Source of the DNA: a virus
Length of the DNA: 64,000 bases
Virus record (IMG/VR): IMGVR_UViG_3300017917_002918
Span: 1 to 64,000 of that record
Reading direction: 5' to 3' (one strand)
Part shown: one piece after another, positions 1 to 64,000 of the stretch
Layout of the letters: every line of letters begins with the position of its first letter
Numbering within the stretch: position 1 is the stretch's first letter
Program-made: the position numbers and the translations under genes
Notes under the pieces: generated by a model
What the model was told of the DNA's origin: nothing
The model's database searches: none
The model's input: the letters and a program-made list of their open reading frames with translations, nothing else

Positions 1-50
1 GCGAAAAATAAGTCTCTACCCTACTCTATTATGATTGTGAGGTGAATATT

Positions 51-530
51 TTGGATTTCAATTCAATTAGTGAGTTAGAGAAGTACTTGCTTGCACAAAT
101 CAAGAGTGCAATGGACAAAGAAGTTGCTGCGACAGTAAAGAAAGAACAAAGCAAACAAGTTAAACGGTATTATGACGAATTCGAACCTGATGCATATGAA
201 CGTAGAGGTGACAATAAGGGTTTGTCTGACGTTAGAAATATGAAGCATACTAAACCTAAAATTAATGGTACGCAAATAACCATGACAATAACAAATGATA
301 CAAGGGGTTATTCAAAATTTCATCCTTTTGGTGAGTCTGTAGAGAACCTTGCAGGAATTGTAGAAGAAGGTGGAAGCGCAAATTACAATTATCCATGGGG
401 CAGAAATGCAAAATACTTTTTAAAGCCTAGACCGTTTACAAGCAATACAGTTTATAAATTGATAGAGAATAATGAAATAATTAAAACATTAAAGTCAGCA
501 CTAGCAACACGAGGATTAATCGTTGAATAA
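51..530 (+). CDS. HK97 gp10-like head-tail joining / minor tail protein
   Basis: A 159-aa protein at the left edge of the structural operon. Its size, its position ahead of the tape measure gene and a K-P-R-P-F motif near residue 130 resemble the HK97 gp10 family of head-tail completion proteins, which act at the connector during virion assembly. GAGGTGA (39-45) lies five bases before TTG at 51, so that start is preferred; GTG at 42 overlaps the ribosome binding site. The 3' end abuts the next gene. Family assignment is by recall of motifs and context only. Confidence 0.55.
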   Translation: MDFNSISELEKYLLAQIKSAMDKEVAATVKKEQSKQVKRYYDEFEPDAYERRGDNKGLSDVRNMKHTKPKINGTQITMTITNDTRGYSKFHPFGESVENLAGIVEEGGSANYNYPWGRNAKYFLKPRPFTSNTVYKLIENNEIIKTLKSALATRGLIVE

Positions 531-546
531 GAAAGTTGGTGAAATA

Positions 547-1569
547 ATGAGCGAGATGAACGAGATTAACAAAAACATATTAAGAAAACCTGCTAAAAAA
601 GTAGATCCAATATCTAACGCTATGTGGAAACAAATCAATCCAGAAAACAGAGAGTTGGTTGAAGAATTTTTAAAAGTGAATAAACAATTAAGTTCTCAAT
701 CCGTAAAGCAATATATAACTTGTTTGCGTCAATTTTTCTACTATGTATATGAGAACTTAAAAGATAAAGTTTTCTATAAAATTACAAAACGTGACTTTAT
801 GAAGTATATGAGTTATTTGCAAGAAAGAGAGTTATCATCTAGTGCAATTGGAATTAAGAAGTCGGCGGTATCTAGTTTTTGTAACTATATCGAAAATGTT
901 GTTATGGATGATGTTGAAGAATATAAAGGATTTAGAAATTTCACTAGAGGTATGCCAGCAATAGCAAAGAACCAAACATATGAAAAAATAGCAATCAGTA
1001 AAGATGAATATGACATATTAATCGCAGAATTAGAGAAAAGAGAAGATTATTTAGGTTTAGCATGGGTGGCAACCGCTTTTAATGTTGGTAGTCGTAGAGC
1101 AGAAATTATTCAATTCAAAACTGAAATACTAAGTTACCCAATTCCAGAAAATCAAAACTATGTTCTTAGCCATATGGTTAGAGGTAAAGGTAAATCCGTT
1201 GACGGTAAGCCATTGCGTTATATGATAAATATGGATGCATTGAAGTATATGAAGTTATGGGTCGAGAAACGTGGATACGAAAGTGAATACATATTTACAG
1301 TGAAGTATTCAGGTCGAATCAAACATATTGGTACATCATGGGCAAATGACTTTTGTAAAAACACTCTCACACCGATTTTAGGTAGACGAATAAATCCTCA
1401 TTTATTTAAAGCATCTGCAATAACTTTTTTATTGGGTCAAGGTGTAGATTTAAAGATAGTTAGTAAATACGTTGCGCAACATAATGATACCTCCACTACC
1501 TCAAATTTCTATGATTTACGTGACTTTGAGGAAGAAAAAAATAATATATTTTCAAATCATAGTAATTAA
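547..1569 (+). CDS. Divergent tyrosine recombinase-fold protein inside the structural operon
   Basis: A 340-aa protein with an N-terminal SAM-like core-binding domain (residues about 45-130) and a C-terminal phage integrase domain. Arg I sits in GSRRAEI, a Lys in RGKGKS, His in AQHND and a Tyr in SNFYD. The canonical H-x-x-R box reads H-L-F-K, so catalytic Arg II is replaced by Lys. ATG 547 is preferred because GTTGGTGA lies four bases upstream; TTG 523 overlaps the previous gene. A recombinase between connector and tape measure genes is unusual. It may be a weakly active recombinase or a recombinase-fold regulator, as known for the SPbeta repressor MrpR. Activity is unknown. Confidence 0.65.
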   Translation: MSEMNEINKNILRKPAKKVDPISNAMWKQINPENRELVEEFLKVNKQLSSQSVKQYITCLRQFFYYVYENLKDKVFYKITKRDFMKYMSYLQERELSSSAIGIKKSAVSSFCNYIENVVMDDVEEYKGFRNFTRGMPAIAKNQTYEKIAISKDEYDILIAELEKREDYLGLAWVATAFNVGSRRAEIIQFKTEILSYPIPENQNYVLSHMVRGKGKSVDGKPLRYMINMDALKYMKLWVEKRGYESEYIFTVKYSGRIKHIGTSWANDFCKNTLTPILGRRINPHLFKASAITFLLGQGVDLKIVSKYVAQHNDTSTTSNFYDLRDFEEEKNNIFSNHSN

Positions 1570-1576
1570 ATTATAA
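1563..1576 (+). promoter_or_regulatory. Dispersed operator-like motif (copy overlapping a stop codon)
   Basis: TAATTAAATTATAA overlaps the stop codon of the recombinase-like gene and precedes the terminator at 1591. It has no -35 partner here. It belongs to the family described in the findings. Confidence 0.5.
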
Positions 1577-1590
1577 TTTTATAAAAAATA

Positions 1591-1625
1591 AAAGGAATGT
1601 TTTATTTGGATCATTCCTTTGTTGT
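1591..1625 (+). terminator. Hairpin terminator after the recombinase-like gene
   Basis: AAAGGAATG (1591-1599) pairs perfectly with CATTCCTTT (1612-1620), followed by a T-rich stretch. It lies between the recombinase-like gene and the tape measure gene, so it would reduce readthrough into the latter. Confidence 0.6.
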
Positions 1626-1658
1626 TTTATCCATAAACAGAGAGGAGTGATTATTACA

Positions 1659-4600
1659 ATGGCTGAAATACCAAACATTATTGTCGGTGTCAAACTGGAC
1701 ACTTCAAATATAGGTAAACAAGTAGAAGAAATTAGTAAGAAATTTGAAACGAAACCTATTAAGTTAGGTTTTGAATTTAAATTAACAAATGATAATATAA
1801 AACAACAAATGAAAGTCATACAAGACAAATTCGACAATGCAAAAATTAATACAAACATAACTGTTGGTATTAAAGTAGATAGTCGTATTGGCGATATAAA
1901 TAGACAAATTAACCAATTATCAAAACAAATAACCGAGCAATTAAGTGTTAAATTAAAAATAGATGCCAGTGATTTAAATATAATCACTGAAAAAACCAAG
2001 CGAGTCCAAGAACAAGTTCAAATTGCTATGTCACAAAAAAATGTAAAACAAACACCTATATCATATTCTTCTCGTGAATACGAAAGCAGTCTCTTGGGTA
2101 CAAAGAAATCAGATATAGACAAGGCTTTGGATGATGTAATTTCCTCATACAAAGGTAAATTAAGTGACATAAAAGTAAATTTAAATGAAAGCTTGGACAT
2201 TGGTTCAGTAGTTGTTAAATACAAAGATTCAACAGGTAAAATGATTCAAGAAACTATGAAATGGGTGGATGTTGTCGAAGGACAATCCAATAAAGCAAAA
2301 AAAGCATTCAAAACAGTAAGCACCCAAATTGTAGATGACATGAGAAAAGAAGAACAACAAAAAGAAGCAATTCGCAAAAGAGAAGAACAAGAACTTGCGT
2401 CAAGGCAGAAACGTATTGATAAGTTCAAAGATTCTACTTTAAACAGAATTAGTGAAATGGAATCAAAAGATTATAAATACGCTAATCAATTGCGATTTGT
2501 AACCCCAACGAGCCAAGGTAATGTCGAATTAAAAAAAATTAGAAGTGTTGTTGAGGCATTAAATGCATCTACCATATCTTCTAAACAATTCGATAAAGAA
2601 ATTAAAAATATAACAAATAGTATTGATAAGCTTGAAAATAAAGCAATTAAACTTTATAAAGAAATAGATCAAGAGGCTAAAAACGCCACTAGAGGTATAA
2701 AGGCAAGTTTTTCAATAACTCCATTGGGTGATTATAGTACTCCAGGGAAAAAAGCTGGTATACAAAATCCCGCCTCTTTTGAGAAATCAACGGAAGCCAC
2801 AAGAAAATATTTACAATTAATATCACAATTCTCAGGAAAAAAACTCGATTTTGGCATTTTTGAAAGTCAATTCTCTTCGAAACAAATGAAAGAGACTGGT
2901 CAATTGATGACTAACATTGGCGTAAGAGTTTGGCATACAAAAAAAAGATATGAAGATTTAACAGTAAGTTTAAATGATTCTGATAAGTCCTTTAGATATT
3001 TGTCAAAAAGTATAAAAAATGCAGGTTTAAAAGACTTAAACTTTTCAGGGCAATTTATTGAAAACTTAAAGAAATTCCCAATATGGCTAGGTACTGCAAC
3101 AATTGTTATGCAAGGGTTGGCGTTATTTAGAACGGGTGCACAATACATATATGAGATGGATAAAGCATTAACCGATTTGACTAAAGTTGTTGACTTGAGT
3201 ATACCACAAATGCATGAAATGACTAATGCTGCGGTTGCTATGGGTAACGCATACGGTAAATCATCTGTAGAGATAATGAAGTCTATGGCTGAGTTTGGTC
3301 GTGTAACAAAGAATACTGATGAGATTAAGAAATTAACTGAATCTGCTACATTAGCGTCAAATGTAACAACAATGACTGCTGACGTTGCAGCTAAAGCATT
3401 GAATACAACTATGATGGCATTTAAAATAAATGCTAAAGATTCGATGGGAATAGTTGACAAATGGAATGAGTTAAAGTTCTCCATAAGTGACTCCTTATAC
3501 AGTAATGTATATGTAAAATGCTAGAGTATCGGAAAAACTCTGTTATTATACAGACAATTCCGAGGTAAACCCTTATTCAAGGGAAACCGTAACGACTGCA
3601 ATTAGCTACCCTACAAAAGAGGGTAAAGGTACAGTCTGAACATCGTAAGCGATTACGAGAAACGGCAGAAATGACCGTTCGCCATAGTACATATGGTCTG
3701 TAACTTAAATTACATATTTAGGTGAAAGTAACAGAATTTGGCAAAACAACTATAGGGTCTCAAGCGAAGATTTAGCAGATTCAATAGGTATTACAGGTAA
3801 CGTTGCACAACAAACTGGAATGTCATTTGAAAAATTAAATGCCATCACAACTGCAATGATCGCAACTACGGGAGCTACGGGAAGTGAAGCGGGAACGGCA
3901 TATTTCTGTGCCATAACAGCATAATACATAAACTGTTATTCAAAATTTATTCTAATATACGGTGAAACCCTAGCGATAGGCAACACCTTCCAATTTTTAA
4001 TGTTAATTAAAAAGGGAACAACGACTGAACGAATAAACCACATTTATGATGTGGATGCGACAGTCTGAACTTACGCTATAATCTAAAAATGAAACGTAAG
4101 AGTTAGAGTCAAGTGTAACCAGACACTTATTGAAGAACTCTAACCGCCATGTAGCAATATATGGTCAGTAGTCTAATGTAAATTAGATGAAAGTAACAGA
4201 ATGTAAAATCAACACTTTCAAGACTTTTCCGTATTGGCGAAGAAGGGGCAGACGATGCAGGTAAATCGGAAGAAGCTTTAAACAAACTAGGCATATCTGT
4301 CAGAAAAAACGCAACAGAGTTTCGTAATGCTTCTGACATAGTAGATGATTTGGCTAAAAGATTCAAAACTATGACATCTGTTGAACAAATAGCAATAGCA
4401 CAACAACTTGCGGGTTAATAATATGGCTCGAAAATACAGTAATGTATCGTTGAAGTTGGCTTTTATCGGGAAACACGTAGACATACGCAATTCCGAGGAT
4501 AAGACTTGATGAATAATCAAGAATCCGTAACGAGTCAGTGATTGTAACAGCAATGTTATGATCCACGCCAACCCCCTATATAATAGGGAGTGACCAATAT

Positions 4601-7600
4601 TTGCTAATTATATGGTCAAATATACTCATATATAAGCAAACGTAAAGCTCCGCATATAGAGAAATCTGTATGTAGAAATAGATGACGTATAACAATCTAT
4701 TCAATATCTCAACAACTGCTGGCAATCCCTAAAGCTAACTAAACCACAACGTAAGTATGAAACAAGACTAAGCGTGAGGGTGACGAAAGTAGAAAAAATT
4801 AGTTAGATAGTGCATGGTTAAATCCTAAACACTGTAATAATGGGTCTTCAGCAACATATGTCCGAACAGGATACTGCTCAACGACTATCCCTCTTGAGGG
4901 GAGTAGAGTCAAGCGACTCGAAATGAGAGACTCCAGAAATGGATGATGATATAGTCTGTGCTCATATGAAAGTATGAGAAGTTCATAAGAGAACTGGTGT
5001 AGATTAGCGACCTACATTGAACACGCTAAAAATATATCAAATGTGTATATTTTTATTTATTCAAAAAACATCAAGAATTATTCTTGATGTTTGGATGCAA
5101 AGTCTTTAAGAACAGTAATTATTAAATTATTAAAACTTCGATTTTGCTCTTTAGCTATTTGTTCTAATTGTTGTTTTAGTTCTTTTGAAATTGTAATATT
5201 GGTGCGTGTGTTGTGTTCAGCTACATTACCTGCCATAACAATCCCTCCTTTTAAAATTATTATATCATATTAACACATTGTAGTCAATTAGATCCCAAAC
5301 TATTGACAAACTGATTACAGTATGGTATGATAATGTTAGAAAGTGAGGTGAGAAAATATGATTAAAGGAATCACAATTAGACTACACCCAGATGAAAAAC
5401 AAGAACAATTATTATGGAAACATGTTAACTGTGCTAGATTTGTTTGGAATTATGGTTTGCGATTACAACAAGAAAGATTCAAAAATAAGGAAAAACATCT
5501 AAGTGGATATGATTTGAGAAAAGAAATTATAGCCTTGAAGAAAACAGATGATTTTATATGGCTAAATGAGATTTCAAGTCATACAACATTTAATATTTGC
5601 TTAGACTTAGATGGTGCTTATGGTAGATTTTTCAAAAAGGTAACTGGCAAACCAAAATTCAAAAAGAAAAACAGGTGCAAAAATAGTTTCCCAGTAAGAC
5701 AAGATAATTTGTATTTTAAAAATAATTGTGCTGTAGTTGAAAAAATCGGTAAAATCAAATATCAATCGGACTATAAAATACCACAAGGCAGGTTTGTTTA
5801 TAAGTTTAGTAATCCAAGAATTAAGTTTGAGAACAACAAATGGATTATGACGATTGGTATGGAGTACGAGAACCAAGTACATAATTTAACCGATAAGAAA
5901 ATGGGAATAGATTTAGGAGTAAAAGAATTAGCTGTAGTATCCTTTGGAACTGAAAATATAGTTTTTAAAAATATCAATAAGACAAAGAGAGTTAAAACCT
6001 TAAAACATAAACTTAAACATCTACAGAAAGATGTTAATAGAAAATATGAAACCAATAATAAAAACAAGGTTTATGATAAAAAGTGGTCTAAGTCTAATGG
6101 TATAAAAAAACTAGAAAATCAGATAAAGGATATACATTGTAAACTATCAAATATTCGTAAGAACCACATTCATCAAAGCACTAATAGTCTCGTCAAGTTA
6201 TTGCCATATAAGATAACAATGGAAGACTTAAATATTAGTGGAATGATGAAAAACAGGCATCTATCTAAAGCAATAGCAGAACAATGTTTATATGAGTTCA
6301 CAAGACAAATTAAATATAAATGTGAATTTAATGGTATAGAATTTGTGCAAGTAGACAGATTTTATCCATCAAGTAAAACATGCTCTTGTTGTGGAAGCTT
6401 AAAGAAGGACTTAAAGCTAAAAGATAGAGTTTATAAGTGCAATTGTGGATTAGAAATTGATAGAGATTATAATGCGGCTATTAATTTAATGAATTATTCA
6501 AACGTTTGAAATATTGAGAGACGTTTGTCTTAGGGAAATTGGTGTATCCTTGAATGTTGCGGAGTGTTATATCAAATGAAAGTAGGTTTAACCGAAATCA
6601 GACACTATGAAACAACGAATAAATAAAAATGTACCCAAATGTGTATATTTTTAGCATCAGAAGATGGACTCTGAACTACACTATAATGTAAACAAGAAGG
6701 TGTAGAAGTGGCAGAAATGACCACTCGCCATAATGCTTATGGTCTGTAACTTTGGTAACAAAGTGAAAGTAACAGAATGACATACCATTACTCCAAGCTA
6801 ATCGGTGTACTTAACAATTATGATGTTGCACTAGAAGCAAATAAAATGCAATTACACTCACAAGGTTCTGCTTATTCCGAGAACCAGAAAAGAATGGATT
6901 CATTTGAGGGCAGGTTGGGAAAACTTAAAACAACTGTAGAAAGTTTCTGGAATTCTTCTATTAATTCAGACCTATTCAAAGGCATGATTTCTGGTTTAAC
7001 TGTTTTAATAGATAAGTTCGGTAATCTTGGGACTGTGTTATCGTTGATAGGCACTGGTTTAGCTCTTTGGAAAGGAAATGAAATTTTAAGTTTCTTCAAA
7101 ACCCTTCCTGCTTCAATTTCAACATCTATTAAAGAGATGACATTGTTTAAAAACATTGCTCTTGCCATGGAATTACGAGAATTGGGATTATTGACAACCA
7201 CTCAGCTATTAAGTAGTAGTTTCAAAGCTTTAGGTATTTCTATAAAAAATGCATTCTTATCTAATCCATTAGGCTGGATTGCAATGGGTTTTACGGCTGT
7301 TACAATGGCAGTGGATATGTTTGGTCAAAAAGCTGAAGAATCTAAGCAACAAATCAAGGATAGTATAGAAGCATATAAATCACTAAATACCGAAGTAGAT
7401 TCGCTTACTGCAACATACATAGAGATTGGAGATAAGTGGAAGACTGATAATGACGAAAAGAAAAAATTAATTGAAACAGAGACTAGACTCAAAGAGATAT
7501 TCGGAGAATCTGCAAAAGCATTAAATTTACAGACCGGAACAGTTGATGATAATATAAAGAAGTTTAAAGAACTAAAAGCGATTAAAGATGCTGAATTTTT

Positions 7601-10600
7601 GTTAGAAAACAAAACAAAAATAAACAATGCGAAAGATAGACTTTCGAGCTACAAGTCTGAGAGCTTTTTCTCGGATTCTCCAGCCGACACTTTGAATTTA
7701 GCTCCCGAGTTGTTAGGAAAAATATTTGCGGGCAATCCAAAACAAGTTTTAGCTCAATTAGAATCAGAATTAGCGTTGTTGGGAAAGAGACTTGACGAAG
7801 TTAAAGCAAAGGGAACTCCATTCGATGTGAACCAATACTCGTATTCTTTTGACTTAGTTAATGCCAAAATAAAAGAATATAAAGAAAATATCAAACCTGA
7901 TACCGATTTACTGGAACAGGCAGATCAAAAAGAAAAAGCTATTGCAGAAACTAAAATACTAAATCTTGATAAATTAAATGAAAAACAAACAGCAGTATAT
8001 ACTAATTTAAAAAATTTTGTAAAGTATAGTAATGCAGATCAATATCAAAAAGACTTACAACAAGTTCAGGTTATACTCTCTAGTTTTGATGGTAAAAATG
8101 TAGCAGAGGTTGAGCAACAACTTAGAGCAATAGCAAACTTACCAAATAAAGACATAGAAACAGTAATGAAATCTCTTGCCGATGGTACTTATAAATCTGG
8201 TAAATCTGCCGAAGAATCAAAAAAGGCAGAAGAAGAATTAAATAAAACAATATCAAATTCAATTAACAACATACAAACATTAAACTCTGCGCAGGATGAA
8301 TTAAATGAGAATCATAAGTTATCTACACAAACATTAGAATCAGTTGCAAATAAGTACCCTGAACTGTTGGCTTATATGAATGACGAAGTTCTGATGAGTC
8401 AAAAAATCCAAGAAAAAATAAAACAAGAAAAAGATGATTATGTTGATGCTAGTTATAAAAAAATAGAATCTAACCAAAGTTTTTTTGATAATGTCATCAA
8501 AAACGACAAAGAACTGTGGAGTACTTTAAGTGATGCTTATGGGGATGATTTAAAAAACTTTAAGTCATTAGAGGATGCAAAATTAGAGATAGATAACGAA
8601 ATATCTGCACAAATACTTACTAATTGGATGCAATTAGATGCAACGACAAAAGAAATAATGAGAACCAACATTGACCTGTTGGGGGAAGCGTTAGGATCAG
8701 ATGTCCCTAATGGGCAAGATTCATACGATTTGGCAATGAAAGCATCTACTGGAATGATGAAGGCTGGAGCAACAGAAGATGATGTCGCAAAGGCTGTCGA
8801 TAGTGGAGCTGCTTTAAAAGTAAATAAAATGAAAAAGGCACTCGATACCGCTAAAGCAAAAACAGATGAAATTTTTAGAAATGCTAATTTTGGAGACGGT
8901 AGAAAAAGTAGTGGTTCTACTAGTGCTGGTTCTTCTTCCCCAGCCATCAATGAAGAGGTATACAAAGTAGAAAAAGACCGTTACATGGGTTTAAATCAAG
9001 TTTTAACCTCAGTTAATAATTCGTTAGAAAAGAATCAAGCATTACAGAAAAATGCTACTATTGAAGAACGCGTTAAGTTAATAGCAGAAGAAATTGAACT
9101 GCTACGACAAAAACGCAAAGCTATTAATGACATTGCATGGGAACAAAGTCAGGAAGCAAAAGAGAAAAAGGCTTACCTTGAAAAGAATAATGTTAAATTT
9201 GATCAAAACGGTAACATTGACAAGGCATCCTACGACAGTGTAATTGACTCTATAGCCAACAACACAGAATCAATGAAACGTAAGGGTAATGCTACAAAAA
9301 TTGCTGAAAATAATCAACTCTTGAAAAATCTAGAACAGGCTAATAAAGATTACTTGAGTGCTACTGCTAATGCTGCAAAGAGTATCAATGAACGTGAAAG
9401 TTTAACTGGTGATATATTCGCTAAGCAAAATGATAAGACTAAAGCCGAGATAGAATCCGTACTTGCACCACTAGGGGAACACTTAACTGATTTGAATGAT
9501 CAGTTAACAGGACTGCAAAGTAAATATGATCTATTGGGTGAAAGTGAATTCGATTCAAAGATTGAGAATATTAATAAGCAAATAGTTAATCAAAAACTTG
9601 CATTAATTGATACTGATAAAGCGTTGTCTGAGCTAAGAGCTAAATACAATAAACAAGATACCAATGCCATTGAAAAAAAGGAAATACTAAAAGAAATTGT
9701 AAAGCTTGAAAATGATAGCCTTAGTATAAAAAAAACAATGGTTGCATTAGGTGATAAGCGAGCGGATCAGTTAAAAGAAGATACAGAAAAGGCACTTAAT
9801 GAAAAAGATTTAGCCATTGAGAAAATTGGAGAAATAGAAACAGAAGGTCAAATTGCAAAAAAAATTAGTTTAATCAAAGAAAAGATATCTGCGAGAACTG
9901 GTTATATAGATGAAGTAAATGCATATACGAAACGATTGGAATACAACAAAGAAAATGAAAAGTCAGATATATTTGTTTCACAAAACTCTACGGGCGCAAA
10001 ATATTTAAAAGAACTTCCAGCTATGCAAAAAGCAAATGCTAATGATTTAAAAGAAATTAATACTTTAAATCTTGAACTTGCTAAGAAACAAGTTGAAAAG
10101 TTCGATCTTGCCCTTGAAGAATTAAGTGCTACTACCAGTAAGTTTAAAGAAGAGTTGGACTTCTTAAAAGAATGGCAACCACAGAACTTTGAATCTATAA
10201 ACACATTGATTAGTGGTGTAATCACTAATACTCAGGCAGAAATTAATCAATTAAAGACTATGGAAACTTCCTATATCGCCAAACGTGATCAAGCTAGACA
10301 AGATGGTGACATAGAATCTTTTAAATTGTTTGATGACTTGTTGAAAAAGACATATCAAAATGAACAAAATAAGATCATGGAAAACGCCAAGTTGAAGAAG
10401 GAACAACTTCAAAACTCATTCTCTGAGCAGAATAGAAACATTGAAAAATTGCTATTTGGTGATTCTTCGCAAAAAGCAGAGCAAGATAGAATCAATTCAT
10501 TAAAAAAAGAACAAGACACCTACATTTCTGGCGAAGAAAAAGTGTATGCGTTAAATTTAATGCGAACGGAACTCAATAAATACAATAGTGACATACAGAA

Positions 10601-11690
10601 TAAAAAGATAACAATATATGATGCAGAATTAGATAGACTAGAAAAAATTGATAAAATAACTCGTGATGATCTAGATACTTTGAAGAAGAAAATTGAAATA
10701 AAACAACTTGAGTTAAAATTAGATAATTTGAGAGAAGAAAAGACAATTAAGGTTTTAAGAAAGCAAGCTGATGGTAAGTATGCTTGGAAATTTGAAGCAG
10801 ATCAAGGTGCAATCAACGAAACAGAGAGTCAACTAGCTTCTAGTAGAATCGATCTAATTAAAACTCAAAAAGACAAAAGTATCAAAGCACAAGAGGATGA
10901 TCTTAATCAAAAAATTGATTATATGAACGAAGTTAAGGAAATACAACAAAAAGCCTTAAACGGTGAATACAAAACGCAGGAAGAGTTCACGGCTGACATG
11001 ACTAGAGTTAATGGTAAATTAAGTACGAATTATAAAAATATGTGGTTTGGTATAACTTCAACTCAAGCAAATGCTTCTGTTCTAATGAATGATTATCAAA
11101 GTAATATTGTAACTTCTTATGCTACATTTACAACTAGCATGAAAGAACTTTCGGCTAGCTTATCTGAATCTGTACAGAATTCTGCAAACGCATTACTTAA
11201 TTCTGTTGCACAATTAGAAGAACTGGCTAGACGTGCTGAGGCTGCAAGGGCTACGATTACTGGTCAGGCTATGGTATCATTCACAGGAGGTTCTATAAAA
11301 AATGGCGTTCCTCAACCAGAAAATAGACCCTCTTCTAGTGCAAATATAAACACAACACTTAAAAATGCATGGACTAACATACAGGGTTATCATGCTGACG
11401 GGATAGAATCAGGAGCGGTAACTAAAAATGGAACATATATGTTACATGGATCTGAGTCTTCTCCTGAATGGGTGTTAACAACAGAACAAATGAAAACATT
11501 TATACGAAATATGGCTTCTAAAGCTTCATCTTCATTTACGATCAAGAAACCATTAGCACCTTCATTTTATAATAGTGGTGATACTTCCAATGTTAAATCT
11601 GAAGTGTACAGTTTTAACATTGATACAATTCAGACCAATGATGTTACTAACTTAATTAATAGTATGAAAAGAAAGATTAGATCTAATTAA
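1659..11690 (+). CDS. Tail tape measure protein, four exons split by three group I introns
   Basis: The tape measure protein sets tail length and forms the tail lumen scaffold. Exons reconstruct as 1659-3472, 3741-3901, 4204-4415 and 6780-11690: 7098 nt, exactly 2366 codons including stop. Across the joins the protein reads WNE|LQNNYRVSSEDLADS, GTA|LKSTLSRLFRIGEEG and QQLAG|TYHYSKLIGVLNN, restoring the conserved TP901-type tape measure core (residues about 490-760). Coiled coil precedes it, hydrophobic helices follow near 780-900, and a long coiled coil fills most of the rest. AGGAG near 1642 supports ATG 1659; GTG 1647 is too close to it. The intact reading frame across all exons argues the gene is functional after splicing. 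Confidence 0.9.
3473..3740 (+). ncRNA. Group I intron 1 in the tape measure gene (268 nt, no ORF)
   Basis: Core elements resemble group IA: CAATTCCGAG (P4 strand), GTAACGACT (5' strand of P7) and CAGTCTGAAC (3' strand of P7). The 5' exon ends GAGTT, and the internal guide GACTC just inside the intron pairs with it, leaving the expected U.G at the splice site. The intron ends in G (3740) after GAAAGTAACAG. Splicing restores the frame in phase 2. It encodes no endonuclease, so mobility would need one in trans. Confidence 0.88.
3902..4203 (+). ncRNA. Group I intron 2 in the tape measure gene (302 nt, no ORF)
   Basis: The 5' exon ends GGCAT and the guide GTGCC lies within the first dozen bases, pairing with a terminal U.G. 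P7 strands AACGACT and CAGTCTGAAC are present, and the end GAAAGTAACAGAATG matches introns 1 and 3. Splicing is in phase 1 and joins GTA to LKSTLSRLF. Common 3' ends suggest the three introns share ancestry. Confidence 0.87.
5078..5236 (-). CDS. Small ribbon-helix-helix protein inside the IStron
   Basis: A 52-aa gene reading MAGNVAEHNTRTNITISKEL at its start, a typical Arc/CopG-type beta strand (RTNITISKEL) followed by two helices. It has a strong AGGAGGG site seven bases upstream and its own promoter, and runs divergently from tnpB. Its last codons lie in a perfect hairpin (5070-5089) that may end transcription. Such proteins usually bind operators as dimers, so it may repress itself and tnpB. 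It occupies the place where tnpA would be expected; a role in mobility is speculation. Confidence 0.75.
   Translation of the reverse strand: MAGNVAEHNTRTNITISKELKQQLEQIAKEQNRSFNNLIITVLKDFASKHQE
5259..5287 (-). promoter_or_regulatory. Promoter of the small RHH gene
   Basis: On the minus strand, TTGACT (5282-5287) and TATAAT (5259-5264) with a 17-bp spacer. It lies back to back with the tnpB promoter at 5303. Confidence 0.75.
5303..5331 (+). promoter_or_regulatory. tnpB promoter
   Basis: TTGACA (5303-5308), 17-bp spacer, TATGAT (5326-5331), followed by a GAGGTGA site ahead of tnpB. Only 15 bp separate it from the divergent RHH promoter, so one bound protein could control both. Confidence 0.75.
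5358..6509 (+). CDS. tnpB: TnpB, RNA-guided RuvC nuclease of the IStron
   Basis: A full-length 383-aa TnpB. The N-terminal helix-turn-helix/WED region is recognisable (R-F-V-W-N-Y near residue 30). RuvC motifs are complete: Asp in KMGIDLGV (about 186), Glu in ITMEDLNISG (about 290) and Asp in EIDRDYNAA (about 373). A four-cysteine zinc ribbon, TCSCCG...YKCNCG, lies between the last two. TnpB proteins use a transposon-end RNA to cut empty target sites and so favour retention of the element. The gene sits inside the inner group I intron, so intron splicing and guide RNA formation would draw on the same transcript. Confidence 0.93.
   Translation: MIKGITIRLHPDEKQEQLLWKHVNCARFVWNYGLRLQQERFKNKEKHLSGYDLRKEIIALKKTDDFIWLNEISSHTTFNICLDLDGAYGRFFKKVTGKPKFKKKNRCKNSFPVRQDNLYFKNNCAVVEKIGKIKYQSDYKIPQGRFVYKFSNPRIKFENNKWIMTIGMEYENQVHNLTDKKMGIDLGVKELAVVSFGTENIVFKNINKTKRVKTLKHKLKHLQKDVNRKYETNNKNKVYDKKWSKSNGIKKLENQIKDIHCKLSNIRKNHIHQSTNSLVKLLPYKITMEDLNISGMMKNRHLSKAIAEQCLYEFTRQIKYKCEFNGIEFVQVDRFYPSSKTCSCCGSLKKDLKLKDRVYKCNCGLEIDRDYNAAINLMNYSNV
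6510..6660 (+). ncRNA. Probable right-end guide RNA (omegaRNA) region of the IStron
   Basis: TnpB guide RNAs are processed from the 3' end of tnpB and the transposon right end. This 150-bp stretch has no ORF, contains the inner intron's 3' end and finishes in an AT-rich hairpin (6624-6652). The guide would start after 6660 in outer intron sequence. This rests on family knowledge; no processing signal can be proved here. Confidence 0.45.
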
Positions 11691-11785
11691 ATTTAATATA
11701 TTTGATATTTTTTTATATAAAATGTAGAACTTTTGTAAATAATAGTATATAATCTTGAGACATTAATTTATTGGAGGTTATTGTT

Positions 11786-13210
11786 ATGAAAAAGTTCTAC
11801 ATTTTATTTGCAATTTTAGTGTCGATGTTGTCTATGAGTACTTCTACATTTGCACAAGGTAATGAAGAAATAAAAGTATTTGTAAAGGGGTTACAATTAA
11901 AGTTCGATGTTCCACCACAAATGCAAAATGGTAGGACATTGGTTCCGTTAAGGGTAATATTTGAAGCATTAGGAGCACTGGTAGATTGGAATGATTCAAC
12001 ACAAACAATAACAGGAATAAAAGAAAATACTAAGATTATTTTGAAGCTAAACAGTACAACAGTAACAGTAAACGATAATGTAATTACACTTGATGTACCT
12101 GCTACAACAGTAAATGGGAGAACTTTAGTACCAGTTCGTTTTATATCTGAAGCTTTGGGCATGGATGTCAAATGGGATGATAAAGAAAAAAAAGTAATTA
12201 TTGACAATAATATGGGTGGTACTTCTACTGATCGAGTGTCAGTAAGTAAAGAAGTATATACAACAGGTGTTGTAAAAATTATTGATGGTGATGCGTTTAC
12301 CTTAAACTCAGACAAAACTACAACTATCGAGTTTAAAAATGGCGATAAGTATGTTGGCGAGATAAACAGTGACAATAAACCACATGGCAAAGGTACTTAT
12401 TCTTATAATTCAATCGGACGAGTATATACAGGTGAATTTGCGAATGGCGTAAGAAATGGATATGGTGTGTCTGAATATGTTTCAGGTGAACGTAAAGGGA
12501 ATAAATATGAGGGATACTTCCTTAATGATATTGCACATGGTAAATGTAAGTATTCACAAGCAGACGGATTGAAATATGTAGGAGATATATTAAATGACAA
12601 GTTTACAGGTGATGGAGAAATGACATACCCTGATGGATCAATTTATAAGGGACAATTTTTAAATGACTCACCAGATGGTCAAGGAACTTATATTTTTGAA
12701 GATGGTAGTAAATATGTTGGTGAATGGAAAAGGGGCAACAGAGAAGGAAGTGGAACTTTCACAACTACAGATCATGTTTATATAGGTGAATGGAAAAATG
12801 ATAAAGCAAACGGCTCTGGTATATTAACTTATGCTAATGGTGTGAAGCTTATCGGTGAATTTAGAGACAACCAATACATTACTACGCAAGGTGGCAATAA
12901 TCTTACACCTACAACTACAAATACAAACAAACCAAGCACTAATACAACCACTACTACAAATACAACTCCGCCAGTAAACACAGCTTTTTTAGCTGAACAA
13001 AAGAGACAATTTGAACAAGCAATATCGGATATTCAAACACAAATAGCAAATGCACAAAACGAAAAGTCAGCAAAGGTTTTGGTAACTGCACCTGATGGCA
13101 CGAGTAAGTGGGAATTTCAAGCCGACCAGAGAATTATTCAACCATTACAAGAAAGACTCAAAGCAAAACAGAATGAATATAATTTATGGAAAGCTGCGAA
13201 TGGACAGTAA
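11786..13210 (+). CDS. Secreted protein with CuAO-stalk domain and MORN repeats
   Basis: A 474-aa cargo-like protein. Residues 1-24 form a signal peptide ending near FAQG. Residues about 35-145 form the copper amine oxidase-like stalk domain (two copies of NGRTLVPxRxI-EALG). Residues 190-370 hold about seven MORN repeats (Y-x-G-E/D-x-x-x-x-x-x-x-G-x-G), then a Thr/Asn-rich linker and coiled coil. GGAGGT ends ten bases before ATG 11786. It is likely exported to the cell envelope of the lysogen. Its C-terminal KWEFQADQ echoes AWKFEADQ in the tape measure protein, hinting at domain exchange. A terminator follows, as expected for an independently expressed moron gene. Confidence 0.85.
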   Translation: MKKFYILFAILVSMLSMSTSTFAQGNEEIKVFVKGLQLKFDVPPQMQNGRTLVPLRVIFEALGALVDWNDSTQTITGIKENTKIILKLNSTTVTVNDNVITLDVPATTVNGRTLVPVRFISEALGMDVKWDDKEKKVIIDNNMGGTSTDRVSVSKEVYTTGVVKIIDGDAFTLNSDKTTTIEFKNGDKYVGEINSDNKPHGKGTYSYNSIGRVYTGEFANGVRNGYGVSEYVSGERKGNKYEGYFLNDIAHGKCKYSQADGLKYVGDILNDKFTGDGEMTYPDGSIYKGQFLNDSPDGQGTYIFEDGSKYVGEWKRGNREGSGTFTTTDHVYIGEWKNDKANGSGILTYANGVKLIGEFRDNQYITTQGGNNLTPTTTNTNKPSTNTTTTTNTTPPVNTAFLAEQKRQFEQAISDIQTQIANAQNEKSAKVLVTAPDGTSKWEFQADQRIIQPLQERLKAKQNEYNLWKAANGQ

Positions 13211-13288
13211 TTGGATATTTTGATTTTAACAACGCTTTATAGTACTATCTCTTCCTCATCTTTAACAATATAACAATTTGCAAATTGC

Positions 13289-13326
13289 AATAAGACTACG
13301 ATTTATAGCATAGTCTTATTTTTTTA
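13289..13326 (+). terminator. Rho-independent terminator after the cargo gene
   Basis: AATAAGACTA (13289-13298) pairs with TAGTCTTATT (13311-13320), followed by seven T residues. It separates the cargo gene from the downstream tail genes. Confidence 0.9.
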
Positions 13327-13358
13327 TATATATAAATACCTATGAATCGAGGTGACTT

Positions 13359-14474
13359 ATGGCTATATATAGTCCAGTGGCTTTAGTACCAAACAACACA
13401 GCAATATTACACACCGCAAATAACGTGTTCACTTGGGAAAACTCAGGTGACGTACAGACACACTATCAAATTAAAATATATAAAAATAGTGACAATAGTC
13501 TAATTTATGATTCAACTAAATTGGCTTCATCAAATCCACAACACACCCTTACATCTGGTACATTGAGCAATGCAGAAACATGTAAATGGCAAGTAACAGC
13601 ATACTCGAATTTGTTGAGTGCCAAGAGTAGTTGGTATTTATTTTACACAGCTTCGCTTCCTACGGTAACAATTTCATCAACACCTAGTAACAATCAAACA
13701 TGGACATTTGATGCAATATATAGCTCTGCACAAAATATACCTGTTAAAACTTATAGATACTATTTATATAATGCTTCAACACCTACTGTTGCAATTGGTG
13801 ATTCAGGTGAACTATATCCTATTACATTAGTTACGAACTCCTCTACCCCACTTACTCATACGTTTGATGGTATGCTGAGTGAGCAAACTTATTCAGTTAA
13901 GTGTGTGGTTGTAAATCAACAGGATGTAACAGTAGAAAGTGGATTATCAACATTTACTGTTAATTACAATTATCCTCCTCCAATACCAAAATTGACAGTT
14001 ACACCAGACAATGAATTTGGAATAATGCGATTAAATTGGTCTAAATTAAAGCAAATATTACCTGTTGTTGGTGGAACACAAGATTATGATTATGTTCAAG
14101 GTAAATGGAATTACGGAATAAAGGTTAATGTAGGTACTACCATTACATATACAGAACCAATACCAGAAGATTACACTTTATATTTTTGGGTAAAGTTTCC
14201 GACAGGTTACACGGGTGATGTATTAAAGTTTAATAAAAACACTAATACAGGTATGCGAATATTCTTCACAGGTAATCAATTCGGATTTGAGCTTGATAAT
14301 GTGATAACAATAGGGCGAATGATTGAAACGTTACATCCGAGTGATACATTAGCACCGAGTGACACATTATTTATGACAGGAGGTAACATATTAGAAAATT
14401 GGGTGATCTTGGGTATTAAACATGGCGAATTACTTATTAAAGGTGAAGATTTTGAGGAAATATTAACATTATAG
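13359..14474 (+). CDS. Tail protein with fibronectin III-like domains
   Basis: A 371-aa beta-rich protein. Residues about 5-110 and 110-205 look like two FnIII-type domains, starting with PVALVPNNTAI and containing CKWQVTAYS. The C-terminal 150 residues resemble a concanavalin-like sandwich. GAGGTGAC precedes ATG 13359. It probably decorates the tail or takes part in carbohydrate binding. Assignment rests on fold-like patterns and location. Confidence 0.55.
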   Translation: MAIYSPVALVPNNTAILHTANNVFTWENSGDVQTHYQIKIYKNSDNSLIYDSTKLASSNPQHTLTSGTLSNAETCKWQVTAYSNLLSAKSSWYLFYTASLPTVTISSTPSNNQTWTFDAIYSSAQNIPVKTYRYYLYNASTPTVAIGDSGELYPITLVTNSSTPLTHTFDGMLSEQTYSVKCVVVNQQDVTVESGLSTFTVNYNYPPPIPKLTVTPDNEFGIMRLNWSKLKQILPVVGGTQDYDYVQGKWNYGIKVNVGTTITYTEPIPEDYTLYFWVKFPTGYTGDVLKFNKNTNTGMRIFFTGNQFGFELDNVITIGRMIETLHPSDTLAPSDTLFMTGGNILENWVILGIKHGELLIKGEDFEEILTL

Positions 14475-14499
14475 TATATAACGAAAGGATGTGTTTAAT

Positions 14500-16383
14500 T
14501 TGGCTTATAGTCCATTAGTTTGGAAAAATGATATAACAACACCTTTAAATAAAACAAATTTGAATAGAATAGAACAGGGTATAAACAAGTTATACAATGG
14601 TACAGGATTATATTTTACATCTACTAATGTTGGCAATGCATACAGTGTAACATCTGCCACACCTTATACATCGTATACCGAAGGTATGTGCATTAATGTA
14701 AAGTTTAATGTAAGTAATACTGGTGCAAGCACAATTAATGTAGATGGATTAGGTGTAAAAAATATAAAAAAAATAATAGCGACAGGTAAAGTAGATATAG
14801 TAGCAAATGATATATTGACTAATGGTATTTATCAATTAATTTATGATGGTGTTGATGTTATATTGCATAATTATACATCCAAAATGACTGTGTTAGAAAG
14901 TGGAACACCTACAAATGGGCAATATGTATTTTATAATAATGATACACCTCAATGGAGTTTTGGAAATATTGGTAGATTGAATTCAGAATGGTATTTTAAT
15001 GATGCAGTTTATACAACTTGTGGATTGAATAGTTCTGGTGAAATTACTTTAGATGATTATGTTGTTGATAATACAGTAAATTCAGGAGCGAGTAATGATA
15101 ATACATTCAATGTAAATGCAAATACAAATGGCATTGGTCAAAGATTTGATTCAACATTTACTACTAATATGACCTATATAAAAGGTGTAAGTTTTTATAT
15201 TTACAAACAAGGAAATCCAGGATCTTTAGTTGTCACAATATATGATGAAACAGCAGGCTCAACTTTGGCTACAACTACAATTCCAGCAAGTAGTATAGCA
15301 GGTGGTAATAGTACTGTTGCGGTGAGCTTCTTTCCTTATGCAACGATAGTAAGTGGCAATGTGATACAAGTTCGAGTAACAGCAGGTACAGGAACGTTTG
15401 ACGGATCTAATTATTACAGTTTATTCACAAGCAATACTAGTACTGTTGCTAATAGCTTTGCGATAAGCACAACAAATTCATGGTCAAGTAAAACAGATTA
15501 CACCACAAGAGATTTTAATTTTTCAAATTTTATTTATATTTCTAAACCAAAACAAACGTCGGGTAATGTAGTAAAAACATATACTCCTCAAGACTTAACA
15601 CAGTGGGCTAATTTAAAGTTTACAAAGACAACACCAACTAACACTTCAGTTACATGTGATGTATTGGATAATAATAATAATGTCTTAAAGTCAAATGTAA
15701 CAAGTATTGCTGATTTGTCAGATATAGATGTAACGACATATCCTACAGTTAAAGTCAAGTGGACGTTGACAAGGAATGCCACAAGTGATACAACACCTAA
15801 AGTTTATGCACCAAGTATTACATTTGAAGCTTATAAAATGCCAAAAATGAAAAATCAAATATTCACTTCAAATGGTTATTTCACTGCACCACAAACTGGT
15901 GTATATAAAGTTACGGTAACTGGTGGTGGTGGTAGTGGTGCATTATCATATTCTTACAGATGCGGTGGTGGCGGTGCTGGAGGTACGGCAATTAAGAATG
16001 TTTCCTTAACAAAAGGCACTTATGTTGCAGTAACTATTGGATTGGGTGGTATATCCCCTACAGCAAGTAGTAGTCATGGTAATACAGGTGGTACATCTAG
16101 TTTCGGTGCATATTGTTCTGCGACTGGTGGTGGCGGAGGATATTACACTACTTCGGTAGGTATTGCACAAGGTGGTACTTGTGGTAACGGTAGTGGCGGA
16201 GATATCAATATTTATGGTGGTATTGGGATGTTTGGAAGATATAGTAGCGATCCGTTTGATGGTATGGGTGGAACTTCTTTTTACGGTGGTGACGGTGCTT
16301 ATGGTACAGGTAGTGCTGGTAACTCAGGCTCAAACGGTAAATTAGGCGTTGTTATTGTTGAGTGGGTGGAGGATTCCTTATGA
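14500..16383 (+). CDS. Tail fibre/adhesin with glycine-rich tip
   Basis: A 627-aa protein. Its N-terminus (AYSPLVWKNDITTPLNKTNL) matches a common phage fibre start that is followed by N-R-I-E-Q-G-I. The middle is beta-rich and repetitive. The last 150 residues contain many short Gly-rich runs (GGGGSGA, GGGGAGG, GGGGGY), reminiscent of receptor-binding adhesin tips. The AAAGGATGTG site favours TTG 14500; the same site-to-start layout recurs before other genes here. Its stop overlaps the start of the next gene (ATGA). Confidence 0.65.
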   Translation: MAYSPLVWKNDITTPLNKTNLNRIEQGINKLYNGTGLYFTSTNVGNAYSVTSATPYTSYTEGMCINVKFNVSNTGASTINVDGLGVKNIKKIIATGKVDIVANDILTNGIYQLIYDGVDVILHNYTSKMTVLESGTPTNGQYVFYNNDTPQWSFGNIGRLNSEWYFNDAVYTTCGLNSSGEITLDDYVVDNTVNSGASNDNTFNVNANTNGIGQRFDSTFTTNMTYIKGVSFYIYKQGNPGSLVVTIYDETAGSTLATTTIPASSIAGGNSTVAVSFFPYATIVSGNVIQVRVTAGTGTFDGSNYYSLFTSNTSTVANSFAISTTNSWSSKTDYTTRDFNFSNFIYISKPKQTSGNVVKTYTPQDLTQWANLKFTKTTPTNTSVTCDVLDNNNNVLKSNVTSIADLSDIDVTTYPTVKVKWTLTRNATSDTTPKVYAPSITFEAYKMPKMKNQIFTSNGYFTAPQTGVYKVTVTGGGGSGALSYSYRCGGGGAGGTAIKNVSLTKGTYVAVTIGLGGISPTASSSHGNTGGTSSFGAYCSATGGGGGYYTTSVGIAQGGTCGNGSGGDINIYGGIGMFGRYSSDPFDGMGGTSFYGGDGAYGTGSAGNSGSNGKLGVVIVEWVEDSL

Positions 16384-16901
16384 GATATGCTAGATTAGAA
16401 AACAATAAGGTTATGGAAGTAATTAACTTTAATCCAACTGGTAGATTTACAGAAGAATTGTCATCTCAATTTATCGAGTGTGATGATTCCGTTCAACAAC
16501 ATATGATTTATAACAATAATGAATTTGTATTTGATTTACCTTCATTAGATGAAGTAAAAAAAGTAAAACTACAGGAATTAAATAATGACTGCAAACGTAC
16601 AACACTAGGTACTTTTACATCTTCGGCATTGGGTGAACCTCACACATACTCTTATGATGAAGAAGCACAAAGAAACTTGATACTAGGTAAAACTTTAGTG
16701 GATAATTATTCTGATACGGACACTATTAATTGGCGTATAAGCGATACACGACAAGTACTACCTCATACCAAGTCACAGTTTTTAGTGTTGTTTCAAGACT
16801 CTGTTATACACTTGATGACTAATATTGAAAAGTTTAGATTGTTAGAGTCTCAAGTAAATTCCTGCACAACAAATGAAGAAGTAGAATTAATCAATTGGTA
16901 G
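16380..16901 (+). CDS. DUF4376-like tail fibre accessory protein
   Basis: A 173-aa protein starting at ATG 16380 inside the ATGA overlap, with GGAGG six bases upstream. The C-terminal half (INWRISDTRQVLPHTKSQFL onwards) matches the DUF4376 pattern found beside tail fibres. Translational coupling to the fibre suggests joint assembly, perhaps as a chaperone. Confidence 0.6.
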   Translation: MRYARLENNKVMEVINFNPTGRFTEELSSQFIECDDSVQQHMIYNNNEFVFDLPSLDEVKKVKLQELNNDCKRTTLGTFTSSALGEPHTYSYDEEAQRNLILGKTLVDNYSDTDTINWRISDTRQVLPHTKSQFLVLFQDSVIHLMTNIEKFRLLESQVNSCTTNEEVELINW

Positions 16902-16934
16902 TAATTAAAATATAATTGTGGAGGTAGATTTTTT

Positions 16935-17813
16935 ATGTTTATTTTAGGACTCAATCTTATTACAGATGGCGTTTTTGGAAATGCTCTACCTCCAAAATCA
17001 TCATATGATTCCGTTACCTTTTATGGCAATGAAAACGCAGAAATATTAGATGGTATACATATGAAAGCTTATGAACAACCAGATTCAGAAATATTAGCAG
17101 TTAATTCAGAAGAATTATTTTTTGAGACAGAAACAATTTTTCTTGCTAATTTTGAACATAACCTAGAAGCAGGTACAATAAGCAACTCAGACAACCCTAT
17201 AACTAATTGGGTTGTGAGAAGAAAAAGATCTGGTGACACACTTAATCCAATCGTAGCAGTATTGCCATACAATCCAATAGAATCTAATTATGTAGATTAT
17301 GAAGTTGGTAATAGGATTAATTATTTATATACTGTTTCACCTGTAAGTGGAAGTGGTAATAATAGAGTTGAAGGTCGAGGCGTTGAAGGAGGTAGTATTT
17401 TGGACTTTTTTGGATGGACATTGAGTAGCATTGAAGCTACTCCAACAATTTACAAATTTGATTTAGAAATTGACAGTGATAATATTAGTGTTGTAACTGA
17501 TTTTAAATTATATGAAGGCTATACGCGCTTCCCTATTGCACGATTTGGAGAAATGGAATATCGTAAGGGTAAATTAGACACTATTCCATATGCATATAAT
17601 GAAGTTGATGGTACATATACGATTGATACTACTTTGCTGAACAATATAATTGCATTTATAAATGACAAGAACGTTAAGATATTGAAGATGCCATCTGGTG
17701 AAACATTCAAAGTTGTTACCACAGAAGCATCATATAAGTATTATGACAAAATCGCTGAGCAACCTTATAAGTTATCATTTTCATTCTTGCAAGTTGGAGA
17801 TGTAACTAATTAA
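16935..17813 (+). CDS. Distal tail (Dit)-like protein
   Basis: A 292-aa protein preceded by GGAGGT. A galectin-like N-terminal beta region is followed by a C-terminal part with IAFINDKNVKILKMPSGETF, the style of Siphoviridae distal tail or baseplate ring proteins. It lies directly before the hub-like gene, the usual Dit position. The family assignment is tentative. Confidence 0.45.
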   Translation: MFILGLNLITDGVFGNALPPKSSYDSVTFYGNENAEILDGIHMKAYEQPDSEILAVNSEELFFETETIFLANFEHNLEAGTISNSDNPITNWVVRRKRSGDTLNPIVAVLPYNPIESNYVDYEVGNRINYLYTVSPVSGSGNNRVEGRGVEGGSILDFFGWTLSSIEATPTIYKFDLEIDSDNISVVTDFKLYEGYTRFPIARFGEMEYRKGKLDTIPYAYNEVDGTYTIDTTLLNNIIAFINDKNVKILKMPSGETFKVVTTEASYKYYDKIAEQPYKLSFSFLQVGDVTN

Positions 17814-17844
17814 ATTATGATGAAATGAAACGAGGTGACGTGAT

Positions 17845-18969
17845 GTGGCTGTTACGTATCAAGATTATGTTGCTCAAGTTAAGAGTAGTGTTGCACAGAG
17901 GATACTTAAAATTGAAGTCCTAGACAACAATGAAAATATAATTGACACTATTACACCTGATATAATTTCTGGTGACTTGCAATTAAGCTCAGATTCAGGT
18001 GCTAGACGAAGTTGTAATATAGTATTCAACAATTATCAAGGTGACTTTATTCCTGTTCCTGGAGAAAAGCTGTGGATAAATAGCAAATTTAGACTCTGGA
18101 CAGGACTAAAAGTTAACAATGAAGACTACTTTATAAGTCGTGGTATATTTATCAGTGGTGAACCTGAAATAAACTCAAACAGAGCTGAAAACATATGTTC
18201 ATTGCAACTGTACGATAAATGGGTCAATTTGGATGGTTCATCGGCAGGAACACTAGATGTAACATATAAGATTCCAGCAGGTACGGATCTAGAGTCTGCT
18301 GTAAGACAAGTTTTTTCCGATGCAGGAGAAATCAAGCCTGTTATATTTGAACCCATAACCGCCACATTGCCTTATACGGTAATTATTGAACCAAACGGAA
18401 CATATGCCGACATATTACTGAAATTGGCTGATATGGTCTCCTACGTTGTCTATTACGATAATAACGGTTATCCTAGATTTGAGCCACCAGTAGATATTGA
18501 CACAGCAGGATCTATATGGGACTTTACAACAAATGAAGGATTATATTTAGGCTCAAGAAAGCGATATGAATATAGCAAGGTGAAAAACTTCTGCAAAGTA
18601 ATTGGTGCTAATGTGAATGGACAAATATATAAAGGTGAAGCTTCTGACACAAATATTGCATCATCAACTAGGATTGATTTAATCGGTAAACGTGCATTAG
18701 TTATAACAGATGATAACATATATTCTAATGCTTTGGCTTTAGAGAGAGCTAATTTTGAGCTTCAAAAAGCCATACAAGTTATTGAAAGTGTTAATGCTGA
18801 ATCAATTCCTATTGATGTAATCGAAGGTGATTCTCTTATTACTATTACAGATTCAAGTGCAGGATTCGATAATAGTAGATACCTTGTCAAGACAGTTACA
18901 TTCCCATTGTTGAATGATGGTAACATGAGTATGAGCGTGTGGAATGCCAGAAGTCTATTGTCTAGCTAG
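17845..18969 (+). CDS. Baseplate hub / tail-associated protein (gpD-like)
   Basis: A 374-aa protein starting at GTG 17845 after CGAGGTGA. The sequence AVTYQDYVAQVKSSVAQRIL, followed by a segment with GDLQLSSDSGARRSCNIVF, resembles hub proteins with DUF5048-like N-termini. A later region, PNGTYADILLKLADMVSYVV, resembles the hub domain that binds a peptide-like linker. No peptidase or lysozyme domain is visible. Confidence 0.5.
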   Translation: MAVTYQDYVAQVKSSVAQRILKIEVLDNNENIIDTITPDIISGDLQLSSDSGARRSCNIVFNNYQGDFIPVPGEKLWINSKFRLWTGLKVNNEDYFISRGIFISGEPEINSNRAENICSLQLYDKWVNLDGSSAGTLDVTYKIPAGTDLESAVRQVFSDAGEIKPVIFEPITATLPYTVIIEPNGTYADILLKLADMVSYVVYYDNNGYPRFEPPVDIDTAGSIWDFTTNEGLYLGSRKRYEYSKVKNFCKVIGANVNGQIYKGEASDTNIASSTRIDLIGKRALVITDDNIYSNALALERANFELQKAIQVIESVNAESIPIDVIEGDSLITITDSSAGFDNSRYLVKTVTFPLLNDGNMSMSVWNARSLLSS

Positions 18970-18986
18970 TGAAAGGATGGATTATA

Positions 18987-19292
18987 ATGGCAGAGTTAAA
19001 AAGAGATATATTACCTATGGATTCACCTGATTCAATTAATATGCTAACAGAGTTGTTTCGGGATATTGCAAAGCAAGAATTAGCTAAAGCACAATTTAAT
19101 AGAATGATTATTGCCAAGGTCATCTCGGCAGATAATGTGGCGAAAACAGCGAGTGTTCAATTGATTAATGATGGTGTGACTATTGATGGTGTGAAAAATA
19201 GATGTGGTGAAAGCTTAAATGCTAATGATTTAGTGTATATTTTGCTTATAAATTCATCATCAAGTAATTTCGCAATCACAATAAAATGTTAA
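18987..19292 (+). CDS. Small baseplate protein, possibly DUF2577-like
   Basis: A 101-aa protein. AAAGGATGG precedes ATG 18987; the longer GTG 18969 start overlaps the previous stop and has no site. The IIAKVISADNVAKTASVQLI stretch resembles small OB-fold baseplate proteins that follow hub genes. Function is inferred from location. Confidence 0.5.
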   Translation: MAELKRDILPMDSPDSINMLTELFRDIAKQELAKAQFNRMIIAKVISADNVAKTASVQLINDGVTIDGVKNRCGESLNANDLVYILLINSSSSNFAITIKC

Positions 19293-19300
19293 ATTTGTAA

Positions 19301-19314
19301 TAATTAAATTATAA
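19301..19314 (+). promoter_or_regulatory. Dispersed operator-like motif (intergenic)
   Basis: TAATTAAATTATAA in the 52-bp gap between two tail genes, with no promoter -35 partner. Confidence 0.5.
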
Positions 19315-19344
19315 TAAAACAGGCAACAGAAAGGACGTGATCCT

Positions 19345-19653
19345 TTGGCACAAAAATATGATGCACCTACTACGGTGGTTAGTGAAGTGGCTAAATTAAA
19401 TGAGTTATTTTTGCTTGGAAATGGCAAATCAAGTATACCTGCGGGAACATGGAATAGTTCTAGTTCAGGGATAACTTATACATATAGTAATGGTTTAGAT
19501 TTATATTCGCAAGTACAAGCATTTTTACTTCCATATCAAATTGTGGCTTCAGACTGGAACGGATTAGAAACTACGGTTGCGGAAGGTGTTGCGACTGCCA
19601 TAAACACAGTAAATGATTTGGCAGATGTAATTTCGTTGGGAGGCTTAATATAA
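19345..19653 (+). CDS. Small tail-region protein of unknown function
   Basis: A 102-aa protein starting at TTG 19345 after GAAAGGACGTGATC, the same site type as other TTG/GTG starts here. It is rich in Ser, Thr and Ala and has no recognised domain. Its stop overlaps the start of the next gene, so the two are probably co-translated. Likely a fibre or baseplate component by position only. Confidence 0.6.
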   Translation: MAQKYDAPTTVVSEVAKLNELFLLGNGKSSIPAGTWNSSSSGITYTYSNGLDLYSQVQAFLLPYQIVASDWNGLETTVAEGVATAINTVNDLADVISLGGLI

Positions 19654-21191
19654 TGGCATATTTAAGTGATTTTACAAAGAAAGAAGCATATGGTAACCAA
19701 GTAGAAATTTCAGGTATTGAAAGTATAATTCATGAAGACACAGCAAATCAAGCTACGTATGGTAATCATTGTGAATTGTCAAATACTAAAATTGTAGCAG
19801 TATATAATGATGTAACAAACAACAAAGGTATGGTTAGAGTTGGAGATAGAGTGTCTGATTTTTGTATCGAATGGGGTGAACCATTGGAATTTTACAACGG
19901 TTCTTGTAAACATATTATACCTATTAGAGTTAGTGATACAAAATTCGCAATTGTATATGTTCAAGCATCTGATGATGATGGATATATTATAGCAGGGACT
20001 ATTAGTAATACTATACCAACCATAGGCACTCCTATAGAATTTAAGGACGCATCTACTTGTATACCTATAGGTGCGGAACTTTGGAGTGATGACAAGGTGT
20101 TAATAGCATATGCAAACGGAACTACAAATGGGCAGTGTAGAGTTGTAGACACCAGTAATATTAATACATTAGTATTGGGTACAGAAGCTACGTTTAAAGC
20201 AACGACCGATATATCAGCCTATACAACATTAAAGCAAGTATGCATACATAGTCCAACACTTGCCACAGTGGTGTATAGAGTATCAAACACTGCTACAAAA
20301 TGTCAATGTTTAACATTGAGTGGTTCAACTATTACACCAAGTGGATCAGAAACTACATTTGGTGGTACGGCAGATATACAGTATCCAAAAATAGGATGTT
20401 TGTCATCAACAACATTTGTTTTGGCATATTTGGATGTAACTGCTACTAACTTTGGAAACTGCCAAATAGGTACTATTTCGGGAACGTCTATAACAGCGGG
20501 AGCCAATGAATATTCGTTTCAAGCAGTAGATTTACCTACTAGAAGACATAGTATTGTAGTAATAGATGGTACTAAGTATGCAATTATATATTCTGATGGA
20601 ACAACGGGTCAATTTGCTTGTGTTGCAACTGTAAATGGAACAACCATAAGTTATTCAAACGCATCCAATATTGGCACAGGGAGTAATGGTTATTATTATG
20701 GTGAAAGTTTTAATGGTACAACAAATTTAACATACACGAAATCCAATCAATTAACATTTAGTTGGTTAAATCGTTACAATAATCAATTCATATGTGGTAT
20801 GCTTGAAATACAAACACATGCAATAATACCAAAAGCCATGTGCAAAAGAGTGGTTACCGTAGGATTAAATGAACAAATAGAAATATCTAGTGTTTATTTA
20901 AAAAGTAATAGTAGGGGTTTCAAAATGAATAGTTCCTTTGTAACTGCTATCACAGGTAGTTTATATTTGGATGGTACAATGTCCAATAATATGTTTTATT
21001 CAACTTCAGACGAAGGAGAAGGAATGGGGTATTATACTTATGAAAGAGAATGTGCCAAAGTTTTATTAGGTAATAATCCTATAATTCTTAAATCGGGACA
21101 ATCTCTATATGCAAGTATAAACACAAATCAAAGTTCGCACAGTGGAAAAGGATCTTGTACTGTTTTTGGTGTTAAAAGGGTGGTGGTCTAA
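19653..21191 (+). CDS. Beta-propeller-like tail fibre protein
   Basis: A 512-aa beta-rich protein. Recurrent units of about 50 residues contain a hydrophobic strand ending A-x-x-Y (IVAVYND, FAIVYVQ, VLIAYAN, FVLAYLD, YAIIYSD), a propeller-like pattern. The last 120 residues look like a separate jelly-roll domain. It overlaps its neighbours by one or two bases on both sides, implying a tight translation unit. A receptor-binding role is plausible but unproved. Confidence 0.6.
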   Translation: MAYLSDFTKKEAYGNQVEISGIESIIHEDTANQATYGNHCELSNTKIVAVYNDVTNNKGMVRVGDRVSDFCIEWGEPLEFYNGSCKHIIPIRVSDTKFAIVYVQASDDDGYIIAGTISNTIPTIGTPIEFKDASTCIPIGAELWSDDKVLIAYANGTTNGQCRVVDTSNINTLVLGTEATFKATTDISAYTTLKQVCIHSPTLATVVYRVSNTATKCQCLTLSGSTITPSGSETTFGGTADIQYPKIGCLSSTTFVLAYLDVTATNFGNCQIGTISGTSITAGANEYSFQAVDLPTRRHSIVVIDGTKYAIIYSDGTTGQFACVATVNGTTISYSNASNIGTGSNGYYYGESFNGTTNLTYTKSNQLTFSWLNRYNNQFICGMLEIQTHAIIPKAMCKRVVTVGLNEQIEISSVYLKSNSRGFKMNSSFVTAITGSLYLDGTMSNNMFYSTSDEGEGMGYYTYERECAKVLLGNNPIILKSGQSLYASINTNQSSHSGKGSCTVFGVKRVVV

Positions 21192-21400
21192 TGCTTATAA
21201 TCACAAATAAAAATTTTAAAATATTAAACGTGCTAGATACTATTGAATTTGTTGATACTAACTGGGTTAAACTACATGGTGATAATTTAATACAATTGGA
21301 TATGGTTATTATAACCGAGGTTGAGTCAATTCCTGAAGATGTAGAGTATTACAAAGATGGTGTGTTTACAGAATTGTGCCAGAAAGCCTCCACGCTTTAG
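21191..21400 (+). pseudogene. 5' part of a small tail gene split by the TnpB element
   Basis: It encodes about 62 tail-like residues (MLIITNKNFKILNVLDT onward, to GVFTEL), then runs into the element's left-end hairpin and stops within its TTTAG loop. The likely continuation is at about 23776-23997. The start overlaps the previous stop. The protein may still be made in truncated form. Confidence 0.6.
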
Positions 21401-21430
21401 CGTGTGAGGATGAATGGCATAATAACCGTG

Positions 21431-21444
21431 TAATTAAATTATAA
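21431..21444 (+). promoter_or_regulatory. Dispersed operator-like motif upstream of the Xre gene promoter
   Basis: TAATTAAATTATAA ends three bases before the -35 box at 21448, so a bound protein could occlude RNA polymerase. Confidence 0.5.
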
Positions 21445-21447
21445 TTA

Positions 21448-21476
21448 TTGACAAAGCCATATTGCTATGATATTAT
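21448..21476 (+). promoter_or_regulatory. Promoter of the Xre-type gene
   Basis: TTGACA (21448-21453), 17-bp spacer, TATTAT (21471-21476). Confidence 0.75.
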
Positions 21477-21548
21477 ATTCTCAATATATATTATAGTTAC
21501 CAATATCAAATAAATCATATATAATATGTATTGAGGAGTGTGATTAAT

Positions 21549-21755
21549 ATGGCAATAAAAAATAGATTGAAAGAGATATTAGAAGAACGTGGAATTAAAC
21601 AGTCATTTATAGTAGAAAAATGTGGATTAACTAAAGGTACAGTATCTAATCTTGTTAACAATAAATACACTACAAGTATTGATATAGCCTTTAAAATCGC
21701 AAAACTATTAAATATGAATTTCACTGATATATTCTATGATGATGAAAATGAATAA
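21549..21755 (+). CDS. Xre/Cro-family helix-turn-helix regulator
   Basis: A 68-aa single-domain HTH_3 protein. Its recognition region, KQSFIVEKCGLTKGTVSNLV, is the classic Cro/CI pattern, followed by two capping helices. GAGGAG lies upstream and ATG 21549 (MAIKNRLKEI) is the natural domain start; the longer GTG form is less likely. It lies within the TnpB element and may control the element or phage promoters. Its targets are unknown. Confidence 0.85.
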   Translation: MAIKNRLKEILEERGIKQSFIVEKCGLTKGTVSNLVNNKYTTSIDIAFKIAKLLNMNFTDIFYDDENE

Positions 21756-21800
21756 TGTTTGTTTAATTAAAACCTTTGTTTATTATCTTGAACTAAAGTA

Positions 21801-21829
21801 TTGACAAAACAAACTATTTCCTATATAAT
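21801..21829 (+). promoter_or_regulatory. Promoter ahead of the small zinc protein
   Basis: TTGACA (21801-21806), 17-bp spacer, TATAAT (21824-21829): a consensus vegetative promoter. Its transcript could run on into the TnpB homologue. Confidence 0.82.
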
Positions 21830-21881
21830 ATAGTTATAGGGTTGATATAAGCCTTAATATATTATATAGGAGGTATTACAT

Positions 21882-22067
21882 ATGAAGTTAAATCAATTCG
21901 GTGATGAGATATTCCAATGTGTACTATGTAATCAAGAATTTGAGTTAGAACATGATAAGCCATATTTATTAAAGGGTAGTTTGTCAAGAGATTCACATAA
22001 CCAAGAGATCGAAATACATATTTGTGAATACTGTGCCTGTAAGTTAGGTCAATGGGATGAAGTTTAA
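21882..22067 (+). CDS. Small four-cysteine zinc-ribbon protein
   Basis: A 61-aa protein with two C-x-x-C pairs (CVLC near residue 13, CEYC near 50), consistent with one zinc ribbon. AGGAGG precedes ATG 21882. It stands between the Xre gene and the TnpB homologue. No specific function is recognised. Confidence 0.7.
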   Translation: MKLNQFGDEIFQCVLCNQEFELEHDKPYLLKGSLSRDSHNQEIEIHICEYCACKLGQWDEV

Positions 22068-22116
22068 ATTATAATTATATAAACAAATATAAATAAGAAT
22101 GTGAGGTGAATATTCA

Positions 22117-23613
22117 TTGAGTGATAGATTTTGTATTACATTTCCACTAGCAACCGAACTATACCAAGAAGATATATTAGGGAAAAGATTTGAAATAGGT
22201 AGAAAAATATATAATGCTCTTTTGGGCAAGGTATATAAAAGATATAATTGTATGATACAAACTCGTAAATACAGAGAGTTAAAATCACAGGTTGCATTAT
22301 TGTATAAATCAGCCGACAAAGCTAGTCAAAAAGAACTAAAATCAGTGTATGCAGAATTGAATGAAATGTATAAACTATATAGACTTAATGAATATTTCCT
22401 TCACGAAGATGTTAAATTTATGCAACACCAATTCAAGGTTAATATAGACGCATTCACAGCTCAAAAAATAGCTACTAGAGTTTGGAGAGCAGTAGACGAT
22501 TTATTATTCGGTGAAGCAGAATCACTACACTTTAAAAAACATGGTGAGTTAGATTCTCTAGAAGGGAAGTGGAATAAATCAGGAATTAAATTTAAAGACA
22601 ACTGTGTAACATGGAATGGATTAAAAATACCAGTTAAAATTAATTATAATAATCCATATGAATATCAAGCCATGCAAAATGATATATGTTTTTGTAGAAT
22701 TAAACGTAAATTTGTGCGTGGTAAGTATAAGTATTACCTACAGTTGGTTTTAAAGGGTTTTCCACCAATGAAAATAGACAAAGAAACTGGAGAAATCAAA
22801 AGATGTATCAGAACAGGTAAAGTTGGATTAGACATAGGAACTCAAACTATTGCTATTAGTAGTAATACAGATGTTAAATTATTAGAACTTGCCGATAGAG
22901 TCCAAAATATAGAGAATGATAAACGCAGACTACTTAGATACATGGACAGAAGTAAACGAGCTAACAATCCAGATAACTTTAACGAAAATGGTACGGTAAA
23001 AAAACAAGGTAATAAAAAGGTTAAATGGGTTAAAGGTAATAAATATAGCAAAGCTCAAAATAAACTCAGAGAATTATATCGCAAACAAGCAGATATTAGG
23101 AAACTGCAACATGAACAATTATCAAATTGTATAATATCATTAGGTGATGAAATATACGTTGAAACCATGAACTTTAATGGATTACAACGCAGAGCTAAAA
23201 ATACCACAGTCAATGAAAAAACAGGTAGAATCAATAAGAAAAAGAGATTTGGTAAATCATTGGCAAATAAAGCTCCTGCGATGCTAATTAAGATTATCGA
23301 TAGAAAATTAGGATATTTTAATAAAGAAATAATAAAAATTAATACATGGACTGTAAAAGCAAGTCAATATAATCATTTTGATGGCGAATGTAATAAAAAG
23401 CAATTATCAACTAGATGGAATAATTTCAACGGTTTAAAGATTCAAAGGGACTTGTATTCAGCATTTTTAATTATGAATGTAAATAACGATTTAAGTAGTG
23501 TTAATAAGGAATTATGTGATAATAGTTTTAATAAGTTTAAGATATTACATGACAAAGAGATTAATAGATTGATGAGTGTGAAGTTAAACAATGCGTTGAA
23601 AAATGTGATATAG
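22117..23613 (+). CDS. Divergent TnpB-family RuvC nuclease without zinc ribbon
   Basis: A 498-aa protein starting at TTG 22117 after GTGAGGTGA. RuvC residues are intact: Asp in VGLDIGTQTI (about 238), Glu in IYVETMNF (about 349) and Asp in KIQRDLYSAF (about 449). The region between the last two, where TnpB normally has four zinc-binding cysteines, has only one Cys (DGECNKKQ). It is longer than usual TnpB. This suits a specialised or domesticated branch that keeps nuclease residues, unlike TldR regulators, whose RuvC site is degraded. Confidence 0.82.
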   Translation: MSDRFCITFPLATELYQEDILGKRFEIGRKIYNALLGKVYKRYNCMIQTRKYRELKSQVALLYKSADKASQKELKSVYAELNEMYKLYRLNEYFLHEDVKFMQHQFKVNIDAFTAQKIATRVWRAVDDLLFGEAESLHFKKHGELDSLEGKWNKSGIKFKDNCVTWNGLKIPVKINYNNPYEYQAMQNDICFCRIKRKFVRGKYKYYLQLVLKGFPPMKIDKETGEIKRCIRTGKVGLDIGTQTIAISSNTDVKLLELADRVQNIENDKRRLLRYMDRSKRANNPDNFNENGTVKKQGNKKVKWVKGNKYSKAQNKLRELYRKQADIRKLQHEQLSNCIISLGDEIYVETMNFNGLQRRAKNTTVNEKTGRINKKKRFGKSLANKAPAMLIKIIDRKLGYFNKEIIKINTWTVKASQYNHFDGECNKKQLSTRWNNFNGLKIQRDLYSAFLIMNVNNDLSSVNKELCDNSFNKFKILHDKEINRLMSVKLNNALKNVI

Positions 23614-23775
23614 AAATAAGACGGGTTTTGAATTGAGCCTATATGCTAACGTCAATGAGTTAGTTGTAACTCTTGTTAGTGAAAGTCTTACAGAAATCAA
23701 TTAGTGATAATAAATCTCGATTTATTATAGAATTTGAATAGTATGTAAGAACCTGCCGAGCTTTAGCTCGTGCAG
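23614..23775 (+). ncRNA. Probable guide RNA scaffold 3' of the TnpB homologue
   Basis: This 160-bp non-coding stretch between the TnpB stop and the right-end hairpin holds stems such as CTAACG...TGTTAG and TAAATC...GATTTA. It ends in the hairpin whose right arm reads GCTTTAGCTCGTGCAGAGATTC, the style of IS605 right ends that form the 3' scaffold of omegaRNAs. The putative guide would be the start of the tail-gene remnant. Expression is unproved. Confidence 0.5.
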
Positions 23776-23997
23776 AGATTCAGATCTTACAATCCACTTA
23801 TTCAGGATGCAAGTTTGAAAGAGTATAAATCTAAAGTAAAAGAACTCATAAGAAAAAGATATGAGTCTGCTGAGGAAGAGCTTGCTATAATGAGAAAGCA
23901 TGTAGCAGGTATAGATAATAAGAATGAATTCGATGACTACAATACTTATGTTGAAAATTGTAAATTACAAGCTAAAGAAGAACTGGGCTTAGTGTAA
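23770..23997 (+). pseudogene. 3' part of the split tail gene
   Basis: The frame from about 23776 encodes SYNPLIQDASLKEYKSKVKE and a helical tail of about 70 residues, with no Shine-Dalgarno ahead of GTG 23770. It fits as the C-terminal part of the gene begun at 21191; together they would give roughly 135 residues. Its reading frame is still intact. Confidence 0.5.
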
Positions 23998-24169
23998 GTA
24001 AAATGAAACTTTTATTGGAATTATTACTTTAAATTTTAAGGTTATTTGTTATGTTGTGATGTTATTAATTAATATTTTTAATCACAACATATGAATGCCT
24101 TAATTTTTTATTGGTGATTTATTTTATATTTTTATGTTGTAATTAACTTATGACAATGTGTAAAAACTA

Positions 24170-24221
24170 TTGACAAAATAGACATAATATGCTATACTAA
24201 TATTTTAGGCATATTGTGTCT
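24170..24221 (+). promoter_or_regulatory. Promoter with overlapping 13-bp inverted repeat operator
   Basis: TTGACA (24170-24175), 17-bp spacer, TATACT (24193-24198). AGACATAATATGC (24180-24192) and GCATATTGTGTCT (24209-24221) form an inverted repeat (12 of 13) flanking the -10 box. This is a textbook repressor operator controlling the long leader of the antirepressor gene. Confidence 0.7.
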
Positions 24222-24523
24222 ATATTTTTTATGTATTTATATTTTTTGTGTTTGTAATTAAATTATAATTATTTATATTATTCATTAATTTAATTGTAGC
24301 ATAGATATATTGTTCAAGTCAAGAATTATATTGTAGATTTATTTAATAATTAATTTATGATTGTGGTGATAATTATTGAATATGTGTGCAATATAATTGC
24401 ACAAAGTAGGAATAGCGCATGCAACGCAAAACGAGGAAGTCTTTATCCCTTCCTTCCTCTTTCCTACTATTAATAAAAGAATGGAAATTATAAAGTGCGT
24501 AGAAGGGTTAAGGTGTAAAAAGA
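24222..24523 (+). other. Long untranslated leader of the antirepressor gene
   Basis: No gene is seen over about 300 bp. It contains a TAATTAAATTATAA copy (24255-24268), the variant TAATTAATTTATGA (24345 region) and a hairpin GAGGAAG/CTTCCTC (24433-24459), possibly an attenuator. The remainder is AT-rich with no recognised riboswitch. Confidence 0.5.
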
Positions 24524-25702
24524 ATGAATAATGAGTTTAAAAAGTTGTCAGTATTTGAGAATGTGGAATTAGGAGAAATTAGGACAGTTTTAATTGATGA
24601 AGCAATTTATTTTGTCGGTAATGATGTTGCAAATGTACTAGAGTATGCACGACCAAGAGAGGCTATTTCAGCTCATTGTAAGGGTGCGGTAAGTTACAGC
24701 ATCCCTACAAACGGTGGTAGACAAGAAACAAAAATTATTCCAGAAGGTGATCTTTATCGTTTAATATTTAAAGCTGCCGATCAAAGTAAAAATCTCAATA
24801 TAAAAGAAAAAGCTGAAAAATTTGAGAGATGGATTTTTGATGAGGTTTTACCAACTATTAGAAAACACGGGGCTTACATAACGGAAGATGTTGATGAGGA
24901 ATATGTTAAAAATGAATTGAGATTTTCTAAAAATAAAACTATTAAAACTTTTAGTTCAGCAACACCTTCAGAAATAACCCAACTATATTCAGAATTTAAA
25001 CAATATATAGATGTTGAATATAAATACAAGACTGATGAGAGAATCGCAAGATATAGAAGTGTTGAAAAAGGACTAGAGAATTTACATGATAGTACAGCTT
25101 CACTAGGAGTAACCAAGATTGGCGATTGCTATAACATCCAACTGTTAAAGGAACAAGTAATTTTTGACAGAACAAAATTAGGAAATAGAATGTCTGGTGG
25201 CGAAAAGGGAGTTAAAACAAAAACTATTAACAAACTCACTGGTCATATAGAAGCCATTGAATCACAATTACAAGATGCTATAGTAGAAGTAGTGGATTTG
25301 AAGATTCAATTAGATAACAGTATTCCCTATCCTGCGTATAATGAATTTATAAAACTCAACATACATGGTATAAGTAATAACTATTTATTTGAACATAAAA
25401 ATGGTGGAACATTTAAAACTGATACATATAAAAATTGGATTAATCGTTTTCCACTGGTAAAAATGCCAGTCAAGGAATTCTGGAATGTAGATTGGACTAA
25501 ACCAATAGAGATATTTTTACACTATGTTGCCCTAGCACGTTTTGATCATACAAATTGTGACAAGGCTATCATCGACCATATTATTCAAAGAGTTTATAAG
25601 GAAGATGATAACATTGTTCACAGAGTTCATAGTGAGCGTATTGGCACTTGTAACGACTATACAAGTGGCGAAATACACTTTCACATTAGGAATGTATTGT
25701 AA
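24524..25702 (+). CDS. BRO-N antirepressor fused to a RusA-like C-terminal domain
   Basis: A 392-aa protein. Residues 1-120 are a BRO-N domain (VGNDVANVLEYARPREAI; LYRLIFKAADQ; FERWIFDEVLPTIRKHGAY), typical of phage antirepressors. The centre is helical. Residues about 300-392 read FWNVDWTKPIEIFLHYVALA, then DHTNCDKAIIDHI and EDDNIV: the D-x-x-N-x-x-K-x-x-x-D...DD pattern of RusA Holliday-junction resolvases. AAGGTG precedes the ATG. The promoter and operator at 24170 make it a likely lysis-lysogeny switch gene. Confidence 0.75.
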   Translation: MNNEFKKLSVFENVELGEIRTVLIDEAIYFVGNDVANVLEYARPREAISAHCKGAVSYSIPTNGGRQETKIIPEGDLYRLIFKAADQSKNLNIKEKAEKFERWIFDEVLPTIRKHGAYITEDVDEEYVKNELRFSKNKTIKTFSSATPSEITQLYSEFKQYIDVEYKYKTDERIARYRSVEKGLENLHDSTASLGVTKIGDCYNIQLLKEQVIFDRTKLGNRMSGGEKGVKTKTINKLTGHIEAIESQLQDAIVEVVDLKIQLDNSIPYPAYNEFIKLNIHGISNNYLFEHKNGGTFKTDTYKNWINRFPLVKMPVKEFWNVDWTKPIEIFLHYVALARFDHTNCDKAIIDHIIQRVYKEDDNIVHRVHSERIGTCNDYTSGEIHFHIRNVL

Positions 25703-25715
25703 GACTTTTCTCTAG

Positions 25716-25729
25716 TAATTAAATTATAA
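25716..25729 (+). promoter_or_regulatory. Dispersed operator-like motif cluster downstream of the antirepressor
   Basis: TAATTAAATTATAA at 25716, with partial copies ACTTAAATTATAA (25731) and AAATTAAATTATAA (25791), all in the 140-bp gap before the GIY-YIG-type gene. This is the densest cluster of the motif. Confidence 0.5.
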
Positions 25730-25844
25730 CACTTAAATTATAAATTTGCAATAGAAATTATAAATATTAATTAAACAAATATACATACATAAATTAAATT
25801 ATAATTTCTATTGTAAATTAAAATATCGTATAAAGGAGTAATCT

Positions 25845-26165
25845 ATGCAACAAGGATATGTATATGCAATTTGTGATGGGCTACCTGACAATAATATAAA
25901 AATAGGATATTCAACCAATCCCAAGATGAGACTTAAACAACTTAATACTGGGAATCATTCACGATTATATATACTATGCCAATTTGTTGGTGATAAGGAA
26001 TTGGAGAAGTCTATCCATAGTAAGTTTAGGAAGATTAGATATAACGGTGAATGGATGTATAGTACGGCTGAGTTGGTGAATTATTTGAATAGTATGAGTA
26101 ATGATAGTTTTATTGAGTTAGATGGTGATGGTAAGTTGAGAAGTTATATGAAGATGCGGATGTAA
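25845..26165 (+). CDS. T5orf172/MUG113-type GIY-YIG domain protein
   Basis: A 106-aa protein beginning MQQGYVYAICDGLPDNNIKI, then GYSTNPKMRLKQLNTG. The paired Tyr strands, Arg of R-L-K-Q-L and late Glu (NGEWM) fit the T5orf172 subgroup of GIY-YIG proteins. AAAGGAG precedes ATG 25845. Such proteins occur beside BRO-N genes in phages; nuclease activity is not certain. Confidence 0.8.
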   Translation: MQQGYVYAICDGLPDNNIKIGYSTNPKMRLKQLNTGNHSRLYILCQFVGDKELEKSIHSKFRKIRYNGEWMYSTAELVNYLNSMSNDSFIELDGDGKLRSYMKMRM

Positions 26166-26278
26166 GTTAAATTATAAGTATTTGTCATAGATTCAACTTG
26201 GTATATTACGTGCCAGATTCAATGTGTGACAAAAGTTACACCAATGAGAATAGATTGAGCCTAATTACCTCAATTAAC

Positions 26279-26313
26279 AAGCTAGGTTATTGCTCCTGCG
26301 CCTAGCTTTCTTG
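26279..26313 (+). terminator. Hairpin ahead of the primase-like gene
   Basis: AAGCTAGG (26279-26286) pairs with CCTAGCTT (26301-26308), followed by TCTTGTTGT. It may be a terminator or attenuator; the T-run is weak. Confidence 0.55.
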
Positions 26314-26349
26314 TTGTAATAACGCAGGGACAAGAATGGAGCAATAATT

Positions 26350-28287
26350 ATGAAGATTAAGTGTATGATTGACAAGCAAAAGTTTAACAAGAAACCCACA
26401 GGATATGAAACAGCAGGTATCCAAAAAAGATTAGCTCAAACAGAAGTCAGTGTTGATGAATTATCAAAGTTGTTATCTAGTGGATGTACGTTTAAACCTG
26501 CATTGCTAAATGGAACAAAAAGTGATGATTGGATTTCGCAACAAATATTTGCATTAGATTTCGATGGTAATACTACAATACAAAGTGAATTAGATAGGTG
26601 TGTGGAACTCAATATATTACCTATATTTGGTTATACCTCATTCTCGCACACAGAAGAGAAACACAAGTTTAGATTAGTGTTTGCATTAGATGAACCTATA
26701 ACTGATAGATATATAAGGAATAAGTTACAAATAACCTTGATCAAGATATTCAGTAACAGTGATCAAGTCACTTTCGATCCTGCTAGGATATTCTATGGTG
26801 GTAAGAAGTTAATTTATGATAATATGAATGATAGGATCAATGTTAGTGATATTATTGATAACTATTATAAAGATGAATTCATTAATACTATACCCTTATC
26901 AAAATCGAAAGAAAAAACAGCCGAAACGCTTGTCGCTAAAGGTGTAGAGTGTGGTGGGAACTTGATGGGGGAATATATTACAGGTATAGATTTTGATAAT
27001 ACCAATAATATATTCCCCCATCAAGTTCAATCACCCGAAACTCCTTGTGTGATAAAGCTTATTAGAGATCGCAACGAAGAAAAACTAAGAGAGAAGCTAA
27101 ATTACCCTAAGAGGATATTCGAAACGGAAATGGAATTTCTAGATTTCATTAGAAAAGAAATAGACTTAGGTGAGTTATTGGAACTAAAGTATCCATCATC
27201 TTTTAAGTGTTTATTGCATGTGGATAGTGATAATTCGGCAGGTATATTTAAAAATGAAGACGGTGTCTATTTATACAAGTGTTTCAGTAGTAATTGTAGA
27301 CATGGGAATAGGGCTTTAAACATTATAACACTGATTGAATCATTGACTAACTTTAGGAGTAGACACAAGACATATGAATTCATCAAATCAATTTTCAACA
27401 TAGAATTATGCGAAACAGAGTTTCAAAAAGAACAAATTAAAAATATAGCCAATATACAAAAGGCGTTGTACACATCTGAATTTAATGCGAATTGTCCTGT
27501 TGCTAATAATAATACTAGACATGTGCAAAGGTTATTTTTAACTTTGCTAACACTAGCAAGTCAACATATTTATGATGAAGATTACACTGACAGAGAAGGT
27601 AATATAATATTTTTTGCATCTTTAAATCATATAGGTAAAGAAATGAACCTTAATAAGATTGATGCTGAGAAAATATCGCAAAGACTATCAGTATTAATCT
27701 ATCATAAATTAATAATAAAATTGGATGACATAGACATCCCAGAAAAATTATTAAAAAAGTCCCAAGGATATGCTATACATTCAAATTATGAAAAACGAGT
27801 TAATTGGTATGCTATTCCATCATTCGTAATTGAGCATTATGCAGATATTGAAATTCAAGGTCGTAAATGGAAAACCTTCGGGTACACAATTATAGGATCT
27901 TCGAGAGAGATGTTTTACAGAGCAGAAGGTAAGGCAATAGCGGATTATATATATCCACAACACAAATACACAATCGACAAATCAACAGGAGAAATAATGG
28001 ACAGAACAACTAGTAAATCTAGTGATGAAAAGACCAATATTATTGTTAAAAATATACTTAAATTAATTGATAAAAAGGGGTATGTTTTAGAAAAACAAGT
28101 TACTTCACTGTTAATGAAAGAGTATGGATGTTGTGAGGATACCGCTAAGAGACAGTTCAAAAAATCTCAGGCAGAAATAATTGAAAAATACAACTTGAAG
28201 AAAACTCAGACAACCAAGATTCTAAAAGAACAGTATAATATTAAATCAAAAGGTTATCCCTATATTTATGTCAAAAACAATACATAA
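26350..28287 (+). CDS. Primase-like replication protein
   Basis: A 645-aa protein. N-terminal residues about 55-160 (QQIFALDFDG, YTSFSHTEEKHKFRLVFALD) match a prim-pol-like fold seen in plasmid and phage initiators. A CHC2-like zinc region follows near 285-325 (HVDSDNSAG, KCFSSNCRHG). The C-terminus is helical with possible winged helices. GGAGCAA precedes the ATG. It could prime plasmid or phage replication, but a separate TOPRIM primase lies at 52305. A long hairpin lies within the coding sequence (26958-27028). Confidence 0.65.
   Translation: MKIKCMIDKQKFNKKPTGYETAGIQKRLAQTEVSVDELSKLLSSGCTFKPALLNGTKSDDWISQQIFALDFDGNTTIQSELDRCVELNILPIFGYTSFSHTEEKHKFRLVFALDEPITDRYIRNKLQITLIKIFSNSDQVTFDPARIFYGGKKLIYDNMNDRINVSDIIDNYYKDEFINTIPLSKSKEKTAETLVAKGVECGGNLMGEYITGIDFDNTNNIFPHQVQSPETPCVIKLIRDRNEEKLREKLNYPKRIFETEMEFLDFIRKEIDLGELLELKYPSSFKCLLHVDSDNSAGIFKNEDGVYLYKCFSSNCRHGNRALNIITLIESLTNFRSRHKTYEFIKSIFNIELCETEFQKEQIKNIANIQKALYTSEFNANCPVANNNTRHVQRLFLTLLTLASQHIYDEDYTDREGNIIFFASLNHIGKEMNLNKIDAEKISQRLSVLIYHKLIIKLDDIDIPEKLLKKSQGYAIHSNYEKRVNWYAIPSFVIEHYADIEIQGRKWKTFGYTIIGSSREMFYRAEGKAIADYIYPQHKYTIDKSTGEIMDRTTSKSSDEKTNIIVKNILKLIDKKGYVLEKQVTSLLMKEYGCCEDTAKRQFKKSQAEIIEKYNLKKTQTTKILKEQYNIKSKGYPYIYVKNNT
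26958..27028. repeat. Perfect 23-bp inverted repeat inside the primase-like gene
   Basis: The left arm 26958-26980 and right arm 27006-27028 are exact reverse complements, with a 25-nt loop holding an inner GGTAT/ATACC stem. It codes for residues about 204-227, between the prim-pol-like and zinc regions. Confidence 0.92.
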
Positions 28288-28301
28288 TAATTAATTTATG
28301 A

Positions 28302-28388
28302 GTCGTATCAAGGAATTGGTGGATAAGTACCTATACCTATAATATATTAAGTACCTTTATCCAAAACTTATGTATCCCTTGATACGAC
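28302..28388 (+). other. Structured intergenic element
   Basis: GTCGTATCAAGG (28302-28313) pairs with CCTTGATACGAC (28377-28388). Inside, GGATAAGTAC and GTACCTTTATCC form an imperfect inner stem around an AT loop. No T-run follows the outer stem, so it is not a simple terminator. It could be a processed or regulatory RNA. Confidence 0.55.
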
Positions 28389-28411
28389 TAACAAATACCA
28401 ACTAAATATTA

Positions 28412-28449
28412 AACAAAGTGTCAAGTATTATCCTGATGCTTTGTTTTTA
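28412..28449 (+). terminator. Rho-independent terminator before the tailspike block
   Basis: AACAAAG (28412-28418) pairs with CTTTGTT (28439-28445), with an inner TCA/TGA, followed by TTTTATTAT. It closes the replication/regulation block. Confidence 0.75.
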
Positions 28450-28524
28450 TTATATAAAGCTATATAGCCATAAATCCACAAAGTAGCATAACTAATCAAC
28501 CAAAATTTAAAGGAGGAAATAACA

Positions 28525-28800
28525 ATGGGAATCAATCAATACAAATCAATCAATGGCACAGCAACAACAGCTTCACAAAGCGTTTATGTGCGTGTAGGTA
28601 AAATTAAATTAATCGCAAATGACAATTTAACAGGTGGAGATCTTTTAATCTCTCTTGATGGTGATTTTAGTGCAAACAATTATATGGTGTTAAAGCCAGG
28701 TGAATCATTTAGAAATTTTGAAGAGTTAGAGTGTGACACTTTATATTATAAAGCAAGCACAGGAACGGTTACATTTAGATTTATTGGTACAATAGCTTAA
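28525..28800 (+). CDS. Small beta-rich structural protein
   Basis: A 91-aa protein with a strong AGGAGG site. Beta-strand pattern, no cysteine clusters; VYVRVGKIKLIAND and YMVLKPGESF suggest a compact sandwich, as in head-fibre or tail decoration proteins. It starts the second structural block with the tailspike. No specific family recognised. Confidence 0.6.
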   Translation: MGINQYKSINGTATTASQSVYVRVGKIKLIANDNLTGGDLLISLDGDFSANNYMVLKPGESFRNFEELECDTLYYKASTGTVTFRFIGTIA

Positions 28801-28874
28801 TTAATTTATAGCTTAAATCTATGTAGTTATAAATACATAGATTTAATTATTTTAAAATAAAGGATGTGTTAAAA

Positions 28875-31733
28875 ATGAGCAACTTAGAATTTGATATAGA
28901 ATACAGATCTTCTAATCAAAATTACATTTCAAACCTTCAAAGAGGATTAAATGTTAAGGATTTTGGTGCAATTGGAAATGGAATAGCAGATGATACATTA
29001 GCAATTCAAAATGCAATAAATCAAGCCTCTGATGTTGGAAATACTGTATATATAGGTGAAGGGATATATGTAATCAGTTCAACATTGATAATTAAAAATA
29101 ATGTTCGTGTCATAGGTGCAGGATCTGGAGTGACAAAATTTATATATGTTGGTTCAGGTTCGTGTATTGAATTTGATAGATTCTTTGTTTCAACAATGAA
29201 TAATTGTGGTATTAGTGGAATTAGTATTGAAGGGGATATGACAGACACAACAAACCACGGTGTTAATATAACAACTAAATACGGATTAAATAAAAGTTTT
29301 TTTAAAGATTTAGACTTTAAAAAAATTGGTGGAAATATATTCCACTTTGAAACTGGTATAGGTGCTACTGCAAAAAGCGTTGATGGTTTGTCGGGTTCAT
29401 GGGCAAGCGATCAAGGGGCAAATGTAACAATAGACGCAACTAACGCTGAATATTCAAGTCATAGCGATACATCTATTAAATTGAGTGTAAGTGCTGGTGC
29501 TACTGCTGACTATTTAGCAACTAAAACATTTTCTTCAACAGATTTTTACAATTTAGCAACAAGCGGTAGGACTTCACTCGCAACAGATTTATTAATATAT
29601 ATTCGTCCTAGTATAACACTTTACCCAGGAGATATTCAATTTACTTTTGAAACAGGATCAGTTCTCGAAACAATGGACTTGCCAAGACGTTTGCAAGCTA
29701 ATAAATGGCATAGAGTGTTAATTCCATATGTGAACACTTCGTTAACTGCCACAAAATTCAGAGTCAAAATGGCGGTAGATGTAGGTGCTTTTAATTTGTG
29801 GTTGGATGAAATACAGTCTGTATCAATGGGCAAGGCTAATTCAGATAATCCATGGTGGAATCAATATATAGACTTTAAGAATATTAGAAGTGGTTACTTC
29901 GATCACACTAAACGTTGTTATGGACATGGTATTTATGCAATGGGTGGTTTTTCAACAAATACTTTTACAAACTGTGGACTTCAATCAAAAAAAGGTAATA
30001 AAATTATTAAATATGGAACAATTATTCCTGAAAATAACAAGTTCATTACTGTTGACCCGCAAGCAATTAATAATACTGTTACACTTTCAAGAGGTGATTC
30101 AGCGTGGACTGCGGTTTCAACAAAGTCAACGTGTTCTGTTGACTCTACATTATCTGCTTCCAAAATTGTAGTCGCTGATGAGCCTACCGCTGACGTTGGT
30201 CAAATAGTTGCAACATTTTCAGTAGACGATATGACAACAGTAAGTGGTGCGGTAAATTTATATGAATGTGACGTTGTTCATTTGAATTGGAGAGTAGATA
30301 CGAAAACACTTGTAGCTGGTACGTTCCAATTTATTTTATCTGATATTCCAGATTGTTCAAATGTACTAGAAACCATTGATATTCCTGCGGTAACATCTGA
30401 TACTCAAACAAGATTTAATATTGGATTGAAAAACAAGGTAAAAGAAGTTAAATATATTGGACTTAAAAAAGCTATTGATTGTGGAACTGGTACAACAACA
30501 GTTTACATTAAAGACTTCATGGGTGTTCATCTATTTACTACTACTGAATTAACAGGAACAAGTACATTTAACTACAATAACAGAGCAGTAGTAACAACTT
30601 GTGAGGATGGAGTATGGACATCTAAAACAAATACAACTACAACAGAAGACAATAGCGTATATGTAAAAGGTTCTAAATCAACAAAAATTGCAGTTGCAGA
30701 CGCATTTACAACAGGTGTTGTTTCTGACGCAGTTCCTGCATTTACATATGATTCTGGGAACTTTACTCATCTATGTTTCTGGCTTAGAAGCTCAGTTGCT
30801 TTAAGTGCTGGAGATTATAGATTTAGATTAAACAACAGTAATCACGAATATTCAATACCAGCAATGCCTGCAAATATATGGACATTTTTGTGTTATCCTA
30901 TACTAACAGCACCAGGTAATGTTACAAAACTTGAATTAAATCAGTCGGTGGATAAGGGAGCAATGGATCTATATATTGACCAAGTGATATTGTTTAAGAA
31001 CGAAGACAATGGTTTCTACTTATTGAATACAATTAATACTTCGTTTGACAATTGCTATTTTGAGGCAATTGGTCAGTATGATGATTATTCTAGCATGGCA
31101 GCAATAATGATTGATGGATTTGCAAATAAAAATACTAACCTTAGAAACTGTTTATTGTCAGCTTCCAAACTGCCTGTTAGAAACTTTAAGGCATTAAATA
31201 CAAATTTATCAGATAATACATTTAATTATACAACTGGAAGCGTTATAAATAGTCCACTATGCGATATTATAAACTTTACATCTACGGACTATATAATACT
31301 CGGCAAGAATGAAAGATTAGACTCTAATGCTAGAACATATCTAATCGATAATGTCAATAACTCTGGCAGTATGATTAGGGCAATTGGGTTGAATAGATAT
31401 ACTGATAGCTGGAGAGATGTGGGAAGAACAAGACCAAGCGTTACTCAATCGGGTGACTATACATTAGCATTGACAGATGCCGAAACTATACAGAAGTGTA
31501 CAAAAGCAACAGCACAAGCATTGACGATTCCTCCTGATTCAAGTGTAAATTTCCCAATTAATACTGTAATTGAAGTATATCAGTATGGAGCAGGTCAAGT
31601 TACATTAACTCCAGGTTCAGGCGTAACTTTGCGTTCGGCTATAGGTTTGAAAACTTCAGCTCAGTACGCAAAATGTGAGATTCGCAAAATAGCACAAAAC
31701 GAGTGGCTGTGCTCAGGTGGATTAGTAGTATAA
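28875..31733 (+). CDS. Tailspike with pectate-lyase-like beta-helix
   Basis: A 952-aa protein. Residues about 22-160 carry the Pectate_lyase_3 signature (NVKDFGAIGNGIADDTLAIQ; GIYVISSTL; VIGAGSG), the start of a right-handed beta-helix. Central carbohydrate-binding-like sandwiches follow (twice a ...LPRRLQANKWHRV or AMPANIWTFL type motif), then more beta-helix and a C-terminal knob. It probably recognises or degrades host surface glycans. AAAGGATGTG places the start at ATG 28875; GTG 28866 overlaps that site. Confidence 0.85.
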   Translation: MSNLEFDIEYRSSNQNYISNLQRGLNVKDFGAIGNGIADDTLAIQNAINQASDVGNTVYIGEGIYVISSTLIIKNNVRVIGAGSGVTKFIYVGSGSCIEFDRFFVSTMNNCGISGISIEGDMTDTTNHGVNITTKYGLNKSFFKDLDFKKIGGNIFHFETGIGATAKSVDGLSGSWASDQGANVTIDATNAEYSSHSDTSIKLSVSAGATADYLATKTFSSTDFYNLATSGRTSLATDLLIYIRPSITLYPGDIQFTFETGSVLETMDLPRRLQANKWHRVLIPYVNTSLTATKFRVKMAVDVGAFNLWLDEIQSVSMGKANSDNPWWNQYIDFKNIRSGYFDHTKRCYGHGIYAMGGFSTNTFTNCGLQSKKGNKIIKYGTIIPENNKFITVDPQAINNTVTLSRGDSAWTAVSTKSTCSVDSTLSASKIVVADEPTADVGQIVATFSVDDMTTVSGAVNLYECDVVHLNWRVDTKTLVAGTFQFILSDIPDCSNVLETIDIPAVTSDTQTRFNIGLKNKVKEVKYIGLKKAIDCGTGTTTVYIKDFMGVHLFTTTELTGTSTFNYNNRAVVTTCEDGVWTSKTNTTTTEDNSVYVKGSKSTKIAVADAFTTGVVSDAVPAFTYDSGNFTHLCFWLRSSVALSAGDYRFRLNNSNHEYSIPAMPANIWTFLCYPILTAPGNVTKLELNQSVDKGAMDLYIDQVILFKNEDNGFYLLNTINTSFDNCYFEAIGQYDDYSSMAAIMIDGFANKNTNLRNCLLSASKLPVRNFKALNTNLSDNTFNYTTGSVINSPLCDIINFTSTDYIILGKNERLDSNARTYLIDNVNNSGSMIRAIGLNRYTDSWRDVGRTRPSVTQSGDYTLALTDAETIQKCTKATAQALTIPPDSSVNFPINTVIEVYQYGAGQVTLTPGSGVTLRSAIGLKTSAQYAKCEIRKIAQNEWLCSGGLVV

Positions 31734-31749
31734 AAGGTGGTGATAATCG

Positions 31750-31827
31750 ATGGGAATTTTAGAATTTGATATAGAAAAGATTCGCCACGTTATCTACCAT
31801 GTTTTAGCTCGTGTGGAAATTCGGTAG
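31750..31827 (+). CDS. Micro-ORF (25 aa) overlapping an IS605-type end remnant
   Basis: AAAGGTGGTGA precedes ATG 31750. The ORF encodes MGILEFDIEKIRHVIYHVLA and five more residues. The first residues, LEFDIE, repeat those at the tailspike start. The 3' half coincides with a sequence like the right arm of the TnpB element hairpin (TTTAGCTCGTG..G.AATTC). It is either a genuine small tail gene truncated by an old insertion or a chance frame. Confidence 0.4.
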   Translation: MGILEFDIEKIRHVIYHVLARVEIR

Positions 31828-31898
31828 CTGGTTATTAATAAATTGATAATAATTAATTTATAACTTTGTTCTATTTCATAGGGGGAGGTATGATTGGG

Positions 31899-32231
31899 AT
31901 GATAGATAGGCAAATGTGTGGTGAACATAGTGGGCAATGTGAAAAAATTCATTATTTAGAAAAAGAGCTTATAGAAATAAAATCAACAATGGACAATTTT
32001 AAAGGCTATGTGGATGGTAGATTTAACAGTACGAATAGTGAAATGAAAGACTTGAGAAAAGAGCTGACTGATAAAATGGAATCAGGGTTTAAAGAGATAA
32101 AAACTATAATTGAGAACAAAGAAACAGTAAAAGATAATAAAAAGTGGATACTAATTAGTAGTTTAGTATCCCCTTTAATTGTTGGATTTATTTTATTAAT
32201 TGCACAATATTTGTTAATGCAATCTAAATAA
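31899..32231 (+). CDS. XhlA-like membrane-anchored lysis accessory protein
   Basis: A 110-aa protein: a charged coiled coil (residues 15-80) with one C-terminal transmembrane helix (LISSLVSPLIVGFILLIAQY), the XhlA/hemolysin arrangement. GGGGGAGG supports ATG 31899. It precedes holin and amidase, consistent with a lysis role at the membrane. Confidence 0.75.
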   Translation: MIDRQMCGEHSGQCEKIHYLEKELIEIKSTMDNFKGYVDGRFNSTNSEMKDLRKELTDKMESGFKEIKTIIENKETVKDNKKWILISSLVSPLIVGFILLIAQYLLMQSK

Positions 32232-32257
32232 TAAACAAATTGAAAGCGGTGATCTCG

Positions 32258-32653
32258 ATGGGTTTTGTTAAATCATTTTTCAGTATCGATGAAAGAAGAG
32301 TTAGTTCATTGATTATAGGATTTTTTATTTTAATGGGTATTGCTGTGTACAAATCAGTTATAGGTCAAGATATACCACAAAACCTTATGACATTACTCAT
32401 CGTGTTTATCACAACAATTGGTGGAGTGAATGTTATACCAGAAGTAACAAATCTTATAAGTACTAATAAACAATCAAATTATAATAATATGAACAATAGT
32501 TATGGTGGTTACAGTAATTATGGTGGCTACAATTCAGGATATGGTTATGGTGGTTATGGCACAAACAATAACTATACTACTTCATATGTAAATCCGACTG
32601 TACCTGTAGTTACAAGTGACGTAAATGATCCTTCCAATACAGGCAACATATAA
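32258..32653 (+). CDS. Holin-like protein with Gly/Tyr/Asn-rich tail
   Basis: A 131-aa protein with two hydrophobic segments (SLIIGFFILMGIAVYKSVI, LMTLLIVFITTIGGVNVI), as in small phage holins. The tail contains Y-G-G-Y repeats between residues 75 and 110, rich in Asn and Gly, unusual for holins. ATG 32258 follows a weak GCGGTGATC site. It lies between the XhlA-like and amidase genes. Confidence 0.7.
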   Translation: MGFVKSFFSIDERRVSSLIIGFFILMGIAVYKSVIGQDIPQNLMTLLIVFITTIGGVNVIPEVTNLISTNKQSNYNNMNNSYGGYSNYGGYNSGYGYGGYGTNNNYTTSYVNPTVPVVTSDVNDPSNTGNI

Positions 32654-32681
32654 GTGAATAGAGTGAAAGGATGTGATGATT

Positions 32682-33617
32682 GTGGAAATTATCAAGAAAT
32701 TAATTAAATATAATTATACTACAAAGCCAAATAGAAAGTTTTCTTTCATTTGTGTTCATGACACCGATAATGTAGATATGGGAGCAAATGCACTAATGCA
32801 CTATAATTATTTTAATGAAGGTAATAAAAATGCTTCTGCTGATTTCTTCGTTGATGATAAACAAGTAATACAATTAATCGACATTGACAATGCGTATTCA
32901 TGGGCGGTCGGTGATGGCTATGGTAAATACGGAATAACAAATGCTAACTCAATTAGCGTGGAGATTTGTATTAACTCAGATGGCAATTATAACACAGCAG
33001 TAATAAATACAATTGAGTTAGTTGCATATCTGATGAGGACATATAACATACCGATTGAACGTGTTGTTTCACACCACATGGCGAGCAGGAAAATTTGCCC
33101 AAAAAGTATGTATGACAACGGAAAATGGACGGGTTGGAATAAGTTTAAACGTGATTTGGCTAACTTCATAGCACCTAGCAACAACATAGTAGTTAAGTCT
33201 GCTCCGCCTCCTGCACCAGTTATAGAGCAATGGCAAATTAATACCATGAATTATTTACTTGAGAATAAATTAATTCCACCAAATCAATTTAATGCAAATA
33301 CACCTGTTACATTGGCTTTGTTTGCAGATATAATGAATGCTTATAAATATAAAGCGGGAAGCATAGATCCTATTCCATTCTTGACACAAAACGGTTATAT
33401 TAAAGATCCTCATCCTTGGAACGAATTGTTGAATTTTGAAACTTTCGGGTATATAATGATGAATAAGCTAGGTGATGGTAATGGATTAGATCCTTTGGTG
33501 TATTTACAGACAAAAAGATTTTTAAAGAGTCCAAAAGAACCAAATACTATTATAACTGTATCTGTATTGGGTGCTATATTCATGAATTGGACTAGCCTTG
33601 GTAATGTGATGCCTTGA
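32682..33617 (+). CDS. Endolysin, N-acetylmuramoyl-L-alanine amidase
   Basis: A 311-aa Amidase_2 family enzyme cutting the amide bond of peptidoglycan at lysis. Zinc ligands fit His in FICVHDTDN, His in VSHHMASRKICP and the Cys that follows; a Glu (SVEICINSDG) lies between. Residues about 185-311 form an uncharacterised C-terminal wall-binding region with helical repeats. AAAGGATGTG favours GTG 32682. Confidence 0.9.
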   Translation: MEIIKKLIKYNYTTKPNRKFSFICVHDTDNVDMGANALMHYNYFNEGNKNASADFFVDDKQVIQLIDIDNAYSWAVGDGYGKYGITNANSISVEICINSDGNYNTAVINTIELVAYLMRTYNIPIERVVSHHMASRKICPKSMYDNGKWTGWNKFKRDLANFIAPSNNIVVKSAPPPAPVIEQWQINTMNYLLENKLIPPNQFNANTPVTLALFADIMNAYKYKAGSIDPIPFLTQNGYIKDPHPWNELLNFETFGYIMMNKLGDGNGLDPLVYLQTKRFLKSPKEPNTIITVSVLGAIFMNWTSLGNVMP

Positions 33618-33622
33618 TTAAA

Positions 33623-33658
33623 ATAGCCATATGTTATAGTCGCATATGGCTATACTTT
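33623..33658. terminator. Bidirectional terminator between amidase and partition genes
   Basis: ATAGCCATATG (33623-33633) pairs with CATATGGCTAT (33643-33653), with a T-run downstream. It separates convergent lysis (+) and partition (-) operons. Confidence 0.85.
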
Positions 33659-34279
33659 TTATTCAAAATTCACACTTTTCAATCCATTCAACAATAACAA
33701 TTCCATGATTTGATATTTTTTTAATGGCGTTTTTTGACTTAACACAGCTATTACTTCGTGAATCTCAACTCGTGCAGGAAAACTGAATGTTGGAAGTTTA
33801 TCATCAAACTTAATTTTTTCTTTTTTGCTTGTAAAAGACATAGGTTTTGCTTCTTCTTTTTGTAAATCTTCTATTTTAGTAATATATTTTTGAACAATTG
33901 TACTTAAACTTTCTTCATTAGTGTTTTCTATATTATTATCTATTGGTTTTTCATTGTTACTTTCTATAATAACTTCTAATACTTTTTCTATAGCTATTTC
34001 ATCTTCTAAAGCTTCAACTTCTACTTTTCCATTAGTAATATCTATTTCTTTTTCAAGGACTTTTTCCTTTCCTAAACCTTTAGTAATAGGTTTTATCATA
34101 TCTTCTGCTTTGACTTCTGTAATACCTTTTTCAATAGGTTCTATAGTAGTGTCTACAATAGGTTCTACCTTGGTATTACTATTATCATTAACCTTTTCTC
34201 CTTCTTCTACAACCTCTGATAATTGAGCTGCTAATGCTCTACTCATTCTATCCGATACACTTGGACGTTTATTTGCCAT
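33659..34279 (-). CDS. ParB/ParR-like partition partner
   Basis: A 206-aa protein overlapping the end of parA by 11 bp. The N-terminus is basic (ANKRPSVSDRMSRALAAQLS), the centre is an acidic low-complexity linker, and the C-terminal 45 residues (FPARVEIHEVIAVLSQKTPL) resemble a ribbon-helix-helix. Such small partners bind a centromere and stimulate ParA. The function is inferred from the operon. Confidence 0.65.
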   Translation of the reverse strand: MANKRPSVSDRMSRALAAQLSEVVEEGEKVNDNSNTKVEPIVDTTIEPIEKGITEVKAEDMIKPITKGLGKEKVLEKEIDITNGKVEVEALEDEIAIEKVLEVIIESNNEKPIDNNIENTNEESLSTIVQKYITKIEDLQKEEAKPMSFTSKKEKIKFDDKLPTFSFPARVEIHEVIAVLSQKTPLKKYQIMELLLLNGLKSVNFE

Positions 34280-35027
34280 AATTAATCACCTCTTCTGCTA
34301 ATTTCATATATGCTTGAGAGCCTTCAAATTCCATTCCTGCATATTCCATTATTGACTTGCATGCTAGACAAGAATCCGAAAATTTAATACTTCTCTTAAT
34401 AATAATACCAAATACTGGATACTTCTTTTTAAGCTCTTCGAGTATTTCTTGATGATGTTTTATTCTTCCATCGAAAAGTGCCACCAACACACCCATTAAT
34501 TCAATCTTCAAATCTAATGTCTTCTTTATTCCATTTAAAGTTTCAAATAAGATCTCCATACCTCTAAATGCTAAATACGAAGGTTCAATTGGTGCGATTA
34601 TATAATCGCTTGCTATCATTGCGTTTATTGTTAATATTCCTAATGATGGAGTATTATCTATAACAATATAATCATAGTTTTCTTTAATATGAGACAATTT
34701 TTCTCTTAAAATAAACTCCCTACCTATTTTGCTCGATATTTCGGTCTCTCCTGCTGACAAATCAATTGATGAAGGTAAAATATCAATATTATGATTATTT
34801 GTCCTCAGAATGGCTTCTGTGATGTCGCATTTTTCAGTCATAACATCATACATTGTCTTTTTTTGCTCCAAAGGTTCAAATCCAGCATAAATTGTCAAAC
34901 TTGACTGGGGATCATTATCAATCATTAAAACTTTCTTATTTAATAATGTGAGTGCATATGTCAAATTAATTGTACTGGAAGTTTTTGTAACACCACCTTT
35001 ATTATTAACCATTGAAATTACTTTCAT
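34269..35027 (-). CDS. parA: ParA partition ATPase
   Basis: A 252-aa ParA/Soj-type ATPase with the deviant Walker motif KGGVTKTSS near residue 10, MIDNDPQSS (Walker A') near 40 and YIVIDNTPSLG (Walker B). It segregates low-copy replicons on the nucleoid. AGGAGGAATGTTA precedes ATG 35027; upstream in-frame codons lack a site. Together with repA this shows plasmid maintenance. Confidence 0.92.
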   Translation of the reverse strand: MKVISMVNNKGGVTKTSSTINLTYALTLLNKKVLMIDNDPQSSLTIYAGFEPLEQKKTMYDVMTEKCDITEAILRTNNHNIDILPSSIDLSAGETEISSKIGREFILREKLSHIKENYDYIVIDNTPSLGILTINAMIASDYIIAPIEPSYLAFRGMEILFETLNGIKKTLDLKIELMGVLVALFDGRIKHHQEILEELKKKYPVFGIIIKRSIKFSDSCLACKSIMEYAGMEFEGSQAYMKLAEEVINYGK

Positions 35028-35091
35028 TAACATTCCTCCTAAATATATATTACTTACATTTGCATTTGTTTTAATAATTCTTACAACATAT

Positions 35092-35120
35092 AGTTTAGTG
35101 TATATTTTTGTAAATGTCAA
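35092..35120 (-). promoter_or_regulatory. parA promoter
   Basis: On the minus strand TTGACA (35115-35120), 17-bp spacer, TAAACT (35092-35097), with a 64-bp leader to the parA start. Confidence 0.65.
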
Positions 35121-35129
35121 CATATTAAT

Positions 35130-35731
35130 TAAATGTAATTCTTTTTGTGTAGTAACAAGTATTAATTTTAACATTGTTATTAAATTTATTATTATTATAC
35201 TAAATCATATGTTATTCTCTAAAACTTATTGATATATTATTGTTTTTATTTTTAATATTGGGAATCATTTTTGATTTACACTTATATGTACTAATACTAT
35301 GTTTATCAACACTACTACTATTATTGTTATATATGTTTCTATTAGTATTATAATAGTATTATGTTTTACTTTTTTGTTTCACATCATTATTCTTAACTAT
35401 ATTTTATTTTTTATTAATATTTGAATATTTTTGTTGTTTATTATCTTATTACTTATATTTTTTATTATTGTTATATTTATATATTTGACTTTTACATACA
35501 CTAATATTTTTAGTATTCATATATAATTGTTGTTTTGTTTTAATATTTATATATTTATTCTTAATCAATTCAAAAAACATATCACTAAACCTTTAGGTAA
35601 AACTTTAAACATATTTTTCTTCACATTTAATAATATTTTTATACTTAATGCTAATACTAAAAGTGGTTGTATCACTAATGTGATCTTAATACATAATACT
35701 ATAAATATTACTACAACTATTTTTTTCAAAG
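35130..35731. other. AT-rich parA-repA intergenic region, candidate centromere
   Basis: About 600 bp of very AT-rich DNA without a credible gene. Variants of TACTAATACTA recur in both orientations (near 35288, 35338, 35500, 35650, 35690). Repeats next to parA are typical of partition sites. Apparent ORFs here have no ribosome binding site and low-complexity products. Confidence 0.4.
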
Positions 35732-35760
35732 TTGCATAAACTTGAATATTATGGTACGAT
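35732..35760 (+). promoter_or_regulatory. repA promoter
   Basis: TTGCAT (35732-35737), 17-bp spacer, TACGAT (35755-35760), 26 bp before the repA start. Confidence 0.65.
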
Positions 35761-35786
35761 GTTAGAAAAATAATAGAGGTGATAAT

Positions 35787-36794
35787 ATGGCTAAAAAACC
35801 TAATGAACCACTGAAACAATACATTTCTGTTGCAAACAATAGTGAAATATATAAACTAGGTAAGGCATTAACGACTAAGGATTTCTTTTCGTCAATAGAG
35901 GGACAAGATCCTTCTGCCGAGATAAGTGATTCTAAAAAGAATATCATTATGCAGATAACCGAATATGACGTAGTTAAAAAACCTTCACTATTGATGAAGG
36001 CTACGAAAAAAGAAGAGATAGTAAACAAGGTAACTGAGAGATTAGAAAGCCTAGATCAGAATACTAGGGATGTATATTTGATATTATTTACGCATTGGAT
36101 GAAAAATAAGATTGGTGAAGGGTTAGAAGATGAGGGAAAAGCATTTATTGAGTTAGATTCTATTCATTTCGACTATAGAGGACTAAGAGGTAAAAACTTA
36201 ACTTCATCAATGGACGCACCAACTTATACTAATTACATTCAAGCAATTGATACGTTGTCTGCAACGAAGGTGAAAATAGACATAACAAAAGAAACTAATG
36301 TAGCATATGAAAAGATTAAAAGTTTAAAATGGGGAGCAGTCGAAGGATTCTTAATAAATAATCTTCGATTAATTTGGAATGATAAAAAATCTAAAGTCAT
36401 AGGTTTATTTTATGATTTGGGTCTGATAGGGGAGGCGTATACGCAACATGTTCCTCAAATTAACAACAAGTACCCAACTGCAATATTACAATTAGACTCT
36501 AAAAATTACGCTACAGCAAAGGATATAGGGAATTACCTATGTTTTCTACATCGTTGTAATGAAAATGCAAACAACAAGAAAACCATATTGGGGTTGTATA
36601 GTTTGATGATGGAAGTTAGATTTGAGGTACAATCTCGTTATGCACAGAGATGTATTGATAGATTTTTAAAGCATTTAACAAAAATTGAAGATGTATTAAT
36701 AAAGAATGGCATTGTAAGATCAATAAAAATACCAACTGATATACATTCTAAGAATTATAAAACTCAACAAATTGAAGTAAATTGGTTTTATTAA
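35787..36794 (+). CDS. repA: Iteron-binding replication initiator, Rep_3-like
   Basis: A 335-aa initiator with two winged-helix-like halves: residues about 90-215 (TRDVYLILFTHWM; DTLSATKVKID) and 215-330 (KNYATAKDIGNYLCFLHRC; RCIDRFLKHLTKI). AGAGGTGA precedes the ATG. Three exact iterons lie 14 bp after its stop, the arrangement of theta-replicating iteron plasmids, where Rep binds iterons and limits copy number. Confidence 0.78.
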   Translation: MAKKPNEPLKQYISVANNSEIYKLGKALTTKDFFSSIEGQDPSAEISDSKKNIIMQITEYDVVKKPSLLMKATKKEEIVNKVTERLESLDQNTRDVYLILFTHWMKNKIGEGLEDEGKAFIELDSIHFDYRGLRGKNLTSSMDAPTYTNYIQAIDTLSATKVKIDITKETNVAYEKIKSLKWGAVEGFLINNLRLIWNDKKSKVIGLFYDLGLIGEAYTQHVPQINNKYPTAILQLDSKNYATAKDIGNYLCFLHRCNENANNKKTILGLYSLMMEVRFEVQSRYAQRCIDRFLKHLTKIEDVLIKNGIVRSIKIPTDIHSKNYKTQQIEVNWFY

Positions 36795-36808
36795 CTGTCA
36801 CCAAATAA

Positions 36809-36871
36809 GGGATCACGATCACATTTTAAGGGATCACGATCACATTTTAAGGGATCACGATCACATTTGAA
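36809..36871 (+). repeat. Three 21-bp iterons, likely plasmid origin
   Basis: GGGATCACGATCACATTTTAA starts at 36809, 36830 and 36851 with an exact 21-bp period (the third copy diverges at its end). Each unit contains a GATCAC tandem. The two-turn spacing places bound Rep on one DNA face. Confidence 0.9.
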
Positions 36872-37181
36872 AAGTTAAAACATTGTCATGTGAACACTTT
36901 TAGGGATTTAAATGTTGGGGTATGTCTTTAAGATCTTTAAGAGAAAGTCATCCCCACTTTTCAAATGTAGTTTTTTTTGGTACACTATAAATACAAAGCC
37001 TATACAAAGAACAAACCCCATATAATCCCACTCGCCAGTGAAAGTATTATATGAGGCTCACATTTACATTTACTTATTAACTTTTTAATGTATGTATATA
37101 GTATACCACTAATTCATACATATAGTCAATATTTAAATGTCTTCTTTGTCATGGATTTTTACAGATGAGGAGGATTTTTTC
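36872..37181. other. Post-iteron non-coding region
   Basis: No gene is seen. ACATTTGAAAAGT (36863-36875, on the last iteron) is exactly inverted at 36956-36968, which may be an origin element. CATATAAT/ATTATATG form another inverted pair (37019-37056 region). A possible promoter precedes the next gene. Confidence 0.4.
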
Positions 37182-38051
37182 ATGTTAGCAAAAGATACGT
37201 TTTTCAAGGGTTACGATATGATATTTGAAATGGAACTTTCCATTTATGCAAAAATGGTATATTTTTACTTAAGCAAATGTAAGAATAATGATAACACCTG
37301 TTTCCCTTGTCATTTCACAATCGCAAAGAACTGTTCCTGCGGTGTTACAAAAGTTAAAGAAGCTATAAAGGAATTGGTCGCTCATAAATTGTTACTGAAG
37401 GAAGAAAGATATACTGGAACAAAAAAGGGCAAAAACTCCCAAACGTCAAACTTATATACTGTTTATAACAAACCTCAAGAAATAGAAATTGAAAACAAAA
37501 ATGAAATAGAAGAACAACCCAAAGTAGAACCTGTTAAAATTGAAATGGTACAAGCTGAAGATAATGTTGTTCCATTTGAGAAACCAATAGAAAAAGAGAA
37601 TGTTAATTTAACGACTAGGGGGCAGTCGCAGGATGACTACAGAACTGGATCTTCATTTAACTTAACTTCTAAACCTAGTAGATCTATCTATCTATCTAAT
37701 CAAGATCATAAAGCAGAAATGATGGAAGATTTAAACTCAGTTTTTGTTAATTCACAAGTAAGTTTATATGATAAGCCGTATAAGAATATGATTACTGCGA
37801 CAATATCAAGTATGTTTTGTGATGATTCTAAGCAATCATTCAGTGCCAAACATAGATTACCGTTGAGAATTATTCAATCTCACTTAAAAGAATTAACACT
37901 CGAAACAATAGATTATGCGATATATAATTATAAACAAGAATTAGAATCAGGAAAACAAATTCATTCACCAAATAAATATTTCGCAGAATGTTTATGGACT
38001 GCTATATTAGATTATCCATTGTCTGAAATAGGCTTATATTCGGCTGTGTGA
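37182..38051 (+). CDS. Winged-helix DNA-binding protein, DnaD/helix_turn_helix_36-like
   Basis: A 289-aa protein. Residues 10-100 (LSIYAKMVYFYLSKCKNNDN; CSCGVTKVKEAIKELVAHKL) form the helix-turn-helix_36 domain of plasmid and phage replication proteins. An acidic linker follows, then a C-terminal helical domain (residues 195-289). GAGGAGG supports ATG 37182; the upstream ATG 37137 has no site. It lies in the maintenance cassette and may aid initiation or helicase loading. Confidence 0.7.
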   Translation: MLAKDTFFKGYDMIFEMELSIYAKMVYFYLSKCKNNDNTCFPCHFTIAKNCSCGVTKVKEAIKELVAHKLLLKEERYTGTKKGKNSQTSNLYTVYNKPQEIEIENKNEIEEQPKVEPVKIEMVQAEDNVVPFEKPIEKENVNLTTRGQSQDDYRTGSSFNLTSKPSRSIYLSNQDHKAEMMEDLNSVFVNSQVSLYDKPYKNMITATISSMFCDDSKQSFSAKHRLPLRIIQSHLKELTLETIDYAIYNYKQELESGKQIHSPNKYFAECLWTAILDYPLSEIGLYSAV

Positions 38052-38121
38052 TGGATTTATTGGTAACTGAGCTAATTAGTCAAAATTATATTTATACCGA
38101 TAAGAGAGTGGAGAAGATGTT

Positions 38122-39045
38122 ATGTTAGATTCATTACCTAGTTATGTTGAGAATTATTTTAATTATATGACAACAATCAAAGCCAAGTCTTTTAACACCA
38201 ATCATTGTTACAGATATGATTTAATTGAGTTTTTTAATTATATGAATAACAATATTCTGTTAAATAAACTTGAACGATTAGATATGATTGTGATTGATGA
38301 TTTGAAAAGTCTTGAATTGACTGATTTTTATAATTATATCTTATATCTCAAAGCCAATAATAACCTGAAGAGTTCATCGGCAAATAGAAAATTAGCATCC
38401 ATAAAGTCACTTTTTAACTATTTATGTAACAAGGAAAAATTACTAGAAACAAATGTTACAAAAGAATTAACATACTCTCTTTTGCCAAGAAAAATACCAA
38501 TATACTTAACTCTAGAGGAGTCTAAAACACTATTGAAGTCTGTAACTGGTAAAAATAGTGAAAGGGATTTTGCTATTTTGTTACTATTTTTAACAAGCGG
38601 TATAAGGCTGTCTGAGCTTATTAATATAAAAATGAATGATATTAAGAATGATTTATTAATTGTGACTGGAAAAAGCGATAAGGAAAGAACCATACCACTG
38701 AATAAGTCATGTATTGTTGCTATTGATGAGTATTTAAAAATAAGAAGCAAACTAAATGTCAAAACAGATATATTGTTTGTTACAATTAGAAAAACTAAAA
38801 TGAGTCCAGATTCAATTCAACTATTGATGAAAAAGTATTTAAAATTATCAGAACTAAGTAACAAGTACTCGCCACATAAACTTAGACATACAGCAGCCAC
38901 TTTGATGTACAAGCAGAATGTTGATATAATCGCTCTAAAAGAATTATTAGGGCATGAGTCTATACAAACTACAGCTATATATACTCATACTGATGTCAAA
39001 AACATAAAGGATGCCCTAGATGGACACCCCTTGAACAAGAAATAA
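38122..39045 (+). CDS. XerC/D-type tyrosine recombinase
   Basis: A 307-aa recombinase with SAM-like core-binding N-terminus (1-95) and complete catalytic set: Arg in TSGIRLSELI (about 175), Lys in TGKSDKER (about 200), H-x-x-R in HKLRHTAATLM, His in LGHESIQTT and Tyr in AIYTH. GGAGAAG precedes the ATG. In a plasmid cassette it most likely resolves multimers, though integration is not excluded; no attachment site is evident. Confidence 0.88.
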   Translation: MLDSLPSYVENYFNYMTTIKAKSFNTNHCYRYDLIEFFNYMNNNILLNKLERLDMIVIDDLKSLELTDFYNYILYLKANNNLKSSSANRKLASIKSLFNYLCNKEKLLETNVTKELTYSLLPRKIPIYLTLEESKTLLKSVTGKNSERDFAILLLFLTSGIRLSELINIKMNDIKNDLLIVTGKSDKERTIPLNKSCIVAIDEYLKIRSKLNVKTDILFVTIRKTKMSPDSIQLLMKKYLKLSELSNKYSPHKLRHTAATLMYKQNVDIIALKELLGHESIQTTAIYTHTDVKNIKDALDGHPLNKK

Positions 39046-39068
39046 ATTTATAATTTAATTAGTTATAG

Positions 39069-39731
39069 CTACTTCTTACTTTTGATTTCTTTAAACTTGC
39101 TACACGTTATTATATTTTGATTACTAACACTAACTTCTTCCTGAATCCTACCTTCTACTGCTTTGTTTAGTATACTACAGTTATTTTTTAATTTAGAGCA
39201 CTTGTTACATTCATTTTCCATAAACAAATTCAAATCATTTAAATCTTTAAATATTCCGATATACTCAACAGGTGTTATAACCATTTTTATATGGGGATTT
39301 GAGCCATTATATGTAATACTATTAACTCTTTCACATGTAACATTATCATCTTCCCATATTTTACCACTTGAAGTTATACCGTCTAAAATCTCCTTCCAAT
39401 AATTGTTAGCATCCATGTCAATTCTAGGAAAAACGAAATTTGCATCTATGTAAAAATGTTGATAATCATTAGGCACTAAGAACCATCCTTGTTTCTTGAC
39501 TTCATCCTTAACATACTTTACAAATTGTTCTTTAAATTTTTTAGCATCGGCTGTAGTATACATTGATATTTGAGGGCGTAATTTGCCATTAACCTTCATC
39601 ATAAACGCACGAGGTTTAATATAATGATTGACCCCTTCTGGAATTGACGATGTTAATGTCAGCTTGCAATCTAGCTTTTCATAATAATTATCACTAATCT
39701 CTTTAATTTTTTCTTCAATTTTACTACTCAC
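39069..39731 (-). CDS. rusA: RusA-family Holliday junction resolvase
   Basis: A 220-aa protein starting at GTG 39731. The RusA acidic set is visible: D-M-D-A-N-N-Y-W-K-E-I-L-D-G-I then WEDDNVTCE. RusA dimers resolve Holliday junctions in phage replication. A C-terminal extension with several cysteines (NECNKCSKLKNNC) may bind metal and is not typical. The stop lies 24 bp from the convergent recombinase gene. Confidence 0.8.
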   Translation of the reverse strand: MSSKIEEKIKEISDNYYEKLDCKLTLTSSIPEGVNHYIKPRAFMMKVNGKLRPQISMYTTADAKKFKEQFVKYVKDEVKKQGWFLVPNDYQHFYIDANFVFPRIDMDANNYWKEILDGITSSGKIWEDDNVTCERVNSITYNGSNPHIKMVITPVEYIGIFKDLNDLNLFMENECNKCSKLKNNCSILNKAVEGRIQEEVSVSNQNIITCSKFKEIKSKK

Positions 39732-39780
39732 TAAATTATCACATCCTATATATTATCATATTTTAATTACTAACTAACTG

Positions 39781-40017
39781 CTAACGCTCATTAAAAGCAT
39801 TAACACTCACGAATGGAACTTTTATCACAAACGTATCCATAAACGCTAACAAGCAATCTTCACACAAACAAAACTTCCCTACCAACAAATCAAATGGGCT
39901 GCCATACTTAAATCTCACTTCCATCTGATGCCTCAAATTACAATCCATAATATTCATGTTACCTTGCTCGTCCATTGGTAAAGTATTACCACATTTGTTA
40001 CATGTCAAATTGTTCAT
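39781..40017 (-). CDS. Small zinc-finger-like protein
   Basis: A 78-aa protein with CNKCG at the start, a single Cys-His region and CLCEDC near residue 53, enough for one zinc site. GAGAGGATT precedes the ATG. It is the first gene after its own promoter. Function unknown. Confidence 0.65.
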   Translation of the reverse strand: MNNLTCNKCGNTLPMDEQGNMNIMDCNLRHQMEVRFKYGSPFDLLVGKFCLCEDCLLAFMDTFVIKVPFVSVNAFNER

Positions 40018-40047
40018 ATGAATCCTCTCTTATTCGTTTATAATTTA

Positions 40048-40075
40048 ATTATAACATGGGAAATAAAATTGTCAA
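40048..40075 (-). promoter_or_regulatory. Promoter with operator motif on its -10 box
   Basis: TTGACA (40070-40075), 16-bp spacer, TATAAT (40048-40053). The full 17-bp near-palindrome TTATAATTAAATTATAA (40038-40054) covers the -10 box and the expected start point. Confidence 0.78.
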
Positions 40076-40128
40076 TCAAAAAATTTAGGAATTATGCATA
40101 GAAATAATATTAATTTATAAATTACTTA

Positions 40129-40707
40129 TTAATTGCCATATGAAATGACATAAATCGTTCTAGTATGTCTACCGAAGTTTGTAGCTTCTTTATCATTACT
40201 TGTGAAAATATCTACATCGTATGTACCCACTCCACTTCCAGTATCCATGTTTGTGTATGTATTAGTAAATCCTTCAATTCTTATCTTTGTCCCATATTTC
40301 CAGTTTTTGCCCATTGCAACTGTCACACCTTCGATTACTCGTTTACCTGAACTGGTTATACCATATTCTTTGTGACTAGGATATTTGCCACATGATTCAT
40401 ATGATAAAGAATACATTGTTACACTACCCTTAAATGACGTAATATAATCGAATAGTGACCTAGTTTCCCTTACATCAAGTGAACGTGATATTGCTGTCTT
40501 TGTAACAGTAGGCATTGCTGTTGGCGTAGGATTTGTCGTTGGTACAGATGTAGTTAACTGCATAGTTATAATTGGTTTTGATGCGTTGTTATTCTTTGTA
40601 TTAACGTTCATTCTCATTGATGTGATTGCAAAATATACAATGTTAATTACCATGAAAATAAGCATTAACCTAGATATACATTTTAAAATAAAAACAGCCC
40701 CTCTCAA
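40129..40707 (-). CDS. Membrane-anchored 3D-domain protein
   Basis: A protein of up to 192 aa: an N-terminal transmembrane helix (ISRLMLIFMVINIVYFAITS), a Thr/Pro linker, and a C-terminal 3D domain (MYSLSYESCGK; GVTVAMGKNWKYGTKIRIEG; NMDTGSGVGTYDVDIF). The three conserved Asp positions resemble YocH/MltA-like double-psi barrels that act on peptidoglycan. The start is uncertain: TTG 40707 lacks a clear site and starts inside the helix are possible. It may help lysis or DNA entry. Confidence 0.78.
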   Translation of the reverse strand: MRGAVFILKCISRLMLIFMVINIVYFAITSMRMNVNTKNNNASKPIITMQLTTSVPTTNPTPTAMPTVTKTAISRSLDVRETRSLFDYITSFKGSVTMYSLSYESCGKYPSHKEYGITSSGKRVIEGVTVAMGKNWKYGTKIRIEGFTNTYTNMDTGSGVGTYDVDIFTSNDKEATNFGRHTRTIYVISYGN

Positions 40708-40765
40708 ATTGCATAATTCCTAAATAAGCAACAATCTATATAATCGAGCAATAATGCTCGTTGTT

Positions 40766-41044
40766 TTAGTTGTTTGACTCAGCAATATCGTCTATTGTTA
40801 TTTGTTGACATTTTGGAATTAATACACTTGCGATCATTGTTTTTCTTATCTTTACATTGCCATCAACGACAAATTCAACGATATAATCTATCTTATTCTT
40901 CTTGCGAGATCTTGTTACCACTTCTGCCTCAAGTCCCTTGAGTGATTCATATAAGTTGCCTATATAGATTACAAGATCTCCGATATTATGCTCATACTCA
41001 GGAACAAGTGGGTTTCTGTTTGATTTCTTTTTAGTTGTTTTCAT
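40766..41044 (-). CDS. Hypothetical 92-aa protein
   Basis: A basic N-terminus followed by a small beta-rich domain (NIGDLVIYIGNLYESLKGLE) that recalls KOW/SH3-like folds. GAGTGGTGAG precedes ATG 41044. Unrecognised; first of a string of small early-type genes. Confidence 0.6.
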   Translation of the reverse strand: MKTTKKKSNRNPLVPEYEHNIGDLVIYIGNLYESLKGLEAEVVTRSRKKNKIDYIVEFVVDGNVKIRKTMIASVLIPKCQQITIDDIAESNN

Positions 41045-41050
41045 TATTAC

Positions 41051-41356
41051 TCACCACTCTTCCTTGAGAACATCTTCTATATTTTCCCACTCATAACTAC
41101 TAAATTTATTTTTGTAATTTAAAATATTTTCACCCATATGATTTAAAACATCTAATAAATCAATACATACAGTTGTATGAAATAAAATTACTTTAATACT
41201 GCCTTCCGACAAATAATCATATCCAACGATATTTGCAAATTCTTCTAATCTATCAAATTCCACATGACACCACACTTCTAATTCATCGTTTAATGATTGT
41301 ATATGGTTCTCAGTATAATCTAAAAAGTCATATAGCTTTACGTTTACTAAATCCAT
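41051..41356 (-). CDS. Hypothetical 101-aa acidic protein
   Basis: GGAGTGATGAGTG precedes ATG 41356. The protein is acidic and mostly helical, with one conserved-looking segment (EVWCHVEFDRLEEFANIVG). No family is recognised. It sits six bases from the next gene. Confidence 0.6.
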   Translation of the reverse strand: MDLVNVKLYDFLDYTENHIQSLNDELEVWCHVEFDRLEEFANIVGYDYLSEGSIKVILFHTTVCIDLLDVLNHMGENILNYKNKFSSYEWENIEDVLKEEW

Positions 41357-41362
41357 CACTCA

Positions 41363-41578
41363 TCACTCCTTTTCATCCACGATATCTGCAATATTATACA
41401 AAGCATTTTTGAGATCCCGTGGACAACAGACTTGTGGTAGATTCTCAAATACTTTCTTTATGCGGTTTACCTTTTGTTTAAGAAACTCTACTTCATCTTT
41501 TAAACTTCTCACCTCTTTTTCATCGCTATTGCAAAGCTCTTCCAACAAGTGAACAATTAGCTTTCTCTTACTCATCAT
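41363..41578 (-). CDS. Small coiled-coil protein
   Basis: A 71-aa protein with a heptad-rich centre (VRSLKDEVEFLKQKVNRIKK) and two cysteines. GAGGAGTG precedes the ATG. Four bases separate it from the next gene. Function unknown. Confidence 0.6.
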   Translation of the reverse strand: MMSKRKLIVHLLEELCNSDEKEVRSLKDEVEFLKQKVNRIKKVFENLPQVCCPRDLKNALYNIADIVDEKE

Positions 41579-41631
41579 TTACCACACTCCTCTTTGTATT
41601 AATGGATTACATACTGGTCACTTTAAAAATT

Positions 41632-41657
41632 ACATAGGGACTGATACATCCCTATGC
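41632..41657 (-). terminator. Terminator after dUTPase
   Basis: CATAGGGA and TCCCTATG pair around an 8-nt loop, with a T-rich run on the minus strand. It follows the dUTPase stop and an operator-like motif. Confidence 0.7.
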
Positions 41658-41660
41658 TTA

Positions 41661-41674
41661 TTATAATTTAATTA
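41661..41674 (-). promoter_or_regulatory. Dispersed operator-like motif on the dUTPase stop codon
   Basis: TAATTAAATTATAA on the minus strand begins with the TAA stop of the dUTPase gene and has no promoter partner. Confidence 0.5.
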
Positions 41675-42175
41675 CTTGCCACTACTACCCAATGCACCTT
41701 CGCCACGCTCTGAACTAATTGATTTTAATTCTTCATAACCAAGCTCAATAATATCTACTTTGGGTACTGGCAGCAACAATCCTTGACATATTGCTTTGGT
41801 ATATGGATACACTATGTAATCTTGACTCAGCAACTCTAATACTGAGTCGTTAGTTTCTTTTGTTATGATTACAGTTTTATCATTACCATTGTATAAACAA
41901 AAGAATATTTCACCTCTGAAGTTAGAGTCTACGACACCTGCACCTCGCTTCATACTCTTGACTCCTGTGCTCCCCCTCTCCTCAAGCACAAAAACGTACT
42001 CATCTGAAAATGCAGAAGCTATTCCCGTTGGGACTAATCTCGATGTATGTGGTTCGATTACAAAGTGTTCTGAATCGAAACAAGCGTACAAATCGTATCC
42101 TGCATCCCCACTTCTCTTGGAAGGTATTGTTGCATTTGGGTGAACCTTTGCAAAACAAAGCATCGTGTTATTCAT
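41672..42175 (-). CDS. dut: dUTPase (trimeric)
   Basis: A 167-aa dUTP diphosphatase that keeps uracil out of phage DNA and makes dUMP. The five motifs are in order: DAGYDLYA, ERGSTGVKS, GVVDSNFRGEI, a weaker motif 4 and the C-terminal RGEGALGSSG. A 20-residue insertion follows motif 3. Its start overlaps an AATTAATTTATG motif; GAGGAAAA is the likely ribosome binding site. Confidence 0.95.
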   Translation of the reverse strand: MNNTMLCFAKVHPNATIPSKRSGDAGYDLYACFDSEHFVIEPHTSRLVPTGIASAFSDEYVFVLEERGSTGVKSMKRGAGVVDSNFRGEIFFCLYNGNDKTVIITKETNDSVLELLSQDYIVYPYTKAICQGLLLPVPKVDIIELGYEELKSISSERGEGALGSSGK

Positions 42176-42178
42176 AAA

Positions 42179-42376
42179 TTAATTTTCCTCGCTTTCTTGA
42201 GTTATGTACAGTTGACAGCAACAATACTGATTTTCTCTAAATTCTTTACAAGGGCATATATGGTCACGAGTCCATTGTGATTCAGGAATACATGGACACA
42301 TATTTCCTGTAATTTTAAGTCTTGCTCTGATAGCGTCTACTATCTCTTTGTCTGGATTTAAGATTGTTTTCTTCAT
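42179..42376 (-). CDS. Ferredoxin-thioredoxin reductase-like iron-sulfur protein
   Basis: A 65-aa protein with C-P-C near residue 27, C-P-C near 42 and a final C-x-C-x-L-Y. This is the cysteine layout of the FTR catalytic chain, which uses a 4Fe-4S cluster and an adjacent disulfide to pass electrons. It lies between dut and nrdJ, so it may help re-reduce the reductase. Assignment is from the motif alone. Confidence 0.7.
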   Translation of the reverse strand: MKKTILNPDKEIVDAIRARLKITGNMCPCIPESQWTRDHICPCKEFRENQYCCCQLYITQESEEN

Positions 42377-42405
42377 AAATTAATATTTACTTCCTCTCAT
42401 ATATT

Positions 42406-42434
42406 ATTATAATTTAATTATGAGACGATGTCAA
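42406..42434 (-). promoter_or_regulatory. Promoter between nrdJ and the FTR-like gene
   Basis: TTGACA (42429-42434), 17-bp spacer, TATAAT (42406-42411). The operator motif TAATTAAATTATAA (42407-42420) overlaps the -10 box and spacer. Confidence 0.72.
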
Positions 42435-42529
42435 TAGGTTTGAACATCGACTCATAATTATTAAATTTCTGGTAAAAGCATAATTTTATCTTAAAACTCA
42501 ATTCGTAAAACCGTTGGTATGACTGAATT

Positions 42530-45500
42530 CTATCGAACGGGACAACTACCCGAAGCACAAGATTCATTACCAATATCCAATTCCATTTCTTCAACTTCGT
42601 ATTTACTAATTAATGATGGTACAAACGGCTTCATGTCTGCTACACGCCTGTTGTATTCTTCCTCTGTGATTGCTTCGTAAGGAAGCAGTTGATAAAATGA
42701 ATCATCCAATGATATGAATGTTAGCCCAATTACAGTATCCCAGTTGTCATATACCCACTGAACAACACCATCCCATTCATCGTTTTTGACGGAAATAGTA
42801 TTTGATGCGTTATGCTCTACATAGTTTTCCATGAACATTTTATATGTCTCTAATTGTTCAATAGCCGAAACTGTATATTTAGTTCTTCCTTGTGGAGCTT
42901 TAACTGGGAACTCTATAACCTTTGTTTTACAAGTTTCTATGTCTTGACCAACTTCGGGGAATACTGGATATCCTAAATCTTCACAAACTTTGCATAAGGG
43001 ATCTATTGCATTGATCCTAACTCTCCTAATGTAGTATTGTGAGTGTGAAAAGTGTAATCCTGGTGATACAGTCGGCAGTAGGCTCAATGTACCTTCGGGT
43101 TTTAATGCCGTTGACAATAAAGGTTTATTCAATCCTAAGTCTTTGGCATATAATTCTCCTGCTTTTACTGCTATATCACGCAACTCACTTGCTAATTCCA
43201 TCTCGTCTTTTTTTGACATTTTAGTTGCATTTATCATATCTTGCCATCCAGTTAATGAACAACCTAAAAGTCTATCTCTAACCAATGTTTTATTCCATTT
43301 AGGCAGTTCAACCTCAACAGAAGCCATTCTATAACCTGCTCTAGCAGATAGTTTTTGTGCTTCATATAGTTTTTGATTGTCTAATATTCCATCCACTACA
43401 AACGCCATAACATTTACTGTTGTAAGGTTACAGAATTCTTTTGAATCTAAAATTATTTCACCACCTATATATTTCCAGTAACAATACTTTTCTGGTAATA
43501 TGTTGGACTATCGCATAGATTATATTAATTTCAATATAATCTCCCCATCACTTAGTCTCTCACGGTCATAAAGTGATTAATTCACACCAAGTAACATGAT
43601 TTACTTGTCGTTCCGCCCTGTCACCTTGTATTAGGTTTCCAAGTCAATCAGATGAGGTTTTAAATCCACATGGTTAAGGTCTATGGATTTGTTCCCTTTG
43701 CGTTCGGATTTCTTTTTAAAGCAGCTTCCATATTGAAAAAGTTACCTTCAGCACTATGTCTGATTGTCTCAAATCTCTTTCTTAATTCATCTAAATTAGG
43801 CTTTTCATAATATGTAACTGAGTTATTGCTCATCATTCTATGAACGATATCTGGATTAGCTGACCATATACCATTTTCATCCATAGTATATAAATTACTT
43901 TTTGCATTCATTACTTCTTTGTCTGTAGAATCAAATAAACACATTTGTGCGCTTCTTCTTGTACCACCAACCACTATACCCTCTGCTATTGAATTGGCAA
44001 TATCCATCGCATCTATTGGTTTAAGTTTTTTATATGATTTATTATTTTTGGTTAATACTTTGTGTATTTTATCAATAATTTTTAATAAAGCATCGTGCCC
44101 AGAACTTTGTCCTCCGAAGGTTTTTAGGCGTTCTCCAAATGGTCTAACACTATCATAATTCATAATAATGTTGTCAATTGTCTGGAAGTCGTTATCATAA
44201 AATACTTTTAAAAATATATCAATTGCTAATGACCACGCATTTTTACTATCCCCAACATTAATTTCTATAACATTACTTATAACCGTATAATCTGTAACTT
44301 CTTTTCTTTTATGTTTGGGTAATCCTCTATATGGTTGATGAATAAGTTGAACATTCCCTCGTACTTTTGGAAGTTGCGATACAAACTTATCTTCCACAGA
44401 AAACCCTACACCGCAACCCAACATTAATAAATAACATATGTCTTTATATGCTTCGAATTCGTCAATTACTAAAAAACTGCAATTGTGTGTATGTATGCCA
44501 GATGTTAATGTAAATGAATTAGTTTTAGACTCAATTATGCAATATGTTTTTTCAAAATCTCCATTATAATTAATTTCTTCTACTATCCAATCTCTTTTTT
44601 CTGGAATTGTTTCTTTTAACAAATCATTCCAATCATGAGGTATGTATTCTTTAAATATTGAAAACGTATACGGATTTTCATATTCTCCATAATTCGAATT
44701 TGTCCTCACCGATTCAGTAACTTCTGAAGTAGGCATGCCAATCATTTCAAACAATCCTCTTATGTATTTAACTTCTTCTTCTGTTCTTTGTGTAATTCTT
44801 ATACTAGAACCGACTCTGCCATCAGTAAGCAATAATCCATATAAAAATCCCTTAATATACTGAACATTCATTGAAGTATCAGGTAATTTCTTCCATGTAT
44901 TTGGCAATTGTCTAACCATAGTACCATCCACAGTCTTATCATACCAAGTGTCTTTTGAGTAAAAATATTTTAATAGTTCTTGTTTGTGACCAATTAGTTT
45001 TACTAAACAATAATCTCTTTCTTTTTCTAGATTACCGTCGCCATAAACAATCCCATGTTGAATCCCTATTGGACACATATCTATTTTAGTTTTACAGTAA
45101 GCAGTCCTCATTTTTAGAATACTTCCAATTTTTAAATCTTCTGTTTTAATTTCTATATAATGAGTATCTTTTGGAAATTTACGAACAAACCATATGTGAT
45201 TTTTCGTAGTTTTTATTATTTTGGTAGTTTTAGTACCTTTTCTTCTGAGTTTTATTTCTACAATTTCATCTTCATCAAAGTGCTTGACTTTGGCTTCACT
45301 CCATCCACAATTGCCATCTAATATACTTACTAGTTCTCCATCTTTACAGTCTTTGAATTGACGAATTCCACCTTTACTCAAGAACTCGGTGTCTCCCGTA
45401 AAGCAATTAAACTGAGAAGCTGGGTTTGCGTAAGAAGCTTTTGTGAAACCGCTCCAAAGCGATCTACCTGACAAAAATTGTTTCAAATTAAACATATTGT

Positions 45501-46020
45501 CAAACAATTCTTGAGCTTCTTCCTTCGTAACTCCATCTACTAATCCACAGTTAAACTCTACAGCTCGTCTACAAGTCTCCCACCAATATTCTCTTCTCTT
45601 TTGCTCTGGCAACCACCTAGAATATGTTCTATAATAAACAAATTCACCAAGTGGTGTCATTGGACTAGGTTTATGTTTGTATTGGCTTATAAACTCATCA
45701 TCTAACAATTTGTATTGTGATTCAGTATCTTTATTCTCTTCCCTATTTTGATTCCTGAACTCTCTAAACAATATGTATTTCTTTGCAACATCTTTTCTAT
45801 TGCTACCCATTAACTTCTCTTCAATCATGTCTTGAATCTGCTCAACTGTCTTGATTTCATCATTCTCTACAATTTCCTTCTTAATTGACTCTGCTATGCG
45901 TTTGGATAATTTCTCATCCACGCCATCAATCGTTTCACTCATTGCTTTATTGATCACATTCACAATTCTACTAAAATCAAAGTCAACTATTCTGCCGTCA
46001 CGCTTATGTACACTACTCAA
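42530..46020 (-). CDS. nrdJ: Class II ribonucleoside-triphosphate reductase with intein, split by a group I intron
   Basis: An adenosylcobalamin-dependent reductase of the monomeric RTPR type. Exons are 46020-43683 and 43464-42530. An ATP-cone (about 1-95) precedes the barrel (RTYSRWLPEQKRREYWWET). Splicing forms NPCGEIILDSKEFCNL, whose two cysteines are 11 residues apart like C408 and C419 of the Lactobacillus enzyme; the C-terminal CASGSC matches C731/C736. An intein of 308 residues lies before another catalytic cysteine. TTG 46020 follows GGAGGG. The mature protein is about 782 aa. Confidence 0.92.
43465..43682 (-). ncRNA. Group I intron in nrdJ (218 nt, no ORF)
   Basis: On the minus strand the 5' exon ends AATCCAT and pairs over seven positions with the guide GTGGATT, leaving U.G at the splice site. 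P7-type strands GAGACTA and ATAGTCC are present. The intron ends in TATATAG. Splicing joins T to GT, making the radical cysteine codon, and restores NPCGE. It is shorter than the tape measure introns and differs in core sequence. Confidence 0.88.
44482..45405 (-). other. Intein with LAGLIDADG homing endonuclease in NrdJ
   Basis: A 308-residue in-frame insertion beginning C-F-T-G-D-T-E-F (block A) and ending G-I-H-T-H-N before Cys (blocks F/G). GIVYGDGN and GFLYGLLLTDGRVG are LAGLIDADG-type motifs. The splice ligation residue is the reductase's own cysteine in N-C-S-F-L-V. Confidence 0.93.
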
Positions 46021-46039
46021 TACATTTCCCTCCACATAA

Positions 46040-46053
46040 TCATAATTTAATTA
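46040..46053 (-). promoter_or_regulatory. Dispersed operator-like motif before nrdJ
   Basis: TAATTAAATTATGA on the minus strand, starting with the stop codon of the 59-aa gene and ending 19 bases before the nrdJ start. Confidence 0.5.
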
Positions 46054-46230
46054 CAGTACATTTACTTCCCAATCATCATAATACAATAGTGTTTCAGCAA
46101 TCCATACGCCTTCTGCCATTTCATATGTAAATAAAAATGATTCAGAATCATATCTAGTAAGTATTCCCTTGTATGAAATACCTGCATTAGATTTAAACAC
46201 TATCAATGTTCCCTTTTTATCATGTCTCAC
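46051..46230 (-). CDS. Small hypothetical protein upstream of nrdJ
   Basis: A 59-aa protein starting at GTG 46230 after AAAGGGGGAT, ending just before nrdJ. It looks like a small beta barrel (HDKKGTLIVFKSNAGISYKG; EGVWIAETLLYYDDWEV). Its own promoter (46272) would also drive nrdJ. Function unknown. Confidence 0.7.
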   Translation of the reverse strand: MRHDKKGTLIVFKSNAGISYKGILTRYDSESFLFTYEMAEGVWIAETLLYYDDWEVNVL

Positions 46231-46271
46231 AAAAAATATCCCCCTTTCAACAATTTTATTATTATAATTTA

Positions 46272-46299
46272 ATTATAACATAAATTATAAATTTGTCAA
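46272..46299 (-). promoter_or_regulatory. Promoter of the nrdJ operon with operator motif
   Basis: TTGACA (46294-46299), 16-bp spacer, TATAAT (46272-46277), with the complete TTATAATTAAATTATAA at 46262-46278. Confidence 0.8.
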
Positions 46300-46319
46300 G
46301 AGAGGGATAAAGTATGAAG

Positions 46320-48563
46320 TTATTTGGAGCGAAGTAATTCACCTAGAAATGTGTTTCGATTAAAATTGACTTTCTTTTTCAACGCTGTATTTATTGTTTT
46401 AACATCTCCAAAATGATAACATCTTATTCTAGCTCTAGTTTGTGCTACATACATTAAATTTGAGTTAAGCATAAATGTATGTGCTTTTGGTGTAACCATT
46501 ATAACTATTGGTATAGAGCTACCTTGACTTTTGTGTGTAGAAATAGAATATGCTAGTTTTAATTGTTCTGCTGATTTCTTATCATACTCAATTAATTTAC
46601 CATCAAACTCAATTATAATAGATTTGTTGTTGATGTCTTCGATTCTGCCTATTTCACCATTTGGTACAAAAGTAACATTATCTTCCTCAAAAGCTTCTTT
46701 GTTAGGTTCATATATTTTTGCTTTATAATTGTTTGATGTTTGAATAACTAAATCATTTTTGAAAAAGGTAATATCACCAATTGTCAAACCCTTACCAAAC
46801 ATTGATTTTGCATTTGCAACTCTTTGTAGATGATTGTTGATGTTTATAGTACCATACAAGCCTTTATTATAAGATGACAATACTAATATATCTTCTGCTT
46901 TTCTTCCCTCTTGTAGTAGCTTTTTATATAAATTTACAACCTTGTCAACTATAACTTCTTGTTCAGAAGGTATGAAAACGTAACCTTTGTCCTCGCCGAA
47001 CATTTCAACTTTACCTGTATCAGCTAAGAACTTCTTTGATAATCTAGTATTAGTAGCTACAGTCATTAACCCACCAATACCATATCTGAATATCTTACTT
47101 AATGTTGTAGTTGGTACTAAATTTGAATTCATTAAGTCATGTAAGCTATTTCCAGCCCCCACTGAAGGGATTTGTGCATTATCTCCAATAATTAATAATT
47201 TAGTTCTCTTAAAGTCAATAGCCTCTATTAACCTTTTCATTAAAAATACATCAACCATTGAGAATTCATCAACAACAACAACGTCTTGGTAAAATGGCAT
47301 TAATTCATTATGAGTCCAATCATCTGGAGGCATATACCCTAACCCTCTATGAATAGTTGATGCAGGAGCATTTGCATAACCTTGTAATGTCAATGATGCT
47401 TTTCCTGTTGGTGCTAACAATATTGATGTTTTATTATTATCTTTTAACATTTGCAAAATAGTTGTTGTGGTATATGACTTTCCTGAACCGCCTGGACCAT
47501 TTAATATACAAATATTGAATCTACACAACTTTTCTATCGCACTGAATTGTTCATCGGTTAAATCATTGTTTGAATATCTACTCAAGTCGATATTCCATAT
47601 AGCATTATCTTTTAATCCATCTTTAAGTCTATTTGCTATGTATAATTCGGTTTCATATGTTGATTTTAATGCAACAAACTTTTTACTATTATCAATATGA
47701 ATATGTTTATCATTTTTAACTATATCGACAAAGTGATTTACACAATCAGGAGTTAATTTATTACACGTAGATCTTAACTCTACTATATCCATTTTTGTAT
47801 GACCATTTTTCTCATTCTCAGATAAGCAAAACATTATACATGCCTTACATCTTTGTGCCGATGTTCGCAATTCGTATCCAAAGTCAATAATTGGTTCTAG
47901 ACCTTTTTGAATATTTTGTTTTGATTGTCTTTCTAATGTTAATAATATCGTATCTGCTTTTATAAATGCAACACCTGATAAACCACATAAGCACTTATAG
48001 GGATCATTTTTTAATTCATTCTTCAATTTCTTTAAAGAAGGATATTTTTTATATATTTTCTTCAAAATAGACACATCTAATAATCCTTGAAATTCTTGTA
48101 TTAACTCTACTAATGCGAAATTATCTATTATTTTATTTTTAATTACATTAAATATGTATTCCTTGATGTGTGGTGTTTTACTCAGATCAATATCATCTAA
48201 TCTATCATTTGTCACTCTATCTACGATATCAGGATATGCATTTAAGATTGAATCCACTTGTGTAGGAGTTAGTAATTCTGACAAAAACAGCCTACTATCG
48301 TCTAGTGTTTGGGGTCTATCTCTTTTTATATTTAAAATTTTATATTGTGCTCCATATGCTCCATTTTGAAGTTCTGCTTTAACATTGTACGATATGTCTA
48401 AACCAAGGTCATGTACATTACCAAGTATTGTAACATTATCATATTTATTTAATTTAATGTTTGGATATTTGGTGGAGTCGACAATTGCACCGTAAATCTT
48501 AAAGTTTTCTCTATTACATATGCACACTCGTGGTGTACATTCAAATTCCACTATTTCTGCCAT
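46320..48563 (-). CDS. RecD2-type superfamily 1 helicase
   Basis: A 747-aa helicase. An N-terminal OB-like and helix-hairpin-helix region (about 1-330) precedes RecA-like motors: Walker A NGPGGSGKSYTT (about 365), motif II VVVDEFSMVD (about 435), motif III GDNAQIPSVGAG and a late motif VI-like SKSQGS/AQTRAR. This is the RecD2/YrrC arrangement of 5'-3' helicases in replication and repair. GGAGG precedes the ATG. It is co-directional with the polymerase gene 26 bp away. Confidence 0.9.
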   Translation of the reverse strand: MAEIVEFECTPRVCICNRENFKIYGAIVDSTKYPNIKLNKYDNVTILGNVHDLGLDISYNVKAELQNGAYGAQYKILNIKRDRPQTLDDSRLFLSELLTPTQVDSILNAYPDIVDRVTNDRLDDIDLSKTPHIKEYIFNVIKNKIIDNFALVELIQEFQGLLDVSILKKIYKKYPSLKKLKNELKNDPYKCLCGLSGVAFIKADTILLTLERQSKQNIQKGLEPIIDFGYELRTSAQRCKACIMFCLSENEKNGHTKMDIVELRSTCNKLTPDCVNHFVDIVKNDKHIHIDNSKKFVALKSTYETELYIANRLKDGLKDNAIWNIDLSRYSNNDLTDEQFSAIEKLCRFNICILNGPGGSGKSYTTTTILQMLKDNNKTSILLAPTGKASLTLQGYANAPASTIHRGLGYMPPDDWTHNELMPFYQDVVVVDEFSMVDVFLMKRLIEAIDFKRTKLLIIGDNAQIPSVGAGNSLHDLMNSNLVPTTTLSKIFRYGIGGLMTVATNTRLSKKFLADTGKVEMFGEDKGYVFIPSEQEVIVDKVVNLYKKLLQEGRKAEDILVLSSYNKGLYGTININNHLQRVANAKSMFGKGLTIGDITFFKNDLVIQTSNNYKAKIYEPNKEAFEEDNVTFVPNGEIGRIEDINNKSIIIEFDGKLIEYDKKSAEQLKLAYSISTHKSQGSSIPIVIMVTPKAHTFMLNSNLMYVAQTRARIRCYHFGDVKTINTALKKKVNFNRNTFLGELLRSK

Positions 48564-48578
48564 AATTACCTCCAGTTT

Positions 48579-48592
48579 TTATAATTTAATTA
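48579..48592 (-). promoter_or_regulatory. Dispersed operator-like motif on the polymerase stop codon
   Basis: TAATTAAATTATAA on the minus strand starts with the polymerase TAA stop and lies just before the helicase gene; no -35 box. Confidence 0.5.
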
Positions 48593-51037
48593 ATACACTT
48601 CGTAACTGTGAAGTATATCTTCTAATTCTTCAGAAGTAGTCCACTTCCCATCAACCATGATACTTTTCTTTTTTTGTTTAAATTCTAATACTTTTAAGAT
48701 ACTGAATAATTTAAATGGGTTCTCCCTAAATATTCTACCATCTTTTATTTTACTCTTGATTATTTCCCCTGTTTTCACATGTAATAATTTAACTTGTGGT
48801 TTGGTTGTATCATTTGAAGTTTTAAATTCAATTACAATATAAAATTTGTTACCTGCTGCATCATTCGTATATGTAGTATAACCTAAGTATTCTAATTCAA
48901 GTTTTATTTGTTCTTTAATAGACAGTGGTTTATTTTCAATAGACTCTAAAATCTCTCTTATGTATGAATACATATCTAATTCTCTGTATTGTGTTTTTGT
49001 AAGTTTGTTACTATATTTAACCAGAACCTCTTCATTTATCTCTAATTTATCTATATCCTTAAAAGATATTTGTTTACGAGTTGCTAAATTATAAAACATA
49101 TCAATAGTTAATAGTAATTTTTTATTTTTACCAAACCTACTAAAATAGTTTAATATTGTAAGAATTTTTAGATGTTTAGATGTTATATCGGGAATGTAAA
49201 CTGCCGACTTTAAGAAATCAATAAAATCCACAAATTCTTCTTCTAGTAATTGTATCAACTTATCACGTATTTCATCACTTACAAATTTTATTTCACTCTG
49301 AAGTTTATGTTTCTTAATTTTTGTATTATCTAAAAATTCCTGTAATCGTTTATTTGCAATATCAATGTAATATTGTTTATCTAATTCATTTGATATGGAA
49401 CAATTTGTAACGTCATCATTATAAATAAAGCAACGTTTTGGCGTATTTGATATTTTTTCAATACGAGTAGATAAAACACCTTCATTATCGATAACATCTT
49501 TAACTTTAAATACACCACTTGCGTTTTCTACGTTAGACGCATAAACTCTTAGTACTTTTTCATCTATCTTATTTTCACCATATAAAGCGTGTTTATAGAG
49601 TCTAGAAATTTTTACAATCTTTTGAAACTTACGAAAATCATCACATTCATTAATTGTATCTTCTATAGGTTTATTAGTAATGAAATTATTTATGAGTGCT
49701 TCGTTTACAATGGGTAAATCATAATCTATTTCACTTAATTTTTTTACATATGCCCCTTTTGATTTATACTTACCCTTTTCATTTATTATAATATAATTAT
49801 TTACATCTTTTTGATATATTTTATTGAATACTTCCCATTCTAAATCTAATCTAGTTCTAGCTTCCCATTCTTTAGCAATATTTTTTATTTTGTCTATATC
49901 TTCTTCTTTTTCTACTTTTAAAAATAAACCATCTGTATTTGACTGAATTAAAGTGCAATAATGTTCTATTTTTTCTATCAAATCAAGTAATAACAATTGA
50001 CCTGCCACACATACATTATTAGCCATTAATGGATCGTATAGATTGTTATATTGGTCTTTCATTGCACCATATGTACTATTGAGAACAATTTTAAAAGGTA
50101 ATTGCATTGGATTCTTTTCTGCTTTTAGTTTTAACCTAGTATCTCTGATTTCTACATATCGTGAAGGATCTGCAACATTTCTACTAATATAACCATACTC
50201 AATCATGATTGCAGGATACAATGATGCCACATCCAGACATAGAATTATACCTTCGTCTGTGTAATTGGCTACAGCTCCATGGATACCTCCCCATGCAAAG
50301 ACATGTGGAACTCCTGCTACATCTGTAACTAAACTTTTTTTATAATTCATATTCAATGGGTTTTTATACCAATCGACTATGTACTTATATTTTTCACCAA
50401 TAACCAATGTATCAGGTATGGAGATATTAAATTCATCATTTCTTTCTGTTCGCAATGCTCCTAATACATAAGCAGATAATTGTGCTTTTGTTTTGTTGAA
50501 CATTTCCATAGGTAAATCAAAAGCTTTAATTAACGACAATTGACTATCAAATTCTTCTTTTCTTAAATTAAATACTTTAATGGTCTCTTCTACGTCATGT
50601 GTACAATATTCAAGCACTTCTTCAATTTCTAAGTCAGTTAATTTTCTATTGATATTGAAGGATACTGAGGATTCTTTAATTTTTGAACCCATGAATCCTT
50701 CTAGTTGTTTGAGACTATGAAAACCTGTAGAGATATCAAAATTATTCAATGGGAACTCATTTGATTTTTTAACAACTTGAGCACCCTTTTTATCATTAAT
50801 GATTATTTCATTATTTACAAAATAGGGATCTAAACCACATAAAATACCCTTCAATATGTATTGGTCATAGTTTCTAGAATTATAACCCACCCATATATCG
50901 TCAATGTGTGCTTTGTAAAATTCTAACAACTGTGATTCATTATTGATTATTACTGTTTTATTTTTAGTTTTAATATTAATAATAACTACCATCCAATCAT
51001 GTTTAAATACTTCAAAGTCGTATGCTAATAATTGCAT
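48590..51037 (-). CDS. Family B DNA polymerase
   Basis: An 815-aa polymerase. Exonuclease motif I is YDFEVF near residue 6, and a later EYCTHDVEE gives exo III. The polymerase motifs are Y-x-G-G-like WGGIHG, motif A LDVASLYPAIM (about 270), motif B IVLNSTYGAM (about 312) and motif C QSNTDGLF (about 366), with Asn in place of the first Asp of D-T-D. A 350-residue C-terminal part contains the thumb and an unassigned domain. It is the likely replicative enzyme. Confidence 0.92.
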   Translation of the reverse strand: MQLLAYDFEVFKHDWMVVIINIKTKNKTVIINNESQLLEFYKAHIDDIWVGYNSRNYDQYILKGILCGLDPYFVNNEIIINDKKGAQVVKKSNEFPLNNFDISTGFHSLKQLEGFMGSKIKESSVSFNINRKLTDLEIEEVLEYCTHDVEETIKVFNLRKEEFDSQLSLIKAFDLPMEMFNKTKAQLSAYVLGALRTERNDEFNISIPDTLVIGEKYKYIVDWYKNPLNMNYKKSLVTDVAGVPHVFAWGGIHGAVANYTDEGIILCLDVASLYPAIMIEYGYISRNVADPSRYVEIRDTRLKLKAEKNPMQLPFKIVLNSTYGAMKDQYNNLYDPLMANNVCVAGQLLLLDLIEKIEHYCTLIQSNTDGLFLKVEKEEDIDKIKNIAKEWEARTRLDLEWEVFNKIYQKDVNNYIIINEKGKYKSKGAYVKKLSEIDYDLPIVNEALINNFITNKPIEDTINECDDFRKFQKIVKISRLYKHALYGENKIDEKVLRVYASNVENASGVFKVKDVIDNEGVLSTRIEKISNTPKRCFIYNDDVTNCSISNELDKQYYIDIANKRLQEFLDNTKIKKHKLQSEIKFVSDEIRDKLIQLLEEEFVDFIDFLKSAVYIPDITSKHLKILTILNYFSRFGKNKKLLLTIDMFYNLATRKQISFKDIDKLEINEEVLVKYSNKLTKTQYRELDMYSYIREILESIENKPLSIKEQIKLELEYLGYTTYTNDAAGNKFYIVIEFKTSNDTTKPQVKLLHVKTGEIIKSKIKDGRIFRENPFKLFSILKVLEFKQKKKSIMVDGKWTTSEELEDILHSYEVY

Positions 51038-51082
51038 AATTTATCTCTCCTCTCTCCTTTCATAATATAAAATCATAATTTA

Positions 51083-51110
51083 ATTATATCATACATCAAT
51101 ATATTGTCAA
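51083..51110 (-). promoter_or_regulatory. Polymerase operon promoter with operator motif
   Basis: TTGACA (51105-51110), 16-bp spacer, TATAAT (51083-51088), followed directly by TAAATTATGA, the downstream half of the motif. Confidence 0.8.
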
Positions 51111-51154
51111 ACATACCAAGCGATCTCAGTTAATGACCACTCGGTATGCGATAT

Positions 51155-52279
51155 TTAGAGATCTAACATCCACGATAAATCCTCATCTTCTTTGCTATTA
51201 TTATTTTTATTAGCATTTATCTTGTCTAAATATTCTCCGTAAGGTTTATGTAATCGAGCAGAATAACCACTCAAATTAGCAAAGTAATATGAATTATAGT
51301 CACTCACTTCTTCCCACCATATTTTATCACTCTTTGTTTTAGCATATTCCACTTCTTTTCTATTTATTTCTGTAAGTGTTGATATTATATCTGATTTTAA
51401 AGTTTTAATTTCAATTTCATTGAATGGTATTTCAACATGGCAATCATCAAATATGTATTTAGCTTTTATATCATCTGGTAAAAATTCAATACTATTTGTT
51501 GATACTAACATATTCACATAATCTTCGATTTCTTGCTCAGTATATCGTTTTGTTTTCTTGAGCCACATTGTAACATTAGCTTTTAGCGAAGAACCTATTT
51601 CATTTCTCGCAATTTCCCTAGATGTAATTTTACCATTTGCTTGTTGTTGCTCAACTGTAACATACTTTAAAAAATTCCATCTAATTTTAATATTCTCTAA
51701 CGGGACTCCCAACTGTCGCAAGGCTTCGGCGTATAGTACGAGTTGCCCTTTTTCAGAATCGATCTTCTTACCTTTGTATATAGATGATGTTTTGAAGTCT
51801 GTTATAACAAATATATCACCTTCTCTATGTATACAATCTATATAACCTTGAAATAAGTATTCACCGATTTTAACAACTATAAATCTCTCTAAATCCACTT
51901 TTCTAGTCATAACATTATGGTGTCTAAAGAAATGTCGTATGCACTCTTCATATTTTTTGGCTATAACTGCATTTTTATCAGCGTTACTACGATCATATTT
52001 CAATTCAGCTAAATTAAACATATCTAATTCTGACTCATATTGTGATATCATATCTTCATATTTTATTTTATTAGTGTAAAATTCTTCCATTATATTATGG
52101 CAGGTGTTCCCACTAAACGAATAGATCGAATCATTTCTATCTTCCTGTATTTTTGCGACATATTTCAAATAATACTCATATTTTGATGTTTTATATGTAT
52201 GATAGCGTGACCATGACCAAATTTGATCGACCTTATATTTCTTTTTTATTTTCTCTAATTCTTCACTGGTTTTTCGCAT
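51155..52279 (-). CDS. PD-(D/E)XK nuclease, RecB/Cas4-like
   Basis: A 374-aa nuclease of the PDDEXK_1 type. A His-containing N-terminal helix (CHNIMEEFYTN) is followed by FQGYIDCI, VITDFKTSS (D-x-K) and GQLVLYAEAL (Q-x-x-x-Y), the RecB-family order. No cysteine cluster is evident. AAAGGAT precedes the ATG. It likely works with the helicases in recombination or end processing. Confidence 0.85.
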   Translation of the reverse strand: MRKTSEELEKIKKKYKVDQIWSWSRYHTYKTSKYEYYLKYVAKIQEDRNDSIYSFSGNTCHNIMEEFYTNKIKYEDMISQYESELDMFNLAELKYDRSNADKNAVIAKKYEECIRHFFRHHNVMTRKVDLERFIVVKIGEYLFQGYIDCIHREGDIFVITDFKTSSIYKGKKIDSEKGQLVLYAEALRQLGVPLENIKIRWNFLKYVTVEQQQANGKITSREIARNEIGSSLKANVTMWLKKTKRYTEQEIEDYVNMLVSTNSIEFLPDDIKAKYIFDDCHVEIPFNEIEIKTLKSDIISTLTEINRKEVEYAKTKSDKIWWEEVSDYNSYYFANLSGYSARLHKPYGEYLDKINANKNNNSKEDEDLSWMLDL

Positions 52280-52304
52280 AAAATTATCCTTTCATATTCA
52301 TATT

Positions 52305-53372
52305 TTAATTATGTTCTGATTCTTTTAAAAACTCTCTATGTTCTTTATCATCATAGGCTACCTTATATTTAAACATAAAATTATAAAGCTTATTCGGTAA
52401 ATCACTTGATGAATCTTTCTTGCCAAGTAATTTCCATCTGTCAAACATATAATAAACATTTCTAATACCATAAAACTTCTCACAAGTAGCTCTAGTATGT
52501 TTAAGCGATATATCATTATCCCAAGAGATTATTATATCTACATTTAGTGATATTAAAATTCTAACTTGTTCTTGTGATAGTTCATGACCACCAGATGCCA
52601 CACAAGTTTTGTCATTTCTAGAGTGACGTTTTAAAACTCCTTTTTGACCTTCAAGTACAACAACATATCCAGCTTCTTGTATGTGTTTATAATTTTCATT
52701 TAGTCCATATAAATTTAAACCTCTTGAAAAAGGCTTTATTGCTAAATATTTAGGTATATCAAGCATCGAATATTCTTTCACAACAGTTCGCCCAATAATA
52801 CCCACGAAGGAATATCTATCCCCACACCAATATCGTTCAGGGAATATAATTCTTTTCTTTGTGTCAGAATATCCAATCGCAAACTCTTTACAAGTCCAAG
52901 GCATTATACCATCTTCACGTATTAGATTTATATGTGGTAGTGGTATATAATCTTTTAAAATCTCCTCATCGTATATAGGAATATCATTTACATTACAAAT
53001 ATCTCTTTTCTTTTTTATTCTTTTGAATATCTCCAAAGGATCTATTTTGTCTTTTGTAATGTTCTTTTTGGCATTATATTTAAATTGTAAACCTAACACC
53101 TTGTGTAAATATTTATTTGCCTCAGAAAAGTTAATATCTTTTATAGTCTGACACAAAGAGAATATATCCCCTTTTGTGGTCATGTCGGGATTATAAATCC
53201 TACAGAACAAATCATCTTTACGAACTGACACTGAATCTGTGCTAGAGTGACCATTTAATCCTGCTCGATATTCGTTACTAAACTCTTTGATATGATGACA
53301 TTCTAGACTTTCTAAAATGTCAACAATTTTATCATTATTTATTATATATTGTTTTAATTCTATAGCATCCAC
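52305..53372 (-). CDS. TOPRIM-domain DNA primase
   Basis: A 355-aa DnaG-like protein. The N-terminus may hold a degenerate zinc region (KKDDLFCRIYNPD-like); the core follows; the TOPRIM signature is GYVVVLEGQKGVLKRHSR then IIISWDNDIS. GTG 53372 follows GGTGGTGA at good spacing; ATG 53387 overlaps the previous stop (TAATG) but has no site. It is coupled to the DnaB-like gene, forming a primosome pair. Confidence 0.85.
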   Translation of the reverse strand: MDAIELKQYIINNDKIVDILESLECHHIKEFSNEYRAGLNGHSSTDSVSVRKDDLFCRIYNPDMTTKGDIFSLCQTIKDINFSEANKYLHKVLGLQFKYNAKKNITKDKIDPLEIFKRIKKKRDICNVNDIPIYDEEILKDYIPLPHINLIREDGIMPWTCKEFAIGYSDTKKRIIFPERYWCGDRYSFVGIIGRTVVKEYSMLDIPKYLAIKPFSRGLNLYGLNENYKHIQEAGYVVVLEGQKGVLKRHSRNDKTCVASGGHELSQEQVRILISLNVDIIISWDNDISLKHTRATCEKFYGIRNVYYMFDRWKLLGKKDSSSDLPNKLYNFMFKYKVAYDDKEHREFLKESEHN

Positions 53373-53386
53373 TGGTTCACCACCCA

Positions 53387-54922
53387 TTACCAATCTTGAA
53401 TTATATAACAAATTCCCAATTCTTTATATATATTGGTACTTAAATTATGTTCTGCTATTATTTGATATGGTTGTGTTTCACCAAATCTATTTTTGGTTAT
53501 AAAAATTATCACATAGTGTTTATTTTTATCTAATTTAAAAGGGATCTTTGATTTTTTATTCTTACCTTCAAACCTATATCCCGTTATTTCATGTTTACCA
53601 CCTTCCAATTCATCATCAAAAGGAGAACGGATCATTATATTTACAGATGAGACATCAACTATAGACTTTGCGTTCCCGATAGCCTCATTCGTCAAATATC
53701 GCTGTTTAATAGATGCTTTGGTTAACTGATAATTCACCCAAAGGCTTACATTTTTTGCACTAGGCTTAACAGTGTCATATAACTCAACCATGTCTCTTTG
53801 CATTTCCAACCATACATTTTCAGTTCTGCTATCTGAGCTACTTTTAAGAGTGTCTAATAAGAAAAACTTACACCCCATACTTGCATACTTTTTTATAATC
53901 TTTATTGCAATTTTAGTAGTATATCGTTCCAGAGGGATTATTGTAATATTCTTTCTCTCTTTCTTTTCCTCTAACCATTCAGCACATTTACGCAATAACA
54001 CCATGGTGTCTTCATCAAAATTACCATTTCTTAACACATGTTTTTTTAATTCTTGTTTAAATATGTTATTAGCAACCCATATTAACATTTCCTTTTGAAT
54101 CTTTGTCTGATCTTCTTCGTTGATAATAATGCACATTTTTTCATCGTGTTCTATTATAGAAGGTAATAACCATCTAATTGCAGTAGTTGTTTTACCCACA
54201 CCACTACCTGCTCCTAGCATATTTATATGTCCCAAATTACATCCTGATATAAGTTGATTTAACAGAGGGGAATCACATAAAGGTAAGCCAACATTTTTAC
54301 CTTGATTTAACTCATCTATCAACTCATTTAAGTTTTCACACAAATTATAACTTTTCACTTCACCATCAACATTTAAAAATAAATGATTTAACTTAGCCTC
54401 GTATTCACTATAAATTTCTTCAGCACTCATATCTGCGAATTTACTCAATTTACCTTGTACAGGGAATTTCATTTTTAATAATTCAATTACTACATTCCAC
54501 TTTTTTAATTCTCGCACATATCCTGACATATTCTCTTCTTTGATATATGACTTAGCATTTTCAATTGTTTCATATCCACCATATTCATTATATTTTGATT
54601 TTAATTTAGGATGTTTGTCTAAATATAATCCTACAGTAATTTCATCGAGAACATGTTTCTTTTCGTTAACAAGTAAATCTTTTGCTACAGCAAAATATAC
54701 TTTCCATATATTATTACTGAAATCTTCTAATTTTAATTCGTAATTATGTATCGTGTCTGGCAAAGAATATATAATCGAAACGATATTCGCTTCAGATGCC
54801 AACTTATATTCTCGAACCTTTTTCATTGTGTCTACTAATTCTTGTTCAAATGCTGACAGTTCTATTTGATTTGTTGAATTATTTTTCATTTTACTTGTTT
54901 TACCTGTTTTATTTTTAGCCAC
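53387..54922 (-). CDS. DnaB-like replicative helicase
   Basis: A 511-aa protein with an N-terminal helical domain (about 25-170) and a RecA-like motor: Walker A GAGSGVGKTTTA near residue 245, INEEDQ, FFLLDTLKSS (Walker B) and an arginine-finger region late. Start is GTG 54922 or TTG 54925, directly after the previous TGA. It unwinds the fork with the adjacent primase. Confidence 0.88.
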   Translation of the reverse strand: MAKNKTGKTSKMKNNSTNQIELSAFEQELVDTMKKVREYKLASEANIVSIIYSLPDTIHNYELKLEDFSNNIWKVYFAVAKDLLVNEKKHVLDEITVGLYLDKHPKLKSKYNEYGGYETIENAKSYIKEENMSGYVRELKKWNVVIELLKMKFPVQGKLSKFADMSAEEIYSEYEAKLNHLFLNVDGEVKSYNLCENLNELIDELNQGKNVGLPLCDSPLLNQLISGCNLGHINMLGAGSGVGKTTTAIRWLLPSIIEHDEKMCIIINEEDQTKIQKEMLIWVANNIFKQELKKHVLRNGNFDEDTMVLLRKCAEWLEEKKERKNITIIPLERYTTKIAIKIIKKYASMGCKFFLLDTLKSSSDSRTENVWLEMQRDMVELYDTVKPSAKNVSLWVNYQLTKASIKQRYLTNEAIGNAKSIVDVSSVNIMIRSPFDDELEGGKHEITGYRFEGKNKKSKIPFKLDKNKHYVIIFITKNRFGETQPYQIIAEHNLSTNIYKELGICYIIQDW

Positions 54923-54925
54923 CAA

Positions 54926-55384
54926 TCACCACAGCCCTTCTAAGTCAGAATTATGCACATCCACACTAGCTTTTCTATACTCTGCAATTTCACTATTCAT
55001 GTAACTCACATCTAGTGATTCCGTTTTTTCTTTGCTCTTATTTGCTTTTTTAAGCCTAATAACCACATCATTTATTTCGTTTTCTATAAACACCATTGCC
55101 GAATTAAATTTATGGCTTTCGTCTTTGAATTTAATGTCATTAACCTTAAACCAGTTTAATATCTTTGGCTTACACACCTTAAATGTGTATAAAATATCTT
55201 TAAATTCATAATTTGCCATTGGTTTTGCTTTTGTGTTCCGCATAAACTGACCCTTACTTAAGCCCTGTAGACGTAAAACTACATTTTTTGAAAGTTTCAT
55301 ATCTTTGTCATAACCCATTATTTCTTTTCTTACGTATTCGTATAATTCGTCCCAGTCTGCTTTTTCTTGTTTTGACCACGCCAT
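54926..55384 (-). CDS. Hypothetical protein, possible helicase partner
   Basis: A 152-aa basic, mainly helical protein preceded by GAGGTGA. No motif is recognised. It is the first gene after its promoter and is coupled to the DnaB-like gene, the place a loader or accessory factor would occupy; that is inference. Confidence 0.65.
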   Translation of the reverse strand: MAWSKQEKADWDELYEYVRKEIMGYDKDMKLSKNVVLRLQGLSKGQFMRNTKAKPMANYEFKDILYTFKVCKPKILNWFKVNDIKFKDESHKFNSAMVFIENEINDVVIRLKKANKSKEKTESLDVSYMNSEIAEYRKASVDVHNSDLEGLW

Positions 55385-55424
55385 AAAATCACCTCAATTA
55401 ATTAGAATATATTATCATAATTTA

Positions 55425-55453
55425 ATTATAAACTATTTGTGAGATGTTGTCAA
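55425..55453 (-). promoter_or_regulatory. Primosome operon promoter with operator motif
   Basis: TTGACA (55448-55453), 17-bp spacer, TATAAT (55425-55430), followed by TAAATTATGATAA. The motif spans 55415-55431. Confidence 0.8.
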
Positions 55454-55470
55454 TCTTAATACTTCATAAC

Positions 55471-55503
55471 AAAAAAATAAGAGAGCTTTTGACACTCTCT
55501 TAT
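55471..55503 (-). terminator. Rho-independent terminator after the RecA-like ATPase
   Basis: ATAAGAGAG and CTCTCTTAT pair around a 9-nt loop, followed on the minus strand by seven T residues. It insulates the primosome promoter. Confidence 0.92.
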
Positions 55504-55520
55504 GATATGTAGTAGAGTTA

Positions 55521-56651
55521 TTATTTAATTAAACTCAATAATTCTCTAGCCTGTGCGACATCTTCAACTTTAGCAGGACTGAGTAATCCAAATTCTTTTG
55601 CTTTAGCAACCAATGGTTTTAATTTAGTTGTATCTGTTTTATTAATTTTTATAAAACTAGAAATTTGTTCTATTATATTTTCAACTTCTTGTTTATCAAC
55701 TTCAGCTTGCTTTGCTAGTACATTTTTCTCTACTAACTCTTCTTTAACCTTGTCTTGGTCAATCTTTGTATCTTCGATTGATTTAGCACCATTTTGTTTT
55801 TCATGTTCCATTTTAATAGCATTTTCGATTGCTTTAATGAACTCATCTGAGTTGAGTGATATACAATCTGTTATTTCTGAAAATCTTGATTTTGAATCAA
55901 TATTAAAATTATCATCTCTAAATGTTATGATTCTTGATTCATTTGAAATACTACCCTTGATTTCGTCTTTTTTATTAGAACCAACCCCAACCTTTTTGCC
56001 AGTTTTAATTTGTGTGATTTCTCTATTTATAGATGCCACACCTAGTACATGTAGCTTTGTTTTAATAGCATTAAAATATCTATGCGACATATTAGTGGTT
56101 AACATATCATATTCTAAACCTGTTGATACATCGGTCATTGTTCTTTTTTTCGTATGACCTAATATAAACATACTAATTCCAACTTTTTTTAGTTGCCATA
56201 TTTTTTCTAATATGAGTTCTATAGCTTTGTCTTCACCACCCATATAGCCCCCAAAAGCAGCTTTTATTGACTTGACAGGCTTATCTGGATTTTGTCTATT
56301 ATGTAATCTAATTACTTCTGGTTCGGCAATTCTGAATAATTCATCCAGAGTATCGTAAACGATAACTTTTAAATCTTTGTATGCCGTTAATTTATTTTCT
56401 ATTATGTAATTTGTAACTTCATCAAATGTATCCCAATCTGGAATATCTTCATACATAGCTCCTGCAATTGCATCTATACCATCTTCTAAACCTACATTGA
56501 AAATAAGGTAGCCGTCTTCTCCCACAAGTCTTTCACATACTTCCTTTGCCAGAGAACTCTTTCCAATTCCTGATTCACCGATTACTGCCAAATTATAAGC
56601 TAATGGGTCTACTTTTATTACATTCTTTTTACCAAATTTTCTCTCAGCCAA
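55521..56651 (-). CDS. RecA-like ATPase (Sak4/AAA_24 type)
   Basis: A 376-aa protein starting at TTG 56651 after AGGAGG. Walker A is VIGESGIGKSSLA near residue 25 and Walker B KVIVYDTLDEL near 100. Such single-domain phage recombinases work with SSB. The C-terminal 120 residues form an extra helical segment (KVKEELVEKNVLAKQAEVDK). The SSB-like gene lies just upstream, supporting the pairing. Confidence 0.82.
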   Translation of the reverse strand: MAERKFGKKNVIKVDPLAYNLAVIGESGIGKSSLAKEVCERLVGEDGYLIFNVGLEDGIDAIAGAMYEDIPDWDTFDEVTNYIIENKLTAYKDLKVIVYDTLDELFRIAEPEVIRLHNRQNPDKPVKSIKAAFGGYMGGEDKAIELILEKIWQLKKVGISMFILGHTKKRTMTDVSTGLEYDMLTTNMSHRYFNAIKTKLHVLGVASINREITQIKTGKKVGVGSNKKDEIKGSISNESRIITFRDDNFNIDSKSRFSEITDCISLNSDEFIKAIENAIKMEHEKQNGAKSIEDTKIDQDKVKEELVEKNVLAKQAEVDKQEVENIIEQISSFIKINKTDTTKLKPLVAKAKEFGLLSPAKVEDVAQARELLSLIK

Positions 56652-56681
56652 ATCAATTCCTCCTAATAATTTTATTAATAA

Positions 56682-56695
56682 TCATAATTTAACTA
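56682..56695 (-). promoter_or_regulatory. Degenerate operator-like motif
   Basis: TAGTTAAATTATGA on the minus strand (one change from the usual form) in the 90-bp gap before the ATPase gene. Confidence 0.4.
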
Positions 56696-56744
56696 TCAGG
56701 ATGAAATATTAATTATCCACCCTGATAATTTTAAACTCTCACAT

Positions 56745-57983
56745 TTAATCCAATAATGCATTCATCCACTCATCTTCATCAACGTCTACTTCATCATCGT
56801 CCTCTGTGTCAACTACAACTTTTTTGGTGGTCGTTTTCTTATCTTCTACTTCTGCAACGATCTCCTCAACATCTTCTTCTTCAGTTTCAAACATGAAGTC
56901 AAATATTAAATCATCTTCGGAGTATTTTTCTTCTGTTTTCATTATAGTCGGCTTCTTATTCTCGTCGTTGCCTACCATTTTAATAGCAGGTCTTCTGATT
57001 ATTAATCTTTTCTCTCTATCACCACGAACTACAAGTGTTGCTAGTGCATCCTCTAATGTGTATGCTCCCATTTCAATTAACTCTTTAATCTCATCTGGAA
57101 GATCATCTTCAGTTAGCGTCGTAGTGCTTGCACCTTCCACTATATCACCTTCTAATGTAATTTCAGTAATACCCTTTTTAACTTTTAATACACTATCTAA
57201 GAACTTCTTTGTTTTTTCAACATCTGATTTATTTACTTCTAATTCCATTATTTTATTAAATGGAATATTGGTTTTTACTTCTTTGTCTCCCCACATTTTT
57301 ATGTAATCAACAATTTTTACATTGATTGGGTATACTGCTTTTTGCTTATCCAATTTGCCAATACTATCTTTATCTAATAGTACAGTTTGTGTAAAAGATG
57401 CTTTGTATTTAGCAGGGTCATCAACTTTTGACAAGAATATACTTTTGATTTCCTTTTTCATTTGTACATTACCGTCATACATTGAATACTTAAATTCACC
57501 TTTAACATTGATAACCATTCCTGCTTTTAGATGCTCTTGTACATATGCTATAGCATCATAAGCTGATAAGAATTTCTTTGTATATGTAACTTCTTTTTTA
57601 TCTTTGTTAATTACTTTTTCAAGTCCCACTTTAATGAAACACTTTTCACCAATAGTTTCCAAAACTTCTTCATCGAACCTATCATCCCAATCAATTGTAA
57701 ATTGAGTTCCCCAATCATCTTGTTTTTTCTTGTTGTCATCTTCTTTAACACCGTGTACATATAGAACATTATCTCTAGTAGCTCCATATCCACCCATTAA
57801 TTCAGAATAAACAATATTACCATTTCCACAATTAACACCTAGATTTAGTGAATTGTAAACCCAGTCACTTTTTGTTGAAGATTGATCCATTTTGAATGTA
57901 AAATCAGTAATTTGTGCCTCACCAATTAGTTGGAATTCTGACGTACCTTTTTTTAAAGGTATTTTTTCTTCAATTTTAGCCAT
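56745..57983 (-). CDS. SSB-like protein with acidic tail
   Basis: A 412-aa protein preceded by TGGAGGAT. Beta-rich OB-like segments (about 30-170; 190-300) precede a Thr/Lys/Asp linker and an acidic tail ending VDEDEWMNALLD, the style of SSB tails that recruit partners. It lies beside a RecA-like ATPase and the primosome. Single-strand binding is inferred. Confidence 0.65.
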   Translation of the reverse strand: MAKIEEKIPLKKGTSEFQLIGEAQITDFTFKMDQSSTKSDWVYNSLNLGVNCGNGNIVYSELMGGYGATRDNVLYVHGVKEDDNKKKQDDWGTQFTIDWDDRFDEEVLETIGEKCFIKVGLEKVINKDKKEVTYTKKFLSAYDAIAYVQEHLKAGMVINVKGEFKYSMYDGNVQMKKEIKSIFLSKVDDPAKYKASFTQTVLLDKDSIGKLDKQKAVYPINVKIVDYIKMWGDKEVKTNIPFNKIMELEVNKSDVEKTKKFLDSVLKVKKGITEITLEGDIVEGASTTTLTEDDLPDEIKELIEMGAYTLEDALATLVVRGDREKRLIIRRPAIKMVGNDENKKPTIMKTEEKYSEDDLIFDFMFETEEEDVEEIVAEVEDKKTTTKKVVVDTEDDDEVDVDEDEWMNALLD

Positions 57984-58048
57984 GTAAAATCCTCCATTAT
58001 CATATTTTAATTTTTTTTATTACTTGAACAAACTAACCATTATTTCTA

Positions 58049-58076
58049 ATTATAACATATCTCATATTTTTGTCAA
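58049..58076 (-). promoter_or_regulatory. Promoter of the SSB-like gene
   Basis: TTGACA (58071-58076), 16-bp spacer, TATAAT (58049-58054). Its -10 is followed by TAGAAATAATG rather than the usual motif; a full motif copy lies just upstream at 58084, and a variant AATTAAAATATGA (58000-58012) near the ribosome binding site. Confidence 0.75.
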
Positions 58077-58083
58077 GACATTA

Positions 58084-58097
58084 TCATAATTTAATTA
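58084..58097 (-). promoter_or_regulatory. Dispersed operator-like motif upstream of the SSB promoter
   Basis: TAATTAAATTATGA on the minus strand, eight bases upstream of the -35 box. Confidence 0.5.
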
Positions 58098-58105
58098 CTA
58101 ACGAT

Positions 58106-58288
58106 TTAATCTTCATTCTCAATCTTATCTACCACATAATTTTCTATCTTATGTAACAATTGCTTTGCTTCTAAAATTAATGACACTAGTTCTGTATCTG
58201 TAATTTCTTCTGCATTAGTCATCTTATCAACTACATAACCCACTCCGTCTTCATCAATTGCCATTTGCAATGACACATATTCATCCAT
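58106..58288 (-). CDS. Hypothetical 60-aa acidic protein
   Basis: A small acidic helical protein preceded by AAAGGAG. No motif is recognised. It is the only gene between its promoter and the SSB promoter. Confidence 0.6.
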   Translation of the reverse strand: MDEYVSLQMAIDEDGVGYVVDKMTNAEEITDTELVSLILEAKQLLHKIENYVVDKIENED

Positions 58289-58338
58289 AGCATATTTCTC
58301 CTTTCTTTAAGTTTTCGTAACTCATAACTCTTAATTTA

Positions 58339-58366
58339 ATTATATCACTACAAAAACAATTGTCAA
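58339..58366 (-). promoter_or_regulatory. Promoter of the 60-aa gene with operator motif
   Basis: TTGACA (58361-58366), 16-bp spacer, TATAAT (58339-58344), followed by TAAATTAAG. Confidence 0.75.
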
Positions 58367-58384
58367 TATGTTATCATAAATTAA

Positions 58385-58936
58385 TTATTTGCCGAACATT
58401 TTATCATAAGCTCCACCTTTACGGTGAATGTAATCTTGATGCTCTGAGGGATGTTTCAAGTCTATCATGTTCCACCATTCATTATTACCACCATATGAAC
58501 AAGGTATTATATGATGAGCATCATATTTCTGACCTTTCATTCTAATTATTTTACCATGCTTATTCTTCACATTCTCATCATATGTCTTCCACGGTCTACC
58601 ATACTGATTCTCGAATTCCTGAATAATATTATGTTTCGCACCATTGAACTCTCGCCTATGTTGTTTATTTTCTGTTGTAGACAATTTATTATAGATATAA
58701 TGCTCAATATGGTATTTAATTTCAGCTATTTGTTTATCAGGCAGTTTATGACCACAAGCATACTCTATCTCATTGATATAATCCTGAAACAATAAATCAA
58801 ACTTAATACTTGATCTTCTGGTGTCCTTATCTCGCTCCTTTCTCTTGTCTGTTTTGGCGTTAATACTTTGCCAAAATGAAGTCATGAATTCTTTGTGGGT
58901 CTGTCTTGGTTTCTCTAGCAATAACATAGTTTCCAT
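58385..58936 (-). CDS. HNH homing-type endonuclease
   Basis: A 183-aa HNH nuclease. The catalytic motif is AHHIIPCSYGGNNEWWNMID then HPSEHQDYIH near the C-terminus. AAAGGAG supports ATG 58936; the longer form lacks a site. It is bounded by a terminator and stands alone, as free-standing phage HNH genes often do. It could act for the ORF-less introns, but that is a guess. Confidence 0.85.
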   Translation of the reverse strand: METMLLLEKPRQTHKEFMTSFWQSINAKTDKRKERDKDTRRSSIKFDLLFQDYINEIEYACGHKLPDKQIAEIKYHIEHYIYNKLSTTENKQHRREFNGAKHNIIQEFENQYGRPWKTYDENVKNKHGKIIRMKGQKYDAHHIIPCSYGGNNEWWNMIDLKHPSEHQDYIHRKGGAYDKMFGK

Positions 58937-58969
58937 CGATGTTGCTCCTTTGAAGTTTATATAGATAAC

Positions 58970-59001
58970 ACAAAACACTAGGAGTTATCCCAGTGCTTTG
59001 T
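58970..59001 (-). terminator. Hairpin terminator between the HNH gene and upstream operon
   Basis: ACAAAACACT and AGTGCTTTGT pair (9 of 10 with one G.U) around a short loop containing an inner stem. Confidence 0.6.
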
Positions 59002-59007
59002 TTGATC

Positions 59008-59193
59008 TTATAGTTTTTTAATTTCATTGACAAAGTTGATTACGCGTTGTTTCATTTCTCTATCGTCAAAGGTCAAGAAATCATCTTCCTTATCGGCTAA
59101 CTCGTTATGTAAGAATTTCACTTCTCTTAGCACATTATCCAAATTTAAGTGTCCACTTATTGTCATGAAGTTATAATCATTTATTGTACTCAT
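59008..59193 (-). CDS. Hypothetical 61-aa protein
   Basis: Starts with ATGA overlapping the stop of the ThyX-like gene, with GGAG just upstream. Helical and acidic, no motif. Translationally coupled to its neighbour. Confidence 0.6.
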   Translation of the reverse strand: MSTINDYNFMTISGHLNLDNVLREVKFLHNELADKEDDFLTFDDREMKQRVINFVNEIKKL

Positions 59194-59840
59194 AATTTAG
59201 TTATCTCCAATCCAATTAACTCCGTAAAATACGGTAATTTTATAATCCAATCACAAACTTTGTGCCATTCAGGTAATTGATGATTTTTGCGTTGGTGATA
59301 TATGTTTAGCAATTGCTGATAGTTTGTATTTATTGTTCGTCTTTGTAAGAAAGATTCAGGTAAGTTCTTTTTTAGTTCGATTTTATGAGCAATTCTATCT
59401 TCTCGATTTGTAGCTGACTTGTATGCGTTTAAGACTAAGTTCAAGTCGCACAATGTCGATTGAAAGATATTACTCTCGAACATATCTTGAGTAATTTCCT
59501 CATTTCTCATTAAAGTGTGCATCGTAGAACAAGAAATTTTTTCCAAATGTTTGTACGTATCCATTTCAGCCCATATATATCTCGGTAGTACTAAATCTAC
59601 CCAAACTTGAATCATTCTCAAATGTTTGCAATGTTCTGAGCCTGCTTTTGTTAATTTTTGCGATAATTTTCGATCTGCTTCACCTAAAGCAAATCCCTCA
59701 ATATTAATATTCTTACTTAAAGTATTATGAGTACAAAAATCTTTATTTATACTATCACTTTTACTCCAACTGTCCATTGGATTCCTACATGCCCTCAATG
59801 ACGCTTCAAATCCAAATACCTGCGTATGCTCAATTTTCAT
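59190..59840 (-). CDS. ThyX-like phage protein
   Basis: A protein of about 216 aa. LPRYIWAEMDTYKHLEKISC with the following STMHTL resembles a phage protein family related to flavin-dependent thymidylate synthase ThyX, where this region holds the substrate-binding Arg and Ser. The typical R-H-R motif is not clear. GGAGG lies before two possible ATGs (59843, 59840). A role in dTMP supply would fit dut and nrdJ, but activity is uncertain. Confidence 0.45.
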   Translation of the reverse strand: MKIEHTQVFGFEASLRACRNPMDSWSKSDSINKDFCTHNTLSKNINIEGFALGEADRKLSQKLTKAGSEHCKHLRMIQVWVDLVLPRYIWAEMDTYKHLEKISCSTMHTLMRNEEITQDMFESNIFQSTLCDLNLVLNAYKSATNREDRIAHKIELKKNLPESFLQRRTINTNYQQLLNIYHQRKNHQLPEWHKVCDWIIKLPYFTELIGLEITKL

Positions 59841-60183
59841 CATTGTCCTCCGATTCTACATATTCGCTATTCCAACAATGATCACAACTATGTGTCTCAT
59901 CACATCTATTTTTTACACCAAAAATTTCTCTTAGACAATAATCATCAATAACGAGTTCCATATTACACTTTGGAAATTTCTCTTTAAACACACTTGCATA
60001 AGTTTTGACAGGATTTTTTTTTGCCCATTTTTCAACTATAGCAACAGCTTCTTTTGTGTGATTTTCCATAAGTTCCATGCACACAATACCATATGCATTG
60101 TTAGTACGTTCCATCTTACAATCACTACAAATTACATTTTTACACATTCTCTGCCTAGTTTTTACATATTCAACAGCATCCAT
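59830..60183 (-). CDS. Cysteine-rich hypothetical protein
   Basis: A 117-aa protein with CKNVICSDC at the N-terminus and CDETHSCDHCW near the C-terminus, probably a metal site. It overlaps the ThyX-like gene by 11 bp. AAAGGAG precedes the ATG. Function unknown. Confidence 0.65.
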   Translation of the reverse strand: MDAVEYVKTRQRMCKNVICSDCKMERTNNAYGIVCMELMENHTKEAVAIVEKWAKKNPVKTYASVFKEKFPKCNMELVIDDYCLREIFGVKNRCDETHSCDHCWNSEYVESEDNDEN

Positions 60184-60219
60184 TTTAACTTCTCCTTTAT
60201 ATTCATATTTTAATTTATA

Positions 60220-60354
60220 TTATTGCTCTTTCAATAACTCTTGTTTAGCCAGCTCTAACTCTAACTTAGTTATCCTATTCATTAACGCAACAATAACTTT
60301 GTCTTGTTCCTCGATTTGTTTGTTCGCAATTTCTAGCTTCTGCGTTACCGTCAC
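60220..60354 (-). CDS. Very small coiled-coil protein
   Basis: A 44-aa protein starting at GTG 60354 after AAAGGAGTGATAAT; that site lies on the last codons of the upstream gene. Heptads (KLEIANKQIEEQDKVIVALM) suggest a coiled coil. Function unknown. Confidence 0.65.
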   Translation of the reverse strand: MTVTQKLEIANKQIEEQDKVIVALMNRITKLELELAKQELLKEQ

Positions 60355-60358
60355 ATTA

Positions 60359-60727
60359 TCACTCCTTTACCACCTCGATCATACCAACCAAATTCTTATA
60401 TGGTATTATATTAAATCCAAATTCTTCACCACTAATCACTATATGATTAGCAGGAGAAAAGTTTTGCATGTATCCTTGAATCATTTTTACAGTATGTATC
60501 ATTATTTCACCACTTGGACTCATTGGATGATACCAAAGAACAAACTCTCTGCCATCTAAACTATGGAATTTGGTCTGTTTTAATTTGTCCTTATTTAACT
60601 TAGTATCTTTACTTTGCTCAGTAGTATTAGTTTTACCCGTCATAAGCAAATCTACATCAGCAACATAATCAGTCACTAACCTACTTAGTTCCTTTTCCAA
60701 AAGCGACATTATTTTTTCGTTGTCCAT
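60359..60727 (-). CDS. Hypothetical 122-aa protein
   Basis: A helical N-terminus with a low-complexity Lys/Thr middle, then a beta-rich C-terminus (FHSLDGREFVLWYHPMSPSG). AAAGGAG precedes the ATG. Not recognised. Confidence 0.65.
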   Translation of the reverse strand: MDNEKIMSLLEKELSRLVTDYVADVDLLMTGKTNTTEQSKDTKLNKDKLKQTKFHSLDGREFVLWYHPMSPSGEIMIHTVKMIQGYMQNFSPANHIVISGEEFGFNIIPYKNLVGMIEVVKE

Positions 60728-60770
60728 AATTTACACTCCTTTAATTGTATTTTGATTTCAAACATGTTTC

Positions 60771-61019
60771 TTATTTATCACAATAACTTATAGTAATCTC
60801 AACATTACTTCCATAAATTTCTGTGAATGTAACTTGACCAGCGAACACGATATAGTCTCTCCCACTAATCAACTTCCTGTTAAACTCAAACCACAGCCAC
60901 TTATAATGTTTTTTGCCAAGCCAATAGTATCTAGGTGATGATGTCGTTGTCTGATTGATGCTTCCATCACAATAATACTGTGTTAACTCGATACTGCACA
61001 ATTTCGGTATCAGATTCAT
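60771..61019 (-). CDS. Hypothetical 82-aa protein
   Basis: A small beta-rich protein preceded by AAAGGAG, first gene after a strong promoter. No family is recognised. Confidence 0.65.
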   Translation of the reverse strand: MNLIPKLCSIELTQYYCDGSINQTTTSSPRYYWLGKKHYKWLWFEFNRKLISGRDYIVFAGQVTFTEIYGSNVEITISYCDK

Positions 61020-61058
61020 AAATTCTCCTTTACTAAAACAAACGAACGTTATAATTTA

Positions 61059-61086
61059 ATTATATCATGCATTTAATAATTGTCAA
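61059..61086 (-). promoter_or_regulatory. Promoter with operator motif
   Basis: TTGACA (61081-61086), 16-bp spacer, TATAAT (61059-61064), followed by TAAATTATAA; the whole motif is 61049-61065. Confidence 0.8.
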
Positions 61087-61103
61087 ACTGTAGTCATATC
61101 ATG

Positions 61104-62015
61104 TCATTTGGGCAGAAAACCTCGCATTTGAAATATCGCCAAATCTTTTTCTTTGGCTTCAACCATTATATCAACATCATTTACGTACCTACCAGATAAC
61201 ATTATCAATCCTATTGCATATACTATATCATCATAGGTGATATAATCAGCATGACTCCTGTCATCCACCTTGCCCTTACCACTTGACATATGAATTTTTG
61301 GCTTCTTACTACCCCATGTGTCAAAAATCATATCAACGTATTCTTCTATGACATATCCACCAGTGTTACACCTATGATGGTGAACATCTAGCACCATTGG
61401 TATATTTAACTTTTGACAAAGTGTTAAAACATCTACAATATTAAAACTCTTATCATCATTCTCCAAATGAATCTTATTTTGAATTTGTTTTGGTAGTCTG
61501 TAAAAGCTTTCTTCAAATCTTAACATAGCTAAAGACTTATCTCCATATGCACCACCAACATGAAGCAATATAGTATCAAATCCCAATAGCTCACACAAAG
61601 TATTATGATATACTAAATCTTTTAAACTACTTTGAAACACTTCTTCTCGTGGTGAGTTAATAAGTGTGAATTGGTCAGGATGAGTACTACAACGAATATT
61701 GCTTGCACTAATATATGACTTAATTTTACCACACAATTCTAACACATCACTATCATTTGCCCAGTCCCATTCAGTTTGTAATGTCGCTAATGGAATCAAA
61801 TCTGAACTAAAGCGATATACATTAATGTTATTGCTTACGCAAAACTCCAGTATCTTGTATGTATTAGATAGGTTAGTAAGAGTGCGACTTTTTAACTCTT
61901 TAATGGCATTGGTGGGATCTTGTGACAATAGTTTAAGATATTGTGTCCTCGTCATTGTACGAAACGAGCCATCCTTACCTAATGTTTTACTCATACAGCA
62001 TAAACCAAAATTCAT
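61104..62015 (-). CDS. uvsE: UV damage endonuclease (UvdE)
   Basis: A 303-aa TIM-barrel nuclease cutting 5' to UV photoproducts. Metal-binding signatures are RFSSDLIPL, STHPDQFTL, LLHVGGAYGDK, IHLENDDKSF, DVHHHRCN and IMVEAKEKD, in family order and at normal length. AAGGAG precedes the ATG. UvdE in phages of spore-formers or strict anaerobes would protect DNA after exposure. Confidence 0.95.
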   Translation of the reverse strand: MNFGLCCMSKTLGKDGSFRTMTRTQYLKLLSQDPTNAIKELKSRTLTNLSNTYKILEFCVSNNINVYRFSSDLIPLATLQTEWDWANDSDVLELCGKIKSYISASNIRCSTHPDQFTLINSPREEVFQSSLKDLVYHNTLCELLGFDTILLHVGGAYGDKSLAMLRFEESFYRLPKQIQNKIHLENDDKSFNIVDVLTLCQKLNIPMVLDVHHHRCNTGGYVIEEYVDMIFDTWGSKKPKIHMSSGKGKVDDRSHADYITYDDIVYAIGLIMLSGRYVNDVDIMVEAKEKDLAIFQMRGFLPK

Positions 62016-62047
62016 AGAACCAACTCCTTGTTATTTAATATAATAAT

Positions 62048-62076
62048 AGTATAACATCTTAATGTAAATAATGCAA
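62048..62076 (-). promoter_or_regulatory. Promoter of the UvdE gene
   Basis: TTGCAT (62071-62076), 17-bp spacer, TATACT (62048-62053). A motif copy TAATTAAATTATGA lies upstream (62086-62099). Confidence 0.65.
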
Positions 62077-62085
62077 TACTAATTA

Positions 62086-62099
62086 TCATAATTTAATTA
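62086..62099 (-). promoter_or_regulatory. Dispersed operator-like motif upstream of the UvdE promoter
   Basis: TAATTAAATTATGA on the minus strand, nine bases before the -35 box. Confidence 0.5.
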
Positions 62100-62167
62100 C
62101 AAGGAGCTGTTTTATGTTATTAAGGTTAATGTATACAACAAGTATCCATGTTTATAAAATTCTCGTT

Positions 62168-62299
62168 TTAGGCAAACAAAGCGGGGATTAAGAATGCCCA
62201 CAAACAAGTGGCATCTTTTGTTATAAACAGAGCAACTAAAATGACTATTCCTGTCACAAGCCACACCACAGCTTCATTATAATTATTTCTTAAACTCAT
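62168..62299 (-). CDS. Small single-pass membrane protein
   Basis: A 43-aa protein with a hydrophobic core (AVVWLVTGIVILVALFI) after a short polar N-terminus. GGAAGGAGTG precedes ATG 62299. It could be a small holin-like or superinfection protein; location among early genes favours a host-interaction role, which is inference. Confidence 0.6.
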   Translation of the reverse strand: MSLRNNYNEAVVWLVTGIVILVALFITKDATCLWAFLIPALFA

Positions 62300-62423
62300 A
62301 AAAACACTCCTTCCTTTCACACAAAAGTTTGAATTTATCACAATTTGTGATTACTATAAACCTTGATACAAGCCAACTATGAAAAATCAAAAAATTGACC
62401 TGTATCACAACTTTAGCCTAAAA

Positions 62424-62837
62424 TTATTTCAACATTGCTTCAATCTCGTCAATTTCTAACTCAATTTTCTTCTCATTTGATAACATCTGGCTTAATTTAT
62501 CTTCCATGAGTTTCAACTTTTTCTCTTCTTCTTTCCTTGATAAAACTTCTAGTTTAGCCTTAATATCTTCAATCCAAAGGTTAATGTTGTACCCACTAAT
62601 TTTCCATTCTTCTAGTAATCCTAATTCTGTTGCAGAGTTTTTGTATCCAGTTAATACGACTAAGATAAGAATAAGTTGATCCTTTGTCAATGTGTTTATA
62701 TTATGACTCTCACCACTTAGAATAAGCATACAGTTTGTTATAGGTGTAAATCTTTTGATTCCATCAATCTTTTCTCTCTTTTCACTAATTTGCTTCTTTA
62801 ACAATAGTATCTTTTCATCATTTTTAATATTTGACAT
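62424..62837 (-). CDS. Coiled-coil hypothetical protein
   Basis: A 137-aa charged helical protein (KNDEKILLLKKQISEKREKI; RKEEEKKLKLMEDKLSQML). AGGAGG favours ATG 62837 over the longer 62873 start. It ends a short operon with the next gene upstream. Function unknown. Confidence 0.65.
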   Translation of the reverse strand: MSNIKNDEKILLLKKQISEKREKIDGIKRFTPITNCMLILSGESHNINTLTKDQLILILVVLTGYKNSATELGLLEEWKISGYNINLWIEDIKAKLEVLSRKEEEKKLKLMEDKLSQMLSNEKKIELEIDEIEAMLK

Positions 62838-62838
62838 T

Positions 62839-63942
62839 TTAATGTATCCTCCTATAAAATTTACCATTCGCAAGATATTCGTTTTTGTACATAGGTTTTA
62901 CTATGTTGAAAAGCTCTTCAATGGTTTCAGTTGTTTCAGTTGTTTCAGTTCCCGCACAGTAAGTACCTTTGATTTTACTTTCATATGATCTTGATTGATA
63001 GTAACTTAATTCGCACTCAATCTTCTCAAAATTGTAAAAATAAAACCATCTTCGCTTTTCAAATATTTCAACAACTTCATCTAATGTATATGGGACGTAT
63101 TCATCTTTACTTGCGTCATACGGTGAATAAGCAATATTACTCTCAAGTTTTTCAAATAATTCTGCATAATTTTCTACGCAATCTGTAGATACTACCTCTA
63201 TGAATCTATCACCCAAACCTTTAAGTTGAATAGTAGTCATATGTAATGTATCACTATAATCAGATTTGTGTTCTCTGGTGAAGTAGTGGTGTTTGCCCTT
63301 GTTCACGTTTTTACGAACACACTCAGTGGTAGTGTACGTGCGTCCTCGCCAATCTGTTCTGTTACAAGGTACATATTCATATTCATTCTTATAATAATCA
63401 AATCTACCCATATAAATCCATTCATCATTGTTTTTTGCTCTGTAAGTTGCTCCGATAATTAAATCCTTTGCTTTGATTGTGTTTCTTTCATGCAGGATTT
63501 CATTATATTTACTAATTGCTTGATAGTCTGGGGATTCCACTGGTACTAAAACTAAATCCTTATTGCTCCACGCATAGATGAAATCGCCTTCTAGACCCTT
63601 ACCTTTAGTTGATGTGGCATTTTCTAGAACATACAATAGATTCTCAATTGTAATTTCAAACTCAAATCCTCTGGGATCGTATACTCTTACATAAGCTTGC
63701 CTATGATTCCAGTCTGAAACATAATCACCAACTTTCTTGTTTAACACAAATCCTGAAGTTGGCACATTGTCAAACTCTTGAGGTTCGATCTTCTCATCCC
63801 TCCAACTTTCCCATGATTTCTCTTTACGTAACTTACCTTTTTCATCAAAGTATATTATGTATGCTAATTGCTTAGTGTATGTATCACTTCTGTTTTGGAA
63901 GCCTACTTTAATCTTCTTTGGCACAAAAATATTTGTATTCAT
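62839..63942 (-). CDS. Hypothetical 367-aa protein with repeated beta modules
   Basis: The protein contains several WYL-free, beta-rich modules (KVGDYVSDWNHRQAYVRVYD; LIIGATYRAKNNDEWIYMGR; FYNFEKIECELSYYQSRSYE), each with aromatic-rich strands. AAAGGA precedes ATG 63942. A short Thr/Glu repeat (TETTETTE) lies near residue 335. Similar proteins occur in large Firmicute phages, but I know no function. Confidence 0.6.
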   Translation of the reverse strand: MNTNIFVPKKIKVGFQNRSDTYTKQLAYIIYFDEKGKLRKEKSWESWRDEKIEPQEFDNVPTSGFVLNKKVGDYVSDWNHRQAYVRVYDPRGFEFEITIENLLYVLENATSTKGKGLEGDFIYAWSNKDLVLVPVESPDYQAISKYNEILHERNTIKAKDLIIGATYRAKNNDEWIYMGRFDYYKNEYEYVPCNRTDWRGRTYTTTECVRKNVNKGKHHYFTREHKSDYSDTLHMTTIQLKGLGDRFIEVVSTDCVENYAELFEKLESNIAYSPYDASKDEYVPYTLDEVVEIFEKRRWFYFYNFEKIECELSYYQSRSYESKIKGTYCAGTETTETTETIEELFNIVKPMYKNEYLANGKFYRRIH

Positions 63943-64000
63943 CATTAATCCTTTCTTAACTTTAATAATTTGTAATTAACACTTCTTGCTCACTCCCGCT

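What the first reader, a model, noticed from the sequence alone, without database searches (positions are those of the whole stretch)
4416..6779. Twintron: a TnpB IStron nested within a group I intron of the tape measure gene
Intron 3 has P7 strands AACGAGTC and GACTCTGAAC about 2 kb apart. Between them lies a second group I core followed by a divergent RHH gene and full-length tnpB. The inner guide GCTCC (4647) pairs with GGAGT ending at 4591, and removing 4592-6660 rebuilds the outer P8-P7 junction to match intron 1. The outer intron can therefore only fold after the inner one leaves, giving ordered splicing. TnpB guide RNA production and inner splicing compete for one transcript, so tape measure synthesis would depend on two successive ribozymes.
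Basis: partly seen in the sequence, partly recalled or inferred. Interest (0 to 1): 0.88.

Follow-up and report, generated by a model that had tools for sequence, protein, structure and literature searches.

The report
Group I intron nested inside another
In a large phage's tail-length gene, a self-splicing mobile element that also encodes an RNA-guided DNA cutter sits inside the catalytic core of a second self-splicing intron, so two RNA enzymes probably have to act in order before the gene can be read; both parts are known kinds, but I found no other case of this nesting.

Summary
Confirmed, with one correction. The tape measure gene carries three group I introns (3473-3740, 3902-4203, 4416-6779). 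Removing them gives one 2365-codon frame whose splice points fall in blocks continuous in intron-less homologues. Intron 3 is split by a complete IStron: IA2-type group I core, antisense RHH gene, IS607-type tnpB, RAGATH-18 guide-RNA scaffold, AT-rich inverted repeats. The inner element is 4591-6660, not 4592-6660: in relatives the T after GGAG must be intronic for the host frame to continue. Its removal restores outer P8-J8/7-P7, colinear with intron 1, including two compensatory base-pair swaps in P7 between strands 2.1 kb apart. The insertion lies exactly between outer P8 and J8/7, and two bases (G4587, G4588) are needed by both outer P8 and inner P1. Inner-first splicing is therefore likely, but inferred; no RNA data exist. 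The TnpB guide would be outer J8/7-P7' beside GGAG, so TnpB should cut empty copies of the outer intron. IStrons and twintrons are each known. A group I-in-group I twintron made by an IStron in a phage was not found in the held literature, nor among 18 related IStron loci: a new variant of known kinds.

The parts
1660..11690 (+). tape measure gene (spliced product 2365 aa)
3473..3740 (+). group I intron 1 (same family as the outer intron, template for comparison)
   Evidence: frame restored on removal; helices
3902..4203 (+). group I intron 2
4416..4590 (+). outer intron 3, 5' half (P1 IGS GCTCG, P2-P8)
4532..4536 (+). outer P7 5' strand GAGTC
   Evidence: pairs with 6667-6671; two compensatory swaps against intron 1
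4574..4588 (+). outer P8 hairpin CCCTAT-ata-ATAGGG; G4587 and G4588 are also needed by inner P1
   Evidence: sequence, helix check
4586..4590 (+). insertion target GGGAG, likely TnpB target-adjacent motif and inner 5' exon end
   Evidence: NGGAG in relatives; AGGAG or GAGGG published for IS607 TnpB (PMC11061315)
4591..6660 (+). inner IStron (group B type), TnpB-only
4647..4651 (+). inner internal guide sequence GCTCC (inner P1 with G4587-T4591)
   Evidence: sequence; conserved in L017
4648..5027 (+). inner IA2-type group I core up to the GAACAC motif
   Evidence: covariation with relatives, 37 of 101 pairs with double changes
5028..5062 (+). left AT-rich inverted repeat of the IStron
5078..5236 (-). 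RHH (Arc/CopG-like) gene, divergent from tnpB
5358..6509 (+). tnpB, 383 aa, IS607 type
6556..6618 (+). RAGATH-18 RNA (guide-RNA scaffold), 61.9 bits
   Evidence: PMC11061315
6617..6656 (+). right AT-rich inverted repeat of the IStron
6661..6680 (+). predicted 20-nt TnpB guide = outer J8/7 and P7' strand
   Evidence: position after the element end; guide length from PMC11061315 (inference)
6661..6779 (+). outer intron 3, 3' half (J8/7, P7', P9-P9.3, 3' splice site)
   Evidence: 79% identity over 80 bases to intron 1, alignment z = 10.9
6667..6671 (+). outer P7 3' strand GACTC

Best explanation
This is a group I-in-group I twintron formed when a group B (IS607-type) IStron inserted after an AG dinucleotide at the P8/J8-7 junction of a small group I intron of the phage tape measure gene. 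Shown by sequence: both introns have complete cores, the inner ends are those of the IStron family, removing the inner unit restores the outer core, and removing all introns restores the gene. Inferred: the inner ribozyme splices first (after G4590 and after G6660), because until then outer J8/7-P7' lies 2.1 kb from P8 and inner P1 uses bases of outer P8; the outer ribozyme then folds and joins the tape measure exons. Also inferred: if TnpB captures the RAGATH-18 RNA from the same transcript, that RNA carries outer J8/7-P7' as its guide and the transcript is lost to splicing, while the TnpB complex would cut empty copies of the outer intron (GGAG plus guide match) in co-infecting phages, favouring spread or retention much as a homing endonuclease does.
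For: Spliced frame of 2365 codons with joins in conserved blocks. P7 strands 2.1 kb apart pair and covary with intron 1. Joined outer intron folds at z = -4.7 and aligns to intron 1 at z = 12. Inner ends, GAACAC motif, inverted repeats, tnpB and RAGATH-18 match group B IStrons. Relatives splice in frame in terminase and other genes. Inner core covaries. G4587/G4588 are shared by outer P8 and inner P1.
Against: No RNA data. No empty allele in a related phage. Rfam's group I model does not report these introns. Outer helices were located by hand, P7 excepted. Some nested introns splice as a unit (PMC8393795).
Confidence: 0.78

Rival explanations
1. Order-independent nesting: the outer intron tolerates the 2.07-kb insert, splices out as one unit with the IStron inside, and inner splicing is optional.
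For: Many nested introns do not need inner splicing, and composite 'zombie' twintrons splice as one unit (PMC8393795). The element's inverted repeats could bring its ends together.
Against: The insert lies at the P8/J8-7 junction inside the catalytic core, not in a peripheral loop, and inner P1 takes bases from outer P8.
Confidence: 0.15
2. The IStron is dead or the outer intron is inactive, and the tape measure protein is made as two pieces or not at all.
For: No RNA data; an ATG lies at the outer 3' splice site and opens a 1637-codon frame.
Against: Both cores, all splice sites, the TnpB residues and the exon frames are intact. There is no convincing ribosome-binding site before that ATG (sequence).
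Confidence: 0.05
3. Assembly artefact: an IStron contig was wrongly joined into the intron.
For: The record is an uncultivated virus contig and no second genome with the same insertion was found.
Against: Both ends sit at the exact IStron termini and at an expected AG site, with no loss or duplication of outer intron sequence. A chance chimera would not do this.
Confidence: 0.02

Closest known systems
Group B IStrons, CsISt1/CbISt-like (Tourasse et al. 2014, PMC4227781)
   Same: IA2-type core, U after the G-ending target is the first intron base, GAAC motif, long AT-rich inverted repeats, IS607-type ORF B, AG target and CAG end as in CsISt1
   Different: Host sequence is another group I intron, not an ORF or intergenic DNA; an antisense RHH gene stands where ORF A would be
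IS607 TnpB with RAGATH-18 RNA (ISFba1; PMC11061315)
   Same: TnpB type, scaffold RNA downstream of tnpB, G-rich target-adjacent motif next to the left end
   Different: Flanked by a group I intron core; guide lies in the core of a second ribozyme; cleavage not tested
Group I-in-group I twintrons of fungal mitochondria (reviewed in PMC8393795)
   Same: Two group I cores nested in one interruption of a protein gene
   Different: Phage, not organelle; inner unit is a transposon-borne intron with an RNA-guided nuclease instead of a homing endonuclease gene
Twin-ribozyme introns of Didymium and Naegleria (PMC3679873)
   Same: A second group I-like ribozyme lies inside a splicing group I intron
   Different: There the inner ribozyme caps an mRNA and sits in a peripheral helix (P2 in Didymium); here the inner one is a splicing intron in the core
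Group II twintron with sequential splicing in Trichodesmium (cited in PMC8393795)
   Same: Bacterial nested introns with ordered splicing
   Different: Group II, not group I
Splicing versus guide-RNA conflict in Clostridium botulinum IStrons (Zedaveinyte et al. 2024, own knowledge, not in the held library)
   Same: Splicing and guide-RNA production draw on the same IStron transcript
   Different: Here the guide RNA would also remove part of an outer intron

Membership tests
IStron, group B | IA2-type group I core upstream of the IS genes | tested here: met
   Covarying core; 72-84% identity to IStron cores
IStron, group B | 5' exon ends in G and the following U is intronic | tested here: met
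   Host frame of L016 and L019 needs it, L017 agrees; inferred for the window by homology
IStron, group B | GAAC-type motif followed by long AT-rich inverted repeats around the ORFs | tested here: met
   GAACAC at 5022-5027, repeats 5028-5062 and 6617-6656
IStron, group B | IS607-type ORF B; target GG or AG, end CGG or CAG | tested here: met
   tnpB with RAGATH-18; GGGAG target and CATCAG end
IStron, group B | Self-splicing | not testable with these tools
   No RNA data
Twintron, strict sense | Inner intron interrupts the outer intron's functional structure | tested here: met
   P8 and J8/7 separated by 2.07 kb
Twintron, strict sense | Inner unit must splice before the outer unit | not testable with these tools
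   Inferred from position and from the bases shared by outer P8 and inner P1
Group I intron (outer) | P1 with U-G at the 5' splice site, P3-P8 and P7, terminal G | tested here: met
   P7 compensatory changes; intron ends with G6779
IS607 TnpB nuclease | RuvC D-E-D and RAGATH-18 scaffold | tested here: met
   Invariant D185, E289 and the D368/D370 pair; RAGATH-18 61.9 bits
IS607 TnpB nuclease | RNA-guided DNA cleavage | not testable with these tools
   Needs a biochemical or plasmid-interference test

The most novel reading that the evidence does not exclude
First phage group I-in-group I twintron with obligatory inner-first splicing, in which an RNA-guided nuclease carries the catalytic strand (J8/7-P7') of a second ribozyme as its guide, so that guide-RNA production, inner splicing and outer splicing compete for one transcript, and the nuclease homes on empty copies of the outer intron.
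Probability: 0.4. Interest if true: 0.75.

Novelty: new variant of a known kind. Interest (0 to 1): 0.62.

Why it matters
It is a natural, compact case where two self-splicing RNAs probably must act in a set order before a structural gene can be read, and where an RNA-guided nuclease would draw its guide from a ribozyme core. The order of folding of nested ribozymes, and the conflict between guide RNA and splicing, become testable in vitro from one 2.5-kb transcript. It also shows that IStrons can use another intron as a landing place.

Tried and rejected
Empty-site allele in related phages: none (tape measure scans; target-motif plus guide pattern). Recurrence of IStrons in introns: none among 18 related IStron loci with readable 3' ends (L016/L017 reappear as L028/L029 and were counted once); 16 have at least 50 open codons directly downstream, L020 is intergenic and L033 lies at or near the end of a terminase-like gene. 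These checks would miss IStrons inserted elsewhere in an outer intron. A covariance model of the outer family was not built because MAFFT misaligned the 5' halves; helices were compared directly instead. The pattern was mistyped and its hits were not used. The values for L021, L022 and L025 used wrong exon ends and were not used. The boundary at 4592 was rejected from the relatives.

Full report
What is there. The window is part of a 167,401-base uncultivated virus record. Its first 12 kb hold a tape measure gene (weak PhageMin_Tail and TMP_2 matches) whose nearest relatives are those of large Bacillus and Lactococcus phages (about 30% identity). The gene is broken by three group I introns. 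Taking out 3473-3740, 3902-4203 and 4416-6779 gives one frame of 2365 codons without stops. All three joins lie in blocks that are continuous in five intron-less homologues: VDKWNE-LQNNYRVSS, GSEAGTA-LKSTLSRL, IAQQLAG-TYHYSKL. Geobacillus virus E3 has an intron at nearly the same place as intron 1.

The outer introns. Each has a P1 with a U-G pair at the splice site (GAGTT/GACTC, GGCAT/GTGCC, CGGGT/GCTCG), helices P2 to P9.3 (strands chosen by hand) and a shared 3' end GAAAGTAACAGAAT. Intron 3 is split between P8 and J8/7. Its P7 strands, located only by homology (after CCGTAAC, before TGAAC), are GAGTC 4532-4536 and GACTC 6667-6671; intron 1 has GACTG and CAGTC. Two of five pairs have changed on both sides although in intron 3 the strands lie 2.1 kb apart. 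Joining 4590 to 6661 gives AGGGAG-AAGATG-GACTCTGAAC, the same length base for base as AGGGTA-AAGGTA-CAGTCTGAAC in intron 1. The joined intron aligns to intron 1 at z = 12 and folds at z = -4.7.

The inner element. 4591-6660 has the anatomy of a group B IStron as defined by Tourasse et al. (PMC4227781): group I core with internal guide GCTCC 4647-4651, a GAACAC motif, AT-rich inverted repeats (5028-5062 and 6617-6656), tnpB, and a CAG end after an AG target, as in CsISt1. The core covaries across six sequences (37 of 101 pairs with double changes) and matches IStron cores of phages and Clostridium. TnpB is closest among solved structures to 8iaz. RAGATH-18 at 6556-6618 (61.9 bits) is the guide-RNA scaffold of IS607-type TnpB, whose published target-adjacent motif is AGGAG or GAGGG and whose best guide length is 20 nt (PMC11061315).

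Boundary correction. In L016 (terminase) and L019 the host frame continues only if the T after GGAG belongs to the intron; if it is kept, a stop follows within 13 codons. In L017 the frame that starts at the upstream ATG likewise needs the T removed.

How it likely works. The insert lies exactly at the 5' edge of the J8/7 hexamer. G4587 and G4588 pair with C4575 and C4574 in outer P8 and with C4651 and C4650 in inner P1, so the two helices compete. The inner ribozyme should act first and so bring together the strands of the outer core. This order is inferred. The TnpB guide would be AAGATGGACTCTGAACTACA, that is outer J8/7-P7', next to GGGAG; TnpB should spare the occupied site and cut empty copies. 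Guide-RNA formation across 6660/6661 would withdraw the transcript from both splicing steps. A conflict between IStron splicing and guide RNA is known from Clostridium botulinum (own knowledge); its extension here is inference. The element has no transposase gene, but the same genome carries a complete IS607-type element with a serine recombinase, so mobilisation in trans is conceivable and untested.

How unusual. Of 18 other related IStron loci with readable 3' ends none shows a group I P7' motif downstream, and 16 have at least 50 open codons directly downstream. Of 120 intron P7' sites with AACGG just upstream, none carries RAGATH-18. The held literature has group I-in-group I twintrons in fungal mitochondria (PMC8393795), twin-ribozyme introns in protists (PMC3679873) and group II twintrons in bacteria, but I found none with an IStron or in a phage. 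The library lacks most subscription papers, so this does not prove absence.

Verdict. Ordered splicing and the conflict with guide-RNA production are well-founded inferences that need RNA experiments.

Noticed in passing
window 5078-5236 (-); L094 2755-2916, L060 2758-2964, L044 2757-2930, L058 887-1051, L057 659-829, L053/L054 2768-2941, L024 3696-3911 (all -): A small RHH (Arc/CopG-like) gene stands divergent and directly upstream of IS607-type tnpB in at least seven other loci, with and without a group I core; probably a conserved regulator of tnpB.
   Followed up: partly
L159 about 1030-3120 (genome 116.5-118.6 kb, - strand): The same phage carries a complete IS607-type element without a group I core: serine recombinase, tnpB, RAGATH-18. 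It could supply a recombinase for the IStron in trans.
   Followed up: partly
L160 700-1750 (genome about 161.7-162.75 kb, + strand): Downstream of a structural-protein-like ORF, about three group I intron cores stand in tandem with short stretches between them; one is related to the IStron core.
   Followed up: no
L113, L114, L116-L121; L011 about 3410-3710: The outer intron family recurs in tape measure genes of other phages at sites 7 to 22 bases from introns 2 and 3, sometimes beside a second group I intron; the tape measure gene looks like an intron hot spot.
   Followed up: partly
L016 1841-3712 and 5690-5900: A close relative of the IStron splits a phage terminase gene in frame, and a HEARO RNA with an HNH-type ORF lies 2 kb downstream on the same contig.
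   Followed up: no
window 523-1569: A tyrosine-recombinase-like gene lies directly upstream of the tape measure gene, an unusual place for an integrase.
   Followed up: no
window 3473-6779: Rfam's Intron_gpI model reports none of the four group I cores here even at E up to 5; surveys based on it would miss this family.
   Followed up: no

What the first reader, a model, noticed from the sequence alone, without database searches (positions are those of the whole stretch)
21387..23775. TnpA-less TnpB element carrying Xre and zinc-protein cargo splits a tail gene
Same-orientation hairpins with a TTTA loop and unpaired T (CCTC-CACGC and CTGC-CGAGC) mark both ends. The flanking half genes (21191 and 23776) would rejoin to a tail protein of about 135 aa. 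The TnpB homologue keeps RuvC residues but has lost the zinc ribbon, and two small genes with consensus promoters ride along. A helix-turn-helix regulator inside a TnpB element in a phage invites the idea of guide-directed control or defence against related phages.
Basis: partly seen in the sequence, partly recalled or inferred. Interest (0 to 1): 0.7.

Follow-up and report, generated by a model that had tools for sequence, protein, structure and literature searches.

The report
Phage TnpB element with regulated cargo
A small mobile element carrying an RNA-guided DNA-cutting enzyme has jumped into a tail gene of a large bacterial virus; it has no jumping enzyme of its own, carries two tightly controlled small genes, and has left a second, separately placed guide RNA elsewhere in the same virus.

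Summary
The right end is fixed by a second copy in the same 167-kb phage record; the left end by related phage elements with the same terminus. Cutting it out rejoins the flanks in frame to a 130-aa protein, and a related phage has the first half in an uninterrupted 129-aa gene. It is an IS200/IS605-type TnpB element without TnpA. TnpB keeps its D-E-D nuclease site and has the TnpB fold (Z 22 to ISDra2 TnpB). The missing zinc ribbon is a trait of the whole clade (108 of 109), not a local loss. A covarying guide-RNA scaffold lies at the 3' end. New here: a standalone second copy of that scaffold (G000 85878-86088, minus) with another guide and a strong upstream promoter, and two cargo genes each with a near-consensus promoter and a hairpin burying the ribosome site, unique among 22 strong promoters in the window. 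Most likely TnpB cuts element-free alleles and spreads the element by homing; the Xre/zinc pair is autonomous cargo. Guide-directed regulation or defence is unsupported, though the standalone guide makes it testable.

The parts
21191..21369 (+). 5' part (60 codons) of the interrupted tail-region gene
   Evidence: Conserved half of L008 6565-6954, about 50% identical over its first 60 aa
21365..21369 (+). Target pentanucleotide TTTAC (transposase target and expected TAM of TnpB)
   Evidence: Precedes the left end here and in L014 and L023
21370..23783 (+). Complete TnpA-less IS200/IS605-type TnpB element
   Evidence: Left terminus shared with L014/L022/L023; right terminus fixed by the second copy
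21383..21409 (+). Left end: guide tetranucleotide AAAG plus hairpin CCTCCACGC-TTTA-GCGTGTGAGG
21448..21536 (+). Xre promoter TTGACA-N17-TATTAT (21448-21476) and 17-bp RNA hairpin (21479-21536) burying its ribosome site
21549..21755 (+). Cargo gene 1: 68-aa Xre (Cro/C1-type HTH) protein
   Evidence: PF13443 1e-10, PF01381 4e-10
21801..21875 (+). Zinc-protein promoter TTGACA-N17-TATAAT (12 of 12) and hairpin (21815-21875) whose 5' arm overlaps the -10 box and whose 3' arm holds the ribosome site
21882..22067 (+). Cargo gene 2: 61-aa protein with two CxxC pairs, no homologue found
22117..23613 (+). TnpB, 498 aa, RuvC D239/E349/D445 intact, no zinc ribbon
   Evidence: PHROG 506 1.7e-49, NCBIfam guided_TnpB 1.7e-19, fold match to ISDra2 TnpB Z 22.2
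23621..23783 (+). Guide-RNA (omegaRNA/reRNA) scaffold overlapping the right end
   Evidence: 26 consensus pairs, 15 with compensatory changes over 15 sequences; model R1 hit
23753..23783 (+). Right-end hairpin CTGCCGAGC-TTTA-GCTCGTGCAG followed by terminal AGATTCAG
23784..23803 (+). Expected guide: first ~20 nt of the right flank (ATCTTACAATCCACTTATTC)
   Evidence: Inference from ISDra2 TnpB biology (PMC8612924); position follows from the fixed right end
23784..23997 (+). 3' part of the interrupted gene, in frame once rejoined

Best explanation
This is a TnpA-less IS200/IS605-type TnpB element inserted 3' of TTTAC in a small phage gene of the tail operon. Shown: the ends, the in-frame empty site, an intact TnpB active site and fold, a covarying guide-RNA scaffold at the right end, two cargo genes with their own promoters, and a second standalone scaffold copy. 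Inferred: the element moves when a TnpA in the host or a co-infecting phage acts on its hairpins. TnpB loads a guide RNA whose guide is the first ~20 nt after TTCAG and cuts TTTAC+ATCTTACAATCC in phage genomes that still have the intact gene, so repair or loss of the cut genome favours the element (homing, or gene drive). The Xre and zinc-protein genes are an independently transcribed cargo pair. The zinc gene's hairpin cannot form in transcripts from its own promoter but can in read-through from the late tail operon, so it is expected to be expressed only from its own promoter; the Xre hairpin probably damps translation in both. Xre may also bind the similar AT-rich palindromes at both promoters.
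For: Ends and empty site; uninterrupted homologue; single TnpB and no TnpA in the record; D-E-D conserved in 105 of 109 relatives and dN/dS about 0.16-0.30, with dS near saturation; AlphaFold pLDDT 92 and Z 22.2 over 325 residues to ISDra2 TnpB 8EXA; covarying scaffold; three related phage elements with the same ends also lack TnpA, while most of the clade carries it; an apparently intact TnpA with an identical right-end hairpin in phage L019, a possible trans source; cargo hairpins z -3.2 and -4.9 against dinucleotide shuffles and the only 2 of 22 strong promoters with such a hairpin; standalone scaffold scoring as high as the element's. TAM, guide and homing logic from PMC8612924; gene drive from PMC11870625.
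Against: No element-free allele of this exact gene was found, so the target is predicted, not observed. Activity of a zinc-ribbonless TnpB is untested here and I know of no test. Trans mobilisation is inferred. No expression data. The C-terminal half has no homologue, so the gene's function is unknown.
Confidence: 0.7

Rival explanations
1. The element is inert debris: stranded without TnpA, with TnpB no longer acting, and the standalone scaffold just a deletion remnant.
For: No TnpA in the record; the scaffold copy has lost its left end and tnpB; no target found.
Against: TnpB frame intact, catalytic triad kept, dN/dS well below 1; both hairpins and terminal guide motifs intact; standalone scaffold 151/155 identical against 39/45 in the adjoining stretch, p = 0.01, and its model score equals the element's.
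Confidence: 0.2
2. Domesticated guide-directed regulator or inter-phage exclusion system: TnpB uses two guides, and Xre controls its expression.
For: Two guide-RNA loci for one TnpB in one phage, where 10 related records show each scaffold beside a tnpB; sigma-70-type promoter TTGACA-N17-TAATAT upstream of the standalone copy; HTH regulator within the element.
Against: RuvC triad intact, so not a TldR-type dead repressor; Xre relatives are not linked to TnpB; only one genome shows this set; no target for either guide found outside its own locus.
Confidence: 0.1
3. An IStron: the insertion is spliced out of the mRNA by a group I intron, so the tail gene still works.
For: Group A IStrons end in TCAG after a T-rich pentanucleotide (PMC4227781), as here; the same phage has group I introns in its tape-measure gene.
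Against: Intron_gpI model hits 4 places in the record at E<=10, none in the element; P7-like motif ACAGTCTGAAC occurs only in the tape-measure introns; the 5' segment is filled by promoters and Xre; Rfam negative. Rfam also missed two of the apparent tape-measure introns, so the negative is not absolute.
Confidence: 0.03

Closest known systems
IS200/IS605 TnpB elements (ISDra2; IS608 end architecture; ISCbt1-like elements of C. difficile phages)
   Same: Subterminal hairpins with an extrahelical T, pentanucleotide target not duplicated, TnpB fold and RuvC triad, guide RNA from the right end
   Different: No TnpA; no zinc ribbon (whole clade); two cargo genes between left end and tnpB; an extra standalone scaffold in the same genome
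TnpA-less phage relatives L014, L022, L023
   Same: Same left and right ends, TnpB 51-56% identical, no TnpA
   Different: 128-142 nt from hairpin to tnpB against 730 nt here: no cargo
Group A IStrons (CdISt1)
   Same: T-rich pentanucleotide target, TCAG 3' end, IS605-type ORF B
   Different: No group I intron detected
TldR nuclease-dead TnpB repressors of prophages
   Same: TnpB homologue and guide RNA in a phage
   Different: RuvC catalytic residues intact here

Membership tests
TnpB (IS200/IS605) RNA-guided nuclease | WED/REC plus RuvC fold of TnpB | tested here: met
   Z 22.2, 325 residues, rmsd 3.2 to 8EXA; Foldseek E 3e-12 to 8IAZ
TnpB (IS200/IS605) RNA-guided nuclease | RuvC D-E-D catalytic residues | tested here: met
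   D239, E349, D445; 105 of 109 aligned relatives
TnpB (IS200/IS605) RNA-guided nuclease | Zinc ribbon between RuvC II and III (usual in TnpB, not taken here as required) | tested here: not met
   No CxxC there; absent in 108 of 109 relatives, present only in L132. A clade trait that leaves fold and triad intact
TnpB (IS200/IS605) RNA-guided nuclease | Structured guide RNA from 3' end of tnpB and right end | tested here: met
   15 of 26 pairs with compensatory changes
TnpB (IS200/IS605) RNA-guided nuclease | RNA-guided DNA cleavage | not testable with these tools
   Needs biochemistry
IS200/IS605 transposon | Subterminal hairpins, target tetra/pentanucleotide, precise ends | tested here: met
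IS200/IS605 transposon (autonomous) | TnpA (Y1 transposase, PF01797) | tested here: not met
   None in the 167,401-b record; so TnpB-only, non-autonomous
IStron | Group I intron in the 5' part | tested here: inconclusive
   No RF00028 or P7-motif hit in the element, but the model also misses two apparent introns of this phage
TldR repressor | Inactivated RuvC site | tested here: not met
Anti-phage defence system | Guide matching other phages and exclusion phenotype | tested here: inconclusive
   17-nt TAM+guide pattern found only in unrelated genes; phenotype untestable here

The most novel reading that the evidence does not exclude
A phage TnpB with two physically separate guide RNAs, one in its element and one kept as a standalone gene in a 5' leader elsewhere, guards or cleaves two loci of competing phages, under control of an Xre regulator carried in the same element.
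Probability: 0.13. Interest if true: 0.75.

Novelty: new variant of a known kind. Interest (0 to 1): 0.5.

Why it matters
TnpB is thought to be the ancestor of Cas12. A phage element that has shed its transposase, kept the nuclease, gained an insulated regulator cassette and left a separate guide RNA behind a strong promoter is a plausible early step from selfish transposon towards a guide-array system, and phage crosses make its homing directly testable. The clade without a zinc ribbon is a natural test of which parts of TnpB are dispensable.

Tried and rejected
Searching for an intact tail allele with the rejoined 130-aa protein in viral contigs, phages and plasmids: nothing. Searching TTTAC+guide: 8 hits, all in unrelated proteins that happen to read FTSYNP or in other frames. 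Searching a 23-nt scaffold core in viral contigs for sister copies: none. Seeking a conserved Xre-zinc-TnpB set: no zinc-protein homologue; one Xre-like domain upstream of a TnpB in L027 is the C-terminus of a 327-aa phage protein, judged coincidental. Idea that hairpin-buried ribosome sites are this phage's general style: rejected, only the 2 cargo promoters of 22 show it. Idea that the standalone guide targets the phage's repeated promoter motif (TAATTAAATTATAATTAT, 15 copies): it resembles it, but no site with TTAC in front at 0-1 mismatches. PDB sequence search with a 4-sequence profile found nothing, so the fold comparison was used.

Full report
Observation. They are subterminal, not terminal.

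Ends. A search of the whole virus record (167,401 b) with the element found a second partial copy at G000 85878-86088, minus strand. The two copies are identical through the right-end hairpin to AGATTCAG and then diverge completely, which places the right end at 23783. On the left, three phage elements (L014, L022, L023) share TTTAC (or a derivative) followed by a short linker, GCCAGAAAG, the hairpin and ATGAATGG. This is the IS608-like layout of target, guide tetranucleotide AAAG and hairpin (IS608 layout from my own knowledge), so the element begins at 21370, after TTTAC at 21365-21369. The TCAG right end is shared by most of the clade.

Interrupted gene. Joining 21369 to 23784 gives an uninterrupted 130-aa frame. 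In phage contig L008 the upstream tail gene (57% identical) is followed by a 129-aa gene whose first 60 residues are about 50% identical to ORF 21191; similarity ends at the insertion point, and the remainder does not match the window's downstream half. So the conserved N-terminal domain stays intact in the truncated product and the variable C-terminal part is stranded. ORF 23770 starts inside the right-end hairpin and is not a separate gene.

TnpB. The protein matches PHROG 506 transposase (1.7e-49) and NCBIfam guided_TnpB (1.7e-19, below its curated cut-off). An AlphaFold model from 73 relatives (pLDDT 92) matches ISDra2 TnpB with Z 22.2 over 325 residues. D239, E349 and D445 are conserved in 105 of 109 relatives, and dN/dS against five relatives is about 0.16-0.30, with dS near saturation. 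The zinc ribbon is missing in 108 of 109; L132, which keeps it, shows where the cysteines were. Loss is therefore old and shared, including with elements that carry intact TnpA.

No TnpA. PF01797 gives no hit in the record. Most relatives carry TnpA just upstream of tnpB, but L014, L022 and L023, which share these ends, do not. L019, another phage, has an apparently intact TnpA and an identical right-end hairpin, so trans mobilisation is plausible but not shown.

Guide RNA. The 3' region (23621-23783) aligned over 15 elements gives 26 consensus pairs, 15 of them with compensatory changes. By the established mechanism (PMC8612924) the guide is the flank after TTCAG and the TAM is TTTAC. The predicted target is the empty tail-gene allele. 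No such allele was found, and the record has no other copy.

Standalone guide RNA. The covariance model finds exactly two scaffolds in the record: the element's (137.9 bits) and the standalone copy (140.6 bits); the element's sequence and the copy were both among the 15 that built the model. The copy has no tnpB or left end, lies between two genes in what looks like the loop of a 5'-leader hairpin, and has TTGACA-N17-TAATAT upstream. Its scaffold is 151/155 identical to the element's, against 39/45 for the adjoining stretch (p = 0.01). In ten related phage records every scaffold sits beside a tnpB. It is either a deletion remnant or a retained second guide; the data lean only mildly to the second.

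Cargo. In L014, L022 and L023 tnpB starts 128-142 nt after the left hairpin begins; here the distance is 730 nt, holding Xre and the zinc protein. Each has a near-consensus promoter (11 and 12 of 12) and a long hairpin that buries its ribosome site (z -3.2 and -4.9). None of the other 20 strong promoters in the window shows this. For the zinc gene the 5' arm overlaps the -10 box, so only read-through transcripts can form the hairpin: translation is expected only from its own promoter. For Xre most of the arm lies after the likely start site, so damping is expected in both. The zinc protein has no detectable homologue; Xre relatives in viruses are ordinary phage regulators not linked to TnpB. 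The phage's own repeated motif TAATTAAATTATAATTAT (15 copies, 0.25 expected) lies just upstream of the Xre promoter, which hints that this segment was picked up within this phage lineage.

Mechanism. Best supported: a non-autonomous TnpB element that persists by cutting element-free alleles (homing or gene drive, compare PMC11870625) and carries two autonomous passenger genes. Regulation or defence is possible but unsupported, and the intact RuvC site argues against a TldR-type repressor (PMC13418256). The IStron reading is unlikely because no group I intron is detectable in the element, although the ends match group A IStrons (PMC4227781).

Novelty. The parts are known kinds: TnpB-only IS605 elements, hairpin ends, guide RNA from the right end. 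What I did not find described in the held papers is the combination in one phage: cargo pair with hairpin-buried ribosome sites plus a standalone scaffold. The literature search was limited to open-licence papers, and several key TnpB papers were not held, so novelty is stated with that reserve.

Noticed in passing
window 1647-11690: The tape-measure gene is split by three apparent group I introns (about 3524-3737, 3911-4202, 4415-6778) with open exons between them (IWQNNYRVSSEDLADS.., KSTLSRLFRIGEEGADD.., TYHYSKLIGVLNNYD..). The introns share GAAAGTAACAGAA near their 3' ends and two share ACAGTCTGAAC; Intron_gpI hits 4794-4978 at 8e-6.
   Followed up: partly
window 5358-6618: Inside the third intron lies a second, different TnpB (383 aa, zinc ribbon intact) followed by a RAGATH-18 RNA, the known guide RNA of IS607 TnpBs (PMC11061315): a group B IStron-like element, so this phage carries two different RNA-guided nuclease systems.
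   Followed up: partly
G000 162153-162719 (outside the window): Two further Intron_gpI matches side by side, one above the family cut-off.
   Followed up: no
window, 15 sites (e.g. 21431, 24255, 46036, 51069): A phage-wide motif TAATTAAATTATAATTAT, 15 copies against 0.25 expected, often just before a ribosome site and on the minus strand often joined to a perfect TTGACA/TATAAT promoter: probably the extended start region of this phage's promoters.
   Followed up: partly
L022 and L023 around 2790-2850: Two related phage contigs carry the TnpA-less element after the same upstream flank; L022 shows a small duplication at the left terminus.
   Followed up: no
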